Positions 1 to 64,000 of a stretch of DNA of 64,000 nt are shown here, piece after piece. The stretch spans positions 18,266 through 82,265 of the forward strand of contig JAGOKN010000002.1 of the NCBI GenBank assembly GCA_017994575.1. The letters are read 5' to 3'. Position 1 is the stretch's first letter, and each line of letters begins with the position of its first letter. The position numbers were made by a program, and so were the translations under genes. Source of the stretch: Nitrosomonas sp. Its GTDB lineage: Bacteria > Pseudomonadota > Gammaproteobacteria > Burkholderiales > Nitrosomonadaceae. The notes under the pieces are model-generated. The model made no database searches. It saw only the letters and a list, made by a program, of their open reading frames with translations, and was not told where the DNA came from.

Positions 1-1284
1 CCGGGTACCATCTTCCACCTTGCTCACAGAATCCCTGATCAATTCCTTGATTTCTTTGGCAGCCGCAGCAGAACGTTGTGCCAGCGTGCGCACTTCAGTT
101 GCCACCACCGCAAATCCATGTCCCTGCTCACCAGCACGAGCAGCTTCTACCGCAGCATTCAACGCCAGAATATTGGTCTGGAATGCGATGCCATCAATAA
201 CGCTGATGATATCGACAATTTTTCTGGAGCTCTCATGGATGGAGCTCATGGTTTGCACTACCTGACCAACCACGGCGCCACCTTTGACGGCCACCTCAGA
301 GGCACCAACCGCCAGTTGATTGGCTTGACGGGCATTATCCGCATTCTGTTTCACGGTAGCAGCCAGTTCTTCCATGGAAGAAGCGGTTTGCTCCAAGCTG
401 GAGGTCTGTTCCTCAGTACGGTGACTTAAATCCGAATTTCCCGCTGCGATTTCACTCGACGCCGTTGCAATAGAATCCGTACCCATGCGCACTTTACTGA
501 CAAACTCAACCAGATTGTCATTCATTTGCTTCAGTGCCAACATTAAGCGACCGGTTTCGTTGGTTGAATGCACCTCAATACGACTGGTCAAATCGCCCGA
601 AGCAACGGCGTTAGCTACTGCAATGCCTTCACTTAACGGCCCTACAATTGCGCGTATCAGAAAATATCCCGCAATAACTGCCAGGAGTACACCCGAACTG
701 ACAATGATACTAGTAACCATAAAAATGAAATCGTATTCACTTTGTGCTTCCGCATACTTTTCTGCAGCCACAGTACCCTGCAGAGTGATCATGCGGTAAA
801 TAGTCTCATGCAGATCATAAAACAATGGTTCCGCAACGTCTTTGAGTTGCCTGGCGGCACCTTCAGCATCCCCGGCCATCGTCATCCGGAAAATTCGCGT
901 TATCGATGTCACATACGCAGCATGTAACTCCAGCTTCTTCTTGGCAAGCCGCTCTTCTTCAACCGTCAGCTCGGTCTGCATATACTTTGTCCAGATCCCT
1001 TCAGCCCGTTTGATTGTCTGCACGGTTTCTTCTGCCTTGATTTTTGCAAAAGCAGCATCCTTCGTATTTGCTATTGCAATGGCATTCTTACGCACCATTT
1101 CCCATATGTCATTGATAGTTGCCAAATCTACAGCTGGCATCGTACGATCCAGATATATCGTCTTTAAGCCGTCATTGGATTGATGAATGCTGTACAAACC
1201 CCAAGTGCTCATCCCAATCAACAATGTCGATAACAAACCTATCACACTGATTAACAGTGATTTTATTCTTATGTTTTTAAACAT
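1..1284 (-). CDS. Methyl-accepting chemotaxis protein, C-terminus cut by window edge
   Basis: The visible 428 residues start at ATG 1284 (MFKNIRIKS), preceded by a GGGAG ribosome site about six bases upstream. They show an N-terminal membrane segment, a periplasmic helical region of four-helix-bundle type, a second membrane segment near residues 180-205, a HAMP domain and most of the cytoplasmic signalling hairpin. The receptor should sit in the inner membrane and control CheA through CheW. The hairpin tip reads [11 protein letters not shown], with His389 where the two neighbouring receptors and the family have Arg. The ligand cannot be told. It is the most downstream of three tandem receptors on this strand; the 358-base gap and a terminator before it suggest its own promoter. 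Confidence 0.93.
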
Positions 1285-1642
1285 TAGAAACTCCCGGCAA
1301 TATCTTGCTCCTAGAACAATCATTCGCACTCATTAGTAATCCAATCCATGGATTTACCGGTCACCGCTTGCCAGTTTTCAGAGACTGATCAGTATTTGCC
1401 CGATTCCGTCAGATAGCGGAAAAAATTTCTTTAAACCGAACCGTCTATCTTACTGAAATTCAGAATGAAGCAACCATCGAATAACCATGAAAAATAACGA
1501 TATATCTTTAAGATAGAAAGAACTGCATTATAGGGATACAAGAAATATGCTCAAAAAAAGAAAAACGCCCGAATCTGAACAGACCAGGCGTTTTCTTAAG
1601 CCGCTTTTGTCAAAGATGAACCAGGAATAAATCACTTTCAGT
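1285..1642. other. Intergenic gap between two receptor genes
   Basis: No gene is seen. It holds a rho-independent terminator for the upstream receptor (1552-1594) and presumably the promoter of the partial receptor. A small palindrome, TATCTT-T-AAGATA at 1503-1515, could be a protein site but has no further support. Confidence 0.5.
1552..1594 (-). terminator. Rho-independent terminator after receptor gene
   Basis: On the minus strand an AAAACGCC / GGCGTTTT stem (1587-1594 with 1562-1569) is followed by a T-rich tract with only single interruptions (1552-1565). It lies about 50 bases after the stop of the 702-residue receptor. Confidence 0.8.
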
Positions 1643-3751
1643 TTAGAACTCTTCCCAATCATCACCGCCGCCAGCTGCTGCCACCTTACGCGGTTGGGCG
1701 GATATCTCCGTAGAATTGGAATTTACACTTATGGCTGCTTTTTTAGTTGCAGATCCACGATTAGGCAGCTTGGCAACAGAAACACGATTGCCCCTTTTCA
1801 CAGGAGTCGGCGCAGCCGCATGACCGCCCGACAGTTTAAAGACAGTAACGGCTTGTGTTAATACCTGCGCTTGTTCCTGCATGGATTCCGCAGCGGCGGA
1901 AGCTTCTTCCACCAGCGCCGCGTTTTGTTGCGTGACCTCATCCATCTGCGTCACGGCTTGATTCACTTGTTCAATGCCGGAACTTTGTTCCTGCGAAGCG
2001 GCGGAAATCTCGTTCATGATATCCGTCACTCGTTTCACCGCGCTGACAATATCATCCATGGTGGCACCAGCCTCATCGACCAGCCGAGTGCCATCTTCCA
2101 CTTTACTCACAGAATCATTGATCAGTTCCTTGATTTCTTTGGCAGCTGCAGCAGAGCGTTGCGCCAGTGTACGCACTTCGGTCGCCACCACCGCGAATCC
2201 ACGCCCCTGCTCACCAGCACGAGCAGCTTCTACCGCAGCATTTAATGCCAGAATATTGGTTTGAAATGCAATGCCGTCAATCACGCTGATGATATCGACA
2301 ATTTTCTTCGAGCTTTCATTGATGGAGCTCATGGTTTGCACAACCTGGCCAACCACGTTGCCGCCTTTGACGGCCACTTCAGAGGCACCAACCGCCAATT
2401 GATTGGCTTGACGAGCATTATCCGCATTCTGTTTCACGGTAGAAGCCAGTTCTTCCATGGAAGAAGCGGTTTCTTCCAAACTGGAGGCCTGTTCCTCGGT
2501 GCGTTGACTTAAATCCGAATTACCCGCTGCAATTTCGCTCGATGCCGTTGCAATAGAATCCGTGCCCATACGCACCTTACCCACCAGCTCAACCAAATTC
2601 TCATTCATGGTTTTCAGCGCTTGCATCAAATGACCGGTTTCGTTGGTTGATTTCACTTCGATGCGACTGGTCAAATCACCTGACGCAACGGCTTCAGCAA
2701 CCGCAATGGCTTCCCGCATCGGTCCGGTGATGCTGCGCACAATGGTGATTGAAAATAAGGCCGCAACTGATAAAACGACACACATCATACCCAGCATCAA
2801 ATACAGCGCCTGCTTCAAATCGACAACCCGCGCGTTGAGAGCATTCACCAGATTTTCACCCGCAATGGCATTAAACGTATAAAGGACATCAATAGCACGC
2901 GTATATTCGGAGAAAAATTCATCGGCGGAAAATTTTAACTCTTGCGCATTGATCAACTGCTGATTGGTCATCAGCATTACCTTGTCAATTTGCGCCTTGA
3001 CTTCATTCGTTTTTAATTCCAATGCGGTTTTCATTTGTGCATCGACACTCGTGGCCTTACCAATATTGCGCATCAGATCGGAAAGCAGCAGGTTCACATT
3101 GCTATATATATATGCCGTCCTTGCACGTGCATCAGGCAACAGACTGCCCGCTGCCAGTGAATTGGTTCCCAACGCACGCATCTGTCCCATGTTTTCAGCC
3201 AATCGTGGCGCATTCACCATGGTGGCATTGATCAGATAATAAGTATTGGCCACTGAATCCAAGGAAAGACCCGACACATCCAGAATTTCGTCACCGATCG
3301 ACATGAGGTCTACAATGATTTGGGAATGTTGCGCGGTACTGTCTGCAGCTTTCAGCTGGCGCGCTGAGACCGCTTGCTGAATCTCGAGCAAACGCTGTTT
3401 CTGCGCTACCCAGATCGACGATATCTTGGATGACAATTGCGATTCTTTTATCTTGGCATCAACACCCTCCATTGCCTTTTTTAACTCGTTTTGCGTCTCC
3501 GGTAAACGGGCGGCCAAAGCATCATTCCCACTCAACATACCAGCCGATACGCCACGGTGTTGCTGAGTAAACTGAATTACTTTTTGTAAAGCAATAATCG
3601 GCCCGGCACCAGCGACCTTATGTTCTGTCGTATCCAATTGACTGAAGATTGAATTGGTGAACAACGTAGCGGGAATCACTGCGATGAATAGAAAAACCAC
3701 GCTCATGATGGTGAGCTTTTGCGGCAAATTCATACGATCTAATATCGACAT
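1643..3751 (-). CDS. Methyl-accepting chemotaxis protein with NIT-like sensor
   Basis: A 702-residue inner-membrane chemoreceptor. Membrane helix 1 is near residues 13-36 and helix 2 near 314-338; HAMP covers about 340-392 and the signalling domain about 400-640, with the canonical [11 protein letters not shown] tip. The periplasmic part is long (about 275 residues). Its [12 protein letters not shown] stretch near residue 64 resembles the start of the nitrate/nitrite-sensing NIT domain, which would suit a nitrogen-cycling organism, but this is a resemblance only. The last residues are DDWEEF, matching the aromatic-x-x-aromatic pentapeptide that tethers the CheR/CheB adaptation enzymes. The start ATG has GGAGTAAAG just before it. 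It is followed by a good terminator. Confidence 0.93.
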
Positions 3752-3847
3752 TTCTTTACTCCATCAACTCTCATTATTGATCTACCAATAGTTAACACAG
3801 GTAATCGTGCCTTTTATGCTTGCATCAGCACATTAAAAAAACAAGTA

Positions 3848-5581
3848 TTAAAATTCTTCCCAGGAATCATCACCACCACCCGCTGCTACCTTGCGAGCTT
3901 GCATGGATGTTGCCATCGATGCGGAATCCGCACTGACGCCAACGACTGTTTTATTAGTCGCAGGTCCGCGATTGGGCAGCTTGGTAATTGTTGAAGAACG
4001 ATTGCTTCTTTTCACCAGTGACGGAGCCGTCATGTGGCCGCCAGACAATTTAAAGACCGTAACCGCATGAGTTAATGTTTGCGCCTGTTCCTGCATGGAT
4101 TCCGCTGCGGCTGTCGCTTCTTCCACCAGCGCTGCATTTTGCTGAGTCACTTCGTCCATCTGTGTCACGGCCTGATTCACTTGTTCAATGCCTGAACTTT
4201 GCTCCTGCGAAGCTGCAGAGATCTCACTCATGATATCCGTCACCCGTTTAACCGCGCTGACAATTTCATCCATAGTGGCGCCGGCTTCATCAACCAAGCG
4301 AGTGCCATCGGCTACTTTACTCACAGAAGCATTGATCAATTCCTTGATTTCCTTGGCCGCTGCAGCAGAGCGCTGTGCTAGCGTGCGCACTTCGGTCGCC
4401 ACCACCGCAAATCCCCGCCCCTGCTCGCCGGCGCGAGCAGCTTCCACGGCGGCATTCAACGCCAGAATATTGGTCTGGAAAGCGATGCCATCAATGACAC
4501 TGATAATATCCACGATCTTTTTGGAACTCTCATTGATGGAACTCATGGTTTGTACAACCTGACCAACGACAATACCGCCCTTCACTGCAATTTCAGAAGC
4601 ACCCGAAGCCAGTTGATTGGCCTGGCGGGCATTATCGGCATTTTGTTTGACTGTAGACGTCAATTCTTCCATGGAAGAAGCGGTTTCTTCCAGACTGGAT
4701 GCCTGTTTCTCGGTGCGCTGGCTTAAATCAGAATTACCCGCAGCAATTTCACTCGATGCAGTCGCAATTTGGTCGGTGCTCATCCGTACTTTACCGACCA
4801 AATCCACCAGATTGTCATTCATGGTTTTCAGTGCCTGCAATAAGCGACCGGTTTCATTGCTTGAATCCACTTCAATGCGACTGGTCAAGTCACCAGAGGC
4901 AACAGCGTCAGCGATATCAACCGCTTTTTTTAGCGGCACAACAATGGCACTCATTAGCAAAAATCCGAGAACAATTGCCAGTAGTATTCCCAACGCAATG
5001 ACAACCCCTGTAATCATAAAAGTTTGATCGTAGTGATCCTGAGCTTTTAAAAATTCTGTCTTACTTTCATCGCGCTGCAATTGAATCAGCTTCAGCATGG
5101 TTTCATGAACCGCATCAAATTTCGCACCGGCATCACCGATCATATTGACAACCGCGCCATCATAATCGCCCGCGGCCGCCAGACTCATTGTGCGATTGCG
5201 CGAATCGGTATAAATCTTCCAGCGCTGAGCAGAAGTTTCAGCCAAAGTCGCTTCCAAAGGTGTCAAGTTAGTTGCCATGTATTTTTTCCAGGCCGTAGCA
5301 ATCTCAGCGTCGCGCTGATCAGTCATCGCTTGCCGCTCTTTGACCAATTCAGCCTTTCTCCCGTATGCGGATATGGCTGCATTCAGACGCCCACGTTGCA
5401 TACCATCCAGAACCAAACTCAGATCCCCCAAGGGTACCGTACGATCTTCATAAACGCCTTTAAAGGAATGATTAGTTTGATTCAATCCATATACTGAGAA
5501 AGTGCCTATACCCATCAACAACAGTGATAAGAAACTGATCACGATTACTAATTGCGATTTTATTGTCATATTTTTAAACAC
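3848..5581 (-). CDS. Methyl-accepting chemotaxis protein, four-helix-bundle sensor
   Basis: A 577-residue receptor. Membrane helices lie near residues 9-32 and 188-212; the roughly 155-residue periplasmic region has the look of the 4HB_MCP ligand domain (Tar/Tsr type, here without obvious ligand residues). HAMP and the signalling hairpin follow. It ends in SWEEF, again a CheR/CheB tether. The chosen start is GTG at 5581, because GGAGG stands five bases before it and the neighbouring receptor begins with the same MFKN. From the HAMP onward it is almost the same as the other two receptors. It lies 40 bases after cheW and is probably cotranscribed with it. Confidence 0.94.
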
Positions 5582-5621
5582 TATAACCTCCGTTCATTTC
5601 TGACTAAGAATAGACATTCAA

Positions 5622-6116
5622 TTAATTAATACTTTTCTCAATCAGACCCATATCACTGCTACTCATCAACTTCTCGATATCAATCAATATCAGCATACGC
5701 TCATCAACTGTTCCCAATCCCATGATGTATTCGGTATCAATTACTGAACCAAATCCCGGTGTTGGGCGCATTTGATCCGCACCAAGACTAATGACATCAG
5801 AAACACCATCCACCACTATTCCCATGACACGTCCGTCCAGATTTAAAATAATTACCACGGTAAACTGATCATAATCCGCGTTGCCCAACCTGAATTTGAT
5901 CCTCATGTCGATAATCGGAACAATGATGCCACGCAGATTGACCACCCCTTTGATAAACTCAGGCGCATTGGCGATTCGTGTGATCGAATCGTAGCCACGA
6001 ATCTCTTGTACCTTGAGGATCTCGATTCCATATTCTTCCTTTCCCAAACGAAAAGTTAGGAATTCGTTGACCCCCTGACTGGTTGTAGAACTTGCTGACG
6101 CCGCTATCGTAGTCAT
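5622..6116 (-). CDS. cheW: Chemotaxis coupling protein CheW
   Basis: A CheW adaptor that links receptors to the CheA kinase in the cytoplasm. The single CheW beta-barrel domain fills the protein, with the family signatures [32 protein letters not shown] and a C-terminal half ending in [10 protein letters not shown]. Two in-frame starts exist: ATG 6134 (GAGGAA upstream) and ATG 6116 (AGGAG six bases upstream, giving MTTIAAS). The second has the better spacing and is used here. It leads a cheW-receptor-receptor(-receptor) run; no cheA, cheR or cheB is in the window. Confidence 0.95.
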
Positions 6117-6453
6117 TGTTTGCTCCTGTAGCATAGTTGATATTCCTCTTATCTAAGATAAAGCCTTGAATAACCACTTACTGATGAGTAAGTATCTTTA
6201 TATACAGGAACGCTCTACGACATCAGAAATATCTTCTTTAAAGACTCTTCTAATTATAGTGATGCTTAGGATGAGGAAAGACGGGAATAAAGCGTGAAAA
6301 CCGGATCATATCTTGGATAGCATCCGACACCTTTTGGTTGGTTAATTTCTCATACGAAATGCAGACTGATCAATTTTCAATAAAAAATGAATCGTCAGTT
6401 TATGACATGAAAATCCATGCTATAAATTAGCTTTTATTGATAAGGTAAGAAAG
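6117..6453. promoter_or_regulatory. Divergent promoter region between cheW and a VOC gene
   Basis: A 337-base AT-rich stretch between divergent genes. It must hold both promoters, but no convincing sigma-70 or sigma-28 pair could be fixed by eye. No gene is seen. Confidence 0.4.
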
Positions 6454-6837
6454 ATGATCATTGAGGGTATGAATCATTTCACGGTTTTGAGCAGTGATCT
6501 GGACAGAAGCAAAGCGTTTTATATCGGAATACTGGGACTGACGGAAGGCTATCGCCCGCCATTCTCGTTTCCAGGTGCATGGTTATATGCTGGCAATCAG
6601 GCCATTCTGCATATCATGGCCGGAAAACCAGTGCCCTCTCAAGCTGCCGGAGTGATTGATCACATGGCCTTTACTGCCAGCAATCTGCAAGCTGTGGTGG
6701 ATAGCTTAAAGCAACATGGCATTAACTTTAAGTTGAACCGCTTAAAAGATCTGGAGAGCTGGCAATTATTCTGCCATGACCCTGACGGTGCAAAAGTGGA
6801 ATTGGATTTCCCGGCCAGCGAACCTGATCCCCGATAG
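6454..6837 (+). CDS. VOC (glyoxalase/bleomycin-resistance) family protein
   Basis: A 127-residue single-module VOC protein. The beta-alpha-beta-beta-beta pattern occurs twice, starting with MNHFTVLSSDLDRSKAFY and VIDHMAFTASNLQ. Candidate metal ligands are His8, His70 and Glu116 (AKVELDF). Such proteins are dimeric metal enzymes (lyases, dioxygenases, epimerases) or drug-binding proteins; the substrate cannot be inferred. It stands alone, divergent from cheW and convergent with the M48 protease gene. Confidence 0.85.
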   Translation: MIIEGMNHFTVLSSDLDRSKAFYIGILGLTEGYRPPFSFPGAWLYAGNQAILHIMAGKPVPSQAAGVIDHMAFTASNLQAVVDSLKQHGINFKLNRLKDLESWQLFCHDPDGAKVELDFPASEPDPR

Positions 6838-6844
6838 TGATGGT

Positions 6845-7636
6845 TTATTTCTTACAGTTTGGTTTTTTACCTGCCGCGCGTGCTTGCTGCATGATTTTCA
6901 TCATTTTGGGAAGATGTGCTCGTAAATCATCAATGCGTGTTGCATGCGATGGGTGAGTCGATAAAAATTCGACAGGTTGCGGTCCTTGACTGGCTTGTGC
7001 CATTTTCTGCCACAGGGTTACACTCTCAGAAGGATCAAATCCTGCTTTGGCCATCAATTCCAAACCAATCGTGTCGGCCTCACTTTCATGCAATCGACTG
7101 AACGGCATAATCAATCCATATTGCGCTCCAATACCGAGCATACTCAGGGCAGTTTGCCCTAATGGCGTCTGCGGTGCAGCTACTGCAGCAATCAATGAAA
7201 CACCCATTTGCGCCCCCAGTTTTTGTGACATCCTTTCATTGCTATGTCGAGCCAGCACATGCCCAATTTCATGACCTATCACAGACGCAAGTTGATCCTG
7301 ATTAGTCACTAAATCAACCAATCCTGTGTGTACGCCAATTTTATTTCCGGGTAAAGCAAAAGCATTCAGCGTCTTATCTTCAAACACAACCACTTCCCAA
7401 TTACCGCCCACTTCACGCGTAATGGCTGTGGCAATACAACGCACAAATTCATTTTCCTGCCCATTTTGATTGATCGCCTTTTCATGCTTCAAATCCGAAA
7501 AGGCTTGCAGACCCATTGCATTCAGCTCGCTATCCGGCATAAAAGCCAACTGACTTCTTCCTGTCGGAGTCGTCGCGCAGGCCGTGAGAAAAAAGATCAT
7601 TAATGGGATGGATATCCGTCTGAGTGTCATCATCAA
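6845..7636 (-). CDS. M48 family metalloprotease, lipoprotein
   Basis: A 263-residue envelope zinc protease. The signal peptide ends in a lipobox FLTAC with the lipidated Cys at residue 20. The zinc motif HEIGH is at residues 122-126, and the third ligand is in HESEADTIGLELM, the usual M48 arrangement. This is the family of E. coli LoiP/YcaL and BepA, which degrade misfolded outer-membrane proteins; it lacks the TPR tail of BepA. Membrane anchoring and periplasmic action are inferred from the lipobox. It is monocistronic and convergent with the VOC gene. Confidence 0.9.
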   Translation of the reverse strand: MMMTLRRISIPLMIFFLTACATTPTGRSQLAFMPDSELNAMGLQAFSDLKHEKAINQNGQENEFVRCIATAITREVGGNWEVVVFEDKTLNAFALPGNKIGVHTGLVDLVTNQDQLASVIGHEIGHVLARHSNERMSQKLGAQMGVSLIAAVAAPQTPLGQTALSMLGIGAQYGLIMPFSRLHESEADTIGLELMAKAGFDPSESVTLWQKMAQASQGPQPVEFLSTHPSHATRIDDLRAHLPKMMKIMQQARAAGKKPNCKK

Positions 7637-7810
7637 TTGTTTCCTTTCATTAGAGTGCCCAGCTTCAGCAATTATTCTTACTAAATTATTTTTAAATCAA
7701 AAACGTACGGTCATCATTGCATAAATAATGGCAACATGCTGATTACTTTGTTATGGCGTATTGAATGTATGATATAACGCTTTTTTCAACCAGATAAAGG
7801 GGAATCTAAC

Positions 7811-8017
7811 ATGGGCGATCGCGTTTATAAGATTATCGAAATTGTCGGTTCATCAACCAAAAGCAGTGATGACGCCATTCAACAAGCCATTGCCAAAGCC
7901 AGCGAAAGTCTGCGCAACCTGGATTGGTTTGAAGTGGTAGAGACCCGTGGACATATTGTTGATGCCAAAATTGCACACTACCAGGTAAAAATTAAGGTAG
8001 GCTTTCGCCTGGATTAA
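7811..8017 (+). CDS. Dodecin, flavin storage protein
   Basis: A 68-residue dodecin, which forms a dodecameric hollow sphere that binds pairs of riboflavin/FMN/FAD and buffers free flavin in the cytoplasm. The family pattern is clear: MGDRVYKIIEIVGSS, SDDAIQQAIAKAS, the flavin-stacking Trp39 in LDWFEV, and Gln58 in HYQVKIKVGF. Length fits the family exactly. A strong AAAGGGG ribosome site precedes the ATG. It is a lone gene with a structured inverted repeat after it. Confidence 0.95.
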   Translation: MGDRVYKIIEIVGSSTKSSDDAIQQAIAKASESLRNLDWFEVVETRGHIVDAKIAHYQVKIKVGFRLD

Positions 8018-8315
8018 TCATTTAGATCCAAGATTGTCCGTCTATTCGTTCATCGACAGGGTCGAACAATCTTGGAATGCCTAACCGCTCAATGAGCACC
8101 GATAACTGCTAATTTGTCAAACCACCGCACAATTCCACTCCAGCCAGTCTCCCGTTAAACTGAAATCACAGCCACCCCGTGTACAGATCGCAATGAACGC
8201 CACAACACTGCTATCATTTCCAGCGTACAATCACGCATCCCCGTGTGTCGTTTGATATAACACCTATTGCATACATTTCAAAACATCGTTCATTCATCTA
8301 TTTTCAGGAATTTAA
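8018..8315. other. Gap after dodecin with nested inverted repeat
   Basis: TCCAAGATTGT at 8027-8037 is mirrored by ACAATCTTGGA at 8066-8076, and a smaller TCGA/TCGA stem (8053-8056 with 8062-8065) sits inside. There is no T tract, so it may be an RNA structure or a factor site and not a classical terminator. The rest of the gap shows nothing. Confidence 0.45.
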
Positions 8316-11218
<2,903 letters not shown>

Positions 11219-11261
11219 TGGCTGATCTATTTACCAATTTCCAATCGACGGCGTGGTCCCT

Positions 11262-11759
11262 ATGAAGCTGAATCAACAGAAAATTCTTGCCGCACTATTG
11301 ATGCTGTTTTTACTGACAGCCTGTGGCTTTCAGTTGCGCGGGCAGATTTCTGCGCTGCCATTCAAATCTCTGTATATTGAGGCACCCGACGGGCACACCA
11401 TCGGTATGGATTTGGAACGCACGATAGGTTCCTCATCCACCACTAAGGTAGTCAGTCAACGCGCAGAAGCTGAAGCCGTTTTACAGATCATCAGTGCCGT
11501 TGGCGAAAGAAGAATCCTGTCTCTATCCGGAGGGGGACGGGTGCGGGAATTTGTTCTGGTTTATCGTGTGTTATACCGCCTGCTTGACCAGCAAGGTATT
11601 GAAATTGTTAAAAATACTGAAATTTCCCTGACGCGCAATTTGCCTTTTCTGGATGCTCAGATATTGGCCAAAGAGGCAGAAGAGCAGCTGCTGTATAAGG
11701 ATATGCAATCCGATGCCATTCAGCAGATCATCTGGCGACTGGCCGCCCTCAAAACATAA
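11262..11759 (+). CDS. lptE: LPS-assembly lipoprotein LptE
   Basis: A 165-residue outer-membrane lipoprotein that plugs the LptD barrel and helps place lipopolysaccharide on the cell surface. The signal peptide ends in LLTACGFQLRG, the hallmark of the LptE/RlpB family, with lipidated Cys in the LTAC lipobox. The ATG at 11262 gives a normal signal peptide; a GTG at 11253 would add three residues. It follows leuS by 43 bases and precedes holA by 53, the usual gene order in beta- and gammaproteobacteria. Confidence 0.94.
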   Translation: MKLNQQKILAALLMLFLLTACGFQLRGQISALPFKSLYIEAPDGHTIGMDLERTIGSSSTTKVVSQRAEAEAVLQIISAVGERRILSLSGGGRVREFVLVYRVLYRLLDQQGIEIVKNTEISLTRNLPFLDAQILAKEAEEQLLYKDMQSDAIQQIIWRLAALKT

Positions 11760-11812
11760 TTGACGCCCCCTGCCCGTGACTCGGCCACGCTTTCAAGAGG
11801 TCATTTGTCGAC

Positions 11813-12832
11813 ATGCGGATAAAACTCGAACAACTTGCGCAACACCTGCAGAAGCAATCCGCCCCGCTCTACACGCTGTTTGGCAATGAGCCGCTGCTAA
11901 TCCTGGAAGCAGCCGATTTAATCCGTACCCATGCGCGCCAGCAAGGCTATACCGAGCGCGAGCTATTCACCATTGATCATCACTTCGATTGGTCTGAGCT
12001 TCTCAATGCAGGTAGCAATCTATCCTTGTTTGGCAATCGTAGGATCACGGATATTCGTCTTCCATCCGGCAAGCCAGGCAAAGAAGGTGGAAAAGCCATT
12101 GAAGCCTATTGCAATGCACTCCCGCCGGATACCCTCACCCTTGTCACATTGCCACGCATAGACAAACAAGGCCAAGCCACCAAATGGTTCAAAGCGCTTG
12201 AAAATGCCAGTGTCCTGATTCCGGTCTATGCCATTGAACGAGAGCAATTGCCGGGCTGGATCGGTCAGCGTCTTGGCCAACAACAACTAAAAGCGGATGC
12301 CAGCACATTGCAATTTCTGGCCGACAATGTGGAAGGCAATCTGCTTGCCGCGCATCAGGAGATCCAGAAGCTGGGATTGCTTTACCCCAATGGCAATTTG
12401 ACCTTTGATCAAGTCAAAGATGTGGTTCTGAATGTTGCGCGCTATGATGTCTTTCAATTATCCGAAGCCATGATTTCAGCCAATGCCGCTCGCTACTCGA
12501 GAATTCTGGCGGGATTGCAGGGTGAAGGCACCGCCCCTCTGCTGATCCTGTCCACCTTGGCGGAACAAATCCGCCAGCTCATCTTGGTTCGCAAAGGACT
12601 AGAACAAGGCCAGCCTCCCGTGCAAGTAATGCAGGCCGCCAGAATCTGGGGAGATCGGCAAAAAACCGTCATGACGGCTGCCAAACACATCAGCTTTCAA
12701 TCTCTGATGCAAGGACTGGTTTGCGCCGCAAAAATAGATAGAATCATTAAAGGCGTTGCACAGGGTGATGTGTGGGATGAATTATTGCAACTCGGCATCC
12801 GGTTAGCGGATACACGAATGCGCAATCATTAG
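11813..12832 (+). CDS. holA: DNA polymerase III subunit delta
   Basis: A 339-residue clamp-loader subunit that opens the beta sliding clamp during DNA replication. The N-terminal region carries the family signature PLYTLFGNEPLLILEAADLI; the AAA+ fold lacks a working Walker A motif, as expected for delta, and a C-terminal helical collar domain follows (LSTLAEQIRQLILVR). The start ATG has AAGAGG about 13 bases upstream. In many betaproteobacteria proA is the next gene; here proA is almost 20 kb away. Confidence 0.96.
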   Translation: MRIKLEQLAQHLQKQSAPLYTLFGNEPLLILEAADLIRTHARQQGYTERELFTIDHHFDWSELLNAGSNLSLFGNRRITDIRLPSGKPGKEGGKAIEAYCNALPPDTLTLVTLPRIDKQGQATKWFKALENASVLIPVYAIEREQLPGWIGQRLGQQQLKADASTLQFLADNVEGNLLAAHQEIQKLGLLYPNGNLTFDQVKDVVLNVARYDVFQLSEAMISANAARYSRILAGLQGEGTAPLLILSTLAEQIRQLILVRKGLEQGQPPVQVMQAARIWGDRQKTVMTAAKHISFQSLMQGLVCAAKIDRIIKGVAQGDVWDELLQLGIRLADTRMRNH

Positions 12833-13261
12833 CCGTCAGCAACAGCGGAATCCCCGGCCAGTAGATTCAAGCGCTTCAGCAGATCACTCAATCGTCACGC
12901 TATCCTCGTTAGTAAAATTCTAGCCAATGCCCGTCGTGGCAATTTTTACCGCAGCACCTGCACCGCTGCCATCCGCATCATAGGGTGATACGCCAGTCGC
13001 TTTAGGTTATAAATAAAGAAAGTCATTGTCGTCACTCTGACATCCCCCATTCCCAGCTAACCACTATCAATAGTCTGCTGTATTTCCTTTTAAATCTTTG
13101 GCCAATCAATTGCCGCCGTCGCCTCAATCCGCCCAGCACTGTCCACATTCTCCACTAATACGATGAAAACAGACTGCTTTCTGTGTAAAAACGCACAGAG
13201 TATTTTTTCACCGTGACCAATAATGCGCTCACTAACCAGTTCATTCTAAACCCTTCATTCA
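12833..13261. other. Gene-free stretch at the start of the accessory block
   Basis: 429 bases with no open frame that looks real and no clear terminator. It may contain the promoter of the decaheme cytochrome operon. It marks the left junction of the accessory block. Confidence 0.45.
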
Positions 13262-14239
13262 GTGAGTCAAAACATCATGTTCAACTATCTCAAAACTACA
13301 CAAATGAATCTGTCATGGCTATTGGTCATTTTTCTCATCGTCGTTGGCATCACGGCACTTCCTCAACAAGTGCTTGCAGATGAAGACGAGGATGATGAGG
13401 ATCCTCCCAAAGATCTCGTTCTGAAAGGGGATGCCCGATGCACGGCATGCCATGATGAAAACAGCGACAAACCCATCCTTGCTATTGGAAAAACCAAGCA
13501 CGGAACCGTTGCCGATCATCGCACCCCCACTTGCACCAGTTGCCACGGTGATGGAGGAAGTCATGAAGAGTCGCCTGACAAAGCGCTCATGCCGCAACGC
13601 ACATTCGGCAAGCATTCGCTCAATCCGATCGAAGAAAGAAACGACGCTTGCTTAGCGTGCCATCAAGGCGGCAAGCGCATGCATTGGTCCGGCAGTCTGC
13701 ACGCCAATCGCGACATCGCTTGCACTTCCTGCCACCAGATCCACACCGAGCAGGACAAAGTACGCAATCGAATCACGCAGGCAGAAGTTTGTTTTAATTG
13801 CCACAAAGACATTCGCACATTGATTAACCGCCCTTCCCGCCACCCTATACGTGAAGGCAAAGTGATTTGCTCGGATTGTCACAATCCTCACGGCTCAGCC
13901 GGTCCCAGCAACATGCTGCGCGATAGCGTGAATGACACGTGCTATTCCTGTCATATGGAAAAACGCGGACCGTTTGTTTATAACCACCCTCCAGTGCAAG
14001 AGAATTGCGCTATTTGCCATAACCCTCATGGCACCACTGCGCCCAATTTGCTTCGATCACGCTCGCCATTCATCTGCCAGGAATGCCATGAACCCAATAC
14101 GCATCAGGGAAGCTCCGGAACACTGACGGGTTCATACTCCAGAAATACTCTGGCCAGAGGTTGCGTCAATTGCCATACGCAAGTGCATGGCAGTAACAAC
14201 CATCTCAATGTTCGCAATGAAAGCATGTTTCAGCGCTAA
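13262..14239 (+). CDS. Decaheme c-type cytochrome, MtrA/PioA/DmsE type
   Basis: A 325-residue exported cytochrome with ten CxxCH heme-binding motifs spread evenly (first in RCTACH, last in GCVNCH), the number and length of MtrA, PioA, MtoA and DmsE. Those proteins sit in the periplasm, plugged into an outer-membrane barrel, and carry electrons across the outer membrane. An N-terminal hydrophobic segment ends in QQVLADEDE. The start is uncertain: GTG 13262, ATG 13277 and ATG 13304 are in frame; the last gives the cleanest signal peptide (MNLSWLLVIFLIV). Its partner barrel starts 14 bases after the stop. Confidence 0.92.
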   Translation: MSQNIMFNYLKTTQMNLSWLLVIFLIVVGITALPQQVLADEDEDDEDPPKDLVLKGDARCTACHDENSDKPILAIGKTKHGTVADHRTPTCTSCHGDGGSHEESPDKALMPQRTFGKHSLNPIEERNDACLACHQGGKRMHWSGSLHANRDIACTSCHQIHTEQDKVRNRITQAEVCFNCHKDIRTLINRPSRHPIREGKVICSDCHNPHGSAGPSNMLRDSVNDTCYSCHMEKRGPFVYNHPPVQENCAICHNPHGTTAPNLLRSRSPFICQECHEPNTHQGSSGTLTGSYSRNTLARGCVNCHTQVHGSNNHLNVRNESMFQR

Positions 14240-14253
14240 GGCAAGGAGATCCC

Positions 14254-16365
14254 ATGAATACCCATATGCTCAAAACATCGACTGCTCAATTTGTACTGAT
14301 TTCGACTACGCTCTTACTTGGCAACACACTAGCCTGGTCATCTGATACCACCAGTGATCCGTTGAAAGAACAATCCAAACCCAAAAGCACCATCAACTTT
14401 GGTGCCGGCTACTTGTTTAATGACAATGCACGCTTCGGTCAATACACAGGTTTGCGCAATGATGGTCCTTATGGCATTTTTAACCTGGACATCAAACGGC
14501 GCAATGACGAAACTGGCACCTGGCTCAAATTATTCGGGCGCAATATAGGGTTCCAGAATCGCGATGTTCGCTTCGAACATAACAAACAAGGCAATTGGGG
14601 CTACTTCATTGAGTATAGTCAAACACCGCGTTACGAACCCTTTACTGTCAATACTGCGGTCACCGGCCTGGGCACCACGGAGCCTCACGTGCCGACAACC
14701 CCCACTGCGGGTGACCCCGCTCAACTGAAGACCGAACGTCAATCGATTGGTTTTGGCATGAGCAAATTCCTGCCCGGCAATCTTGAGTTTCAGCTTCATT
14801 TTCGCAACGAAGAGAAGGATGGCGCACGTATATTTGCGCGCGGAAACCGATTGGGAGTACCAAGCCCGACGGCTGTGGGTGGCTACGAATTCATCCCTGA
14901 GCCGATCAACTCGACGATCCGCCAGTTTGGCGCTTCTCTTGATTACACAGGCAAACAATTACAATTGTCCGGCGGGTACTATGGCACCATGTACAGCAAT
15001 AAAAACTCGATTCTGAATGTAACCGGAGGCAGCACGGTAGGGGATCAGTACGCCCCCAGCCTGTTTGCACCAATCACCCTGGCTCCGGATAATCAATCGC
15101 ACCAGGCGTTCTTGTCCGGTGGCTATAGCTTTACCCCCACCACGCGCGGCACGTTTAAAACCGCTTACACAACAGCCACTCAAACGGATAGTTTTTCCCC
15201 CGCATTATTTTCTGCGCCTGGCATCGGCTCCCATCTGGGCGGCCGTGTCGACACGGCCTTGGTTCAAGCCGGATTGACTGCCAGGCCCCTGCCCAAGCTG
15301 TCGCTCAATACCAATTTTCGCTTTGAGGATCGGGATGACAAAACACCCGTATTATTCTATAACCCGGTCGCAACTCTGCTGGATCTGAATGGAAATAATT
15401 GGCGCGGACTGAATAATCCGCGTTCTTTCCAAACCATTACCAGCAAATTTGAGGCCAGTTACGCATTGCCTAAGGATTTCCGCTTGATTGGCAGCATTGA
15501 CTATGATCATAGGGATCGCAGCGGCTTTGCGTCCAATACCAGTCATCGCAATCGCACGGATGAAATTTCTTACCGCGCCGAATTGCGGCGCTCATTATCG
15601 GACACGCTCACCGGCACGATCTCCTATATTTATAGTGACCGCTTTGGTTCTGATTTCCTGACAAATACCAAAGGGAATGGCGATCCTTTCTTTAATCTGA
15701 TTGCACCGTTCAATTTAGCCGATCGCACGCGAAACAAAGTGCGCTTCATGGCCAATTGGGAACCGATTGATGCCTTATCGCTGCAAGTAGCCATTGATGA
15801 ATCGTTCGACGATTACGGTCACCGGGCCGGCTCGGATTTGGGATTGCGTAAAGGCTCCGCACGCAACTATTCACTGGATGCCACATACACCTTCTCAGAA
15901 GCCTGGCAGGCAACCGCCTGGTTCTCCAGGAATGAAACCCATATCGACCAAACCTCCAGAAATCCGATTACGCTGACCGGAATTCGCGAAGTCTGGGACG
16001 CCAGGCTGCAGGACTTTGGCACTTCTTTTGGAATTGATATCAATGGCAAATTAACGGACAAACTGGAAACCGGCGCCAATTTCTTCTACTCCGATTTCAA
16101 CAACAAATTCAAACAACAGGTGACGCTTGAACCTCAGGTTAACATAGTGCCGAATATTTCGACGCAATACGGCAGTTTGCGGTTTTACGCCAAATATGAC
16201 ATCCGCAAGAACCTGGGCGTGCGCTTGGATTATATGTTGGATCACTTCAAAACCAATGAATGGACCTGGAATTGGAACAAATACACCGACGGAACCAGGC
16301 TCAGTCAGGACACTCACCAGATAGCCAGCTTTGTTTTCCTGTCGGCTTCCTACAGTTGGCAGTAA
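14254..16365 (+). CDS. MtrB/PioB family outer-membrane barrel of a decaheme conduit
   Basis: A 703-residue outer-membrane beta-barrel with signal peptide, long alternating amphipathic strands throughout, and an aromatic C-terminus (SASYSWQ). The MtrB/PioB family surrounds a decaheme cytochrome and lets electrons cross the outer membrane. Family-like features are the N-terminal INFGAGYLFNDNARFGQYTGL region and repeated KLFGRNIG-type strands. The N-terminal CxxC found in Shewanella MtrB is absent; I see no cysteine in the mature chain. AAGGCAAGGAG precedes the start. It is cotranscribed with the decaheme gene; no surface cytochrome (MtrC/OmcA type) and no CymA-like donor lies nearby. Confidence 0.9.
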   Translation: MNTHMLKTSTAQFVLISTTLLLGNTLAWSSDTTSDPLKEQSKPKSTINFGAGYLFNDNARFGQYTGLRNDGPYGIFNLDIKRRNDETGTWLKLFGRNIGFQNRDVRFEHNKQGNWGYFIEYSQTPRYEPFTVNTAVTGLGTTEPHVPTTPTAGDPAQLKTERQSIGFGMSKFLPGNLEFQLHFRNEEKDGARIFARGNRLGVPSPTAVGGYEFIPEPINSTIRQFGASLDYTGKQLQLSGGYYGTMYSNKNSILNVTGGSTVGDQYAPSLFAPITLAPDNQSHQAFLSGGYSFTPTTRGTFKTAYTTATQTDSFSPALFSAPGIGSHLGGRVDTALVQAGLTARPLPKLSLNTNFRFEDRDDKTPVLFYNPVATLLDLNGNNWRGLNNPRSFQTITSKFEASYALPKDFRLIGSIDYDHRDRSGFASNTSHRNRTDEISYRAELRRSLSDTLTGTISYIYSDRFGSDFLTNTKGNGDPFFNLIAPFNLADRTRNKVRFMANWEPIDALSLQVAIDESFDDYGHRAGSDLGLRKGSARNYSLDATYTFSEAWQATAWFSRNETHIDQTSRNPITLTGIREVWDARLQDFGTSFGIDINGKLTDKLETGANFFYSDFNNKFKQQVTLEPQVNIVPNISTQYGSLRFYAKYDIRKNLGVRLDYMLDHFKTNEWTWNWNKYTDGTRLSQDTHQIASFVFLSASYSWQ

Positions 16366-16414
16366 CCATCTATTCCTGCACCATGAGGGTAGTTGACCAC
16401 TCAATGATCTACCC

Positions 16415-17482
16415 TCAGCACGGCATGGCCTCTGCTGCTCCGCTGAGCCAAGGCCCCGGATAAAGTTTGCGCGGGGAAGATAACAGCATGATGGATAAAA
16501 TATTGCGATGCGAACCGGAGGCAATATCGAATTTGCCTGTATTGCTGGGAATCATCTGATAGGTTGCATCGTATTGCTGCGCGATACTGCGCTTGGTTTT
16601 CTCGAGTGCAGGATGATCAAATTCCTCCGCCAGCAGATATGCGATACCAACTTCAGCAATCACATCCATGCTGGCGCGCGCGACAATCGTATCAATATGA
16701 GCATCGAAATAATCAAAAATCCAGGCAAAATCCGAACGCTTGATCGTGCGCTGATAATACTCACTATTGGCCAAAATAATATGCGTCAATCCATATAGCT
16801 TATTTTGATACTGCTGCGCACCGAGCAAATGGTCCTGGCCATGTGGATAGACTTGTTGCATCGCATGGGTGAATTCATCACTGTAATCGTCGCCACCAAG
16901 CAACTTAACCCACACCACCACATTAGCCAATTGAGCTGCCCATGCCTGTATCATCAATGGATTGTTGAAATAGTGCGTATAGTCATGACTCAGAACATGC
17001 GCTTTCAACTGTTCAAACTGCGGTGCACAAACGCGATATTCAGCAGCTCGTCTCAATATTCCCAAGCTATTCAAGTAATAGAGAAAATCGGGGGCAATGG
17101 CCAGGGATTCGCGTCGTAACTTGGCTCTGGGACTGGATGACCAGCGTTGCATTTTTGCATGAGAATATTCAATGGCGGCATCTTCCTGGGCAACCTGCAG
17201 CAGTTTCTCAACCCTTCCGGTCATGAACTCCAAATCACGCAAATTGTAATTCAGATAGGCACTATCCCCGCTGATACGATAAATTCTGGTTGCATAGTGG
17301 CTGGCCTTATAACCTGTCAATCTATCCAATTGCTGATCATAGGTTGCTTTAATGGCCTGGGCGATGCCATGATAGACCGCTGCGGTTTTTCCGGTCAATG
17401 GCAAAGGATCTTCGTCTTTGTCGATCACAAAGAAAGTTGCAATAAACCCCACCAGGATCAATCCAAGCAATGCTGTTTTCAT
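16415..17482 (-). CDS. Membrane-anchored or exported DUF3541-like protein
   Basis: About 355 residues from ATG 17482 (MKTALLGLILVGFIATFF), an uncleaved signal anchor or signal peptide. The rest is helical and repeat-like with conserved-looking His/Tyr-rich patches (SHDYTHYFNN, KLYGLTHIILANSEYYQR, DVIAEVGIAYLLAEEF). It resembles DUF3541, which has no known function; I am not certain of that match. The reading frame stays open upstream through the mobile element at 17557-17699 to 17659, but the first 59 residues of that longer version are element-derived and an unlikely native start. It probably formed an operon with the PhoD-like gene before the element moved in. Confidence 0.72.
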   Translation of the reverse strand: MKTALLGLILVGFIATFFVIDKDEDPLPLTGKTAAVYHGIAQAIKATYDQQLDRLTGYKASHYATRIYRISGDSAYLNYNLRDLEFMTGRVEKLLQVAQEDAAIEYSHAKMQRWSSSPRAKLRRESLAIAPDFLYYLNSLGILRRAAEYRVCAPQFEQLKAHVLSHDYTHYFNNPLMIQAWAAQLANVVVWVKLLGGDDYSDEFTHAMQQVYPHGQDHLLGAQQYQNKLYGLTHIILANSEYYQRTIKRSDFAWIFDYFDAHIDTIVARASMDVIAEVGIAYLLAEEFDHPALEKTKRSIAQQYDATYQMIPSNTGKFDIASGSHRNILSIMLLSSPRKLYPGPWLSGAAEAMPC

Positions 17483-17556
17483 CGGATAAACGCCAACTGT
17501 ACACATCCGGCATTCCATTCCAGCAAAGCAAGCAATATTCGGTGAGCTGAGGTTAG

Positions 17557-17699
17557 GGAAACGCTGATTAATTCGGCGAACGAGATGAAGCACGAGGCGC
17601 ACGGAACGCAGTAACCGAGACATATCAACATGATAGGCGAGGGAGCGAGTACCGCGCAACGAAGTGATTCGCTTGTACAGTCAATTAATCAGCGTTTCC
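17557..17699. mobile_element. 143-bp MITE, copy 1, with TTAG target duplication
   Basis: The element begins GGAAACGCTGATTAATT and ends with the exact reverse complement of these 17 bases. It is flanked by TTAG on both sides (17553-17556 and 17700-17703). It matches the copy at 36233-36375 at 141 of 143 positions. A YTAR 4-bp duplication is the target habit of the IS5 group, so an IS5-type transposase is the likely mover. The right TTAG duplication overlaps the stop codon of the PhoD-like gene. Confidence 0.92.
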
Positions 17700-19400
17700 T
17701 TAGCTGAATACCAGTCGCTCCAGCTTAGTCACTGCAGCGCTCAACTCTGCCGAACCATACAGATCCCACCTGACCTCTACTTTGCCCTGATCATTGTTTT
17801 GCACGTTAATGAGCGCAAAATTATTGGTCTTGCAGGGCTCCATCAATAACTGGAACGACACATTGGATTCAGTATTTTCCGAATCTCTTTGCAAAAAACC
17901 ACGCTTTCTGACTGCCAGCGCCAGCACAGAAGCCTGTGTCCAGGGCAAGTCGTAAGTAATGGCACTTGAGGTCAATTGATACACAGGAGTATCCGGATAT
18001 TCTTTATGGCTCAGGTGGAAGGCTGCGCCGATATGCACATCGCCACTCAGCAAAAACAACGGTTTTCCGTGCGCATGCGCTGCCTTGAAAGCTGCATCCA
18101 AAAGCTCATCGCGCTCGACCCAATTGCTTTCATGTTCCCATTGATCACGCAAATCATCTGCCAGCGAAAGGACATCGAGATAATTCACGATAAAACTCTT
18201 CGCATGCACCACCGGCACTGGCGAAACCACAAAAACCGACTGGGCATGTTTAAATGTGTCGGATTCCAACCAAGCTTTAAACCTTTCCATCTGTGCTTGA
18301 CCTAAGATCCGGTCGTTGGTGGTGCGGGTGTAATCGCGCTGCCCGCGCATGTCAAGCACATAGAAGGCCGCTTCCCCCCAGGTAAACGCATAATCAAATT
18401 GATTGGCAGGTGTGGTGGGATTGTGCACATGTTCGTATTCATGATAAGTCAGTTTTGCCGCCTCATACATCTGATAAAAAAGGGACAGCTTCTCTGCATC
18501 ATTATCCCAATCCCACCACGAATCGAGCAGATTCTTTCTTTCCTTGGCATCATAAGATCCCCATCCATCCAGGATCTCGTGATCATCCCACATCATGTAA
18601 GTGGGAAAGCGCGACAACACCCGCCGCAGTTGGCGATGCCCCCAATATCCCCGATAGATATCGCGATACCAGGAACGCATGACCGCTACGCGCTCGTTCT
18701 CCTTCACTTCCTTCACGAACTCCTTGCGGTTTTTTCTCAACCATTCCCAAATGCTGGTTTTGGAATTGCCATCGACATAAACCTGATCGCCAACCCCCAG
18801 AATAAAGTCGCCGTTGCGTTGATCCAATTCATCACCGAAACGATCCCACATGTGAATATTGACCAGATCAAACGAATTTTTTTTGTACGGCATATGGCAA
18901 CTGAAAAGCCCGAATGTTATGGATTTCTGCGCGACCTCCTGCGTTTTGAAGCGATTGAATTGATAATCGGGAGCAATCTCCCAAGGCGTTTTCCTGATTG
19001 CCAGATTGAGCGCAAAGGCCGCGTAATAATAGCGCTGGGCCGGCTTCAGTCCGGTAACTTCCCAAACTTCGGTAATATCATGCGCATATTTCAAATCGGA
19101 GGCGTCAGTCAGCAGTGCATCCGGTATTTCACGAATCACGCCTTCGTTAGCAACACTCTTTAGGAAAAAAATTTCTTTACCTTCCACTCGCCTCGTTTCA
19201 GGACTCCAATCGGAAGCGGATTCATTGTCGCGCAATATCGGCTCAGAACTAATCACCATGCGGTAGGTATTTTCCTGATAAGCCCGCAGCCACAACTTGG
19301 TGCTAGTAGTGGTCGTATGGCCTACGATCACGGCGCTAGTCAGCAAAGGATTAATCCAGGGGCGATCAGCTCCCCGGTCATAGAAATCGAATGTTTTCAT
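17700..19400 (-). CDS. PhoD-like phosphatase / phosphodiesterase
   Basis: A 566-residue metallophosphatase of the PhoD type. After an N-terminal Ig-like region (about residues 15-150) the catalytic domain shows GVGDQVYVDG (GDQVY at 204-208), WDDHEI at 271-276, and a C-terminal SGDVHIGAAFH, all metal-ligand motifs of this family (phosphate monoester or diester release, Ca/Fe-dependent in studied members). There is no Tat or Sec signal peptide, so it is probably cytoplasmic, unlike classical PhoD. Its TAA stop coincides with the target duplication of the MITE, so the protein is intact. Confidence 0.88.
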   Translation of the reverse strand: MKTFDFYDRGADRPWINPLLTSAVIVGHTTTTSTKLWLRAYQENTYRMVISSEPILRDNESASDWSPETRRVEGKEIFFLKSVANEGVIREIPDALLTDASDLKYAHDITEVWEVTGLKPAQRYYYAAFALNLAIRKTPWEIAPDYQFNRFKTQEVAQKSITFGLFSCHMPYKKNSFDLVNIHMWDRFGDELDQRNGDFILGVGDQVYVDGNSKTSIWEWLRKNRKEFVKEVKENERVAVMRSWYRDIYRGYWGHRQLRRVLSRFPTYMMWDDHEILDGWGSYDAKERKNLLDSWWDWDNDAEKLSLFYQMYEAAKLTYHEYEHVHNPTTPANQFDYAFTWGEAAFYVLDMRGQRDYTRTTNDRILGQAQMERFKAWLESDTFKHAQSVFVVSPVPVVHAKSFIVNYLDVLSLADDLRDQWEHESNWVERDELLDAAFKAAHAHGKPLFLLSGDVHIGAAFHLSHKEYPDTPVYQLTSSAITYDLPWTQASVLALAVRKRGFLQRDSENTESNVSFQLLMEPCKTNNFALINVQNNDQGKVEVRWDLYGSAELSAAVTKLERLVFS

Positions 19401-19458
19401 AATTGATTACCCAGGAGTAATGAAATGAAAGGTCATTGTAACGCTATCATTCCATCCA

Positions 19459-19965
19459 TTATGTATATTTGTTGCCCACATCACCTGCTGCACGTTGCAG
19501 CGCTGCAATATCGATCTTTTTCATGCTCAGCAGTGCATTCATAATCCGCTGGGCGGTTTCTTGGCCGCAGTGTGTGAGTAATGGCGGCAGCATGGCCGGA
19601 ACAATTTGCCAGGACACCCCGTATTTGTCTTTCAACCAACCGCATTGTTGCGCTCTTTCATCGCCACCTTCAGAAAGTTTTTGCCAATACTCATCCACTT
19701 CCTGCTGATTCTCACAGCTCACCTGAAAGGATACGGCTTCGTTGAAAATAAAGACGGGACCTCCATTCAGTGCAATAAATGTTTGCCCATTCAGTTCAAA
19801 CGTTATGGTCATGACCGAACCAGCACGCTTACCATGAAATTCATGCCCAGATTCAGTGTAGCGGGCTATCTCCAAAATTTTCGAATGTTTGAAAGTTGCA
19901 GTGTAAAACGCAACCGCTTCCTCTGCCTGATCATCGAACCATAAACAAGGGGTAATTTTCTGCAT
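19459..19965 (-). CDS. PhnB-like VOC family protein
   Basis: A 168-residue protein of the PhnB-like (3-demethylubiquinone-9 3-methyltransferase-like) VOC group. The start MQKITPCLWFDDQAEEAVAFY is typical; later come SVMTITFELNGQTFIALNGGP, CGWLKDKYGVSWQIVP and the C-terminal tail KKIDIAALQRA. The ATG at 19965 is chosen because the family begins there; the frame continues upstream to 20022 without support. The substrate is unknown. It lies just upstream of the PhoD-like gene on the same strand. Confidence 0.87.
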   Translation of the reverse strand: MQKITPCLWFDDQAEEAVAFYTATFKHSKILEIARYTESGHEFHGKRAGSVMTITFELNGQTFIALNGGPVFIFNEAVSFQVSCENQQEVDEYWQKLSEGGDERAQQCGWLKDKYGVSWQIVPAMLPPLLTHCGQETAQRIMNALLSMKKIDIAALQRAAGDVGNKYT

Positions 19966-20230
19966 AATTTTGATTTCATGGAGTTTAAACTTGATTCTAT
20001 TCAATCGCACCCGGTTTCCCAATCTTCTTGGAATCCCATTGCCTCATGTTTGGCACGATCTTGCTGATTCGAATGCATGACTAGCGCTATGTACTTTGTG
20101 CCTTGCTCGTGCGGCACAAGCATAATGACCGCTGTCAATGAAAATTCAAACAAACAATCCAATTGCTAATATACTTTCGTAAAACTGATTCGTGCACTTT
20201 ACCATCAACCGCAAAGCTGAAGGAGTCGCC

Positions 20231-20299
20231 ATGCCCAATCCATTGATTCAACCTTATTTATTTTTTGGCGGATGCTGCGAAGAAGCGCTGGAGTTCTAA
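20231..20299 (+). pseudogene. N-terminal relic of another PhnB-like VOC gene
   Basis: A clear AAGGAG ribosome site precedes an ATG that opens a frame reading MPNPLIQPYLFFGG and CCEEALEFY, which then stops (TAA 20297-20299). This is the usual first 23 residues of a PhnB-like protein. Nothing that follows continues the family, so the rest has been deleted. Confidence 0.75.
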
Positions 20300-20358
20300 T
20301 TGGATGATCAATGTAGTGGCTTAGCCATTCCATAGCTATCTTTTGGAGGAGCATTACT

Positions 20359-20580
20359 ATGTCGCATCGCTTATGGACTATCGGAATCCTATTGATTGCA
20401 GAGACAATTAGTCTGTCCGGCTGCTCAACAGGGCAACTCTATGCTACCGGACAATCCTGGCAGCGCAATCAATGCAACCAAATCATGGACCAACAAGAGC
20501 GCAGTCGCTGTCTATCGAGCACTCACACTTCGTATGAAGCCTACCAACAGGAATCCAACTCCAGAAACCAGCAGAAATGA
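20359..20580 (+). CDS. Small lipoprotein of unknown function
   Basis: A 73-residue exported lipoprotein. It starts with MSHRLWTIGILLIAE, and the lipobox LSGC places the lipidated Cys at residue 22. The mature part is short, polar and rich in Gln/Ser, with Cys in RNQCNQIM and RSRCLSS that could form a disulfide. A strong GGAGGAG site precedes the ATG. The stop overlaps the ATG of the next gene (ATGA), so the two are translationally coupled. I do not recognise the family. Confidence 0.7.
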   Translation: MSHRLWTIGILLIAETISLSGCSTGQLYATGQSWQRNQCNQIMDQQERSRCLSSTHTSYEAYQQESNSRNQQK

Positions 20581-20939
20581 CAACTCTCATGAGCTTCGAA
20601 AGTCTGAGCGAACAACAGATCCTGAACATCGCCAACCCGATCATGGACAACTTGATGGATGCTTCAACTCAGATCGATCACGCCAGGCATGTTCAGGATT
20701 TTACTGGCAGGATGAAAGCCATCGTAACGCCGGAATATTTTCAATGCATCTGCCAGCAATACCAAGCCGAAAAAGGATTCTTTTCCAACCGTGCCCCTGT
20801 CGCTGTGTTCAGGCGCCCGGATTCAGCTGCTATTGTGTGGAAACAATTCTTTACGAAAGCCTCCGGAGAGTTTGTTGCAGAGATGGTGCTAGTCTATCAA
20901 AACGGCAGGTATTGGGTTGATCATGTGATGGTTTTTTGA
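20577..20939 (+). CDS. Hypothetical cytoplasmic protein coupled to small lipoprotein
   Basis: A 120-residue soluble protein with no signal peptide or membrane segment. It reads as an alpha/beta domain: helical first half (ESLSEQQILNIANPIMDNLM), then beta strands with VAVFRRPDSAAIVWKQFF and a C-terminal GRYWVDHVMVF. The second half looks like the cystatin/NTF2-like fold of proteins such as DUF4019, but this is only an impression. It overlaps the lipoprotein gene by four bases, so the two products probably act together. Confidence 0.62.
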   Translation: MTTLMSFESLSEQQILNIANPIMDNLMDASTQIDHARHVQDFTGRMKAIVTPEYFQCICQQYQAEKGFFSNRAPVAVFRRPDSAAIVWKQFFTKASGEFVAEMVLVYQNGRYWVDHVMVF

Positions 20940-21068
20940 ATGCTCACTTGCCCCATTTGATGATCCTGGTGCAAAGCTTTTCAATTTTCATTACACCGAT
21001 TAAATTCACTGATTATGATTTCAATACCGTGCTTGTCTAGAAACAAGCAAACCATTGATTATCATCCT

Positions 21069-21926
21069 CTATCGGTGCCTGGGAAACCCAACGCCACGGC
21101 CTCCATGACCATGCCCCTTGCTGAGTAATATCGCAGCAGCGATGATTCCAACTGTGACCACGCCTGCCATGACTTTTTTCCAATCAATGACCGTTTCATA
21201 CAGCTGAAAACCCTCTCTCCAACGAATGCGCTGCCAAATTTCTTCGGTAGTCATTAAACGAGACTCGCCGATGGATTGATGTGTGATGATAATTTCTCGA
21301 TCTGCCTTGACATCAATGTATTGCATTGGATTTTCCCGCAGCACGACTTTTACCATACCACTGATGACCATGACTTCTGTTTCATATTGAGAAACTTGAA
21401 TATGCAAAATAGCGCTTTTGGCTTCTATCAGTGCATGCGGTGTCTTGATACTTTGCTGGCAAGTTGCAGTATCCACATAAGCATTGCCAATGTTGAATTC
21501 ATCCACGCGGATCAGACAAGATGCTTCAGATGCCTTGAACTCGATGCGAGCACCACTTTGAGGACCGGTAATGACAAACGAATTATTCTTAACCTGTGCA
21601 GATTGTTTTACTTGAGAACCATTGATTAAAGCGCTTCTACCCGATGCCTTCATCCTTCCGATGGAGGCCTCATCCGCCATGGCATTGTGATGAAAACGGG
21701 CACCGGTATTTGCATCCTGTTCCCATAAGCCCCCTTTATCAGCAAAATTCCTATCCAGAACAGGAACTGTTTTACAGCCAGAAAACAGCAATGCGGTTAT
21801 CAGCAGCAAAAACCATAATCCTTGCTTACTTGCCAACGGTGAAAAAGACCACGCTGACCATGGATAGCATCTCAAACAAAGATCCTTTAGCTCCCAGAAC
21901 AATGATTTGCTGTTTGTAGCACCCAT
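21069..21926 (-). CDS. FecR-like lipoprotein with C-terminal membrane segment
   Basis: A 285-residue protein. Its start is followed by a long polar stretch, then a hydrophobic segment and lipobox LLFSGC near residue 51, so the true start may lie further in. Residues 90-220 have FecR-like repeats (GRSALINGSQVKQ, FVITGPQSGARIEF, VMVISGMVKVVL): a beta-rich domain that in relatives senses envelope signals or binds peptidoglycan. A second hydrophobic segment (VMAGVVTVGIIAAAILL) near the end is followed by a Gly/His-rich tail. There is no sigma factor or TonB receptor beside it, so a signalling role is unsupported. Confidence 0.6.
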   Translation of the reverse strand: MGATNSKSLFWELKDLCLRCYPWSAWSFSPLASKQGLWFLLLITALLFSGCKTVPVLDRNFADKGGLWEQDANTGARFHHNAMADEASIGRMKASGRSALINGSQVKQSAQVKNNSFVITGPQSGARIEFKASEASCLIRVDEFNIGNAYVDTATCQQSIKTPHALIEAKSAILHIQVSQYETEVMVISGMVKVVLRENPMQYIDVKADREIIITHQSIGESRLMTTEEIWQRIRWREGFQLYETVIDWKKVMAGVVTVGIIAAAILLSKGHGHGGRGVGFPRHR

Positions 21927-22284
21927 TTTGCTGCTCCTTGCTGTCGTTCATTCCAGGAGGATTCCTGATGGAATCAATGTACGCAGGTTAATGTGAACAG
22001 AAACTGAATGAAGCAAAGAACAATCAAGAGATCTCTGCATAACTGTATTTTTGAGCTTTTCTGTTCATTCCCATCATAATTAAATCAAATGCTTACAGAG
22101 TTTGCGCATTCGATAAAGCCAGTTATGCAGAGGTCTCTTGAAAAGTTTCCAGAGTCGTGCGCAGCAATTTTCTACTCGAGGATTCTAGCGGCTGCCAATC
22201 GGCGGGTTGACCCTAATTGAGGGGATTATCTGGCTTTTCGCAGCAATAGTCTTGGGTAAATTACTGGTAAAAATGATTCCAGAA
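21927..22284. other. Gap holding an inverted-repeat element
   Basis: No gene is seen in this 358-base stretch. It contains the 118-bp inverted-repeat element at 22024-22141. The remainder up to the RAYT gene shows nothing I recognise. Confidence 0.5.
22024..22141. repeat. 118-bp element with 22-bp terminal inverted repeats
   Basis: TCAAGAGATCTCTGCATAAC starts it, and the right end mirrors 21 of the 22 terminal bases (one mismatch). The ends resemble the GAGACCTCTGCA-type termini of IS5-family elements and are close to the end at 28901-28920. No target duplication is obvious. It is too short to code, so it is probably a MITE or a solo pair of ends. Confidence 0.65.
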
Positions 22285-23133
22285 TCAAGAATCCTTGTTC
22301 TTACGAACAATAACCCCAACAGTCGTCGGGTGCAATTGATAGTATTCTCCGATTTCTCGTTGGCTATATGCACCGGTTTTGTAAGCGGCAATAATCGCTG
22401 CTTTGTGGTCTTTGTGCTGCGCTGCAATCTCAGACAGAGGCTTTGCAATCGGCCGCTTTTGCTGCTGGGGTATATTTAAATCGCCCTTTTCTTTCCCGAT
22501 TCTTTTCTGCATTTCAGTGACGAAATCGGCATCCCCTAAATAAATTTGTCCCTTCAAATTCGACCAGATTTCAGGTTGATGTTGCACACCTTCCAGGACA
22601 AATTGTCGGTATTTTTCCGTTGCAATTCTCCTTTGTTTCCCAAACAAAGACAAAATCCAATCCGTTGTCAGCCATTCGGGTTTGGCAGCATTTCCAGACA
22701 TTGCCGGATAACTGCTCCACGGCCAGTCTTCAAGCCGATTGACCATGCCTTTGGCTCTTAACGGATTCAGCACAACATATCGGGAAAGTTCAAGCAAATA
22801 ACGATCTTTATCCACCAGAATTGCTTTGTAACGTCCTTGAAAAAGATGGCCGCTACGTCCATGCCGACGATTCGACGCTTGGGTATAAACGCCATTGAGC
22901 TGGCGCATACCTTTTGACAAATTGCCGTCAAGCGTTTCAATGATCAGATGATAATGGTTATCCATCAAGCAATAACCATGGCACAGCCAGTTATGATCAG
23001 TCACAACCGACCCAAGGATTTCTAAAAACCTTACCCGGTCATCATCATCTTCAAAAATAGCTTCGCGGCGATCTCCACGCGATGTGACGTGGTAAAGCGC
23101 ATTCGGAAATTCTAATCGGAGTGGTCTTGTCAT
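22285..23133 (-). CDS. REP-associated tyrosine transposase (RAYT), intact copy A
   Basis: About 282 residues starting MTRPLRLEFPNALYHVTSRG, the typical start of RAYT/TnpA_REP proteins (an extra four codons lie upstream to 23145). The Y1 transposase core is complete: HUH motif in MDNHYHLIIET, catalytic Tyr in QLNGVYTQASNRRHGRSG, then LFQGRYKAILVD and LELSRYVVLNPLRAKGMV. A C-terminal helix-turn-helix-like part (SQREIGEYYQLHPTTVGVIV) follows. RAYTs cut and join single-stranded DNA at REP palindromes. Two damaged relatives lie on the other strand downstream. Confidence 0.93.
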   Translation of the reverse strand: MTRPLRLEFPNALYHVTSRGDRREAIFEDDDDRVRFLEILGSVVTDHNWLCHGYCLMDNHYHLIIETLDGNLSKGMRQLNGVYTQASNRRHGRSGHLFQGRYKAILVDKDRYLLELSRYVVLNPLRAKGMVNRLEDWPWSSYPAMSGNAAKPEWLTTDWILSLFGKQRRIATEKYRQFVLEGVQHQPEIWSNLKGQIYLGDADFVTEMQKRIGKEKGDLNIPQQQKRPIAKPLSEIAAQHKDHKAAIIAAYKTGAYSQREIGEYYQLHPTTVGVIVRKNKDS

Positions 23134-23155
23134 GGTCTGCAGCATACATCAATTT

Positions 23156-23177
23156 TTCTTGATTCGCGACCTGACCC
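23156..23177. repeat. Outer end repeat of RAYT copy A
   Basis: It begins TTCTTGATTCGCGACC and ends CTGACCC. Its reverse complement matches the left end of copy B at 24323-24344 across all 22 bases. The opposite end of copy A (about 22275-22290) keeps CAGAATCAAGAA but lacks the outermost bases. Confidence 0.75.
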
Positions 23178-23220
23178 TTTCGTTCCGGCTGACAAAAACA
23201 AAAAGATCGGGATTCAGTAC

Positions 23221-23254
23221 TAAAAAAAACAAACCCCGCTGTAGCAGCGGGGTT
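23221..23254 (-). terminator. Rho-independent terminator of the PEP-CTERM gene
   Basis: On the minus strand a perfect ten-base stem AACCCCGCTG / CAGCGGGGTT with a CTA loop is followed by TTGTTTTTTTT. It lies 30 bases after the stop of the PEP-CTERM gene. Confidence 0.93.
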
Positions 23255-23283
23255 CAGTGACATGCTGCCAGATAAAAATCAGT

Positions 23284-24187
23284 TTATGCCGTTTCCTTCC
23301 TGCGGCGTACAGCAAAACCCAGCAACCCCAATCCGGCCAATAACATGGCATAGGTCATCGGTTCAGGAATAGGAGGAGGTGGTGGTGTAAAAGGATCGGT
23401 GATAGCCATCGCGTATTCGTAACCAAAGCTGATGGATTGGTTATTAGCGATGGTACCCAGATCATAGGCCAGGTTGATCGACCGATCGAAGAATCCATAG
23501 TTATCAGGCAACTGTCCCGCAGTCAACATCAGGTGAGGATCAACCGGGACACAACAACTGGAAGGATCAACATAAGCGACAGTATTTGCCGGTCCACCAA
23601 TCAAGTCTGCCAGCGTGAGCGCCCAACCATCCGGGCTTGTGGCAGTTACCGAGGCGCCGTCCCCTAACGCGTTAATTACGTTGCGTGTTTCATAACCAAA
23701 GCCCGCCGGTATGCCTTGGTCCGGATCAATACCGACACCCCACTCAACATCCGTCGCGGCAGCTCCGGTATTGTTCGTCAGTTGAACCTGAACAGCAACG
23801 TGCCCGCTCGAAGGAATGGTAATCCTCTCGATGATTGACCAATCGCTGCCGGGGTTGCTCGTAACAAGTATCGAACCGTCAATATCAGTGATCGCAGTAG
23901 AAGCAAATGGATTGGATTCACCATCTTCATTAGCAATTCCGGCAGACAATCCATTCGCATTGAGCGACCAATTGGACGAAAAAGTACCGAGGTTGACAAA
24001 TTCCCTATCCATAAAACTTAAGCCGAAAATACCCGTAGCGGAAAAATAACCGGCATCTGCAATTGTAGCGGATGTATCAACTCCGTTTGTAATGACGGTA
24101 GGTGCAGTGTGCGCAGTGATCGCAAACACTACCCAGCGCTATTGTTACCAGTTGCGCGAGATATTTTTTCTTTAATCTGGATTCCAT
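23284..24187 (-). pseudogene. PEP-CTERM surface protein, frameshifted after the signal peptide
   Basis: The body (frame open 23284-24129) is a beta-rich, Gly/Asn/Ser-rich exported domain that ends in PPPPIPEP, a hydrophobic helix and RRRKETA, the PEP-CTERM signal cut by exosortase. A matching start is in another frame: ATG 24187, after a perfect AAAGGAGT site, reads MESRLKKKYLAQLVTIALGS and then runs out of frame at a TTT run (24124-24126). Removing one T joins it to AITAHTAPTVITNG, a normal signal peptide. So the gene needs a -1 correction: a real mutation, a slippage switch, or a sequencing error. It has its own terminator and is flanked by RAYT copies A and B. Confidence 0.85.
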
Positions 24188-24322
24188 ATCTTTTACTCCT
24201 TTCATTAGATTACTGGATTACTTGGACTGACCATTGATGTGGAACCTATCAATCAAATTTTTCAAGCCACGTCAACATCCTGATTATAACTGTAAAACAA
24301 AATCGTAAGAAGAACATAAATA

Positions 24323-25120
24323 GGGTCAGGTCGCGAATCAAGAAAATAGGCGTATACTGTGAGCTATGACAAGACCACTCCGTTTAGAATTTCCGAATGT
24401 GCTTTTTACCACGTCACATCGCGTGGAGATCGCCGCAAAGCCATTTTTGAAGATGATGATGACCGGTTGCGGTTTCTAGAGATTCTTGGGATGGTTGTGG
24501 CTCAATGCCGTTTATCGTCGGCATGGACGTAGCAGCCATCTTTTCCAAGGACATTACAAAGCAATCCTGGTGGATAAAGATCGTTATTTACTTGAGCTTT
24601 TCCGTTATGTTGTGCTGAATCCGTTAAGAGCCAAAGGCATGGTCAATCGGCTTGAAGATTGGCCGTGGAGCAGTTATCCGGCAATGTCTGAAGATGATGC
24701 CAAACCTGAATGGCTGACAACGGATTGGATTTTGTCTTTGTTTGGGAAACAAAGGAGAATTGCGACGGAGAAATACCTGCAATTTATCCGGGAAGGCGCG
24801 CAACATCAACCTAAGATCTGGTCGAATTTGAAGGTGAAAATTTATTTAGGGGATGCCGCTTTCGTAAATGAAATGCAGAAAAGAATCGGCAGGGAAAAGG
24901 ACGATTTAAATATACCCCAGCAGCAAAAGCGGCCGATTGCGAAGCCTTTGTCTGAGATTGCAGCGCAACACAAAGACCGCAGAACCGCGATCATTGCCGC
25001 CTACAAAACAGGTACATACAGCCAATGAAAAATCGGGGAGTACTATCAATTGCATCCAACGACAGTTGAGATTCTTCTTCGTAAGAACAAGGATTCTTGA
25101 TTCTGGACCTGACACCTATT
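24323..25120 (+). mobile_element. RAYT element copy B with both ends
   Basis: The left end (GGGTCAGGTCGCGAATCAAG from 24323) and right end (25094-25115, reverse complement GTGTCAGGTCCAGAATCAAG) are inverted repeats with three differences over 22 bases; flanking AAATAGG/CCTATTT extends the match outward. The element encloses a broken RAYT gene. It lies between the PEP-CTERM gene and the carbonic anhydrase gene. Confidence 0.75.
24366..25100 (+). pseudogene. RAYT transposase, inactive copy B
   Basis: It starts MTRPLRLEFPNVLF as in copy A, then shifts frame because of two extra T bases (CTTTTTACC against CTTTACC). A deletion after about codon 40 removes the whole HUH region and the stretch up to the catalytic Tyr. 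The remaining frame from about 24486 keeps HGRSSHLFQGHYKAILVD to TGTYSQ; there a CGA codon has become TGA. Without the His pair it cannot cut DNA. Confidence 0.9.
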
Positions 25121-25261
25121 TGCTCTAAAACAGGTAGATGTGTGGAAAAATAACGCCTAAGACACCTACCCAAAAATGTAAGTCACTTTTACTAAAAAGA
25201 TATCAATATTTATTCATAAAAGACAGTATAGAATAAGCATTTTACTAATAAGAATAAATCT

Positions 25262-26032
25262 ATGTGTAAGGAATTCGATTCTAACGAAAATACGAGCAGG
25301 CATGAATTAAATATGAATAGGCGTATTTTCCTTAGAACTTCAGCTGCTTTTACAATGGGTCTGGGGATGCTTCATGCCGGGATGTCTCGGGCAAGCTCGG
25401 AGGTTGCCACAACTTACTCGAGCATACCACCTAAACCGGAAAATATACTCACTCCGGATGAGGCGTTTGATCGATTAATGCAGGGTAACAAACGCTATGT
25501 TAGTGGTAAATCTATGCTATTGGATTTTCATGATGTTGAGAAATCACTCGTCAGTGGACAAAATCCTTATGCTACGATTCTTGGATGCTCAGATTCTAGA
25601 GTGAGTCCCGAGCATTGCTTTGATGAAGCGCATGGTGATTTATTTGTTGTGCGTGGAGCTGGTAACTATTTGACTAATGATAATATCGCATCCATTGAGT
25701 ATGCGGTTGCGGTATTAAAAACGCCTTTAATTATGGTGCTGGGCCATGAAAGTTGTGGGGCAGTGAAAGCGGCAATCGAAGCCGTTGATACGCATAAAAG
25801 CTTTCCTGGGCATATTCAATTATTGGCCAGTGCAATAGCACCTGCAGTCAGGGCGGTTAGTGATACATCCAGCAGTCGCCTAATCAACGTGACAAAAGCA
25901 AATATTATTAGGAATGTCGAGAGCTTGCGGGTTAAAACACCGATTATAGATTCTTATCACGATGAAAAGAAAGTTCGTGTTGTAGGCGGGCTTTATCATT
26001 TAAAAACTGGAATTGTTGAGGTTATTGCATAA
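25262..26032 (+). CDS. Exported beta-class carbonic anhydrase
   Basis: A 256-residue beta-carbonic anhydrase (CO2 to bicarbonate). Zinc ligands are visible in the family motifs CSDSR and HESC, with VRGAGNYL between. The N-terminus carries a Tat-type signal, MNRRIFLRTSAAFTMGLGML, from ATG 25313, which is the likelier start (17 codons shorter). The enzyme should therefore act in the periplasm, unlike the usual cytoplasmic form. Codon use is more AT-rich than in the neighbours, and the gene lies between RAYT copies B and C, which suggests arrival by transfer or shuffling. It has no operon partner. Confidence 0.93.
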   Translation: MCKEFDSNENTSRHELNMNRRIFLRTSAAFTMGLGMLHAGMSRASSEVATTYSSIPPKPENILTPDEAFDRLMQGNKRYVSGKSMLLDFHDVEKSLVSGQNPYATILGCSDSRVSPEHCFDEAHGDLFVVRGAGNYLTNDNIASIEYAVAVLKTPLIMVLGHESCGAVKAAIEAVDTHKSFPGHIQLLASAIAPAVRAVSDTSSSRLINVTKANIIRNVESLRVKTPIIDSYHDEKKVRVVGGLYHLKTGIVEVIA

Positions 26033-26054
26033 AGTAAGTTTTGGTTGCATAAAC

Positions 26055-26371
26055 AAATGGGGGAGGTCGCGAATCAAGAAATTTGAAGGGGAAAATTTAT
26101 TTAGGGGATGCCGCTTTCGTAAATGAAATGCAGAAAAGAATCGGTAGGGAAAAGGACGATTTAAATATACCCCAGCAGCAAAAGCGGCCGACTGCAAAGC
26201 CTCTATCTAAGATTACAGCGCAATACAAAGACCGCAAAGCAGCGATTATTGCCGTTTACAAAAACGGTGCATATAGCTAACGAGAAATCGGGGAGTACTA
26301 TCAATTGCATCCAACGACAGTTGGAGTTATCCTTCGTAAGAACAAGGATTCTTGATTCTGGACACCTATTT
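26055..26371 (+). mobile_element. RAYT-derived MITE-like remnant, copy C
   Basis: It keeps both element ends (left: AAATGGGGGAGGTCGCGAATCAAGAA-like from 26055; right: TTCTTGATTCTGGACACC at 26349-26366), but about 480 bases of the interior are missing. The left end jumps straight into ATTTGAAGG of the late coding region. The right end has also lost four bases (CTGA). It is non-autonomous. Confidence 0.75.
26083..26355 (+). pseudogene. C-terminal RAYT fragment, copy C
   Basis: It reads KGKIYLGDAAFVNEMQKR, then NIPQQQKRPTAKPL and YKNGAYS as in copies A and B; next a CAA codon has become TAA, and REIGEYYQLHPTTVGVIL follows in the same frame. Only the last third of the transposase is left. Confidence 0.88.
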
Positions 26372-26585
26372 GCAAAGCAAATGAGCCAGTATACTCGAAG
26401 CCAAGCAATCGCTGACAAAGTACTTCCGGTTTTACAATGCAAACCGGAAACATCAGATCTTGATGGCAACACTCGATCAGATCTATTATGAATCCATCAC
26501 ATTGCTGAAGACAGGTTGATGGCAGGGAAAATAACTCCCAAGACATCTGTTCAAAAATTGGGATCCACTTCTCTCCCTAAAACAC

Positions 26586-27950
26586 CTACCTGATCCAAAT
26601 CGTTTTAATATTCACAAACTCGCGAATGCCGTGATAGGACAATTCTCTGCCATAACCGGACTCTTTGATGCCGCCGAACGGCAAGCGTGGGTCGCTTCTG
26701 ACGATGCCGTTGACGAATGTGCAGCCGGCGTGAATTTGCCGTGCCAGTGCTTCACCGCGTGTCGGATCACCTGTCCATAGACTGCTGCCTAGACCAAATT
26801 GGGTTCGATTGGCCAACTGGACCGCTTCCTCGACGCTGCTGACGCGCACAATGGCAAAAACGGGCCCGAATAATTCTTCGTCAAACGCCGGCATTCCAGG
26901 TTGCACGTGATCCAGGATGGTTGGTGCGTAATAGGCACCTTGTTCGCCAATGGAAAAACCGCCGGTTAGTAACTTTGCACCTGATGCTAGGCTTCGCTCC
27001 ACTTGCGCTTGCAATTCGGCACGCAAGTCCATTCGCGCCATGGGTGCGATGGTGGTTGCGGCATCCTTGGGGTTGCCACTGCGTAACTGCTTGATAAGCG
27101 CTTGCAATCGTTCCACAAACGTATCCGCGATAGCTTCCTGCAAAATAAAGCGCTTTGCGGCAATGCAACTTTGCCCCATATTTTGCAGCCGGGCGATCAG
27201 CGCTTGCTGTACAGTCCATTCGATATCGGCATCATCCAGTACGATAAACGGATCCGATCCTCCCAATTCCAGCACACACTTTTTCAGATGCTGCCCGGCA
27301 ATCGCTGCAACTTTGCGCCCCGCTGCACTACTACCTGTCAACGTCACCGCAGCGATGCGGCGATCGGCAATCACTTGTTCTGCTTGAGCAGCGCTGATCA
27401 TGAATGTGCGAAAAGTATGGAGCGGAAATCCGGCTTGTTGAAATGCCTCTTCCAATGCAAGCGCACATTGCGGCACATTTGATGCATGTTTCAGAACCAC
27501 CGTATTACCTGCCATCATCGCTGGTGCAGCAGCGCGAATCAATTGCCAAAAGGGAAAATTCCACGGCATGATGCACAAAATGGTGCCTAATGGTTGATAA
27601 ACGACGACACTGCGGCTAGCATCAGATGCGATGATTTCATCGCGTAGGTACGATACCGCATGATCCGCATAGTGTTCGCAGCCAATAGCACATTTCTCGA
27701 TCTCAGCGCGCGCTTCCCTAAGCAGTTTCCCCATTTCTTCGGTGATCAGACACGCATAGCTTTCACTGTTTTGCCGGAATACTTGTGCCAGTTGCCGAAA
27801 CAATTGCCCCCGCTGCTCATAACCAAGCGCTGCCCATGCTGCTTGCGCTGATTCGACCTGATTCAATGCGCTACTGATTTGATCAGCCTGCCATATCGAA
27901 AAGGATTGTGTGATTTGACCTGTTGCCGGATTGATCGATTGCATTGACAT
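26586..27950 (-). CDS. NAD(P)-dependent succinate-semialdehyde dehydrogenase-like enzyme
   Basis: A 454-residue aldehyde dehydrogenase. Start ATG 27950 (MSMQSINPATGQ) has AGGGGATT eight bases upstream. Visible motifs: PWNFPFWQLIRAAAPAMMAGN (cofactor), LTGSSAAGRKVA, catalytic Glu in LELGGSDPFIV, catalytic Cys in NMGQSCIAAKRF, and EELFGPVFAIV. The size and sequence fit the short GabD/Sad group that oxidises succinate semialdehyde to succinate, but related aldehydes are possible. It stands alone, bounded by RAYT debris on one side and IS5 debris on the other. Confidence 0.9.
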   Translation of the reverse strand: MSMQSINPATGQITQSFSIWQADQISSALNQVESAQAAWAALGYEQRGQLFRQLAQVFRQNSESYACLITEEMGKLLREARAEIEKCAIGCEHYADHAVSYLRDEIIASDASRSVVVYQPLGTILCIMPWNFPFWQLIRAAAPAMMAGNTVVLKHASNVPQCALALEEAFQQAGFPLHTFRTFMISAAQAEQVIADRRIAAVTLTGSSAAGRKVAAIAGQHLKKCVLELGGSDPFIVLDDADIEWTVQQALIARLQNMGQSCIAAKRFILQEAIADTFVERLQALIKQLRSGNPKDAATTIAPMARMDLRAELQAQVERSLASGAKLLTGGFSIGEQGAYYAPTILDHVQPGMPAFDEELFGPVFAIVRVSSVEEAVQLANRTQFGLGSSLWTGDPTRGEALARQIHAGCTFVNGIVRSDPRLPFGGIKESGYGRELSYHGIREFVNIKTIWIR

Positions 27951-28102
27951 GATGAATCCCCTGATACCAATCAAAGGGAATCGCTAAAAATTCATATTTT
28001 GTCACAATACTTCGTTGTTCACAAAAAACCTATCCTTACATATCAACTGAACAATTTGCAAAATGATGCAAATTTCCCATTCCAGTGAAATTCTGAGGGA
28101 AT

Positions 28103-28366
28103 TTATGAAGGAATTGAGTTTTTTAACCATTTTCCAACACATGAACGTTTTGGGAGCCTTTTCAAGTTATACGCCATTGCGAGTACTATGTGCCAATCAT
28201 GTGCTTTAGCCAGTACAGTAACGTAGTTTTTTGGCTTTGAACCAACACACTTGGCTTCAAAGCTGCGCTCTACCGCATAACAGGCTTTTGTGACTAGGTT
28301 GTTGCGTCGCAACTGTCGTTGTGTCAACGTAGTGTTCTTGGCGGCCTTATCCTGAATGCCATTTTT
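28103..28366 (-). pseudogene. IS5-family transposase remnant 1 (C-terminal, interrupted)
   Basis: The frame reads LKNGIQDKAAKNTTLTQRQL, then LVTKACYAVERSF and VLAMAYNLKRLP, the last third of an IS5-type DDE transposase including the final Glu (VERSF). The match to the family is poor between these blocks. It is cut at 28367 by the terminal repeat of remnant 2, and the visible start codon belongs to that repeat. Confidence 0.75.
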
Positions 28367-28794
28367 AAGACTCCTGCACAACCTCTCCTGCCAATTAGAG
28401 CGAAATGATACATTTCGAAGCAGCGATCGATGGTGCGCATATCGAGGCGAATCGGGTGTATGCGGACAAGGGATCGGCCAGTAATGCCAATCGACAGTTT
28501 TTAAGAAAGCAAAAGATCAAGAGCGCAATCATGCATCGCGCGTACAAGAACAAACCACTATCGGTGCGCCAGAAGCTGGCGAACCAATTGGTCAGCAAAA
28601 AACGCTACATTGTCGAACAGTGTTTCGGCACAATCAAACGCTTATTCAAAATGGGACGCGCCAGCTACTTCGGTACGGCAAAAGTCAACGCCCAAGTCAT
28701 ACTGAAAAGTATCTGCATGAATCTGAAAAAAGCAGCCAACAAAATCTTCGTAGATCAACCATTAAGGGGAGCAATCCGTCCTAATGTTGCATAA
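28367..28794 (+). mobile_element. IS5-family element remnant 2
   Basis: Its left end AAGACTCCTGCACAACC (28367-28383) equals the left end of remnant 3 at 30615. About 20 bases later the coding frame begins in the last third of the transposase (28405-28794: IDGAHIEANRVYADKGSAS, then VEQCFGTIKRLFKMGRASYF), so the first two thirds have been deleted. It sits inside remnant 1. The right end may be GCGATTGTGCAGAGGTCTTG at 28901-28920, which could also belong to remnant 1. Confidence 0.8.
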
Positions 28795-28900
28795 GAGGGG
28801 GAAGCTCCCCTAAAAAAGGAAAAAAACTTCACTTTCTGCCAAAATGACGTGCAATCAGCGTCATTTGGAAATTTTTCTTTGTCACTACAGCTAAATTCTC

Positions 28901-28920
28901 GCGATTGTGCAGAGGTCTTG
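28901..28920. repeat. IS5-type right terminal repeat
   Basis: GATTGTGCAGAGGTCTTG is the near reverse complement of the left end AAGACTCCTGCACAACC. It lies 55 bases upstream of the catalase start and may affect its expression. Confidence 0.6.
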
Positions 28921-28974
28921 TCATATGTATCATGTTTACCGACACACATCACGTACCACGATAGGAAAAACACC

Positions 28975-30436
28975 ATGAGCGATAAAAAGAAATTAACGAC
29001 AAATGCTGGTTGCCCCGTTGCCGATAACCAGAACGTAATGACAGCCGGAGCGCGCGGACCACAGTTGCTACAGGACGTTTGGTTTTTAGAGAAACTAGCG
29101 CACTTTGATAGAGAAGTTATCCCAGAGCGGCGCATGCATGCAAAAGGTTCTGGTGCGTATGGTACGTTTACTGTTACGCACGACATCACCAAGTACACGC
29201 GAGCCAGAATATTTTCCGAAATAGGCAAGAAAACAGATTTGTTCACCCGTTTCACCATAGTGGCAGGTGAGCGCGGCGCAGCTGATGCTGAACGCGATAT
29301 TCGCGGCTTTGCTATGAAGTTCTACACGGAAGAGGGAAATTGGGACTTGGTAGGCAACAATACGCCTGTATTTTTCTTGCGAGATCCCCTTAAATTTCCA
29401 GATCTTAATCACGCGGTGAAGCGCGACCCACGCACTAATCTTCGCAGCGCGAAAAACAACTGGGACTTCTGGACTTCATTGCCAGAAGCGCTGCATCAAA
29501 TCACCATTACCATGAGTGAGCGAGGAATTCCGGCAACCTATCGACATATGCATGGCTTCGGGAGTCACACATTCAGCTTCATCAATTCACAGAATGAGCG
29601 TCACTGGGTAAAGTTTCACATGAAATGCCAACAGGGAATCAAAAACCTGAGTGATGCAGAAGGAAGCTGAAGCTCTCATCGGTAAGGATCGAGAAAGCCA
29701 TCAGCGGGACCTTTATGGAAGCATTGAGAAAGGTGACTTTCCGAAGTGGACAATGTATATCCAGATCATGCCAGAAAAGGAAGCATCCACAATTCCTTAT
29801 CATCCTTTTGATCTCACCAAGGTGTGGCCGCACAAGGATTACCCGCTCATTGAAGTCGGAGTGATGGAGTTAAACCGCAATCCGGAGAATTTCTTTGCCG
29901 AAGTCGAACAATCGGCCTTTAATCCGGCCAACATAGTCCCCGGCATTGGATTCTCTCCAGATAAGATGTTGCAGGGCCGTTTATTTTCCTACGGTGACGC
30001 ACAGCGGTACCGGCTTGGTGTAAATCATCATCTTATCCCGGTCAATGCGCCACGCTGTCCTGCACACAGCTACCACCGTGATGGCGCCATGCGTGTTGAT
30101 GGCAATTACGGTAGCACATTGAGTTATGAGCCGAACAGTTACGGAGAATGGCAGGAACAATCAGATTTCAATGAGCCGCCTCTCGCCTTGAATGGTGCAG
30201 CGGATCACTGGAATCATCGCGAAGATACGGATTACTACTCACAGCCTGGCGCTCTGTTTAGATTAATGACACCAGAACAGCAACAGATATTGTTTGAGAA
30301 CACCGCCCGTTCCATTAGCGGTGCGCCTCGTGACATTCAAATCCGTCATATCGGCAACTGCCTTAAGGCCGACCCCTTATACGGTGCAGGTATAGCCAAG
30401 GCATTGAATATTACATTGAGTGAAGTACCGAAGTAA
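28975..30436 (+). pseudogene. katA: Monofunctional heme catalase, frameshifted by a 4-bp duplication
   Basis: Two frames together give a complete small-subunit catalase: 28975-29670 ([20 protein letters not shown] to GIKNLSDAE) and 29651-30436 (from [20 protein letters not shown] to the end). The first holds the distal heme-side motif around [20 protein letters not shown]; the second holds the proximal heme ligand region [18 protein letters not shown]. At 29659-29666 GAAG is repeated in tandem; removing one copy restores [11 protein letters not shown] and a 485-residue protein of normal length. As it stands the protein ends before the heme Tyr and would be inactive. AGGAAAAA precedes the start. 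Hydrogen peroxide removal would be its role if reverted. Confidence 0.92.
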
Positions 30437-30454
30437 AAAGGTATCGACTAGCCA

Positions 30455-30614
30455 TTCGTTCGAGTGGGCGGCTCTGATGGATCGCCGCTTCCAGAGCTTG
30501 GATACAAAAATCGGCATCCAGTGTGTTGGATAAACGCCAGCTCAGCACTTTACGAGAGTGCCAATCCATGATGGCAACGAGATAACCAAAACCTTTCTCC
30601 ATCAGCACATACGT
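30455..30614 (-). pseudogene. IS3-family transposase (OrfB) fragment
   Basis: About 53 codons read TYVLMEKGFGYLVAIMDWHS, RKVLSWRLSNTLDADFCIQA and LEAAIHQSRP, the first half of the rve integrase core of IS3-family OrfB. It is cut at 30615 by the end of IS5 remnant 3, and nothing of the rest is seen. It directly follows the catalase gene on the other strand. Confidence 0.85.
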
Positions 30615-31265
30615 AAGACTCCTGCACAACCTCCCCTGCCAGTGCAATAACCAACTAAAATAGAGGCACAATTAAAAGACAGCTGGAGCAAAAGATGCAG
30701 ATGAGTTTTGGAGCACTTGAATTGACAGCGCGATTGAAGCGAGACAGTGTACTGATGAAGATTGATGCCCTGATTGACTGGGAGGAATTACGTCCGAAGC
30801 TTAGGGGTTTATACAAGCGCGAGCTATCGCATGGTGGAGGACAGGAACCGTTTGATGCGCTGTTGATGTTCAAAGCGATACTGCTGGGTCAGTGGCATAG
30901 TTTATCGGATGCAGCATTGGAGCAAGCGCTGTGTGTACGGATTGATGATCAAGGGTGCGATGGGAGCCGGTCATTGATGCCACGCTGATTGAGTCAACGG
31001 CACGCCCTAAAAAGACGATCACCCTGGAGATGGATGCCGAAGGTAAGGCTGTTCAATTTGAAGATGGCAGCCAGCCTGGAATCAGTTGTACCGAAGAACA
31101 CAGTGCGGATCCGGATTCAAGAGCGCAGTCATGCATCGCGTGTACAAGAACAAACCACTTTCGGCACGCCGAAGCTGGCAAATCAATTGATCAGCAAAAA
31201 GCGCTATATTGTCGAGCAGTGTTTCGGCACAATCAAACGCTTATTCAGAATCGGTCAATTACACT
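30615..31265 (+). mobile_element. IS5-family element remnant 3, internally deleted
   Basis: The left end AAGACTCCTGCACAACC is at 30615, and the transposase start at 30695 (MQMSFGALELTARLKRDSVL to HSLSDAALEQALCVRID). The frame breaks near 30945, resumes with VIDATLIESTARPKKTITLE, breaks again near 31110, and ends with LANQLISKKRYIVEQCFGTI. At least two internal deletions are present and the right end is missing; it stops against the 3' end of the HDOD gene. Confidence 0.85.
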
Positions 31266-31269
31266 GCCT

Positions 31270-32130
31270 TTATCCACACAAAGCAGCAGTTAACGATTTC
31301 ACCTCTTCTTCTGAATCCTTCAGGATTGATTTGATAGTCTCCTGATCCGCCAATGTTCCGATTTTTGCGATCACATCATCGCCCGTTTGATCGGATGGCA
31401 GGATAAAAGGAGATTTGACCGGCGCCAGTTGATCGGCAAACAGCAAGGTATCGCCCAGTGTGGTAGGAGGAGTGGACAAATAGCCTTCCCACATACAAAT
31501 AATCGCTTCTATCACCGATTTAGGAACCGAAAGCGCATTGAGAATGGCGGTGCCGATCTTGATCTCGCACTCAAGCTCGCTTTCGTCTTCCAAATCGTCG
31601 TCATTTGTCCATGAGCTGGCCATGCTGGCGTCGATCAATCCGGGGTAATACTTTTCCCGCGCCAGCAAATAAAACCAACTGATTTCATGAATCATGCCGG
31701 CAAACATGGCCGTATCCGGATCCTGGTGAGTGATTCGACGCGCGATGACCTGAGCCAGCGCGGCCACATGAGCAGAGTGTTGCCATAATTGCGCAACGAG
31801 TTCTTTGTTGAGTTGAGGTCCGGTGAATTGCTGCACCACCACCGCTGTTGCCAAATTGCGCACTGTGCGCATGCCTATCAGTGTAACGGCTGAACGCACA
31901 TCGGTGACTCTTTTTCCCGATCGATTAAACACAAAAGAATTGGCTATGGCGACTACTTTTGCCGACAAAAGTGGCTCGGCTTGTATCAATCGAATCACTG
32001 AATCGATGCCGCAATCAGGGTCTTCCAGTGTTCTTTTGAGATTCATCGCGGCATTGGCTGAGGTAGGAAAAACTAATTTTCCTTGCCCTACTTCAGCAGC
32101 CAATACACTTAACAGCGCACTTTTTTCCAT
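31270..32130 (-). CDS. HDOD-domain protein
   Basis: A 286-residue cytoplasmic protein that is almost wholly an HDOD domain (an HD-like helical fold without the metal-binding HD pair, found in signalling proteins linked to motility, stress and c-di-GMP). Family cues are KLVFPTSANAAMNLKRTLED, LIQAEPLLSAKVVAIANS, LIGMRTVRNLATAVVVQQ and FAGMIHEISWFYLL. AGGAGAGG stands before the ATG. It ends only a few bases from IS5 remnant 3, so its last residues could be altered, but the length is normal. Confidence 0.88.
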   Translation of the reverse strand: MEKSALLSVLAAEVGQGKLVFPTSANAAMNLKRTLEDPDCGIDSVIRLIQAEPLLSAKVVAIANSFVFNRSGKRVTDVRSAVTLIGMRTVRNLATAVVVQQFTGPQLNKELVAQLWQHSAHVAALAQVIARRITHQDPDTAMFAGMIHEISWFYLLAREKYYPGLIDASMASSWTNDDDLEDESELECEIKIGTAILNALSVPKSVIEAIICMWEGYLSTPPTTLGDTLLFADQLAPVKSPFILPSDQTGDDVIAKIGTLADQETIKSILKDSEEEVKSLTAALCG

Positions 32131-32489
32131 AACCCTCTCCTTTTACCTTACTCGACTCAAGCCCGGCCCATCATTCATTTCGATCAGGTTACGCTAAGAT
32201 CGTCAGGATCCATTTGAGAATTAAAGACAGTTATTGAAGCTATTTCTTATTTTTGCATCCACCATTTTATCAATGGTATCAGTGGGTAACACTATTGACC
32301 CGGACTTACTCATCGATTGCTCTAAAAAAACAATAGGACGACAATTCCGGCTATGTGGATTGATGATGAGCAATGACATACGCAAGAAATCTTGAAAATC
32401 ACCACACCGGCGGTTGCCTATCATAAAATATTCATCTTCTTGTACTATAATTACAATCTGCTTACCGATTTCTTATTGACACTAAATTC
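32131..32489. other. Gap before proA
   Basis: 359 bases that include the promoters of the divergent HDOD gene and proA. A 67-codon frame on the minus strand (32221-32424) has a poorly placed ribosome site and no recognisable content, so it is not called. Confidence 0.45.
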
Positions 32490-33755
32490 ATGAATTCCAC
32501 AGACATTAAAAATTACATGCAATCCATCGGCCGGGAGGCACGCGCGGCATCGCGTTTGGCCGCCAAAGCCGATACGGCGACCAAGAACCATGCGTTGACG
32601 GCGATGGCGAATGCCATTCGACGCGACGAAGCACTATTATTGGCCGCCAATGCCAAGGATCTGGACAATGCACGCGCAAAAGGACTGGAAGCCGCCATGA
32701 TCGACCGGCTGACATTGTCTGCCAAAGGTGTCGCTACGATGGCGGAAGGCCTGCTACAGATTGCCGCCTTGGCCGATCCAATCGGTGAAATCAGTGGATT
32801 GAATTACCGCCCTTCCGGCATTCAGGTAGGCAAAATGCGCGTGCCTTTGGGCGTGATCGGCATCATCTATGAAGCACGTCCCAATGTGACGGCCGATGCC
32901 GCGGGGTTATGCCTGAAAGCAGGCAATGCCGCCATTTTGCGCGGTGGTTCGGAAGCCATTCATAGTAATCAAGCCATTGCCGCTTGCGTGCAAGAAGGAC
33001 TGAAATTGGCCGGCTTGCCGGAAACAGCGGTGCAAGTAATTGAAACCACTGATCGCGCAGCCGTGGGTGAACTGATTACCATGAAGGATTTCGTCGATGT
33101 GATCGTGCCGCGCGGCGGCAAGGGATTGATCGAGCGCATTGCCAATGAGGCGCGCATTCCAGTGATCAAACATCTGGACGGCGTCTGTCATGTGTACATT
33201 GACGACCAAGCCGATATTGATAAAGCCATCAAGATTGCCGACAATGCCAAAACCCAGCGTTACGGTACCTGCAACACGATGGAAACCTTACTGGTTCATG
33301 ATGGCATTGCACGTGAGATACTTCCTGCACTGTGCCAGATTTATTTGGATAAAGGCGTTGAATTACGCGGGGATGCGACAGCCTGCGGCATCATTCCGAA
33401 AATGATTGCCGCCACCGAGCAGGATTGGTATGAAGAATATCTAGCGCCAATCTTAAGCATACGCATTGTCGATGGACTGGATCAGGCAATCGACCATATT
33501 ACGCGCTATGGCTCGCAACATACGGATGCGATTGTCACCGAAAACTATACGCGCGCGCGTCGTTTCCTGCGTGAAGTCGACTCCAGCTCAGTAATGGTCA
33601 ATACCACCACGCGTTTTGCAGACGGATTCGAGTACGGACTAGGGGCCGAGATCGGCATCTCGACCGACAAAATCCATGCACGCGGCCCGGTCGGCCTGGA
33701 AGGATTGACCAGTCAAAAATTTATTGTGCTGGGTGACGGTCAGTTAAGACCATAA
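32490..33755 (+). CDS. proA: Glutamate-5-semialdehyde dehydrogenase (gamma-glutamyl phosphate reductase)
   Basis: A 421-residue cytoplasmic enzyme of proline synthesis that reduces gamma-glutamyl phosphate to glutamate semialdehyde with NADPH. The aldehyde-dehydrogenase fold is complete: [43 protein letters not shown], and the catalytic Cys in [14 protein letters not shown]; the end has [16 protein letters not shown]. Length is typical. Its usual betaproteobacterial partner holA lies at 12832, so the intervening block looks inserted. Confidence 0.98.
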
Positions 33756-33827
33756 ACCACTTTAAAATACATTTTCTATCATCATATCACTGAGCGCCAA
33801 GCACTCGGTTTGTCTAAAAAGGTTGTT

Positions 33828-35588
33828 ATGACTCAAGTTGTTGAAATAAAAATTCCCGATATCGGCGATTTCAAGGATGTTCCTGTGATTGAACTATTCG
33901 TTGCGCCGGGTGATAAGGTTGAAAAGGAAGCTTCACTGATCACGCTGGAAACTGACAAGGCCTCGATGGAAGTTCCATCTCCTCAAGCGGGTGTCATACA
34001 GGCAGTCAAAGTCAAAGTTGGCGACAAAGTATCCGAAGGTTCGGTCATTCTGACCTTGGCAGTAGCGGATCAGGTCACAACTTCGATCAACACGGAAAAC
34101 AACACGCCGGCAGCCAGTGATAGAACAGTGGCTACACCCGCTGCAAACGCAGAACCCCAAGCAGCAACCATTCCCACAGGCGATATTCACGCTGAAGTGG
34201 TGGTGCTTGGCGCCGGACCCGGTGGCTACACTGCCGCTTTCCGTGCAGCTGATCTGGGCAAAAAGGTAGTGCTCATCGAGCGTTATGCCACGCTAGGCGG
34301 CGTGTGCCTGAACGTCGGCTGCATCCCTTCCAAGGCCCTGCTGCACGCGGCCAAGGTCATCACGGAAGCTGAAGATGTGGAATCGCACGGCATCGTGTTT
34401 GGGAAGCCGCAGATCGATATCAACAAGCTGCGCACCTGGAAAGAATCAGTAATCGGAAAACTGACCAAGGGTCTGAAAGCACTTGCCAAACAGCGCAAGG
34501 TCGAAGTCGTGCACGGCACCGGAAAATTCATCACCCCCCACTTAATTCAGGTTGAAACTGCTGATGGTCAAAAAACGATTTCTTTTGATCATTGCATTAT
34601 TGCAGCCGGCTCCAGCGTCGCGCGCATTCCCGGTTTTCCTTATGATGATCCACGCCTGATTGATTCCACCGGAGCGTTGCAACTGCAAGATGTGCCTGAA
34701 CATCTGCTGATCATCGGCGGTGGCATTATCGGGTTGGAAATGGCCACGGTATATTCGGCGTTAGGCAGCAAAATCAGTGTAGTGGAATGGATGGACCAAT
34801 TGATTCCGGGTGCTGATCCCGATCTGGTCAAGCCATTACACCGGCGCATCAAGAAACGTTATGAAGCCATTTATCTGAAAACCAAGGTTACCCGGATTGA
34901 AGCCAATGAATCCGGACTGACAGTAACCTTTGAAGGAGAAAATGCGCCGGAAACGCAAACCTATGATCGTATTTTAATGGCGGTTGGGCGTCGCCCGAAT
35001 GGACGCAATATCGGCGCTGAAAACATCGGCATTCACGTCGATGAACGCGGCTTCATTCCGGTAGATCAACAATTGCGCACCAATTTACCGCACATTTTCG
35101 CGATCGGTGATATCGTAGGCGAACCCATGCTGGCGCATAAAGCCACCTATGAAGGTAAACTGGCAGCTGAGATTATTGCCGGGCACAAAGCCATCTTTGA
35201 CGCACGCACCATTCCTTCTGTAGCCTATACAGACCCTGAAATTGCCTGGATGGGTTTAACCGAGAAAGATGCGATCAAGCAAGGCATTGATTATGAGAAA
35301 ACCAGCTTCCCCTGGGCAGCCAGTGGCCGAGCCATCTCCATGGCCCGTGAAGAAGGACTGACGCAATTATTGCTGGATAAACAGACACGCCGCATACTGG
35401 GCGCTGGCATGGTGGGTATCAACGCGGGGGAATTGATTGCCGAGACGGTACTGGCCCTGGAAATGGGCGCAGACATGGAAGACATCAGTCTGACCATTCA
35501 TCCTCATCCCACATTGTCGGAAACAGTGTTATTTGCTGCCGAAATGGCGGAAGGAACTATTACTGATCTTTATATACCAAAGAAATAA
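33828..35588 (+). CDS. lpdA: Dihydrolipoyl dehydrogenase with N-terminal lipoyl domain
   Basis: A 586-residue E3 subunit of 2-oxoacid dehydrogenase complexes that reoxidises dihydrolipoamide with FAD and NAD. The first about 80 residues are a lipoyl domain with the modified Lys in ETDKASMEVP; an Ala/Pro/Thr-rich linker follows, then the flavoprotein with the FAD motif LGAGPGGYTAAFRAADLG, the redox disulfide GGVCLNVGCIPSK, the NAD motif IIGGGIIGLEMA and the C-terminal His-Glu pair in HPHPTLSE. ATG 33828 has AAGG before it; a TTG 18 bases upstream is less likely. No aceE or aceF adjoins it. Confidence 0.96.
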   Translation: MTQVVEIKIPDIGDFKDVPVIELFVAPGDKVEKEASLITLETDKASMEVPSPQAGVIQAVKVKVGDKVSEGSVILTLAVADQVTTSINTENNTPAASDRTVATPAANAEPQAATIPTGDIHAEVVVLGAGPGGYTAAFRAADLGKKVVLIERYATLGGVCLNVGCIPSKALLHAAKVITEAEDVESHGIVFGKPQIDINKLRTWKESVIGKLTKGLKALAKQRKVEVVHGTGKFITPHLIQVETADGQKTISFDHCIIAAGSSVARIPGFPYDDPRLIDSTGALQLQDVPEHLLIIGGGIIGLEMATVYSALGSKISVVEWMDQLIPGADPDLVKPLHRRIKKRYEAIYLKTKVTRIEANESGLTVTFEGENAPETQTYDRILMAVGRRPNGRNIGAENIGIHVDERGFIPVDQQLRTNLPHIFAIGDIVGEPMLAHKATYEGKLAAEIIAGHKAIFDARTIPSVAYTDPEIAWMGLTEKDAIKQGIDYEKTSFPWAASGRAISMAREEGLTQLLLDKQTRRILGAGMVGINAGELIAETVLALEMGADMEDISLTIHPHPTLSETVLFAAEMAEGTITDLYIPKK

Positions 35589-35694
35589 CTGATCAATTCG
35601 GGCGGAGCTGAATATTGGCTCCATCCCCAAAGACGCCCGGCTGACTCCAAGTGACTGCAAACAATACCATGACTATCCACTTCTTAAAGAATAT

Positions 35695-36102
35695 ATGATG
35701 GCTGTAAAAAAACCTTACTTGATTGGATTCGCATTAATCCTGATCTTATGTAGTGTCATGCAGAATGCATTGGCAACACATATCTCAAAACCAATACTGA
35801 CCGACCCCAAAACAGACTATTCCGTTGGAAATACCATCACGTTGCACGGCTGGGTTGAATATAACGAAAAGCCGATTCCTGACGTTCTACTCAATTTCAA
35901 ACTAACCCGACCTGATGGAACAGTAGCCGTTGACCGGTCCTATCCGAGCAATGAGAAAGGACAGTTTGAATTTCTGTTTGACACAAAAAATGAAGTGGCC
36001 GGTACCTATCAAATCACCATTACCTCTCATTGCCTGGAAATGCATCGATACGCTTGCACCTATCAAAATCAAACACTGCTGATCCAATTGCACAATCCAT
36101 AA
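35695..36102 (+). CDS. Exported Ig-like beta-sandwich protein
   Basis: A 135-residue protein with a signal peptide ending near MQNALATHIS. The mature part is one beta-sandwich: VGNTITLHGWVEYNEKPIPD, VLLNFKLTRPDGTV and YQITITSHC, similar to the MG2/Ig-like domains that carry extracellular binding surfaces. Two Cys (SHC, YACTY) may pair. No function can be assigned. It precedes the retropepsin operon by 44 bases on the same strand and may be part of it. Confidence 0.68.
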   Translation: MMAVKKPYLIGFALILILCSVMQNALATHISKPILTDPKTDYSVGNTITLHGWVEYNEKPIPDVLLNFKLTRPDGTVAVDRSYPSNEKGQFEFLFDTKNEVAGTYQITITSHCLEMHRYACTYQNQTLLIQLHNP

Positions 36103-36146
36103 AACGTGCCCTATTTGACTGAATAACCTCAAGGATTCCGAGTGAC

Positions 36147-37100
36147 ATGGCGATGCTGCTCACTCATAAAAGAAGAAAAATAATAGACCGCATGAAGATT
36201 GATTATCCACCCTCGATTAAAATGCGCCCTAAGGAAACGCTGATTAATTCGGCGAACGAGATGAAGCACGAGGCGCACGGAACGCAGCAACCGAGACATA
36301 TCAACATGATAGGCGAGGGAGCGAGTACCGCGCAACGAAGTGATTCGCTCGTACAGTCAATTAATCAGCGTTTCCCTAACCTCCTGCTGGTTGGGCTGAC
36401 ACTGCTCACACTATCCGCGTGCAATCCCCGAGAAGACGAATTAGCGGCACGCGAGGCCTCCATCAGTGCCAGAGAATCAGAATTGGTGACGCTACTTGCT
36501 GAGATGGTTGAGCAGAAAAAATCACTGGACAAGCTGCAGGCTGATAAATCACTCAATTTAAAAGAGAATGGAAATTCCTATAACACGCAGCTCAATCCAT
36601 GCAATCCAAACAGCACGGATACCTCCAAGAACGCGCAATCCGTTCTCGCCGGTACGCGCACAATATTGGGGGGAGTGGAAAATATATATCTTAATCCACC
36701 GGGTTTGGAATTCACTGCACGCATTGATACGGGCGCTCAAACATCCTCTCTGAATGCGCTTGATATTGTCGAATTTGAGCGCGACGGAAAACCTTTTGTA
36801 AAATTCAAAATTATCCACCCCAAAACCGGTGAGAAAATAGAATTAACGCGACGTTTGCGCCGTCATGCACTCGTCAAGGAACGCAATAATCGTGAATCGC
36901 AGCGACGGCCTGTGGTCAGGATGCGGGTGGAACTTGCTAATATCAATGAGCATATCAATTTCACACTGGTTGATCGCGGCAGGCATAAACATCAGATTCT
37001 GATCGGACGTAACTTATTAAGAGACTTGGCCATCGTCGACGTCAGTAAAAAATTCACCACGGTTAGAACCGATAATCCAGAAAACGGCACTGCAAAATAA
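36147..37100 (+). CDS. Retropepsin-like lipoprotein (RimB / Zn_protease family) with MITE in its N-terminus
   Basis: A 317-residue frame. The C-terminal half is the RimB-type domain once called ATP-dependent zinc protease, now seen as retropepsin-like: ILGGVENIYLNPPGLEF, ARIDTGAQTSSLNA with the catalytic DTGA, and HQILIGRNLLRDLAIVDVSK. A coiled-coil stretch with repeated REAS/RESE precedes it. The N-terminus contains 49 element-derived codons between MRP and NLLLVGL; without them it reads MRPNLLLVGLTLLTLSAC, a perfect lipoprotein signal. Which start is now used is unclear: 36147, 36192, 36222 or the element-internal ATG 36306. Its stop overlaps the next start (TAATG). Confidence 0.85.
   Translation: MAMLLTHKRRKIIDRMKIDYPPSIKMRPKETLINSANEMKHEAHGTQQPRHINMIGEGASTAQRSDSLVQSINQRFPNLLLVGLTLLTLSACNPREDELAAREASISARESELVTLLAEMVEQKKSLDKLQADKSLNLKENGNSYNTQLNPCNPNSTDTSKNAQSVLAGTRTILGGVENIYLNPPGLEFTARIDTGAQTSSLNALDIVEFERDGKPFVKFKIIHPKTGEKIELTRRLRRHALVKERNNRESQRRPVVRMRVELANINEHINFTLVDRGRHKHQILIGRNLLRDLAIVDVSKKFTTVRTDNPENGTAK
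36233..36375. mobile_element. 143-bp MITE, copy 2, inserted in frame, CTAA target duplication
   Basis: The same 143-bp unit as 17557-17699 (two differences), with 17-bp perfect terminal repeats, flanked by CTAA at 36229-36232 and 36376-36379. Element plus one duplicate is 147 bases, so 49 codons are added without a frame change. In the frame of the host gene copy 1 has TAA where this copy has CAA. Confidence 0.93.
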
Positions 37101-38647
37101 TGTACGCAAAACTTAGGTTATACATGCTGGTTTTCCTAATCATGGGATTAGGAATAGGTCTGACGATGTATAAGCATTTTGCACTGGGATTTCCTTTATC
37201 CCCTGATGACAAGAAATCAGTCTGGACTATTGAGGCCAGAATCGACTTCGTCGCGCGCGGAGATCCTGTCATTGTCTCCTTTGCGCTTCCTCCCAAAGCC
37301 AAAAATATCGTTTTTATGGAAGAAGATTTCGCCTCACCCGATTATGGATTTAGCGAATTGACTCCACCGACTGGGCGTCGCGCACAATGGAGCAAAAGAA
37401 CCGCATCTGGCCCTCAAACAACCTACTATCGTTTGAGTGTCTATGAAAAAGATAATATCTCCCAATCGCTTAGCTCTGATCTTCCGGCAGAACCCGAGAA
37501 GCCGGAATTTGATGAAGTCATGAAAACGGCCGCCACGACGCTATTGGATCAGGTGCGCAGCAGATCGGCCAATACCGAGACTTTCACGCGCGAATTGATC
37601 AATACATTAAATACCAACACGCCCAGTCAAAATCAGAGCTTGTTGCTGAACGAACAATCCAGCGAAGATTATAAAACCCACTTAATCGTTAATTTACTGG
37701 CATTGGAGAACATCAGTGCGCGTATTGTGCGTGGATTGTATCTAAAAGACGGCCGACGCAGGCAATCGCTTGCCAATTTTGTTGAAGTTTATATTGGCGG
37801 CCAATGGCTCTTGTTCAACCAGAATACTGGCGAGCATGGCAAACCCAAGAATTTCCTGATTTGGCAACGCGGAGATCAATCTTTACTGGATGTGGTGGGT
37901 GGCAAAAACTCACAAATTTCCTTCTCGATCATCAAAAATATTCACCCAACCAGGAATCTGGTGGTACGAGACAGCATGAACAGACAGGCTGGCATCATGG
38001 ATTTTTCAATCTACAGTCTACCGATCGAGCAACAAAATGCATTTAAAATGATTCTGCTATTACCTATTGGCGCATTGATTGTCGTCATCATGCGACTGCT
38101 CATCGGCATACGCACTTCCGGCACATTTATGCCCATTTTAATTGCCCTCGCGCTGATACAGACCACATTGGTGACCGGCATCATCATTTTTCTGACCGTC
38201 GTTGGCACGGGACTGCTGATTCGATCCTACTTATCACGCCTCAATCTATTGTTCGTTGCGCGTATCTCGGCAGTCATCATCGTCGTCATCGCGATCATGG
38301 CCAGTATCAGCATTATCAGTAACAAACTGGGACTCGATCAGGCCATGACGGTCACTTTCTTCCCCATGATCATTCTGGCTTGGACTATTGAGCGCATGTC
38401 CGTGTTGTGGGAAGAAGATGGCCCGCGCGAAGTTTTTATCCAGGGCGGCGGTAGTTTATTGACGGCAGTGATCGCTTATTTGTTCATGACCAACCGCACC
38501 ATTGAATATTTAACTTTCAATTTTCCCGAATTAATGCTGGTTAACTTGGCCTTTATCCTGATCCTCGGACAATATACGGGTTATCGGTTATCCGAGTTAT
38601 ATCGCTTCCATTCTCTGGAAAGACGCAATGTTTCTGGCCAGCGCTAA
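37100..38647 (+). CDS. Inactive transglutaminase fused to seven-TM domain
   Basis: A 515-residue inner-membrane protein. One helix is near residues 7-24; a periplasmic region follows with a transglutaminase-like fold (about residues 150-260: NLLALENISARIVRGLYL, NFVEVYIGGQWLLFNQNTG) that lacks the catalytic Cys. The second half has about seven hydrophobic segments (starting FKMILLLPIGALIVVIMRLL). This matches the 'inactive transglutaminase fused to 7 TM helices' family, which always travels with an ATP-grasp ligase and a retropepsin. It overlaps both neighbours, so the three are coupled in translation. The role is unproven; it may present a peptide substrate in the envelope. Confidence 0.88.
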   Translation: MYAKLRLYMLVFLIMGLGIGLTMYKHFALGFPLSPDDKKSVWTIEARIDFVARGDPVIVSFALPPKAKNIVFMEEDFASPDYGFSELTPPTGRRAQWSKRTASGPQTTYYRLSVYEKDNISQSLSSDLPAEPEKPEFDEVMKTAATTLLDQVRSRSANTETFTRELINTLNTNTPSQNQSLLLNEQSSEDYKTHLIVNLLALENISARIVRGLYLKDGRRRQSLANFVEVYIGGQWLLFNQNTGEHGKPKNFLIWQRGDQSLLDVVGGKNSQISFSIIKNIHPTRNLVVRDSMNRQAGIMDFSIYSLPIEQQNAFKMILLLPIGALIVVIMRLLIGIRTSGTFMPILIALALIQTTLVTGIIIFLTVVGTGLLIRSYLSRLNLLFVARISAVIIVVIAIMASISIISNKLGLDQAMTVTFFPMIILAWTIERMSVLWEEDGPREVFIQGGGSLLTAVIAYLFMTNRTIEYLTFNFPELMLVNLAFILILGQYTGYRLSELYRFHSLERRNVSGQR

Positions 38648-39638
38648 GAAACTCAGGAGTTTTGGCATCATTGGAATGAACCAAAGAAACTTTGGTTTGA
38701 TTTCCCGCTATAACCCGCGCCATTTATACCCGCTCGTCGATAATAAACTAAAAACCAAACTGTTGGCGCAGCAAGCAGGTATTACCGTGCCTAAACTACT
38801 TGGCACGATGGAATATCAACATGATGTTAAGTCGCTGAAGGAAATTCTCCGTCCACACGCTCAGTTTGTTATAAAACCGGTTAAAGGCAGTGGTGGCAAA
38901 GGTATTTTGGTAATTACCGAACATGACCACAACCGCTATTTCAAACCCAGTGGTGATGCGATTCAGTTGGCGGATATTGAGCGGCATGTATCCAATATCC
39001 TGAGTGGCTTGCATAGTTTGGGTGGCAAGCCCGATATGGTAATGATTGAGTCGTTGATTCAACTTGATCCCGTTTTTGCTGATTTTAGTTATGAAGGCAT
39101 TCCTGATCTGCGCATAATCGTGCTCAAGGGCTATCCCATCATGGCAATGCTGCGGCTGACTACCCATGCGTCCGACGGTAAAGCAAATTTGCATCAGGGT
39201 GCGGTTGGTGTCGGCATTGATATGGGAACCGGCAGAGCATTACACGCTGTTCAATATGGCGCACCTGTTTCGTATCACCCGGATACTCGCAAGACTTTCT
39301 CAGATCTCGTCGTTCCCCATTGGGACAAACTGCTGCGATTGGCAGCCGCCTGCTACGAGATGACAGGCTTAGGGTATCTTGGCGTGGATATTGTATTAGA
39401 CAGGGATCAAGGGCCAATGATCATCGAGCTCAATGCACGTCCGGGACTTTCCATTCAGGTAGCCAATTCTGCCGGTCTGGCTCCGCGTGTTGCAGCAATT
39501 GAGGCGCTCAAAGACATAGAACCCGATCCTCAATTGCGCGTTATTTTTAGCAAGCAACAATTCTCAGCAGAACCAAGCCGTTATCCTCCACGTCAGTTAC
39601 GCACTCGAAGCACTGATTCGCCGAAAATCATTACCTAA
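38628..39638 (+). CDS. ATP-grasp alpha-L-glutamate ligase-like amidoligase
   Basis: A 336-residue cytoplasmic ATP-grasp enzyme of the RimK-related E-ligase group. It starts with the family pattern KLRSFGIIGMNQRN and LYPLVDNKLKTKLLA; the ATP-binding FVIKPVKGSGGKGILVI and the metal-binding MIIELNARPGLSIQ are intact. Such enzymes join amino acids, often glutamate, through amide bonds. It overlaps the 7TM gene by 20 bases. Together with the retropepsin and the 7TM protein it forms a complete amidoligase module that may build and trim a peptide or modify a protein in the envelope; the substrate is unknown. Confidence 0.9.
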   Translation: MFLASAKKLRSFGIIGMNQRNFGLISRYNPRHLYPLVDNKLKTKLLAQQAGITVPKLLGTMEYQHDVKSLKEILRPHAQFVIKPVKGSGGKGILVITEHDHNRYFKPSGDAIQLADIERHVSNILSGLHSLGGKPDMVMIESLIQLDPVFADFSYEGIPDLRIIVLKGYPIMAMLRLTTHASDGKANLHQGAVGVGIDMGTGRALHAVQYGAPVSYHPDTRKTFSDLVVPHWDKLLRLAAACYEMTGLGYLGVDIVLDRDQGPMIIELNARPGLSIQVANSAGLAPRVAAIEALKDIEPDPQLRVIFSKQQFSAEPSRYPPRQLRTRSTDSPKIIT

Positions 39639-39651
39639 CCAATACAGCCAC

Positions 39652-41316
39652 TCAGTCTCCCGCGTTCACAACCACTTTGTTGCGCCCTCTTTGCTTAGCC
39701 TGATACAGTGCTTTTTCAGCAGCTTCGCTTAAGCTGGTAGCATCCGAGAAATGAGCCAGATCGGCTATCCCGCAACTAAAACTGACGGAAAATTCATCAT
39801 CTTGACTCAAATGCAATAGACGCGAAAAAACATTGCGTATTTCATCTATCACCTTGGCGGCAGATATGGCATCCGTGTCATTCAGAATGACAGCAAATTC
39901 TTCCCCGCCATAACGCCCGACAATATCTGTTTCCCGCAAACGCTGCTTTAGCAGTCGCGACAGTCCTTTAATCACACGATCGCCCGCCGCTTGTCCGTAG
40001 GTATCATTAATCTTTTTAAAGAAATCAATATCCACCATAGCAAACGATAACGGGGAATTTAAGCGTGTAGAACGCACCACTTCTCGAACAAATTCATCCT
40101 TAATGGCGGAATGATTTAACAAACCGGTCAATCCGTCATGCACCATCATAGAACGCAATGAGCGGGTTTGCGTTACATGCGATGTAACGGTTGCAACTAA
40201 TTGTTCGGGTTCAATCGGTTTAACCAGAAAATCATCACCGCTCAAACACATGGCTTCAGATTGAGTATTGAAGTCATTCTCAGAAGCCAAATAAACAATC
40301 GGCGTACTCGAGAAACCATCCATCTGACGAATAACTTGTGTCAGTTCAACCCCATTGCATGCGGGCATGTACAAATCCATCAAAATGAGATCGGGATTAA
40401 ATTCTAGCAAGGTATCCATTATCTTCATCGGATCTGATATCGTCTTCACCGTCATGTCAGCCCTTTCTAATATGGCTGCATGATAAAAAAGAACGATTGG
40501 ATTATCGTCCACGATCAAAACGCGGAATGATTCTTGAACCTGCGATGCCGTGATTAAATCAAGCTGATCAATCAGCTCAGTGGAGTTGATCGGTTTTGTG
40601 ATATAGGCAACACTACCGGCACGTACCGCTTCCAATCTGCACATTAACTCATCGTGGGATGCAATGAAAATGACCCGAACGGGTTGCGCCATCTCTTGCT
40701 GAACTTCCTGCATGACGTGAATGCCACCCATCTTGTCTTCTGGAAACTCAATATCCATCAAGACAATGGCATTGGGCGTATTCTTAATTTCAGTGCAGAA
40801 TTTATCCAAATGATTAAATACCTCCACTTCATAACCGTAGTAGCGTAACTGCAATGCAAGCTCCTGCCCTGCCTCCACATCATCATTCACGACAAAAATC
40901 AGACTAGAAGAGCTTTCACTGGATAAAAATATATCCTCATCAATAACCGCTGGGACATTATCTTTTGTCAGCTTGGATCCCTGCTCAGTCCAAATTTTTT
41001 TCAACTCTTGAATCCGTTGTTGAATTTCTTTCGATTGCACGACATCTGCTGACTTTTCTTGCTGCATAAAACTCTTCAGAATCTGCTCCAATCCACGTGC
41101 TTCCATACTGAGTTTTGCAAAACCAAATACCTTACCAGAATCCGCCAAGTTGTAGACAGCACGATGAAGCTCCTGGATAGTTTTCACATTCCACTCCCCT
41201 TGCAGTTTATTCCACTGGCCTTCAATCTCATCCATTCTGTTTGGTAATTCTTTTACAAACGTAGCGAACAACAAACGTATTTTTTCCTGAAACTCATGAT
41301 GAGTCTTGTTGCTCAT
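39652..41316 (-). CDS. Hpt-REC-REC-GGDEF diguanylate cyclase
   Basis: A 554-residue cytoplasmic signalling protein. Residues 1-110 form a histidine-phosphotransfer-like helical domain with candidate His51 (ELHRAVYNLADSGKVFGF). Receiver 1 spans about 138-252 with Asp188 in VLMDIEF; receiver 2 spans about 264-385 with Asp314 in LMDLYMPACNG. A GGDEF domain follows with GGEEF at 470-474 and the product-inhibition site RETD at 461-464. It should make c-di-GMP under phosphorelay control. The layout is less common than REC-GGDEF. The gene is alone, convergent with the ATP-grasp gene. Confidence 0.93.
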   Translation of the reverse strand: MSNKTHHEFQEKIRLLFATFVKELPNRMDEIEGQWNKLQGEWNVKTIQELHRAVYNLADSGKVFGFAKLSMEARGLEQILKSFMQQEKSADVVQSKEIQQRIQELKKIWTEQGSKLTKDNVPAVIDEDIFLSSESSSSLIFVVNDDVEAGQELALQLRYYGYEVEVFNHLDKFCTEIKNTPNAIVLMDIEFPEDKMGGIHVMQEVQQEMAQPVRVIFIASHDELMCRLEAVRAGSVAYITKPINSTELIDQLDLITASQVQESFRVLIVDDNPIVLFYHAAILERADMTVKTISDPMKIMDTLLEFNPDLILMDLYMPACNGVELTQVIRQMDGFSSTPIVYLASENDFNTQSEAMCLSGDDFLVKPIEPEQLVATVTSHVTQTRSLRSMMVHDGLTGLLNHSAIKDEFVREVVRSTRLNSPLSFAMVDIDFFKKINDTYGQAAGDRVIKGLSRLLKQRLRETDIVGRYGGEEFAVILNDTDAISAAKVIDEIRNVFSRLLHLSQDDEFSVSFSCGIADLAHFSDATSLSEAAEKALYQAKQRGRNKVVVNAGD

Positions 41317-41948
41317 GGTAATGTGCTCCTATTCTGTTCAATCTTGCCAACCAGTTTCACGGGATCGAATGCTTTTGCAACAACACTCGCGGTACTCAAC
41401 TTCATATCATGTCAATGCTCGTAAAATTCTCAATCGTTATTGCATTGCTGCAAAACCAATCATTCCAAAATCAGACATTCAATATCGTGTTCAAACATGA
41501 TCTGGAAAGTATGCACTAGTCCGCTCAAAATTTTGAAATCCATCTGTAATTTCTAAAATTCATCTCGAGTTTCCTAACATATTACTCCCAAGTAACCTAT
41601 TATATTAATCTAACTAACAGTTACTTAGATTAATCATATACTCTCTTCACCACATTACAGCTTACTACTCAATAATACCTAATTTCAGCCGCATACTTAC
41701 GCATTGTATGTAGAAAACAAACCATCAATCTGACAAACTAACCCCAAAAAACCGATCATTTAATCAATTTGCTTTTCACATTTTCAATTATCTTATTGAA
41801 CCTCATAAAAAGCGCTTCGCTCAATTCTTATTGGATATCCTGACATTAGGCATTTGTCCAGCTGTTAAATAGGCCAACATTTCCAAAAAATCGGCACTTC
41901 CATTGAATTATTTGTTTACTATTTCGCCTTTCATATTCACTAACCATC
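41317..41948. other. AT-rich gene-free region with inverted repeat
   Basis: 632 bases between divergent genes, strongly AT-rich. The only structure seen is ATTAATCTAA (41604-41613) mirrored by TTAGATTAAT (41625-41634) with an 11-base spacer, a possible operator. No gene, RNA gene or element could be identified. Confidence 0.5.
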
Positions 41949-42839
41949 ATGCTGCAAAAAATCGCTATTCAGATTCTGGCTTTAATTATCGCCACCACGC
42001 TTGCCGTCTTTGCTATTGGCGCCTTACTGACCGGACCTGCACCCAGTGCGGTTGGCACACTCTCGGTCGACTTTCCTGTTGAGTCAGTGCAGATTCCTGC
42101 TGCCGATGCACCCACCGTACATGGTTGGCTGGCATACGGGCAACCCGGTGGAGGCGCTGTATTATTAGTACATTCAATGCGCAGCAATCGCCTCGAAATG
42201 CTAAGCCGGGCACGTTTCTTGAAAGAGCAAGGTTATAGCGTTCTAACCATTGATCTACAGGCGCACGGCGAAACAATCGGAGAAAGGATCACTTTTGGCC
42301 TGCGAGAATCTGAAAATGTGGAAGCATCAGTCACTTATCTTCGCAATACTTTTCCTACCGAACGGATAGGTGCAATCGGCACTTCTCTGGGCGCCGCCGC
42401 AATCGTACTGGCAAAACAGGATTTAAAACTGCATGCCGTCATTCTCGAATCATTTCATCCAACCATCGAAGAGGCTGTTGAAAATCGCCTGAAACTTCAC
42501 TTTGGCAACCATGGATCAATATTCTTGCCACTCATGCTCTCTCAACTGTCTTTTTATCTTGATACTTCGATACAGGCGCTAAGCCCTATCACTCGCATCA
42601 ATAACCTTAGCTCACCCGTTTTATTTATTTCCGGAACACAGGATGCTCACACGACTCAATCCGAAACCGAACGTCTCTATGCTGCTGCCCGCATGCCCAA
42701 GGAGTTATGGATCGTTCCCGGTGCCGGGCATTTCAACATGCACACTTACGCAGGAAAAGAATATGAACAGCGTGTCAGTGCATTTCTAGCGCAATATCTC
42801 CAGCCAAATAGGGAGTCAGATTTTTCTCGGAGCAAATAG
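41949..42839 (+). CDS. Membrane-anchored alpha/beta hydrolase
   Basis: A 296-residue serine hydrolase behind an N-terminal membrane anchor (QILALIIATTLAVFAIGALL). The alpha/beta-hydrolase core shows the nucleophile elbow GAIGTSLGAAA, the acid in ISGTQDAHT and the His in GAGHFNM, a full catalytic triad. It resembles the YqkD/BAAT-like group (AVLLVHSMRSNRLEMLSRA, LTIDLQAHGET). The substrate is unknown; the active site probably faces the periplasm. It lies 148 bases before the universal stress gene on the same strand. Confidence 0.87.
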   Translation: MLQKIAIQILALIIATTLAVFAIGALLTGPAPSAVGTLSVDFPVESVQIPAADAPTVHGWLAYGQPGGGAVLLVHSMRSNRLEMLSRARFLKEQGYSVLTIDLQAHGETIGERITFGLRESENVEASVTYLRNTFPTERIGAIGTSLGAAAIVLAKQDLKLHAVILESFHPTIEEAVENRLKLHFGNHGSIFLPLMLSQLSFYLDTSIQALSPITRINNLSSPVLFISGTQDAHTTQSETERLYAAARMPKELWIVPGAGHFNMHTYAGKEYEQRVSAFLAQYLQPNRESDFSRSK

Positions 42840-42987
42840 ACGCAATAAACAGTTATTGATAACAAAAAACCATGCGATCACTGCGTGCAAGGGTAGCGCA
42901 ATATCCATCTTACGCTTAAAATCCGAGATATCCCTGACAATCCCAATAACCAATACCCTCCGTCGATTCAATCTAAAGGAATCAATC

Positions 42988-43428
42988 ATGCAAAACTATC
43001 AAAATATTCTGCTCGCTATCGACTTTTCCGATTATGGTCAATACGTTGCACAAAGAGCAAAAAACTTATCCGATTTATTACACGCACAGTTGCACATCAT
43101 TCACGTGCTGGACAACATCCCAATGCCTGATACGCCTTATGGTACGATCATTTCACTCAATGAAGATTCAACGGATCAATTACTGCAAGCCGAGAAAAAT
43201 AAATTAATACACATCAGCAATCAATTAGGGATTGCAACATCACGCCGCTGGATGGTTTGGGGCGCACCTCAACATGAAATTACCCAATTCGCTATTCAAC
43301 AACAAATTGATCTGATTGTAGTTGGTTCGCATGAACGCCACGGACTTGCCGTGTTAATGAGTTCAACCGCGAAAGAAGTTTTGTATCATGCAGCGTGCGA
43401 TGTACTGTCTGTCCACTTAAAGGATTAA
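42988..43428 (+). CDS. Universal stress protein (UspA family)
   Basis: A 146-residue single-domain Usp. It starts with MQNYQNILLAIDFSDYG, and the end has the nucleotide-binding type pattern DLIVVGSHERHGL, then a Ser/Thr-rich SSTAKEVLYHA. The G-2x-G-9x-G ATP motif is not perfect, so ATP binding is open. ATG 42988 follows a clear AAAGGA and matches the family start; the longer frame upstream is not used. It is convergent with bamD. Confidence 0.92.
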   Translation: MQNYQNILLAIDFSDYGQYVAQRAKNLSDLLHAQLHIIHVLDNIPMPDTPYGTIISLNEDSTDQLLQAEKNKLIHISNQLGIATSRRWMVWGAPQHEITQFAIQQQIDLIVVGSHERHGLAVLMSSTAKEVLYHAACDVLSVHLKD

Positions 43429-43460
43429 AAAGGAATATCCCATGTTTCCAAGAGCACTGA

Positions 43461-44267
43461 CTATTTCCAAATTTCCCACCATTTCTTGCCGCCCACTTCC
43501 GGCAGATCTATCAGAAAATAGCTATCTGGAAAATTGATCCTCATCACGCGCTCAGCATCATCGCGCAAATCATACATCTCAAGCGCCTCATAAGCCTTAA
43601 TCATAATATATAAAGCTTCTTCCGTTGCTGGCGTACGAGGATATTCCCTGACTGCATTCTGGGCCCGATTCGCAGCAGCGATATATGCTTTTCGTTTCAT
43701 ATAATAACGTGCAATATGGACGTCGCTCATCGCAACCACATTCAGCAAATGCGCCATGCGCTGCCTGGAATCCACTGCATATTTACTTTCTGGGAAACGC
43801 ATCACCAATTCCTTAAAATTCTCAAATGACTCGCGTGATGCTTTTGAGTCGCGCTCGCTCATATCCTGTTTAAGAGGACCTTTCATCAAGAAGCCCATCA
43901 TCCCCCAATTGTCATTAAAGCTGGATAAACCTTTAATATAGTAGGCATAATCAACATTGGGATGATTAGGGTGCAATTTGATGAACCGATCCATTGCTGC
44001 AATTGCTGAAGCCGGTTCTTCATTCTTATAATGTGCATAAGCTGCCTCCAGTTGCGCCTGCTGCGCTATGCGTCCATATGGATAGCGCGCTTCCAGTGAT
44101 TCATATAATTTAATCGCTGCTGCATAATTACCGTCATTCAATTTGTCTTTTGCTTCCGAGTAAAACTTATTTGCCGACCAATCCTGTTGATCTTCAGCAG
44201 AACGATCCGGCAATAGGTTACATGCGGATAGCCATAACACCAAAATTAAAGTTAAACTACGTAACAT
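43461..44267 (-). CDS. bamD: Outer-membrane protein assembly factor BamD
   Basis: A 268-residue lipoprotein of the BAM complex that inserts beta-barrel proteins in the outer membrane. The lipobox WLSAC places the lipidated Cys at residue 16. The TPR-like repeats are clear (KLNDGNYAAAIKLYESLEAR, YPYGRIAQQAQLEAAYAHYK, FPESKYAVDSRQRMAHL). Length is normal. Its ATG overlaps the ATG of the divergent rluD by two bases, so each promoter must lie inside the other gene or rluD must start later. Confidence 0.97.
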   Translation of the reverse strand: MLRSLTLILVLWLSACNLLPDRSAEDQQDWSANKFYSEAKDKLNDGNYAAAIKLYESLEARYPYGRIAQQAQLEAAYAHYKNEEPASAIAAMDRFIKLHPNHPNVDYAYYIKGLSSFNDNWGMMGFLMKGPLKQDMSERDSKASRESFENFKELVMRFPESKYAVDSRQRMAHLLNVVAMSDVHIARYYMKRKAYIAAANRAQNAVREYPRTPATEEALYIMIKAYEALEMYDLRDDAERVMRINFPDSYFLIDLPEVGGKKWWEIWK

Positions 44268-45291
44268 GAAAAATTCCGTGAAAAACGAAGAAGTATCGAA
44301 TGATTATAGCGTAAAGCCGCTACCATCAGGATTCAACGAATCAACTCACAGCATAATTGACCTAACGATTCCTGCCGATTATGTAGGTCTCCGCCTTGAC
44401 CAGGCATTGGCGAAGTTATTGCCTCACTGGTCACGTAGCCGCCTGCAAACCTGGATCACAGAGAATCGAGTCACACTGGATGGTCAGGTTACCTCGATAA
44501 AACAAAAAGTATGGGGCAATGAGCATATCCAGATATCACCGCAGGATATCATTCTTGAATCCAGCCATACGGCGGAAGATATTCATTTGAATGTTATTCA
44601 TGAAGACAAAACACTGATCATTATCAACAAACCCGTAGGGCTCGTTACCCATCCCGGCAATGGCAACTGGGCAGGCACGCTGTTAAATGCCTTGTTGCAC
44701 CATGCGCCCCAATTGGAAAATATACCCCGTGCGGGCATTGTCCATCGCCTTGACAAAAATACCAGCGGATTATTGGTAGTTGCAAAAACAATAGAAGCAC
44801 AAACAAGTCTTGTACGCCAATTGCAACAACATACGGTCAAACGCGATTATCTTGCATTGGTGTTAGGAGAAATTGACCAAGATGGACTGGTCGATGCACC
44901 AATCGGCAGGCACCCGACCCATCGGACGAAAATGTCTGTTACCACCAGCGGCAAATCGGCACGCACTCATTATCAAGTAATCGAAGTCCTTGAAGGTTGC
45001 ACGTTGCTGCAGTGCAGCCTTGAAACTGGACGCACGCACCAGATACGCGTTCATATGCATTCCATTGGACACCCATTAGTAGGAGATCCTGTATATGGCG
45101 GAAAACCCAGAAAAACCAGGGAAATCATTGGTCAGATTTTACTCAATTTTCCCAGACAGGCGTTACATGCGCAAAAACTATCGCTGACCCACCCGCAAAC
45201 TGAGAAAATCGTCCATTGGGAAGCCGATGTGCCAGATGATATGGATAATTTATTGCAGATGATCAGGCAGCATTGTGAAGAAGAGATATGA
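44266..45291 (+). CDS. rluD: 23S rRNA pseudouridine synthase RluD
   Basis: A 341-residue RluA-family enzyme that makes the pseudouridines of helix 69 (1911/1915/1917) in 23S rRNA. An S4-like RNA-binding domain comes first (GLRLDQALAKLLPHWSRSRL), then the catalytic domain with Asp in HRLDKNTSGLLVVAKT and the later GRTHQIRVHMHSIGHPLVGD. The first about 30 residues before IDLTIPADYVG are poorly conserved, so the true start may be downstream of 44266. It has the usual divergent position to bamD. A strong bidirectional terminator follows. Confidence 0.96.
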   Translation: MKNSVKNEEVSNDYSVKPLPSGFNESTHSIIDLTIPADYVGLRLDQALAKLLPHWSRSRLQTWITENRVTLDGQVTSIKQKVWGNEHIQISPQDIILESSHTAEDIHLNVIHEDKTLIIINKPVGLVTHPGNGNWAGTLLNALLHHAPQLENIPRAGIVHRLDKNTSGLLVVAKTIEAQTSLVRQLQQHTVKRDYLALVLGEIDQDGLVDAPIGRHPTHRTKMSVTTSGKSARTHYQVIEVLEGCTLLQCSLETGRTHQIRVHMHSIGHPLVGDPVYGGKPRKTREIIGQILLNFPRQALHAQKLSLTHPQTEKIVHWEADVPDDMDNLLQMIRQHCEEEI

Positions 45292-45373
45292 GATGCTATT
45301 TCTTCGATCACCAGATTGGATTGACGAAATTAATTTGAAGACAAGGTATAACGTAATTGAGTTTATAAAATAA

Positions 45374-45397
45374 AAAATGCGCCCGTAGGCGCATTTT
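45374..45397. terminator. Bidirectional rho-independent terminator
   Basis: Perfect ten-base stem AAAATGCGCC / GGCGCATTTT with a CGTA loop, with A-rich sequence on its left and T-containing sequence on its right. It lies between convergent rluD and the porin gene and can serve both. Confidence 0.88.
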
Positions 45398-45424
45398 CTC
45401 GTTCATAGCTCATAACTCGCTGAC

Positions 45425-46801
45425 TCAGAAAGGAAGAACCGCATCCAATGAGAACAAAATTTGATCTTTGTTCCCGCCAAATGGCCGATAAGCAGCCACA
45501 TCAATCGCATCTGCCCTATCCCAGCGAATATTCGGACGAATATTCAACTGTCTCAAACCTCCCCAGCCAAGATTGAGAGTTCTTGCCGCTTTCCAGTTTG
45601 CACCGATGGTTACTGCATAATAATCTGCGGGAGTACTGGTCGCCGTCAGACCGACACCACTGGCAAAGCTAGTGCCCAAATGATTGGTTGCTGCAGCAAT
45701 CCGTCCGGGCGAAAATACACGAAACCCATCACGGTCACGAAACCACTCAGCGCGCACACCAATCGATAAATCAGGCGTCAAATCGTAATACGTATGGGTA
45801 TTAATACCGTACCAATTAGCATTGGTTAGTCCTCGCGCGGTTAGCACTCCGTCCGCAAAACCATGATCATGTTGCAAGATAAAGTGTGTTTTGTTAGTAA
45901 TCATGTGCTTTAGGACAATACTGTACATGCCCCAGAAATTATTACTGCGTGTAGAAGTCGTACTGCCGGTGCCCGCGATATTAAGCGAGCTTCTTCTATT
46001 GTCGCTGGTCCAGGTAACACCACCAATTCCACCCCAGTTGCCTAGTTGCTTGTCAAAGTTACCATCCCAACCACCGGTTCCACTCCCCGTAATAGTACCT
46101 GCCATGACTGACCAATTCTTGTCCACGTTATAGTTGGCTAATAAACCGGTATGGGTGAAAGGCTCACCATACTGCATAGTATAGGCATGGGTGTAGAAGA
46201 AATTATTCGGCGCAGGCACTGTTTCATATCCAATTGGCGTATAAAAATGACCTGCTTTGATATTCAATCCGTTCGCAATCGGCGCGTAAACCTCTACAAA
46301 AGCTTGTGGAAACGCTATGCCATACGTGCGACTGGAATTACAGCATACTTCCAGATCCCAGTTACCTCGGTCACTCAACGAACGCCCATTATTCACATCA
46401 AATGCAGGATTACCGTAGGCCTGAGTAAAAATAGCATCGGTACCAAACATGAAATCAGCGCGAAACCCAACATCCCAGCCTTTGCCTTCGGTCCTCACCG
46501 CACGTTCCAGAAAAATATTCAATTGATTCAGTTGAAATCGATTCGACTGATCAGCAAAAGTAACCGGACCATTAAAACCATCGTTTTGACTAGGATTAAA
46601 TGTGGCTCCGCCATGAATCCACCCTCCTACCTTAATGCCGCTTTCCTTAAGCGCAGTCATTACACTATTAACACCATTACTCTTACCATTCTTACTCGTA
46701 ACATTATTCGCATATACGCTTGATGTATGCATGCCGATCAACAGCAATCCTCCCGCCACAGCATGAATCATCGGATTCTTATAGTCCGTTTTATATTTCA
46801 T
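45425..46801 (-). CDS. Outer-membrane porin, BBP2-like
   Basis: A 458-residue beta-barrel with a signal peptide ending SVYANN. The mature part is full of amphipathic strands, begins with VGGWIHGGATFNPSQND and ends with FSLDAVLPF, the C-terminal Phe needed for BAM recognition. The layout (LNQLNIFLERAV, GRSLSDRGNWDLEVC-type middle and GAHFYTPIG-like AGHFYTPIGYE strand) fits the OmpL-like porin-2 (BBP2) family. Two adjacent Cys (EVCCNSS) are unusual in a porin. The solute is unknown. The diheme cytochrome gene lies 414 bases upstream on the same strand. Confidence 0.82.
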   Translation of the reverse strand: MKYKTDYKNPMIHAVAGGLLLIGMHTSSVYANNVTSKNGKSNGVNSVMTALKESGIKVGGWIHGGATFNPSQNDGFNGPVTFADQSNRFQLNQLNIFLERAVRTEGKGWDVGFRADFMFGTDAIFTQAYGNPAFDVNNGRSLSDRGNWDLEVCCNSSRTYGIAFPQAFVEVYAPIANGLNIKAGHFYTPIGYETVPAPNNFFYTHAYTMQYGEPFTHTGLLANYNVDKNWSVMAGTITGSGTGGWDGNFDKQLGNWGGIGGVTWTSDNRRSSLNIAGTGSTTSTRSNNFWGMYSIVLKHMITNKTHFILQHDHGFADGVLTARGLTNANWYGINTHTYYDLTPDLSIGVRAEWFRDRDGFRVFSPGRIAAATNHLGTSFASGVGLTATSTPADYYAVTIGANWKAARTLNLGWGGLRQLNIRPNIRWDRADAIDVAAYRPFGGNKDQILFSLDAVLPF

Positions 46802-47215
46802 TACTACCCTCCCCCAAAAAGATTATGAAACAGCTTTTTATATTAAGATAAAAGTCAACAAAAACCCTGATCTCCATATGGACACAACTTTAACACCGAA
46901 AAGAATCAAGGGTCAACGCGGACAACCCATCAAAATTAATCAAAATAAAAAACGCAACTAAGATTTAAAAGCCCATTTGTGCTTCACTCAATTTGCTATT
47001 GAGAATTATTCTTTTTCTGTTCAAATGCTTAATAAAGAACTGACTGCAGAGTGTAAGCGTCATAAAAGATCAGAACAAAAATTCATTCAGTCATTAATAA
47101 AATACACTTTTCCTTAAAAAGCGTCGTCGCCTGCTCAGATAATGAAAGATATTTCGAAGCAAAAATTCGAATTTACACGGATTTCAGCTTACTGATGATG
47201 TTAACGCCAACCCAT
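46802..47215. other. AT-rich gap upstream of the porin
   Basis: 414 bases with no gene. It must hold the porin promoter; no element could be fixed with confidence. Confidence 0.45.
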
Positions 47216-49291
47216 TCACAAAGATTTCAGGTATTCCAACAGATCCAAGCGTTGCTCCCTAGTCAAGGCTGGCAGAAATGTCCCATCCGATTGCGAAGTG
47301 CGACCCGCAGCATACTCATGACCGCCGTTGTGGTTACCCCAAAGGTTGGTACGAAACAAAAAACCATCATAACCAGTCGACCTAAATCCAACTTTATCTG
47401 GATCAAATTCACGTGAACCCACCAAGAATTCATCCGGCCGATATTCGCCTTCTATCGGGTCATGCGCTTGTCTTTTAGGTAGAAGTAAATCATACAACGT
47501 CGGTACTGAACCATTATGTAAATACGGAGCCGTGGCCCAAATCCCATTCAGTGGGCGAGCTTTATAGGCCATGACCGAAGCGAAAGGCTGTGCAGTTGTA
47601 TCAGGAATATAGTTTCCATTTTTCAACGAAGGTTGAACCTCATTATCAAAAAATGTATAGGCAAAATCGATCGAACGTTCAAGCCAACGCTGCAAGAACC
47701 ATTGATCACTATCGGGAGTCGTCACAACGTGTCGAGTAGCGGATGTCAACAAGGCAACAGCCGGTGCTTGACGCTGCAGCAAAATGTTTCCGGTACTGAC
47801 ATTTACATATTGATTCTGCAGGATACCGCTATAACCCATAAAGCCGACGCTGTTCGCAGCCATTTTGGAATCGGTACCTACCGAGGAAACGGCAATCATC
47901 TTGGCCACGATACGGCGATCAGGATCTGTGCGATCAACTTGACCATGGCATGACGCACAATATTGTGCAAATAGCTCTGCACCATTAGCCAGCCGTACTT
48001 GATCAAGCTTAGGCAAAATATATTCAGGCCACAGTGGTGATGTCAGCTTGCGCAAATGCTTTTCCACCCGGCGCAAGTTTCGAATATCGATCGAAGATTG
48101 GAAATCGATATGTTTAGCACCAAAGCCTTGCCCACCGAGTACTGAGGATAGTGTAAAACCTTTTTTTTCTTGCCAGTCCAGTGTGCCGAAAACACCAATC
48201 ACTTGCCCGGCATTACGTGCCATTGGACCCAATCCACTGTTATCTACCCGCCCATTCCACTGAACATAATCATGGTGTGGAATATCCCATAGAAATGGAT
48301 AACTTACCGGAGCATCAGCCGGGTTATAGAGCTTATTGCGCAACCTGATAATCTGTTTATCATTAAGAAACGTCTGCGTTCGCTCAATCACATGATCACG
48401 ATCCTGGCTGCTCAGAATAGTATCTACGCCTGCCATCACATCCGACAATTCATCGGCAGAAAGTATTTCGGCCAGTAACTCACGCAATTGCTGTGCGCTC
48501 ATAATGTGTTCAAGCACACGATTATAGATACGCCCAAACGCATCTAAACGCGCATATCCATAATGCGTAAGCGGACGCTTGGTATCCCGGGGGATATTGA
48601 TAATGGTATAAGTTTTAATGCGCTGGGAAAATTTCTTCAGATCATCAATGATATGCTTGGCATTTTGATAATCGCCCTGTTTCAATACCTGGATAATAAA
48701 TCGATCCAACTTATCCGGATTCTCCAAAGTCGCATACAATGCATTCGCCAGATCGATCATAAAAGACTCCATATCCGAATTGGCAGGACCACCATCAATC
48801 CGCATTCCAGTGCCCGCATAGTTGATCTGGGTCGTATGGCAAGCAGCACAGGTAAATCCCATATAATCTTTACCCTGATATCGATCACGCACCATGCCAA
48901 CTGGCAAACCATCCGGATTGCTGATCGTCGGGCGCTGCGGTAGATAACCATAGCGATCGATGTTTTCATCACCACGAAACAGCACAGGAGAATCCGATTG
49001 CTCAAGTACCAAGAAAAAACTATAAGGCAGCAAATTGGAGCCTTGCGATGTATTGTAAAACCACAGACTGTCTGAAGCTGACCAGCCTTGCGCCAGATAA
49101 GTTACTTGGGAGAATCGGTCACCAAACTTATCAGTGCCACTCATAATGGCGCCCCGATCCGGATCACTGTCACGGAACTCATACATCTGCAGGGATATGC
49201 CTGAAACAAGCCAAATAACAATCAATACGCTGACAATCAACAGCAGATGTTTTATCCGGTATAAGTAGTTTTTAGCAGATTTGGCATACAT
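47216..49291 (-). CDS. RoxA-like diheme c-type cytochrome, membrane-anchored
   Basis: About 691 residues from ATG 49291 (MYAKSAKNYLYRIKHLLLIV), an N-terminal anchor with the rest in the periplasm. There are two heme c motifs, CAACH near residue 150 and CASCH near residue 455, and the MauG/CcpA-superfamily signature APYLHNGSVPTLYDLL near the end. Size and layout fit the RoxA-like group, whose studied members are rubber oxygenases, but most relatives have unknown oxidase or peroxidase roles. The frame extends upstream to 49399 without support. The substrate cannot be read from the sequence; a role with the porin downstream is possible. Confidence 0.82.
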   Translation of the reverse strand: MYAKSAKNYLYRIKHLLLIVSVLIVIWLVSGISLQMYEFRDSDPDRGAIMSGTDKFGDRFSQVTYLAQGWSASDSLWFYNTSQGSNLLPYSFFLVLEQSDSPVLFRGDENIDRYGYLPQRPTISNPDGLPVGMVRDRYQGKDYMGFTCAACHTTQINYAGTGMRIDGGPANSDMESFMIDLANALYATLENPDKLDRFIIQVLKQGDYQNAKHIIDDLKKFSQRIKTYTIINIPRDTKRPLTHYGYARLDAFGRIYNRVLEHIMSAQQLRELLAEILSADELSDVMAGVDTILSSQDRDHVIERTQTFLNDKQIIRLRNKLYNPADAPVSYPFLWDIPHHDYVQWNGRVDNSGLGPMARNAGQVIGVFGTLDWQEKKGFTLSSVLGGQGFGAKHIDFQSSIDIRNLRRVEKHLRKLTSPLWPEYILPKLDQVRLANGAELFAQYCASCHGQVDRTDPDRRIVAKMIAVSSVGTDSKMAANSVGFMGYSGILQNQYVNVSTGNILLQRQAPAVALLTSATRHVVTTPDSDQWFLQRWLERSIDFAYTFFDNEVQPSLKNGNYIPDTTAQPFASVMAYKARPLNGIWATAPYLHNGSVPTLYDLLLPKRQAHDPIEGEYRPDEFLVGSREFDPDKVGFRSTGYDGFLFRTNLWGNHNGGHEYAAGRTSQSDGTFLPALTREQRLDLLEYLKSL

Positions 49292-49503
49292 GAGATCAAT
49301 ATTCCCGTTCAGTTTGCATTCAGGATTATTCTGGTTAAATCCTGAAGCGCAAAAACTCAATTTATTCCGATATCGCATCAAAGCAATGATTAAGGGCATT
49401 ATTATGACAAATATTAATATTACCGAAACTCGAATTTCGTATATGATTAACAGTTAATTGTATGCAAAAAACTCAATATTTCTGTAATAATTTAAAAGGT
49501 TCT

Positions 49504-50787
49504 ATGCGAAAAGGCTCTATGCAGATTTCCCCATTTTGGTATTTATTGCTTAGTCTCACTCTTGCATTTTCATCACCATCCGTATTAGCTCAGCAAACCA
49601 ACAAACTCACGATTGAAGAACTACAAAGGCTCGGACTGCAGGCAAATGGTCTCGTTCTTGCTGCTCGTTCTCAAATCGACATGGCTAAAGCGGGTGTAGT
49701 CGCTGCATCAGCGTTTCTCAATCCTGAAGTCACTGTGATGGCTGGGCCCGATAGCAATCGCTACCCATTAAGCGTAACCGGCCCTACATCCATGCAACGC
49801 TCGGTAACAGTGAATCAACCGATTGAAAATCCTTTTATGCGCAATGCGCGTATCAATGCGTCTGAAGCAGTTGTTGATGCCAATCGGGCTAATTTTGATC
49901 AAGTACGAGCCGATTTAGCCGCGCAACTTCGCGTACGCGCCTACGAATTATTGCTGCGTCAAGAACAGGCTAAAATGGAAGAAGGCATTTACGACTTACT
50001 CGAGGATGTGCGTCGACGCATTGCAATTAACGTTGAGCGAGGCGAAGCAGCTCGTTTTGAACTCATTAGAGCAGATACTGAAGTACAAAGCGCAGCCAAT
50101 CGTAAAGAAGCCGCTCAACTCGGTGCATTGCGTGCACGCGTAGCACTCATGCAACTGACGGCTGGCGCCATACCCACTAATTTTGAAATCACTGCTTCAT
50201 TGAGCGATCCAGTTCAGTTACCTTCCTTGGAAGTGCTGCGTCAGGAAGTTCCCACTGTCAACCCCGATGTATTACGTTTAGAGGCAGAACAGGAACGCGC
50301 CAATCAACGGATTAGTCAGGAAAAAGCTTCGGTACTGCCTTCACTGAACGTGCTCTACACCAATTATCAGGATGCTCAATTCACCTCGAATACCGCCGGC
50401 ATGAGCGTCAGAATTCCTCTCTTTTATCGTCGTCGCGGTGAAATTGACACGGCCGTTTATGATTCTGCACGTATCCGCGAAACACTCGAATTTCGTCGTT
50501 ATGAAATCAGCCAGCTATTTGAATCGGCCTGGCAAGGATTGCAAATTGCGCAGCGCAGGGTGGAAATGTTCGAAGGCGGACTGATCAAGGAAGCAGAAAA
50601 TGCAGTACAAGTTGCTCAATCAGCTTACCGATTTGGTGAGCGTGGCTTGATCGAGGTACTGGATACACAGCGTATACTCCGGGGAATTCTCGGTGATTCC
50701 TTACAGGCACGTTTTGATTTGCAATCGGCCGCTGCCGAAATTGACCGACTGCGCGCACACTATCCTAAGGAGCTACTTGTAGAATGA
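49504..50787 (+). CDS. TolC-family outer-membrane channel of RND efflux (CzcC-like)
   Basis: About 427 residues. ATG 49504 has AAAAGG five bases before it (an earlier ATG at 49462 exists). The signal peptide ends SVLAQQ. Two OEP repeats of long helices and strands form the trimeric TolC-type tunnel (ARSQIDMAKAGVVAASAFLN, then LEAEQERANQRISQEKASVL and YRFGERGLIEVLDTQRILRG). It is the first gene of a three-gene efflux operon and overlaps the next by four bases. Confidence 0.93.
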   Translation: MRKGSMQISPFWYLLLSLTLAFSSPSVLAQQTNKLTIEELQRLGLQANGLVLAARSQIDMAKAGVVAASAFLNPEVTVMAGPDSNRYPLSVTGPTSMQRSVTVNQPIENPFMRNARINASEAVVDANRANFDQVRADLAAQLRVRAYELLLRQEQAKMEEGIYDLLEDVRRRIAINVERGEAARFELIRADTEVQSAANRKEAAQLGALRARVALMQLTAGAIPTNFEITASLSDPVQLPSLEVLRQEVPTVNPDVLRLEAEQERANQRISQEKASVLPSLNVLYTNYQDAQFTSNTAGMSVRIPLFYRRRGEIDTAVYDSARIRETLEFRRYEISQLFESAWQGLQIAQRRVEMFEGGLIKEAENAVQVAQSAYRFGERGLIEVLDTQRILRGILGDSLQARFDLQSAAAEIDRLRAHYPKELLVE

Positions 50788-51956
50788 AATTTAGACTAAT
50801 CTTTATCAGTCCCATCGTTATTCTTGCACTCATGTTGATTGGATGTGGTAACAAAACAGAATCAACAGAGTCTGCTCAGAAAGCCGCTAAACAGGCAACA
50901 GAAGGCGAAAAGGATGTCAACGTCATTACTGTCCGAGCAGAGCTGGCCAATCGTATAAAAATTGGACAGCCTAGCATGATTGACCTTGCTGACAAAATAC
51001 AAGTACCCAGCCGAGTAGAAGTCGATGAAGAAAGGCTTGTACACATCGGTTCGTATGTAACAGGACGTATCGTGGATATGTTCGTCATTTTAGGAGACTA
51101 TGTCAAAGTGGGTGATCGATTGGCGCGCATCACCAGTCCAGAATTAACCCAAGCACAACTGGCTTTTTTGCGTGCTTCTTCACGTGTAGTAGTCACACAA
51201 AAAGCTGCTGATCGCGCCCGCCATCTTTTAGCTGCTGATGTCATACCGCTTGCCGAAGTCGAGCGGCGGATTTCCGAATTGGAAATTGCCCAAGCTGAAC
51301 TGGGAGCGGCAAAAGATCAATTAAGTCTACTCGGTGTAGATGATTCGATATTGAAACAACTGGCCAGCAAGGGGCAAATTTTGCCCTATATTGATATCAA
51401 ATCCACACACAATGGATATATTATCAATCGTAATGTCATCGTTGGCCAGGTTGTACAACCCGCCGACCCACTATTCCAAGTAGCGGATCTATCTTCAGTT
51501 TGGGTGGTAGGCGATATACCTGAGCAAATTGCACGTGACGTACAAGCCGGTCAGCATGTTGAGATTCATATTCCAGCGATGGGTGATACTCATTTTGATG
51601 GCGTCATCATCTTCGTTGCCGATATCGTGAACCCTCTGACTCGCACAGTCATGGTGCGCACCATGGTAAAAAACCCCCATCGCAAACTTAAGCCGGACAT
51701 GCTAGCCAATATGCATATTACAGATAACCAGCACAAAAGCTTGGTTGTTCCAGAAACAGCCGTAGTACGCGAATCTAATCTTGATTATGTATTTATAGCG
51801 AAAGGTAATAACAAATTCCGCCGGACTCCTGTCGAACTCGGATCGGAAGTTGCTGGTTATCGTCCAGTAGTCAGTGGAATCACAATCGATCAAAAAATTG
51901 TAATGGATGGCGCTTTCCATTTGGATAGTGAACGCAAGCTTGCAGAACTGGAATAA
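50784..51956 (+). CDS. RND efflux periplasmic adaptor (CzcB-like)
   Basis: A 390-residue membrane-fusion protein. The lipobox LMLIGCGNK gives a lipidated Cys near residue 22. The barrel-sandwich halves (VHIGSYVTGRIVDMFVILGD and the matching IDIKSTHNGYIINRNVIVGQ) bracket a helical hairpin, followed by beta-barrel and proximal domains (VWVVGDIPEQIARDVQAGQ). It bridges the inner-membrane pump and the TolC-type channel. No His-rich metal-binding N-terminus is seen. It lies between the channel and pump genes, overlapping the former. Confidence 0.93.
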   Translation: MKFRLIFISPIVILALMLIGCGNKTESTESAQKAAKQATEGEKDVNVITVRAELANRIKIGQPSMIDLADKIQVPSRVEVDEERLVHIGSYVTGRIVDMFVILGDYVKVGDRLARITSPELTQAQLAFLRASSRVVVTQKAADRARHLLAADVIPLAEVERRISELEIAQAELGAAKDQLSLLGVDDSILKQLASKGQILPYIDIKSTHNGYIINRNVIVGQVVQPADPLFQVADLSSVWVVGDIPEQIARDVQAGQHVEIHIPAMGDTHFDGVIIFVADIVNPLTRTVMVRTMVKNPHRKLKPDMLANMHITDNQHKSLVVPETAVVRESNLDYVFIAKGNNKFRRTPVELGSEVAGYRPVVSGITIDQKIVMDGAFHLDSERKLAELE

Positions 51957-51962
51957 TAAACT

Positions 51963-54900
51963 ATGATTACTGCGATAGTACGTGCCATGATCAACCAGCG
52001 TTTGCTGGTCGTCGTTATTGCGTTGGCCTTATGCGTTGCTGGAGGTTTTGCTGTAAAAAGCCTTTCCGTGGACGCATTCCCAGATGTCACTAATATTCAA
52101 GTACAAGTAGCGACAGTTGCCATCGGACGAAGTCCAGAAGAAATTGAGCGCCTGGTTACGGTGCCCGTCGAAATCGCCATGACTGGCTTGCCGGGATTGG
52201 TAGAAATGCGCTCAATGAATAAGAGCGGATTGTCACTCATCACATTGGTATTTACCGACCAAACTGACGTATTTTTTGCACGCCAATTGGTCATGGAACG
52301 ACTGATTGATGTATCTCCGCGCTTGATTCCAGGCATTACACCTGTACTTGGACCGGTTTCAACAGGTCTGGGAGAAGTTTATCAGTACACCATCGAGCAT
52401 CCGGATGACGGCCAACGGGCATTAACTGTTGAAGAGCTGACTGAGCGGCGCACGATTCAAGATTGGGCCGTACGTCCCATGCTACGCTCAATCCGGGGTG
52501 TTGCCGAAATCAATTCCATTGGCGGTCATGTTAAGGAATACCATGTACTATTTGATCCCAACAAGCTGCGTCACTATGATCTGACACTCTCTACGGTAGA
52601 TCGAGCCATTGCGAGCAATAATGCCAATGCCAGCGGCAATCTTTTAGAATTACATTCCGAGCAATATCTGATCCGTGGTGTGGGTTTGATTCAGACTTTG
52701 GAAGATATTAAGAATATTGTCCTCAAAGAGTTGGATGGTGTTCCTGTTTATGTGCGTGATGTCGCTGAAGTAAAACTTGGAGGAGAGGTTCGTCAGGGCG
52801 CCAGTATTAAGAATGGCTATACTGAATCTGTCGCCGGCATTGTGATGATGCTGCGCGGTGGCAATGCCAAGGATGTCGTTGGACGTATCAAGGAAAAAGT
52901 GGCTGAAATCAATGAGCGCCAATTGCTGCCAGGCGGTCTCCAAATCGTTCCCTTTTATGACCGAACCGATTTGGTTGATTCTGCGCTAACCACAGTACAA
53001 ACCACACTGATTGAGTCATTGATACTCGTCATCGTTGTGCTATCGGTCTTTCTTGGAAATGTCAGAACCAGTTTGGTCGTGTGTTTTACCCTGATCATCA
53101 CCCCGTTAGTGACTTTTATTGTTATGAATCACTATGGCATGCCTGCAAATTTGATGTCGCTGGGTGGGTTAACGATTGCATTAGGTATGATGGTAGATCC
53201 AACGGTCGTGGTTGTAGAAAATATTTACCAACGCTTGGGTGAAGCACGCGGCACCAATCAGTCGAAATTCGACATCATTGTCAAAGCGACAGCCGAAGTA
53301 GGGACACCCGTTATTTTTGGCGTGATTGTCACGGTTCTTGTTTTCCTGCCATTAATGACTTTACAGGGCATGGAAGGAAAAACATTTAGTCCGCTGGCTG
53401 TCACCATAGCTATCTCACTGTTTGTCGCACTGCTTGTATCAATCATGTTATCGCCGGTGCTCAGTGCTTACCTTCTCAAAGGTGGTAGCGAACAGGATAC
53501 AAAAATCATTGCCATTATGAAATCCGGCTATCTGTATCTGCTCAATCTATCGCTAGGAAATCGGAAGAAAACAATGATTATTTCATTGAGCTCGCTGGCG
53601 ATTGCATTTGTTCTGTTCCCACTCTTGGGCAAATCGTTTATTCCAATTATGAAAGAAGGCTCTGTCACGCCTGTCATCATTCGCGCTCCTTCCATTTCTG
53701 TGGAGCAGGCGATTAAATTGGAAGCCGAAGCCATGAAACTGATCGCAGCCATTCCGGGCGTCAAGTCCGTCGTATCCAAACTAGGGCGGGGTGAATCACC
53801 GGCTGATCCTGCCTCACAAAACGAATCAGACCCGATTGTGGACCTTGACTTGGAAGGATCAGGCCGCACCCAGCAAGCTATCGAAGAGGATATTCGCAAA
53901 GCGCTGACCGTAATACCCGGCGTCAATATCGTCATATCACAGCCGATTGCGCAGCGGGTGGATGAAATGGTAACGGGCGTGCGCTCACAAGTTGCCGTCA
54001 AGATCTTTGGCGATGACCTTGAAGAGTTGCGCAAGCTGTCGGAACAAGTGGCGCGGATTATCAAATCGACACCCGGTGCAAGGGATATCCGTATCGAACG
54101 ACTTTCTGGACAGCAGGAACTGACGATCAATATTGACCGTCGCGCCATTGCCCGCCACGGTCTCAACGTTTCTGATGTAAATGAGTTAATTGCCACAGCA
54201 ATTGGCGGTAAAGCAGTTACTCAAGTATTTGAAGGCGAACGGCGCTTTACACTTCTCTTACGTCTTCCTGCAGAATTTCGCGGCAATGTAGAAGATATTC
54301 GTGAGCTTCTACTACGCCCTCCTGTGAATACACCTGGGCCAGGCGGAGTAGTTGCGCGAGGCGGTGTTCTTGTTCCGCTGAGTGCTGTCGCTGATATCAA
54401 GGTCATTGACGGTCCCGCCATCATTTCACGTGAATTCGCCAGACGTCGCGTGGTAATTGGAGCCAATGTGCATGAACGCGACTTGGGCGGTTTTGTGGCA
54501 GAGCTGCAGGAACGCACTGCAAAAGAAATAAAATTACCACCGGGTTACTACTTTTCATGGGGTGGGCAGTTTGAAAATATGGAACGGGCTATGTCGACTC
54601 TTGCCGTGATTGTTCCCATTACCTTGGGGGCCATTTTCTTTCTTTTGTTCATGCTGTTTAATTCGGTCAAAATGGCCGGACTCATTTATCTGGCCCTGCC
54701 TTTTGCATCAGTTGGTGGCATTGTTGGGCTTTTTATCACTGGCGAATATTTATCCGTACCCGCATCGGTAGGTTTTATTGCCGTATGGGGTACTTCGATA
54801 TTAAATGGTGTAGTGCTTATTTCTTTCGTGCGAGAATTGCGCGAGAAAGGATTAAGCATAGATGAATCTGTCAGGAAAGCTTGTGAACAGCGCTTTCGGC

Positions 54901-55154
54901 CTGTCATGATGACCGCAGCCACTACAGTGTTAGGACTGGCGCCTTTTCTGACGGCCACGGGCCTTGGTTCCGAAGTACAAAAACCACTCGCCATCGTAGT
55001 TATTTGCGGATTAATCACAGCAACCATGATGACCATGGTCGTCATGCCCATGCTATATCGCTGGTTTGACGATATGCCTGATAAAGTAACACCGACACAA
55101 CCAGAATCACCTGCTTTACCAGCTATTGATCAGGAACCTGTCAAGAACGTCTGA
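51963..55154 (+). CDS. Heavy-metal-type RND efflux pump (CzcA/CusA family)
   Basis: A 1063-residue inner-membrane RND transporter with 12 expected helices and two large periplasmic loops. Family motifs include SVDAFPDVTNIQVQVAT, GLGEVYQYTIE, and the TM4 region LTIALGMMVDPTVVVVENIY. In the latter the second Asp and the Glu of the CzcA proton relay (D..D..E) are kept but the first Asp is replaced by a small residue, so it is nearer to the CusA-like and other HME classes than to true CzcA. The exported ion (Cu, Ag, Ni, Co, Zn) cannot be told. It closes the operon. Confidence 0.94.
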   Translation: MITAIVRAMINQRLLVVVIALALCVAGGFAVKSLSVDAFPDVTNIQVQVATVAIGRSPEEIERLVTVPVEIAMTGLPGLVEMRSMNKSGLSLITLVFTDQTDVFFARQLVMERLIDVSPRLIPGITPVLGPVSTGLGEVYQYTIEHPDDGQRALTVEELTERRTIQDWAVRPMLRSIRGVAEINSIGGHVKEYHVLFDPNKLRHYDLTLSTVDRAIASNNANASGNLLELHSEQYLIRGVGLIQTLEDIKNIVLKELDGVPVYVRDVAEVKLGGEVRQGASIKNGYTESVAGIVMMLRGGNAKDVVGRIKEKVAEINERQLLPGGLQIVPFYDRTDLVDSALTTVQTTLIESLILVIVVLSVFLGNVRTSLVVCFTLIITPLVTFIVMNHYGMPANLMSLGGLTIALGMMVDPTVVVVENIYQRLGEARGTNQSKFDIIVKATAEVGTPVIFGVIVTVLVFLPLMTLQGMEGKTFSPLAVTIAISLFVALLVSIMLSPVLSAYLLKGGSEQDTKIIAIMKSGYLYLLNLSLGNRKKTMIISLSSLAIAFVLFPLLGKSFIPIMKEGSVTPVIIRAPSISVEQAIKLEAEAMKLIAAIPGVKSVVSKLGRGESPADPASQNESDPIVDLDLEGSGRTQQAIEEDIRKALTVIPGVNIVISQPIAQRVDEMVTGVRSQVAVKIFGDDLEELRKLSEQVARIIKSTPGARDIRIERLSGQQELTINIDRRAIARHGLNVSDVNELIATAIGGKAVTQVFEGERRFTLLLRLPAEFRGNVEDIRELLLRPPVNTPGPGGVVARGGVLVPLSAVADIKVIDGPAIISREFARRRVVIGANVHERDLGGFVAELQERTAKEIKLPPGYYFSWGGQFENMERAMSTLAVIVPITLGAIFFLLFMLFNSVKMAGLIYLALPFASVGGIVGLFITGEYLSVPASVGFIAVWGTSILNGVVLISFVRELREKGLSIDESVRKACEQRFRPVMMTAATTVLGLAPFLTATGLGSEVQKPLAIVVICGLITATMMTMVVMPMLYRWFDDMPDKVTPTQPESPALPAIDQEPVKNV

Positions 55155-55195
55155 TTTCTCATCTGAAGATCGATTCAAAGCAGATCTGCAAACAA

Positions 55196-55234
55196 AGAAA
55201 AGCAGGATTGGCAATTAAAAAACACCAATCCTGC
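55196..55234 (-). terminator. Terminator of the Na+/H+ antiporter gene
   Basis: GCAGGATTGG / CCAATCCTGC forms a perfect ten-base stem (55202-55211 with 55225-55234); on the minus strand it is followed by TTTTCTTT. It also lies just after the pump gene on the plus strand, where it may stop transcription less well. Confidence 0.72.
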
Positions 55235-55332
55235 CGATCATCTCGAATAAAAAAACAACCTAGTTTAATTTCAGAGTAAGTTATTGTCCTTTCTAATCGA
55301 TATCTTAAGCAGTCTCTCAACTTGAAGAAACT

Positions 55333-56592
55333 TCATAGCACACGAAATGCAATGATAGTCACCAGCGTCGGTGGTAGTGCCGCTATCAATAATCCCAATG
55401 GATGAATAGACTGTTCATCAAACTTACTCCTCAGAATAGCAAATCCGGCAGGATTAGGCGCATTGGCTATCACAGTCAGTCCGCCACCGGTCACCGCGCC
55501 AGCGACTAACGCCACTTTGAATTCCTGACTCAATCCTTCCACCAGCGAACCCAGATAGGTTAAAGCCGCATTATCCGTCACTGCCGTCAACAAGGTAGCA
55601 CCGAAAAATACAGCCGTGTCATCCATATCCATCAATATCGGCTGAAGCCACCACTGCTGCTGCCCACCCAGCACAACCAAACCGGCCAGGAAAAAAGCGA
55701 CCAATAACGCTTCGCGCAAGATCAGTGGATTTTGGTACTGCTGATAGGCGGTAGTAAATCCAAGAAAGAACAAAAACAACCCCATAAAGGCTGCGGGATG
55801 ATGTGCAAACAAAACTACCAAAACCAAAAACACCAAATGGACTAATACCACTAATAATGGACTTTTAGGCGCAGCTGCATTTTCCGTTTGACTAACATGT
55901 CCTAATTCATGGCGAAATAACCATGTCACCACGCACGCATTAACGGCAACGGCCAATGCAGCTTTCCAGCCAAAGGTCGTCATCATGAACACAATGTCCC
56001 AATTCCATTTTGCGGCAACCATTAGCACTGGCGGCGCAGCAAAAGGTGTCAGCGTGCCACCAATAGAAATATTGACAAACAGCACACCGACGGTGGCGTA
56101 TTTCAATCGAGTCGATATCTCTTTACTGAACAGCGTATCCCGTAGCATCAGTGCTGCAAGCGTCATGGCAGCCGGTTCTGTAATAAATGACCCCAGTAAG
56201 GGAACAAAAGCCAGCAATAAGAAATACATCGCCACACCTGAATTCAGTGGCAATAGCAATGCAACGCGCTGCACGGTAGCAGCAGCAAAATCCAGAATCG
56301 GGCGCGTCCCAGCGATCACCATAATCACAAAAACAAACATAGGCTCGGTAAAGTCACGCGAGTCAAGATAGTTGATCGCTTCATGCTGACCGCTCAAGGC
56401 AAATATAAACAGTATCAAAACCATTGCCCAAAAGCCAAATACGACTTCCACTTCGCCCAATAAATGCCAGATCCCTGCATGCTGAGGCTGAATATGCGCT
56501 AAGTGCTCAAAATACTTAGTAGAAAATGTATGGACTACCGCCAGCGCAAATAACGCTGCTGCAATCAATTGAATAGATGTTGGATTAATCAT
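55333..56592 (-). CDS. Putative Na+/H+ antiporter
   Basis: A 419-residue inner-membrane protein with about 11 hydrophobic segments. It fits the 'putative Na+/H+ antiporter' family (Pfam 07399, ion-transporter superfamily): HLLGEVEVVFGFWAMVLI, FVIMVIAGTRPILDFA, SFITEPAAMTLAALML, GGTLTPFAAPPVLMVA and a final GGGLTVIANAPNPAGFAIL. The TP/AP and NAPNPAG loops are the usual transport-site signatures. It should exchange cations with protons. It is monocistronic with a terminator. Confidence 0.87.
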   Translation of the reverse strand: MINPTSIQLIAAALFALAVVHTFSTKYFEHLAHIQPQHAGIWHLLGEVEVVFGFWAMVLILFIFALSGQHEAINYLDSRDFTEPMFVFVIMVIAGTRPILDFAAATVQRVALLLPLNSGVAMYFLLLAFVPLLGSFITEPAAMTLAALMLRDTLFSKEISTRLKYATVGVLFVNISIGGTLTPFAAPPVLMVAAKWNWDIVFMMTTFGWKAALAVAVNACVVTWLFRHELGHVSQTENAAAPKSPLLVVLVHLVFLVLVVLFAHHPAAFMGLFLFFLGFTTAYQQYQNPLILREALLVAFFLAGLVVLGGQQQWWLQPILMDMDDTAVFFGATLLTAVTDNAALTYLGSLVEGLSQEFKVALVAGAVTGGGLTVIANAPNPAGFAILRSKFDEQSIHPLGLLIAALPPTLVTIIAFRVL

Positions 56593-56730
56593 GATGAAAT
56601 CAATTATATGTCGTAAATGATGATGAATTTGGCGATGATAACATTAGGTACTCTATCGCACTGTGCCTTTGAGTTTGAATAATCCGCCCAATTGCTGAAT
56701 AAATGAGCGGTGGCAAAATTTGAACGCACA

Positions 56731-57480
56731 TCATTCACGGCTATCTTTCAACTCAGTAAGAAAAAGCCGGATACGCTTGGCATTCACGCCCAGATCACTC
56801 TTCCCAACACGGGAAACAGAACGCATATCAACTCGTGTGCGACTGCCCACTCCCTGCACTCGAATGACAACATCATCCTTAAAACCCATGATGAGTGTGG
56901 TATCGGTTGCTTCAATTCTGCCTTCTTGAGAGGAAACCGCAACCACCTCCCAACCACGTTCTTTTACCAAGGCAACCACTTGCTCAAATGCCTGATCGAA
57001 TGGACGATCAATCAATACCGGTGCCAGATCAGGATAACCGATTTGCTGCAACTCAGCTAAATTCCCTGGCTCAAGGCGATCCAAAGGATTATGTGACGAT
57101 GTTCTCAATTCCTTTATTGCCACAAACTCAGGTGGCTGCGCGAGATCAGTTGTAATGTCATGAATTCTCGGCACCCCGGCACCGACCAGCATCGTTATGA
57201 CAATCGGCATCACCACCAGCAGCCCTAATGTTGAACCTTTCAGTGTAGTAATAATTTTTGACTCTTTCGTCTTGATTGCCTTCAACGTTCCTATCAAACC
57301 CATCACGATAGCCAATAAGCCGGTCAATGTACTCGTTAACAATGCGAGTAAAGCTGGCTGAAAGTCGATCAGATTCAATCGATGACTCAATATCGCCATC
57401 ACTGCCACCAACGCAGCACCTAGTGCAAGTTTGAAACTCCAGCGGGTGTAACCCAATGGTTTATTCATAGTGGATACCAT
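56731..57480 (-). CDS. DUF1499 membrane protein
   Basis: A 249-residue protein. The first 105 residues hold three hydrophobic helices (FKLALGAALVAVMAILSH, LLTSTLTGLLAIVMGLIG, LGLLVVMPIVITMLVGAG). The rest is the DUF1499 domain, with IHDITTDLAQPPEF, RPFDQAFEQVVALVKERGWE, and VDMRSVSRVGKSDLGVNAKR, the most conserved piece. Function is unknown; the domain probably faces the periplasm. A second ATG four codons in (57468) is equally possible. Confidence 0.88.
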   Translation of the reverse strand: MVSTMNKPLGYTRWSFKLALGAALVAVMAILSHRLNLIDFQPALLALLTSTLTGLLAIVMGLIGTLKAIKTKESKIITTLKGSTLGLLVVMPIVITMLVGAGVPRIHDITTDLAQPPEFVAIKELRTSSHNPLDRLEPGNLAELQQIGYPDLAPVLIDRPFDQAFEQVVALVKERGWEVVAVSSQEGRIEATDTTLIMGFKDDVVIRVQGVGSRTRVDMRSVSRVGKSDLGVNAKRIRLFLTELKDSRE

Positions 57481-57749
57481 TTAATTAACATCAAAAAATT
57501 AATCGAACGAGATGATCGTCTTTGTTAAATCTGCTTAAACAGTGCTCAATATAGCCGATGCTCATGACAACCTGAAGATAAATTCGTTATTTACTATTTT
57601 TTATTTTCACCGAAAAGAAACTGAATATTATTGGATTATCATGTAAGATATTTCTCACACACAATGCATTTGACAAACCATTCAAGTTATCCAGTGATCA
57701 CCCGCGGCCTATTTTTTATCGATACCCGAACATAATCAGCAAGCATTCC

Positions 57750-59456
57750 ATGAAGCAGTTCTGTATTTTCACTTTTTTAATCTTCAAATTTATCTTCAAT
57801 AGCGTGCCAGCAAGCGCTAACACGATAGATGTCGCCAGAGAATATAAAAAAACCATCGGTCAACACATGCAGGTTTATCGAAGCAGAGATGCGCAGTTGA
57901 GCATGAACGATGCCTTAGAAGCCTTCAGAAATGGCAGTTTCTCAGTCACTAATCCTTCTGTCATTAATTTTGGCATAGGTTCAAAACCGGTATGGCTTGC
58001 CCTACAGGTCAAAAATTCTGACCATGGCGCAATCCATCGAAATCTTCTGTTTGCGACCGCATGGTTGGACAAAATCGATGTTTATTTTCTGCACAACAAC
58101 CGATTAGCCAATAGTTATCATGTCGGCGATAGCTTAGTTTTTTCCAAGCGCCCCCAAAACCATCGATTCTTCGTGACTGGCCATGACTTTGAATACGGCG
58201 AAACCACAGTATTGATTCGAGTGGAATCGGCAGATCCAATGGTTCTGCCGATTTATTTCATGAGCACAGAAAAAATTGCCGCCAGAAACACATTACAAGG
58301 ATATAGCTACGGATTTCTCTATGGCGTTATTCTAGCCCTCATTGCCTACAATCTGATGCTCTATATTGGCTTATGGCAAAGCCCTTATCTGCTTTACTCC
58401 ATTTACTTGCTTTGTTTCTTAAGCATGAATATGGCTTACACCGGGCATGGATATCAATGGTTGTGGCCTGAATCACCACAGTGGCAGTTATGGTCGAATC
58501 CGATTCTAATCATGGCCTATTCGGTGAGCGGACTAGCATTCGCTTTGCAATTCTTGAGTATTAAAATATGTCAACCGCGCATTTATCATATTGTCATCAC
58601 AAGCTGCCTGTCATTTGTTGCATTATTACTACTCTCCATACTGACTAACAGCTCTGCAACCGCACTATTTACCTCCTTCACATTTGTTTTCTTTTTCTCC
58701 AGCCTGATGATCATACTGGGAATTATTTCACTGCGAGCAGGCAACAAATTCGCGAAATATTTTCTTTTAGCATCCATTTCTGCCGTATGTGGCGCAACCA
58801 TTACTACGGCCTCTGTATGGGGACTGATCCCCTTTAACGTATTCACTTACCGTGCTGTCGATATTGGCATGATGGCTGATACCATCTTACTCGCACTGGC
58901 ACTCGCTGAGCGCTTCAAGATCAGCCAAAGCGAAAAACTGGTCGCCGAAAAAATGGCTGGCATCGACTCTCTGACCAATCTTAATAACCGGCGATCATTT
59001 TATAAATTTGTTAAACCGATATGGGCATTGGGGTTACGTAACAGGAGCCATACCTCAGCCATCATGATGGATATCGATAATTTTAAGTTGCTGAATGATA
59101 ACTATGGTCATGCGCTCGGTGATCGAGTATTGGTATGTCTGGCAGAAACTTTACAGCAAGAAGCACGAACCGGAGATATACTGGCACGTTGGGGAGGCGA
59201 AGAATTTCTTATTTTCTTACCAGAAACAAAATTAACCGATGCAGCCGCTATTGCAGACCGGTTACGCAGAAGAATTTCGACAATTCAGGTAATGACTGAG
59301 AATGACGAAAAACTTTCATTAACAGCAAGTTTTGGTGTTGCACATACTCACAACCCCAGAGTATCAATTGATGAGTTAATTTGCTTGGCTGATCAACAAC
59401 TCTATATCGCAAAAAAACAAGGCAGGAATTGTGTTTGCTTCGATCAGAGCAATTGA
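57750..59456 (+). CDS. 7TMR-DISM diguanylate cyclase
   Basis: A 568-residue inner-membrane sensor. A signal peptide comes first (ending SVPASANT), then an extracytoplasmic 7TMR-DISMED2-like beta domain (about residues 35-170, which in relatives is a carbohydrate-binding jelly roll), seven helices (about 185-385, starting YGFLYGVILALIAYNLMLYI), and a GGDEF domain with GGEEF at 482-486 and the inhibitory RTGD site at 473-476. It should turn an outside signal into c-di-GMP. No partner gene adjoins it. Confidence 0.94.
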   Translation: MKQFCIFTFLIFKFIFNSVPASANTIDVAREYKKTIGQHMQVYRSRDAQLSMNDALEAFRNGSFSVTNPSVINFGIGSKPVWLALQVKNSDHGAIHRNLLFATAWLDKIDVYFLHNNRLANSYHVGDSLVFSKRPQNHRFFVTGHDFEYGETTVLIRVESADPMVLPIYFMSTEKIAARNTLQGYSYGFLYGVILALIAYNLMLYIGLWQSPYLLYSIYLLCFLSMNMAYTGHGYQWLWPESPQWQLWSNPILIMAYSVSGLAFALQFLSIKICQPRIYHIVITSCLSFVALLLLSILTNSSATALFTSFTFVFFFSSLMIILGIISLRAGNKFAKYFLLASISAVCGATITTASVWGLIPFNVFTYRAVDIGMMADTILLALALAERFKISQSEKLVAEKMAGIDSLTNLNNRRSFYKFVKPIWALGLRNRSHTSAIMMDIDNFKLLNDNYGHALGDRVLVCLAETLQQEARTGDILARWGGEEFLIFLPETKLTDAAAIADRLRRRISTIQVMTENDEKLSLTASFGVAHTHNPRVSIDELICLADQQLYIAKKQGRNCVCFDQSN

Positions 59457-59485
59457 TTTCACTCAACCAGTCCCTCGGTATATCT

Positions 59486-59515
59486 GAGAGAGAAGAAACA
59501 TACTTTTTCTCTCTC
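59486..59515. terminator. Possible terminator between convergent genes
   Basis: GAGAGAGAA (59486-59494) pairs with TTCTCTCTC (59507-59515) across a 12-base loop, between the diguanylate cyclase and the small acidic gene. The stem is not GC-rich, so the call is weak. Confidence 0.45.
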
Positions 59516-59548
59516 TTGAAGTGATCATTTATGCAAATTCACTGGATA

Positions 59549-59752
59549 CTAGCGCAATCCTAGAAATTCCAGCGTGTTCTCAAAATCCCCATCATTGTCA
59601 AAATCATCGCTGGCAAACTCCAGCTCATCAATCAACTTGACAATCCGGCTATCTGGAATCATGCCATCCGCCAATACACCCTCATCATCGATATCAACAT
59701 CAATAGGATTGATAACATCAGCATTACCAACAGAAAGTTCCTTCATTATCAT
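59549..59752 (-). CDS. Small acidic protein of unknown function
   Basis: 67 residues with a textbook AGGAGG site seven bases before the ATG, which makes expression likely. About one third of residues are Asp or Glu. There are two DxDxD-type clusters (PIDVDIDDEGVLADG and SDDFDNDGDFENT); the second resembles an EF-hand loop up to position 9 but has Leu where position 12 needs Glu. It has no Cys, signal peptide or membrane segment. I do not recognise it. It could bind calcium or a basic partner, mimic nucleic acid, or be a peptide precursor; none of these is shown. Confidence 0.72.
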   Translation of the reverse strand: MIMKELSVGNADVINPIDVDIDDEGVLADGMIPDSRIVKLIDELEFASDDFDNDGDFENTLEFLGLR

Positions 59753-60176
59753 GGTAAACCTCCTCGCGACTTTTGATGAATACGGTAATAGTTAAACACA
59801 TTACCTAGCAACATAAATCAACGATTACCCTGAGTTTTCCCTAGCAATTCAAAGATTCACTAGTAACTTTATCTGTATTGGATCAGAAAGCCCATTTTTT
59901 CCCAACACTGAGTATTTTTCGATCTCCTCAAGAATAAACGCGCGAACAGATTGCTAGTTATTGAATAAAAATGTATAATATTAAGTTAAGTTATTTTGAC
60001 TTTACGTTGATTTGGCTTTTCTGGTTTCATCGTTCCTGGCCTCTCTTCAATTTTTCATGCTTTTCCGGAAAATGTGCAGCAATCTTGGTTAGCGGCGATG
60101 CTTTATTTAATGCGCTAGCAGGATTGGGCAATTTTTGTCTGCGTGCGCCTCATTTTCATTTTTTAGGAAAAACACC
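59753..60176. other. Long gap upstream of rhlE
   Basis: 424 bases with no convincing gene. The last 200 bases could be a long untranslated leader of rhlE, as found for several RNA helicase genes, but no defined structure was identified. Confidence 0.4.
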
Positions 60177-61544
60177 GTGTCTTTTGAAGATCTCAAATTA
60201 AATCCCGCCATTATTAAAGCCATTCTGGATGCAGGGTATACAACCCCTACTCCAATTCAGAAACAGGCCATACCTGAATTGTTATCAGGTCACGATATCA
60301 TGGCATCAGCGCAAACTGGAACAGGGAAAACGGCAGCATTCATGTTGCCAGCACTCCATCTCTTGGCCTCCTCCTCCCAAACACAGGGCCGTGGGCCGCG
60401 TGTTTTAGTGTTGACGCCCACGCGCGAACTTGCTCTGCAAGTATCCGAAGCCGCCAAAAAATATGGGAAATACCTTCCTCGCACCAAAGTAATCAGCATT
60501 CTAGGCGGGATGCCTTATCCATTACAGAACAAACTGCTGTCACAACCAGTGGATATCCTAGTGGCCACCCCAGGACGGTTAATTGATCACATTCAACGTG
60601 GCCGGATTGATTTTAAACGATTGGAAATGCTTGTGCTGGATGAAGCCGATCGCATGTTGGATATGGGTTTTATCGATGATGTGGAAATGATCGCTGCCGC
60701 CACACCAACCACTCGTCAAACGCTATTGTTCTCTGCTACCTTGGATGGAGCCATCGATAAAGTTGCCGCTAAACTTTTAAAATCCCCCAAACGCATTCAG
60801 GTGGCCTCGCAAAAAGCCAGACTCGATAATATTGAGCAGCGTCTACACTATGTCGACGATATGTCACATAAGAACCGATTACTCAATCACGTATTACGTG
60901 ACGAAGCCCTCAAACAAGCCATCGTTTTCACTGCCACCAAGCGCGATGCAGATACCTTAGCCGATAATTTGTACGCACAAGGTTACGCAGCCGCTGCATT
61001 ACATGGCGACATGAATCAACGCGAACGCACCCGCACACTTACCAAATTGCGTAGCGGTGGTTTGCGTGTCCTGGTAGCAACCGATGTTGCTGCCAGAGGC
61101 ATTGATATTGCGGACATAACACACGTAATTAATTTTGATTTACCCAAGTTTGCCGAAGATTATGTGCATCGCATTGGCCGCACAGGCCGGGCAGGTGCAA
61201 CAGGTGTGGCCGTTTCTTTTGCATCTAACAGAGATAGCGCTCATCTCATGAAAATTGAACGTTATACAGGACAGCGAATTGCGTCGCATATCATTCCAGG
61301 CTTAGAACCACGCATAAAACCACGCGTTCAGGATGGCGGTTTTAGAGGTACGCCCAGTGTCACTCAAAAACGCAAACGTTCTCCGCTAGCCAATGGCAGT
61401 CGCCACGATTTCAATACGACCAGTGACACTGCCGGCAATAAAAATGGTCATCGTGGCCGTTCATTTAGTCACGACAATCGCACCAGTTCTTTCAGAAATG
61501 GCAATGGTTCCAGTTCGGGCAATCATTTCGCCAGAACAAAGTAA
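60177..61544 (+). CDS. rhlE: DEAD-box RNA helicase RhlE
   Basis: A 455-residue ATP-dependent RNA helicase. The Q motif and motifs I-VI are complete: YTTPTPIQ, AQTGTGKTA, PTRELA, TPGRLID, VLDEADRMLDMGF, SATLDGAID, and HRIGRTGRAGATG. The C-terminal tail is basic and rich in Gly, Asn, Arg and Ser, as in RhlE. The start is GTG 60177 (MSFEDLKLNPAI), since AGGA stands just before it and the family begins there; a longer frame to 60135 gives residues not found in relatives. It is likely involved in ribosome assembly and RNA decay, often at low temperature. Confidence 0.95.
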   Translation: MSFEDLKLNPAIIKAILDAGYTTPTPIQKQAIPELLSGHDIMASAQTGTGKTAAFMLPALHLLASSSQTQGRGPRVLVLTPTRELALQVSEAAKKYGKYLPRTKVISILGGMPYPLQNKLLSQPVDILVATPGRLIDHIQRGRIDFKRLEMLVLDEADRMLDMGFIDDVEMIAAATPTTRQTLLFSATLDGAIDKVAAKLLKSPKRIQVASQKARLDNIEQRLHYVDDMSHKNRLLNHVLRDEALKQAIVFTATKRDADTLADNLYAQGYAAAALHGDMNQRERTRTLTKLRSGGLRVLVATDVAARGIDIADITHVINFDLPKFAEDYVHRIGRTGRAGATGVAVSFASNRDSAHLMKIERYTGQRIASHIIPGLEPRIKPRVQDGGFRGTPSVTQKRKRSPLANGSRHDFNTTSDTAGNKNGHRGRSFSHDNRTSSFRNGNGSSSGNHFARTK

Positions 61545-61560
61545 TTTTTGTTAGCATTGC

Positions 61561-61587
61561 GCCCTGCTCCGAGTCTCGGAGCAGGGC
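61561..61587. terminator. Strong hairpin between convergent rhlE and membrane hydrolase
   Basis: A perfect 12-base stem GCCCTGCTCCGA / TCGGAGCAGGGC with a three-base loop. There is no T run right after it on either strand, so it may end transcription with Rho or protect the 3' end. Confidence 0.65.
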
Positions 61588-61633
61588 ATATCATTTCCCG
61601 CACAAACCCTTATTTTTTTATTTAGTCATAGTA

Positions 61634-62422
61634 TTAAATACTTTCTGGCAGAAACGCTCTTATTTTCAGCATGCGGACAATCCGATAAACCGCGAATGCA
61701 GCCAGCAAGTGCTTAATGGTATGTCCACTGATCAGCTGGCTTGTAAAGTGATAAATTTGCATATCTAACATCTCTGTCAGCTTAGCCACCGCATATAACC
61801 CAATTACCTGATAAATATAGTTCGCATGCGTATAGCATGATTGACACAATCCGCTCAGTAACACGATCAGCAGAATCGAATAAAATTGCGTAACAATATA
61901 AAAATTAAGATTCCCTGCACCGGCTTGCTCAGTCCAGTACCAATGCAGCACACTCCATATTCCCGATGCGGTAAGTAATGGTAACAACCACAACCCTAAT
62001 ACAGCACCGACACGTTCAACCAAGGTCGCCGCAAGCAAAGCGGTCACGCCAATGGCTATGGGCAATCGATCCCACAACAAATAATCATTATCCGGCACCC
62101 AATGATAAAAAATTGAACCGAATGCTGATGCAATCACGCTGAAAAATAAAATCCAGTATGGTAAGAACTCAGCCTTGCTGCGAAACGCAGTTTGCGCAGG
62201 TGAATGATAAGCACGCAATAGAAACAGCCATCCAGCAGCGCCGCTAAATAGGAATCCCAGATTTGAAACGACATTATAAAAATTAGGAATATTGAGAAAA
62301 TTTCTCTGATCGGCAAACTGATGATAGTCAATGGGCTGAGCAATGGGCGGAAATATCACAGCCACTCCCAAGACTAAAATCGATAATCCACTCAGCACCC
62401 AAAGTATTCGGTGCATTTTCAA
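61634..62422 (-). CDS. Alkaline ceramidase-like (CREST family) membrane protein
   Basis: A 262-residue inner-membrane protein with about seven hydrophobic segments. The CREST/ceramidase metal-site patterns are visible: FADQRNFLNIPNFYNVVSNL, GSIFYHWVPDNDYLLWDRLP (His and Asp ligands) and SGHTIKHLLAAFAV (two His). The superfamily splits amides with a zinc ion; bacterial members have unproven substrates, and sphingolipids are not expected here. It lies 41 bases after radA on the same strand. Confidence 0.85.
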   Translation of the reverse strand: MKMHRILWVLSGLSILVLGVAVIFPPIAQPIDYHQFADQRNFLNIPNFYNVVSNLGFLFSGAAGWLFLLRAYHSPAQTAFRSKAEFLPYWILFFSVIASAFGSIFYHWVPDNDYLLWDRLPIAIGVTALLAATLVERVGAVLGLWLLPLLTASGIWSVLHWYWTEQAGAGNLNFYIVTQFYSILLIVLLSGLCQSCYTHANYIYQVIGLYAVAKLTEMLDMQIYHFTSQLISGHTIKHLLAAFAVYRIVRMLKIRAFLPESI

Positions 62423-62463
62423 TCCTATGAGTCATACAAAAAATTTCAGGGCTGCAGCAATGA

Positions 62464-63813
62464 TCAATACATTTGAGCAACCGCATCTCGAATTCGCCCA
62501 ACCGCAATAATCTGAAACCCAGGAATCGATTGCTTGGGTTTATTAGCTAACGGAATGATCGCTTGTTTAAAACCAAGCTTCGCAGCTTCCTTCAATCTCT
62601 CTTGCCCGCGCTGCACTGGACGCACTTCGCCTGCCAATCCGATTTCACCAATGACGATCATTTTCTCGGCCAATGGTTTGTTTTTGAGTGAGGAAACAAT
62701 CGCCAGCATGACGGCAAGATCTGCACCAGGCTCAGTAATTTTCACACCGCCGACTGCATTGACAAAAACATCCTGGTCATAACAGGGTATCCCTGCATGA
62801 CGATGCAATACGGCCAGCAACATCGCGAGTCTATTTTGTTCCAGTCCCACGCATAATCGCCGCGGATTTGGCGAACGCGCCTCGTCAACCAAGGCCTGTA
62901 TTTCCACCAGTAACGGACGTGTTCCCTCTTGCGTAACCATGACGCAAGTTCCCGGAACCTGTTCATCATGGTGGGAAAGAAATAATGCAGATGGATTTCT
63001 CACCTCACGCAGCCCCTTCTCGCTCATGGCAAATACACCCAGCTCATTCACCGCGCCAAAACGATTCTTGAATGCACGGATCATGCGAAAGCTGGAATGC
63101 ATATCACCTTCGAAATACAATACCGTATCCACCATATGCTCCAAAACCCGCGGACCTGCCAGCGCACCTTCCTTGGTCACATGCCCCACCAGAATAATAC
63201 AGATACCGCTGGCCTTCGCTAACCGCGTGAGCTGTGCTGCGCACTCACGTACTTGAGCTACCGAACCCGGCGCTGATTGCAAAACTTCGGAATAGATCGT
63301 CTGAATGGAATCAATCACCGCAACCGCTGGTTTATGCTCAGCCAGGACAGATTGAATTCTCTCCAACTGAATTTCGGCCAATAAATGAACAGCCTGCACA
63401 TCCAGAGCCAAACGCCTAGCACGTAATGCAACTTGCTGTGCCGATTCTTCACCACTCACATAGAGTACTGAATGTTGCGACGACATATGAGAAAGTGCCT
63501 GCAGTAATAAAGTCGATTTGCCAATACCCGGGTCACCGCCCAGCAACACAACACCACCATGCACCAAACCGCCCCCCAGAACTCGGTCAAGTTCCTCCAA
63601 TCCCGTTGGGTAGCGTGGCTCTTCACGCGTCTCAATGTCACTTAAGTTTTGCACCTGGTCGGTTTCTGATACCGGACTGAAGCGCGAGACAGATTTCTCT
63701 GCGATGGTTTCTATCAATGAATTCCATGCTTGGCAATGCGGGCACTGCCCTTGCCACTTCAAGGTCTGCCCGCCACATTCGGTGCAGGCATAAATTGTTT
63801 TTTGTTTAGCCAT
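62464..63813 (-). CDS. radA: DNA repair and recombination protein RadA
   Basis: 449 residues. A four-Cys zinc finger starts it (YACTECGG, then CPHCQAW), followed by a RecA-like ATPase with Walker A GGDPGIGKSTLL, the RadA-specific KNRFG motif and a Lon-protease-like C-terminal domain (IGEIGLAGEVRPV). RadA speeds branch migration of recombination intermediates. ATG 63813 gives MAKQKTIYAC, the usual start; GTG/TTG codons just upstream are less likely. It starts eight bases after the stop of the rfbC fragment. Confidence 0.97.
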   Translation of the reverse strand: MAKQKTIYACTECGGQTLKWQGQCPHCQAWNSLIETIAEKSVSRFSPVSETDQVQNLSDIETREEPRYPTGLEELDRVLGGGLVHGGVVLLGGDPGIGKSTLLLQALSHMSSQHSVLYVSGEESAQQVALRARRLALDVQAVHLLAEIQLERIQSVLAEHKPAVAVIDSIQTIYSEVLQSAPGSVAQVRECAAQLTRLAKASGICIILVGHVTKEGALAGPRVLEHMVDTVLYFEGDMHSSFRMIRAFKNRFGAVNELGVFAMSEKGLREVRNPSALFLSHHDEQVPGTCVMVTQEGTRPLLVEIQALVDEARSPNPRRLCVGLEQNRLAMLLAVLHRHAGIPCYDQDVFVNAVGGVKITEPGADLAVMLAIVSSLKNKPLAEKMIVIGEIGLAGEVRPVQRGQERLKEAAKLGFKQAIIPLANKPKQSIPGFQIIAVGRIRDAVAQMY

Positions 63814-63821
63814 CAACACTG

Positions 63822-64000
63822 TTAATCATAAACTTCGGCGCTATCAAATGTTGCTCCACGCATATCCTTGTCAGATAAAATCGGATTGCCGCCGGCCAGC
63901 AACCAGTCAATCTTCAAAGTGTCATCGTTCCAGACAATGCAGCGCTCATGCTCGGGCGCCCAGTAATCAGTCGTATTGTATAAAAACTCGGCATGTTCGG
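63822..64000 (-). CDS. rfbC: dTDP-4-dehydrorhamnose 3,5-epimerase, C-terminal end only
   Basis: The last 58 codons are visible, the start being beyond the window. They read EHAEFLYNTTDYWAPEHERC, then IVWNDDTLKIDWLL and NPILSDKDMRG, the typical end of RfbC/RmlC, which epimerises the sugar in dTDP-rhamnose synthesis. It sits directly upstream of radA on the same strand. Confidence 0.88.
   Translation of the reverse strand, partial: EHAEFLYNTTDYWAPEHERCIVWNDDTLKIDWLLAGGNPILSDKDMRGATFDSAEVYD

Follow-up and report, generated by a model that had tools for sequence, protein, structure and literature searches.

Short mobile repeats that are translated as part of host proteins are already known from several bacterial groups. 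In particular, the Rickettsia palindromic elements (RPE) are palindromes of about 150 bp that carry an open frame and are inserted in frame in unrelated genes (excerpts of PMC10969869 and PMC2229807). The enterobacterial RU-1 (ERIC) and Yersinia RU-2 repeats are likewise MITE-like sequences that continue in frame into a predicted exported protein, of which they form the front; according to an excerpt of PMC2759123, YPO1552 owes part of its predicted signal peptide to RU-2, and, as an excerpt of PMC2229807 has it, this repeat supplies residues 1-30 and encodes many hydrophobic residues. In Coxiella, the MITE families QMITE1 and QMITE2 show some in-frame insertions in ORFs; the duplications of QMITE2 span 7-11 nt of variable sequence (excerpt of PMC5896051), whereas the MITE considered here duplicates 4 nt, YTAR. 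A search of the open-licence literature found no paper on a Nitrosomonas MITE; the MITE-like repeats of PMC10907252, an article that also mentions Nitrosomonas, are located in Thiohalocapsa. By analogy with the RPE, RU-1/ERIC, RU-2 and QMITE fusions, the Nitrosomonas case appears to be an addition to a known class of events.

The element lies in a stretch of 64,000 nucleotides (the window) of a Nitrosomonas sp. genome, G000, which is a MAG of 2.86 Mb in 147 contigs with 85.8% completeness. It is a MITE: at 143 bp it is too short for a transposase, it ends in terminal inverted repeats, it is flanked by a CTAA duplication that is single at the empty site, and it has many dispersed copies. Insertion sequences of the IS5 type use a 4-bp YTAR target, so that YTAR duplications of this length are common to them and to the MITE. 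Together with one CTAA the element adds 147 bp, that is, 49 codons, and the ORF 36147-37100 is open right across it. As the earlier note on this DNA had stated, in silico removal of these 147 bases restores ...MRPNLLLVGLTLLTLSAC, and the element sits in frame within the signal-peptide region of a predicted lipoprotein. The comparison with a locus lacking the element, which the same note had recommended, yielded an exact empty site, with one CTAA and otherwise collinear, in the closest relative G075 (Nitrosomonas sp. RBC050, CADEDO010000046.1, locus L043), the host proteins of the two genomes being 94% identical. Two other copies in G000 are identical to the element over all 143 bp. Since these copies are identical and the empty site is clean, the simplest reading is that the insertion is recent and occurred on the G000 branch. 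The insertion itself is certainly beyond chance. As RNA, the element is predicted to fold with -60.7 kcal/mol, as compared to a mean of -33.95 in 200 shuffles (z -7.9).

Table 1. Coordinates of the features in the window and loci of the other accepted in-frame MITE fusions in the genus (G, genome; L, locus)
Feature	Window position, or locus and genome	Strand	Remarks
Window copy 1 of the MITE (L018)	17557-17699	+	Target-site duplication TTAG; private TAA 17612-17614
Alternative upstream start, ATG	36147-36149	+	Best anti-SD match, -5.2 kcal/mol; Cys 92
RloA-like retropepsin lipoprotein gene (predicted), MITE in frame	36192-37100	+	302 aa from ortholog-supported ATG 36192, Cys 77; element-free 253 aa, Cys 28
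Left target-site duplication CTAA (YTAR)	36229-36232		Read directly; single copy at the empty site
MITE	36233-36375	+	143 bp; perfect 17-bp terminal inverted repeats GGAAACGCTGATTAATT; open frame 36234-36374, 47 codons
Element codon 19, CAA	36288-36290	+	Family state, not a reverted stop
ATG within the element	36306-36308	+	Cys 39; apex of predicted RNA hairpin
Right target-site duplication CTAA	36376-36379		Read directly
Hydrophobic core and lipobox LSAC	36381-36422	+	Cys codon 36420-36422; by eye, and by pattern in orthologs
RloB-like gene (inactive transglutaminase, 7 TM helices)	37100-38647	+	515 aa
RloC-like ATP-grasp gene	38628-39638	+	336 aa; TIGR02291 above cut-off
Fusion: M48 lipoprotein	L312 (= L261), G027
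Fusion: BBP2 porin	L371, G035		Start is one of several plausible
Fusion: Alginate_exp protein	L347 (= L211), G035
Fusion: PBP-like exported protein	L302, G020		Pfam match below cut-off
Fusion: MnmE	L300, G020
Fusion: AMMECR1	L301, G020
Fusion: O-methyltransferase	L304, G020
Fusion: PolX-like polymerase	L306, G018
Fusion: MsrB/SelR	L311, G032
Fusion: M28 peptidase-PDZ protein	L307, G059

The host appears to be the first gene of an rloABC-like operon. Its protein matches the retropepsin/Zn_protease domain (PF05618, 3.4e-30, 105.2 bits at a cut-off of 27), and the neighbourhood by which an RloA is recognised, with adjacent 7TM_transglut and ATPgrasp_ST genes, is there, both downstream genes being full-length. 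None of the NCBIfam RloA models was reached at cut-off, the best, RloA3, giving 92.5 bits against 210, which is why we call the gene only RloA-like; the NCBIfam RloB model, similarly, gives 402 bits for the downstream gene, less than its cut-off of 900. The RloA proteins of Pseudomonas aeruginosa bear signal peptides and are required during hypo-osmotic stress; its triple rloA mutant has a growth defect that is rescued by loss of rloB or rloC (excerpt of PMC12239564). Since rloB and rloC are intact here, a dead rloA might be costly, if the analogy extends to another genus. One homologue of the host gene was found in G000; given that this genome is an incomplete MAG, a second copy may be missing, and the insertion may be polymorphic.

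Where does translation of this gene start? An ATG stands exactly 28 codons before the lipobox cysteine in 18 of 29 ortholog loci (e.g. MRIAHSSFTKICRNYPIITFALLMLSAC); for L057 and L071, the lipoboxes of which were not matched by the pattern, this was established by eye. Among the 27 loci where the pattern found the box, it reads LSAC in 17, and an ATG at 28 is lacking in 8-9 (seven have one at 26-32 and one has none). With the element set aside, ATG 36192 is also exactly 28 codons before the cysteine (MKIDYPPSIKMRP/NLLLVGLTLLTLSAC), the n-region being split by the element after codon 13. The signal peptide of 18 residues that the earlier note had reconstructed is correct as a sequence, but its beginning, MRPN, is not the likely native N-terminus, which the orthologs place at ATG 36192.

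We favour a working start upstream of the element, which would be either 36192 or 36147. The opposite suggestion, made in the earlier note for ATG 36306, is that the element itself gives the working start, either there or at ATG 36261, both of which are in frame, so that a leader of 38 or 53 residues would precede the cysteine and translation from the native start would be negligible. The predicted pairing with the anti-SD is, indeed, better at these two codons (-3.0 and -2.1 kcal/mol, respectively) than at 36192 (-1.0) or 36222 (0.3), yet the best pairing is that of 36147 (-5.2), with 36153 at -3.1. Furthermore, 36306 is at the apex of the predicted hairpin, whereas 36192 and 36147 are outside it. 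Element codon 25, to which this ATG corresponds, is ATG in 30 of the 39 aligned G000 copies and AAG in most copies of other genomes, so that the codon was not gained at this locus. Taken together, these data make a start within the element unlikely. With a start upstream, the n-region would comprise 63 or more residues, a length that may slow or block export. Unlike RU-2, the Nitrosomonas MITE would merely lengthen the n-region, with the native core and lipobox kept, and its exact empty site is known.

The openness of the frame calls for a census of the family. With 40 of 60 candidates scored, G000 contains at least 42 matches to the element, of which 39 are full or near-full, one is partial and two span 31 bp; a protein-level search yields at least 49. 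Across the genus, where at most 10 candidates were scored in each genome, matches at E 1e-8 are present in at least 43 of 85 genomes. Identical YTAR tetranucleotides flank 112 of 194 distinct near-full copies; the other 82 are without them. The earlier note took a stop codon to have been lost in this particular copy, since the CAA found here corresponds to TAA in window copy 1, and offered selection of the frame as one of two readings. The difference at 17612-17614 is real, but its direction is the reverse: codon 19 is CAA in 35 of 39 aligned G000 copies (CAG in two, a gap in one and TAA in copy 1 alone), and over all loci surveyed it is CAA in 211 and TAA in five of 243 distinct copies, 63 of which came from a search favouring the open peptide. 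CAA is thus the family state, and the TAA arose in copy 1 rather than being removed from this copy; ancestral CAA in other copies is just what the note itself had named as speaking against its reading. With the two identical copies elsewhere in G000 added, selection of the frame through stop loss at this locus is extremely improbable.

The frame is open in 29 of the 39 aligned G000 copies, with indels in six and stops in four, so that openness is the norm in this sub-family. Only one of the six frames of the copy at 36233-36375 is open, namely, the one used when insertion occurs in codon phase 2 and plus orientation; the other three combinations of phase and orientation contain stops. As YTAR sites in the ORFs of the window fall almost equally in phases 1 and 2 (193:191 in 46 chosen ORFs of at least 360 nt), about one in four intragenic insertions of this sub-family would leave the gene open. 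Therefore, the open frame is not by itself beyond chance.

The locus can be envisaged to have arisen as follows. A family member jumped into the rloA-like gene, within the n-region of its signal peptide, and the gene stayed open because 147 bp were added in total and the phase-2 frame in this orientation is free of stops. Ribosomes would start upstream of the element, at ATG 36192 or 36147, and melt the hairpin during elongation, yielding a pre-protein in which 63 mostly hydrophilic leader residues (78 from 36147) precede the unchanged hydrophobic core and lipobox. Lipidation and cleavage would strip the whole leader, so that the mature lipoprotein would be unchanged and the insertion tolerated, with selection acting chiefly as a filter against gene-breaking insertions. 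We consider it probable that a multi-copy MITE has, in this way, recently entered the n-region of a gene that retains its native upstream start and its mature product. The M48 lipoprotein of G027 has the same arrangement, with an SD and an ATG upstream of the element and with element-free orthologs, and was counted in favour of this account.

The length and hydrophilicity of the n-region and the perfect-ended hairpin right after the start could also point to a loss-of-function allele, in which export fails or the hairpin, which RNase III may cleave, reduces the amount of message, the gene being on its way to a pseudogene; the insertion would then be too recent for visible decay. Against this, the frame is intact and the G000 branch is without an excess of amino-acid changes. 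Specifically, the downstream part of the host gene has dS 0.166, dN 0.030 and dN/dS 0.18 between G000 and G075, and the changes polarised with four outgroups are five amino-acid and six silent on the G000 branch as compared to three and seven on that of G075. There is no clear excess of amino-acid change, and the insertion is too young for a powerful decay test. In addition, an in-frame copy of only 89.5% identity resides in the only M48 lipoprotein match (E 1e-40) of the single-contig genome G027. We regard loss of function as rather improbable.

The earlier note saw here a rare case of mobile DNA at the front of an exported protein; the case is not isolated, as ten further in-frame fusion sites were accepted in the genus (Table 1). 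The candidates were 12 among the open matches listed with a stop-free frame of at least 163 aa, one more place, and others met during the survey. Including the rloA-like gene, there are at least 11 accepted sites, and in ten of them the host part matches a Pfam model at its cut-off; several of the hosts were named, and their native starts placed, by eye. Ten of the 11 fusions have a plausible start no more than about 40 codons away and, as judged by eye, five are in or just past the signal-peptide region; an SD-like sequence and an ATG before the element were seen, also by eye, in L301, L304, L306, L311 and L312. The element-free form is evidenced for three hosts, the rloA-like gene, the M48 lipoprotein (orthologs such as MKLRLLCALSIIMTLTAC) and the M28-PDZ protein; for the remaining eight we infer it. 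The repeated in-frame insertion in unrelated genes that characterises the RPE is seen here too, and the size and palindrome are similar, a likeness by description in another host. Unlike the RPE, the fusions in Nitrosomonas are near N-termini in all but one of the accepted cases, and most examined copies lie outside genes.

Several candidates were rejected by eye: L024, L119, L196, L305 and L308, where the open frame extends upstream of an apparent native start located further down, L303, L309 and L310, which have a doubtful start or no recognisable gene, and L002, which is a fragment. The open L140 and the open frames in the short ORFs L010, L234, L022, L003 and L108 were left out of the count.

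The M28-PDZ protein carries the MITE in frame at the same inter-domain place in three genomes (L307/L313 in G059, L314/L156 in G074, L315 in G032). A query of 218 residues gave some match in 73 of 85 genomes, element-only matches included, but among the genomes listed it was matched whole only in these three, the others showing the two flanks as separate adjacent pieces. The element part has dN/dS of 0.60-1.33 versus 0.08-0.18 for the flanks, so that there is no evidence for a conserved MITE peptide, and selection on the peptide encoded here was rejected. The dS of the element (0.03-0.18) is lower than that of the flanks (0.43-0.70), hence one old shared insertion is not proven; a shared old insertion, conversion and parallel insertion could each underlie the trio.

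Is there a sign of selection in where the copies land? Among 26 aligned copies of G027, 19 have a stop at codon 41, three have other stops and three have indels; the single copy left, open and free of indels, is that inside the M48 lipoprotein. Landing sites were surveyed in G000, G042, G035 and G027 (the best 30 loci at most for the last three), giving 74 copies with clean duplications and long flanks. An ORF of at least 150 aa is touched by 26 of these, 16 at the stop codon, six open inside and four closed inside. By eye, three of the six open ones are truly intragenic (the rloA-like gene, L261 = L312 and L211), and L024, L196 and L002 are not or are fragments; of the closed ones, L190, L014 and L233 precede the native start and L026 is in an apparently spurious frame. 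If one insertion in four stays open, three open copies out of three intragenic ones would have a chance of 1/64, but this figure is weak, as the calls were made by eye and the sub-family of G027 is mostly closed. Outside the four genomes counted, closed insertions occur near the 3' ends of genes, 19 codons from the stop in L106 and three codons in L090. The pattern fits removal of gene-breaking insertions and, in view of the dN/dS of the M28-PDZ element, not selection for the peptide.

The MITE is often found exactly on a stop codon, with the YTAR duplication restoring the stop, as in L018, L040, L015, L209 and L246; L018, which is window copy 1, occupies the stop codon of an ORF on the minus strand that stays open for 499 codons or more. 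For ORFs of at least 100 aa this applies to 20 of the 74 copies (16 at the limit of 150 aa), as compared to a background of 10 at stops out of 148 YTAR sites located at stops or in the intervals between ORFs (P 6e-8 and 3e-5, respectively); the background comes from this window alone, for which the ORF length limit was set slightly higher.

A broader scenario is that this one MITE family recurrently becomes a translated leader, n-regions and N-termini serving as landing pads that tolerate 49 residues, and that genic copies keep the frame while the family at large loses it. The capacity to form leaders would follow from the structure, as 143 bp plus a 4-bp duplication make a multiple of three and a palindrome can keep one frame open. 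We put this forward tentatively, being more inclined to doubt it than to accept it; if true, mobile DNA would recurrently supply the front of exported proteins. The locus in any case offers a clean natural experiment, with a single element, a close relative that has the exact empty site and a host that would depend on the altered segment for its export. It makes testable what length of n-region is compatible with a lipoprotein signal, whether ribosomes pass a hairpin of -60 kcal/mol soon after the start, and whether free-living bacteria recurrently gain new leader peptides from mobile elements inserted at N-termini.

An autonomous IS5-family partner with the same ends was not found in G000 (exact pattern) or in G027 and G026 (one mismatch), nor did any of the three contain an IS-length pair of ends without MITE partners. 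The DDE transposase remnants at 28405 and 30989 of the window carry no MITE-type ends and were dismissed as parents, as was the pair of ends 955 bp apart in L116, which comes from a MITE and another short element lying on either side of a gene. This other short element (L116:2836-2955) has similar ends (GGAAACGCTGAATTATTC...) and a different core, and is perhaps a second MITE family. A promoter within the MITE was likewise discarded, the region 35600-36500 having two promoter-like matches and one terminator-like match versus shuffle means of 1.5 and 0.9; no known RNA family reached the gathering score in 35500-37200.

Two other places in the window deserve mention. At 22269-25107, there are two inverted copies of a REP-associated tyrosine transposase gene, 91% identical over 594 nt (NF047646, 74 bits at a cut-off of 80), and between them an ORF which, by eye, has a PEP-CTERM-like tail at its end. 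At 28849-30436, a catalase-like gene is apparently split into two overlapping ORFs in different frames, by a frameshift or a sequencing error, the first ORF resembling, below cut-off, the N-terminal part of the catalase HPII model.
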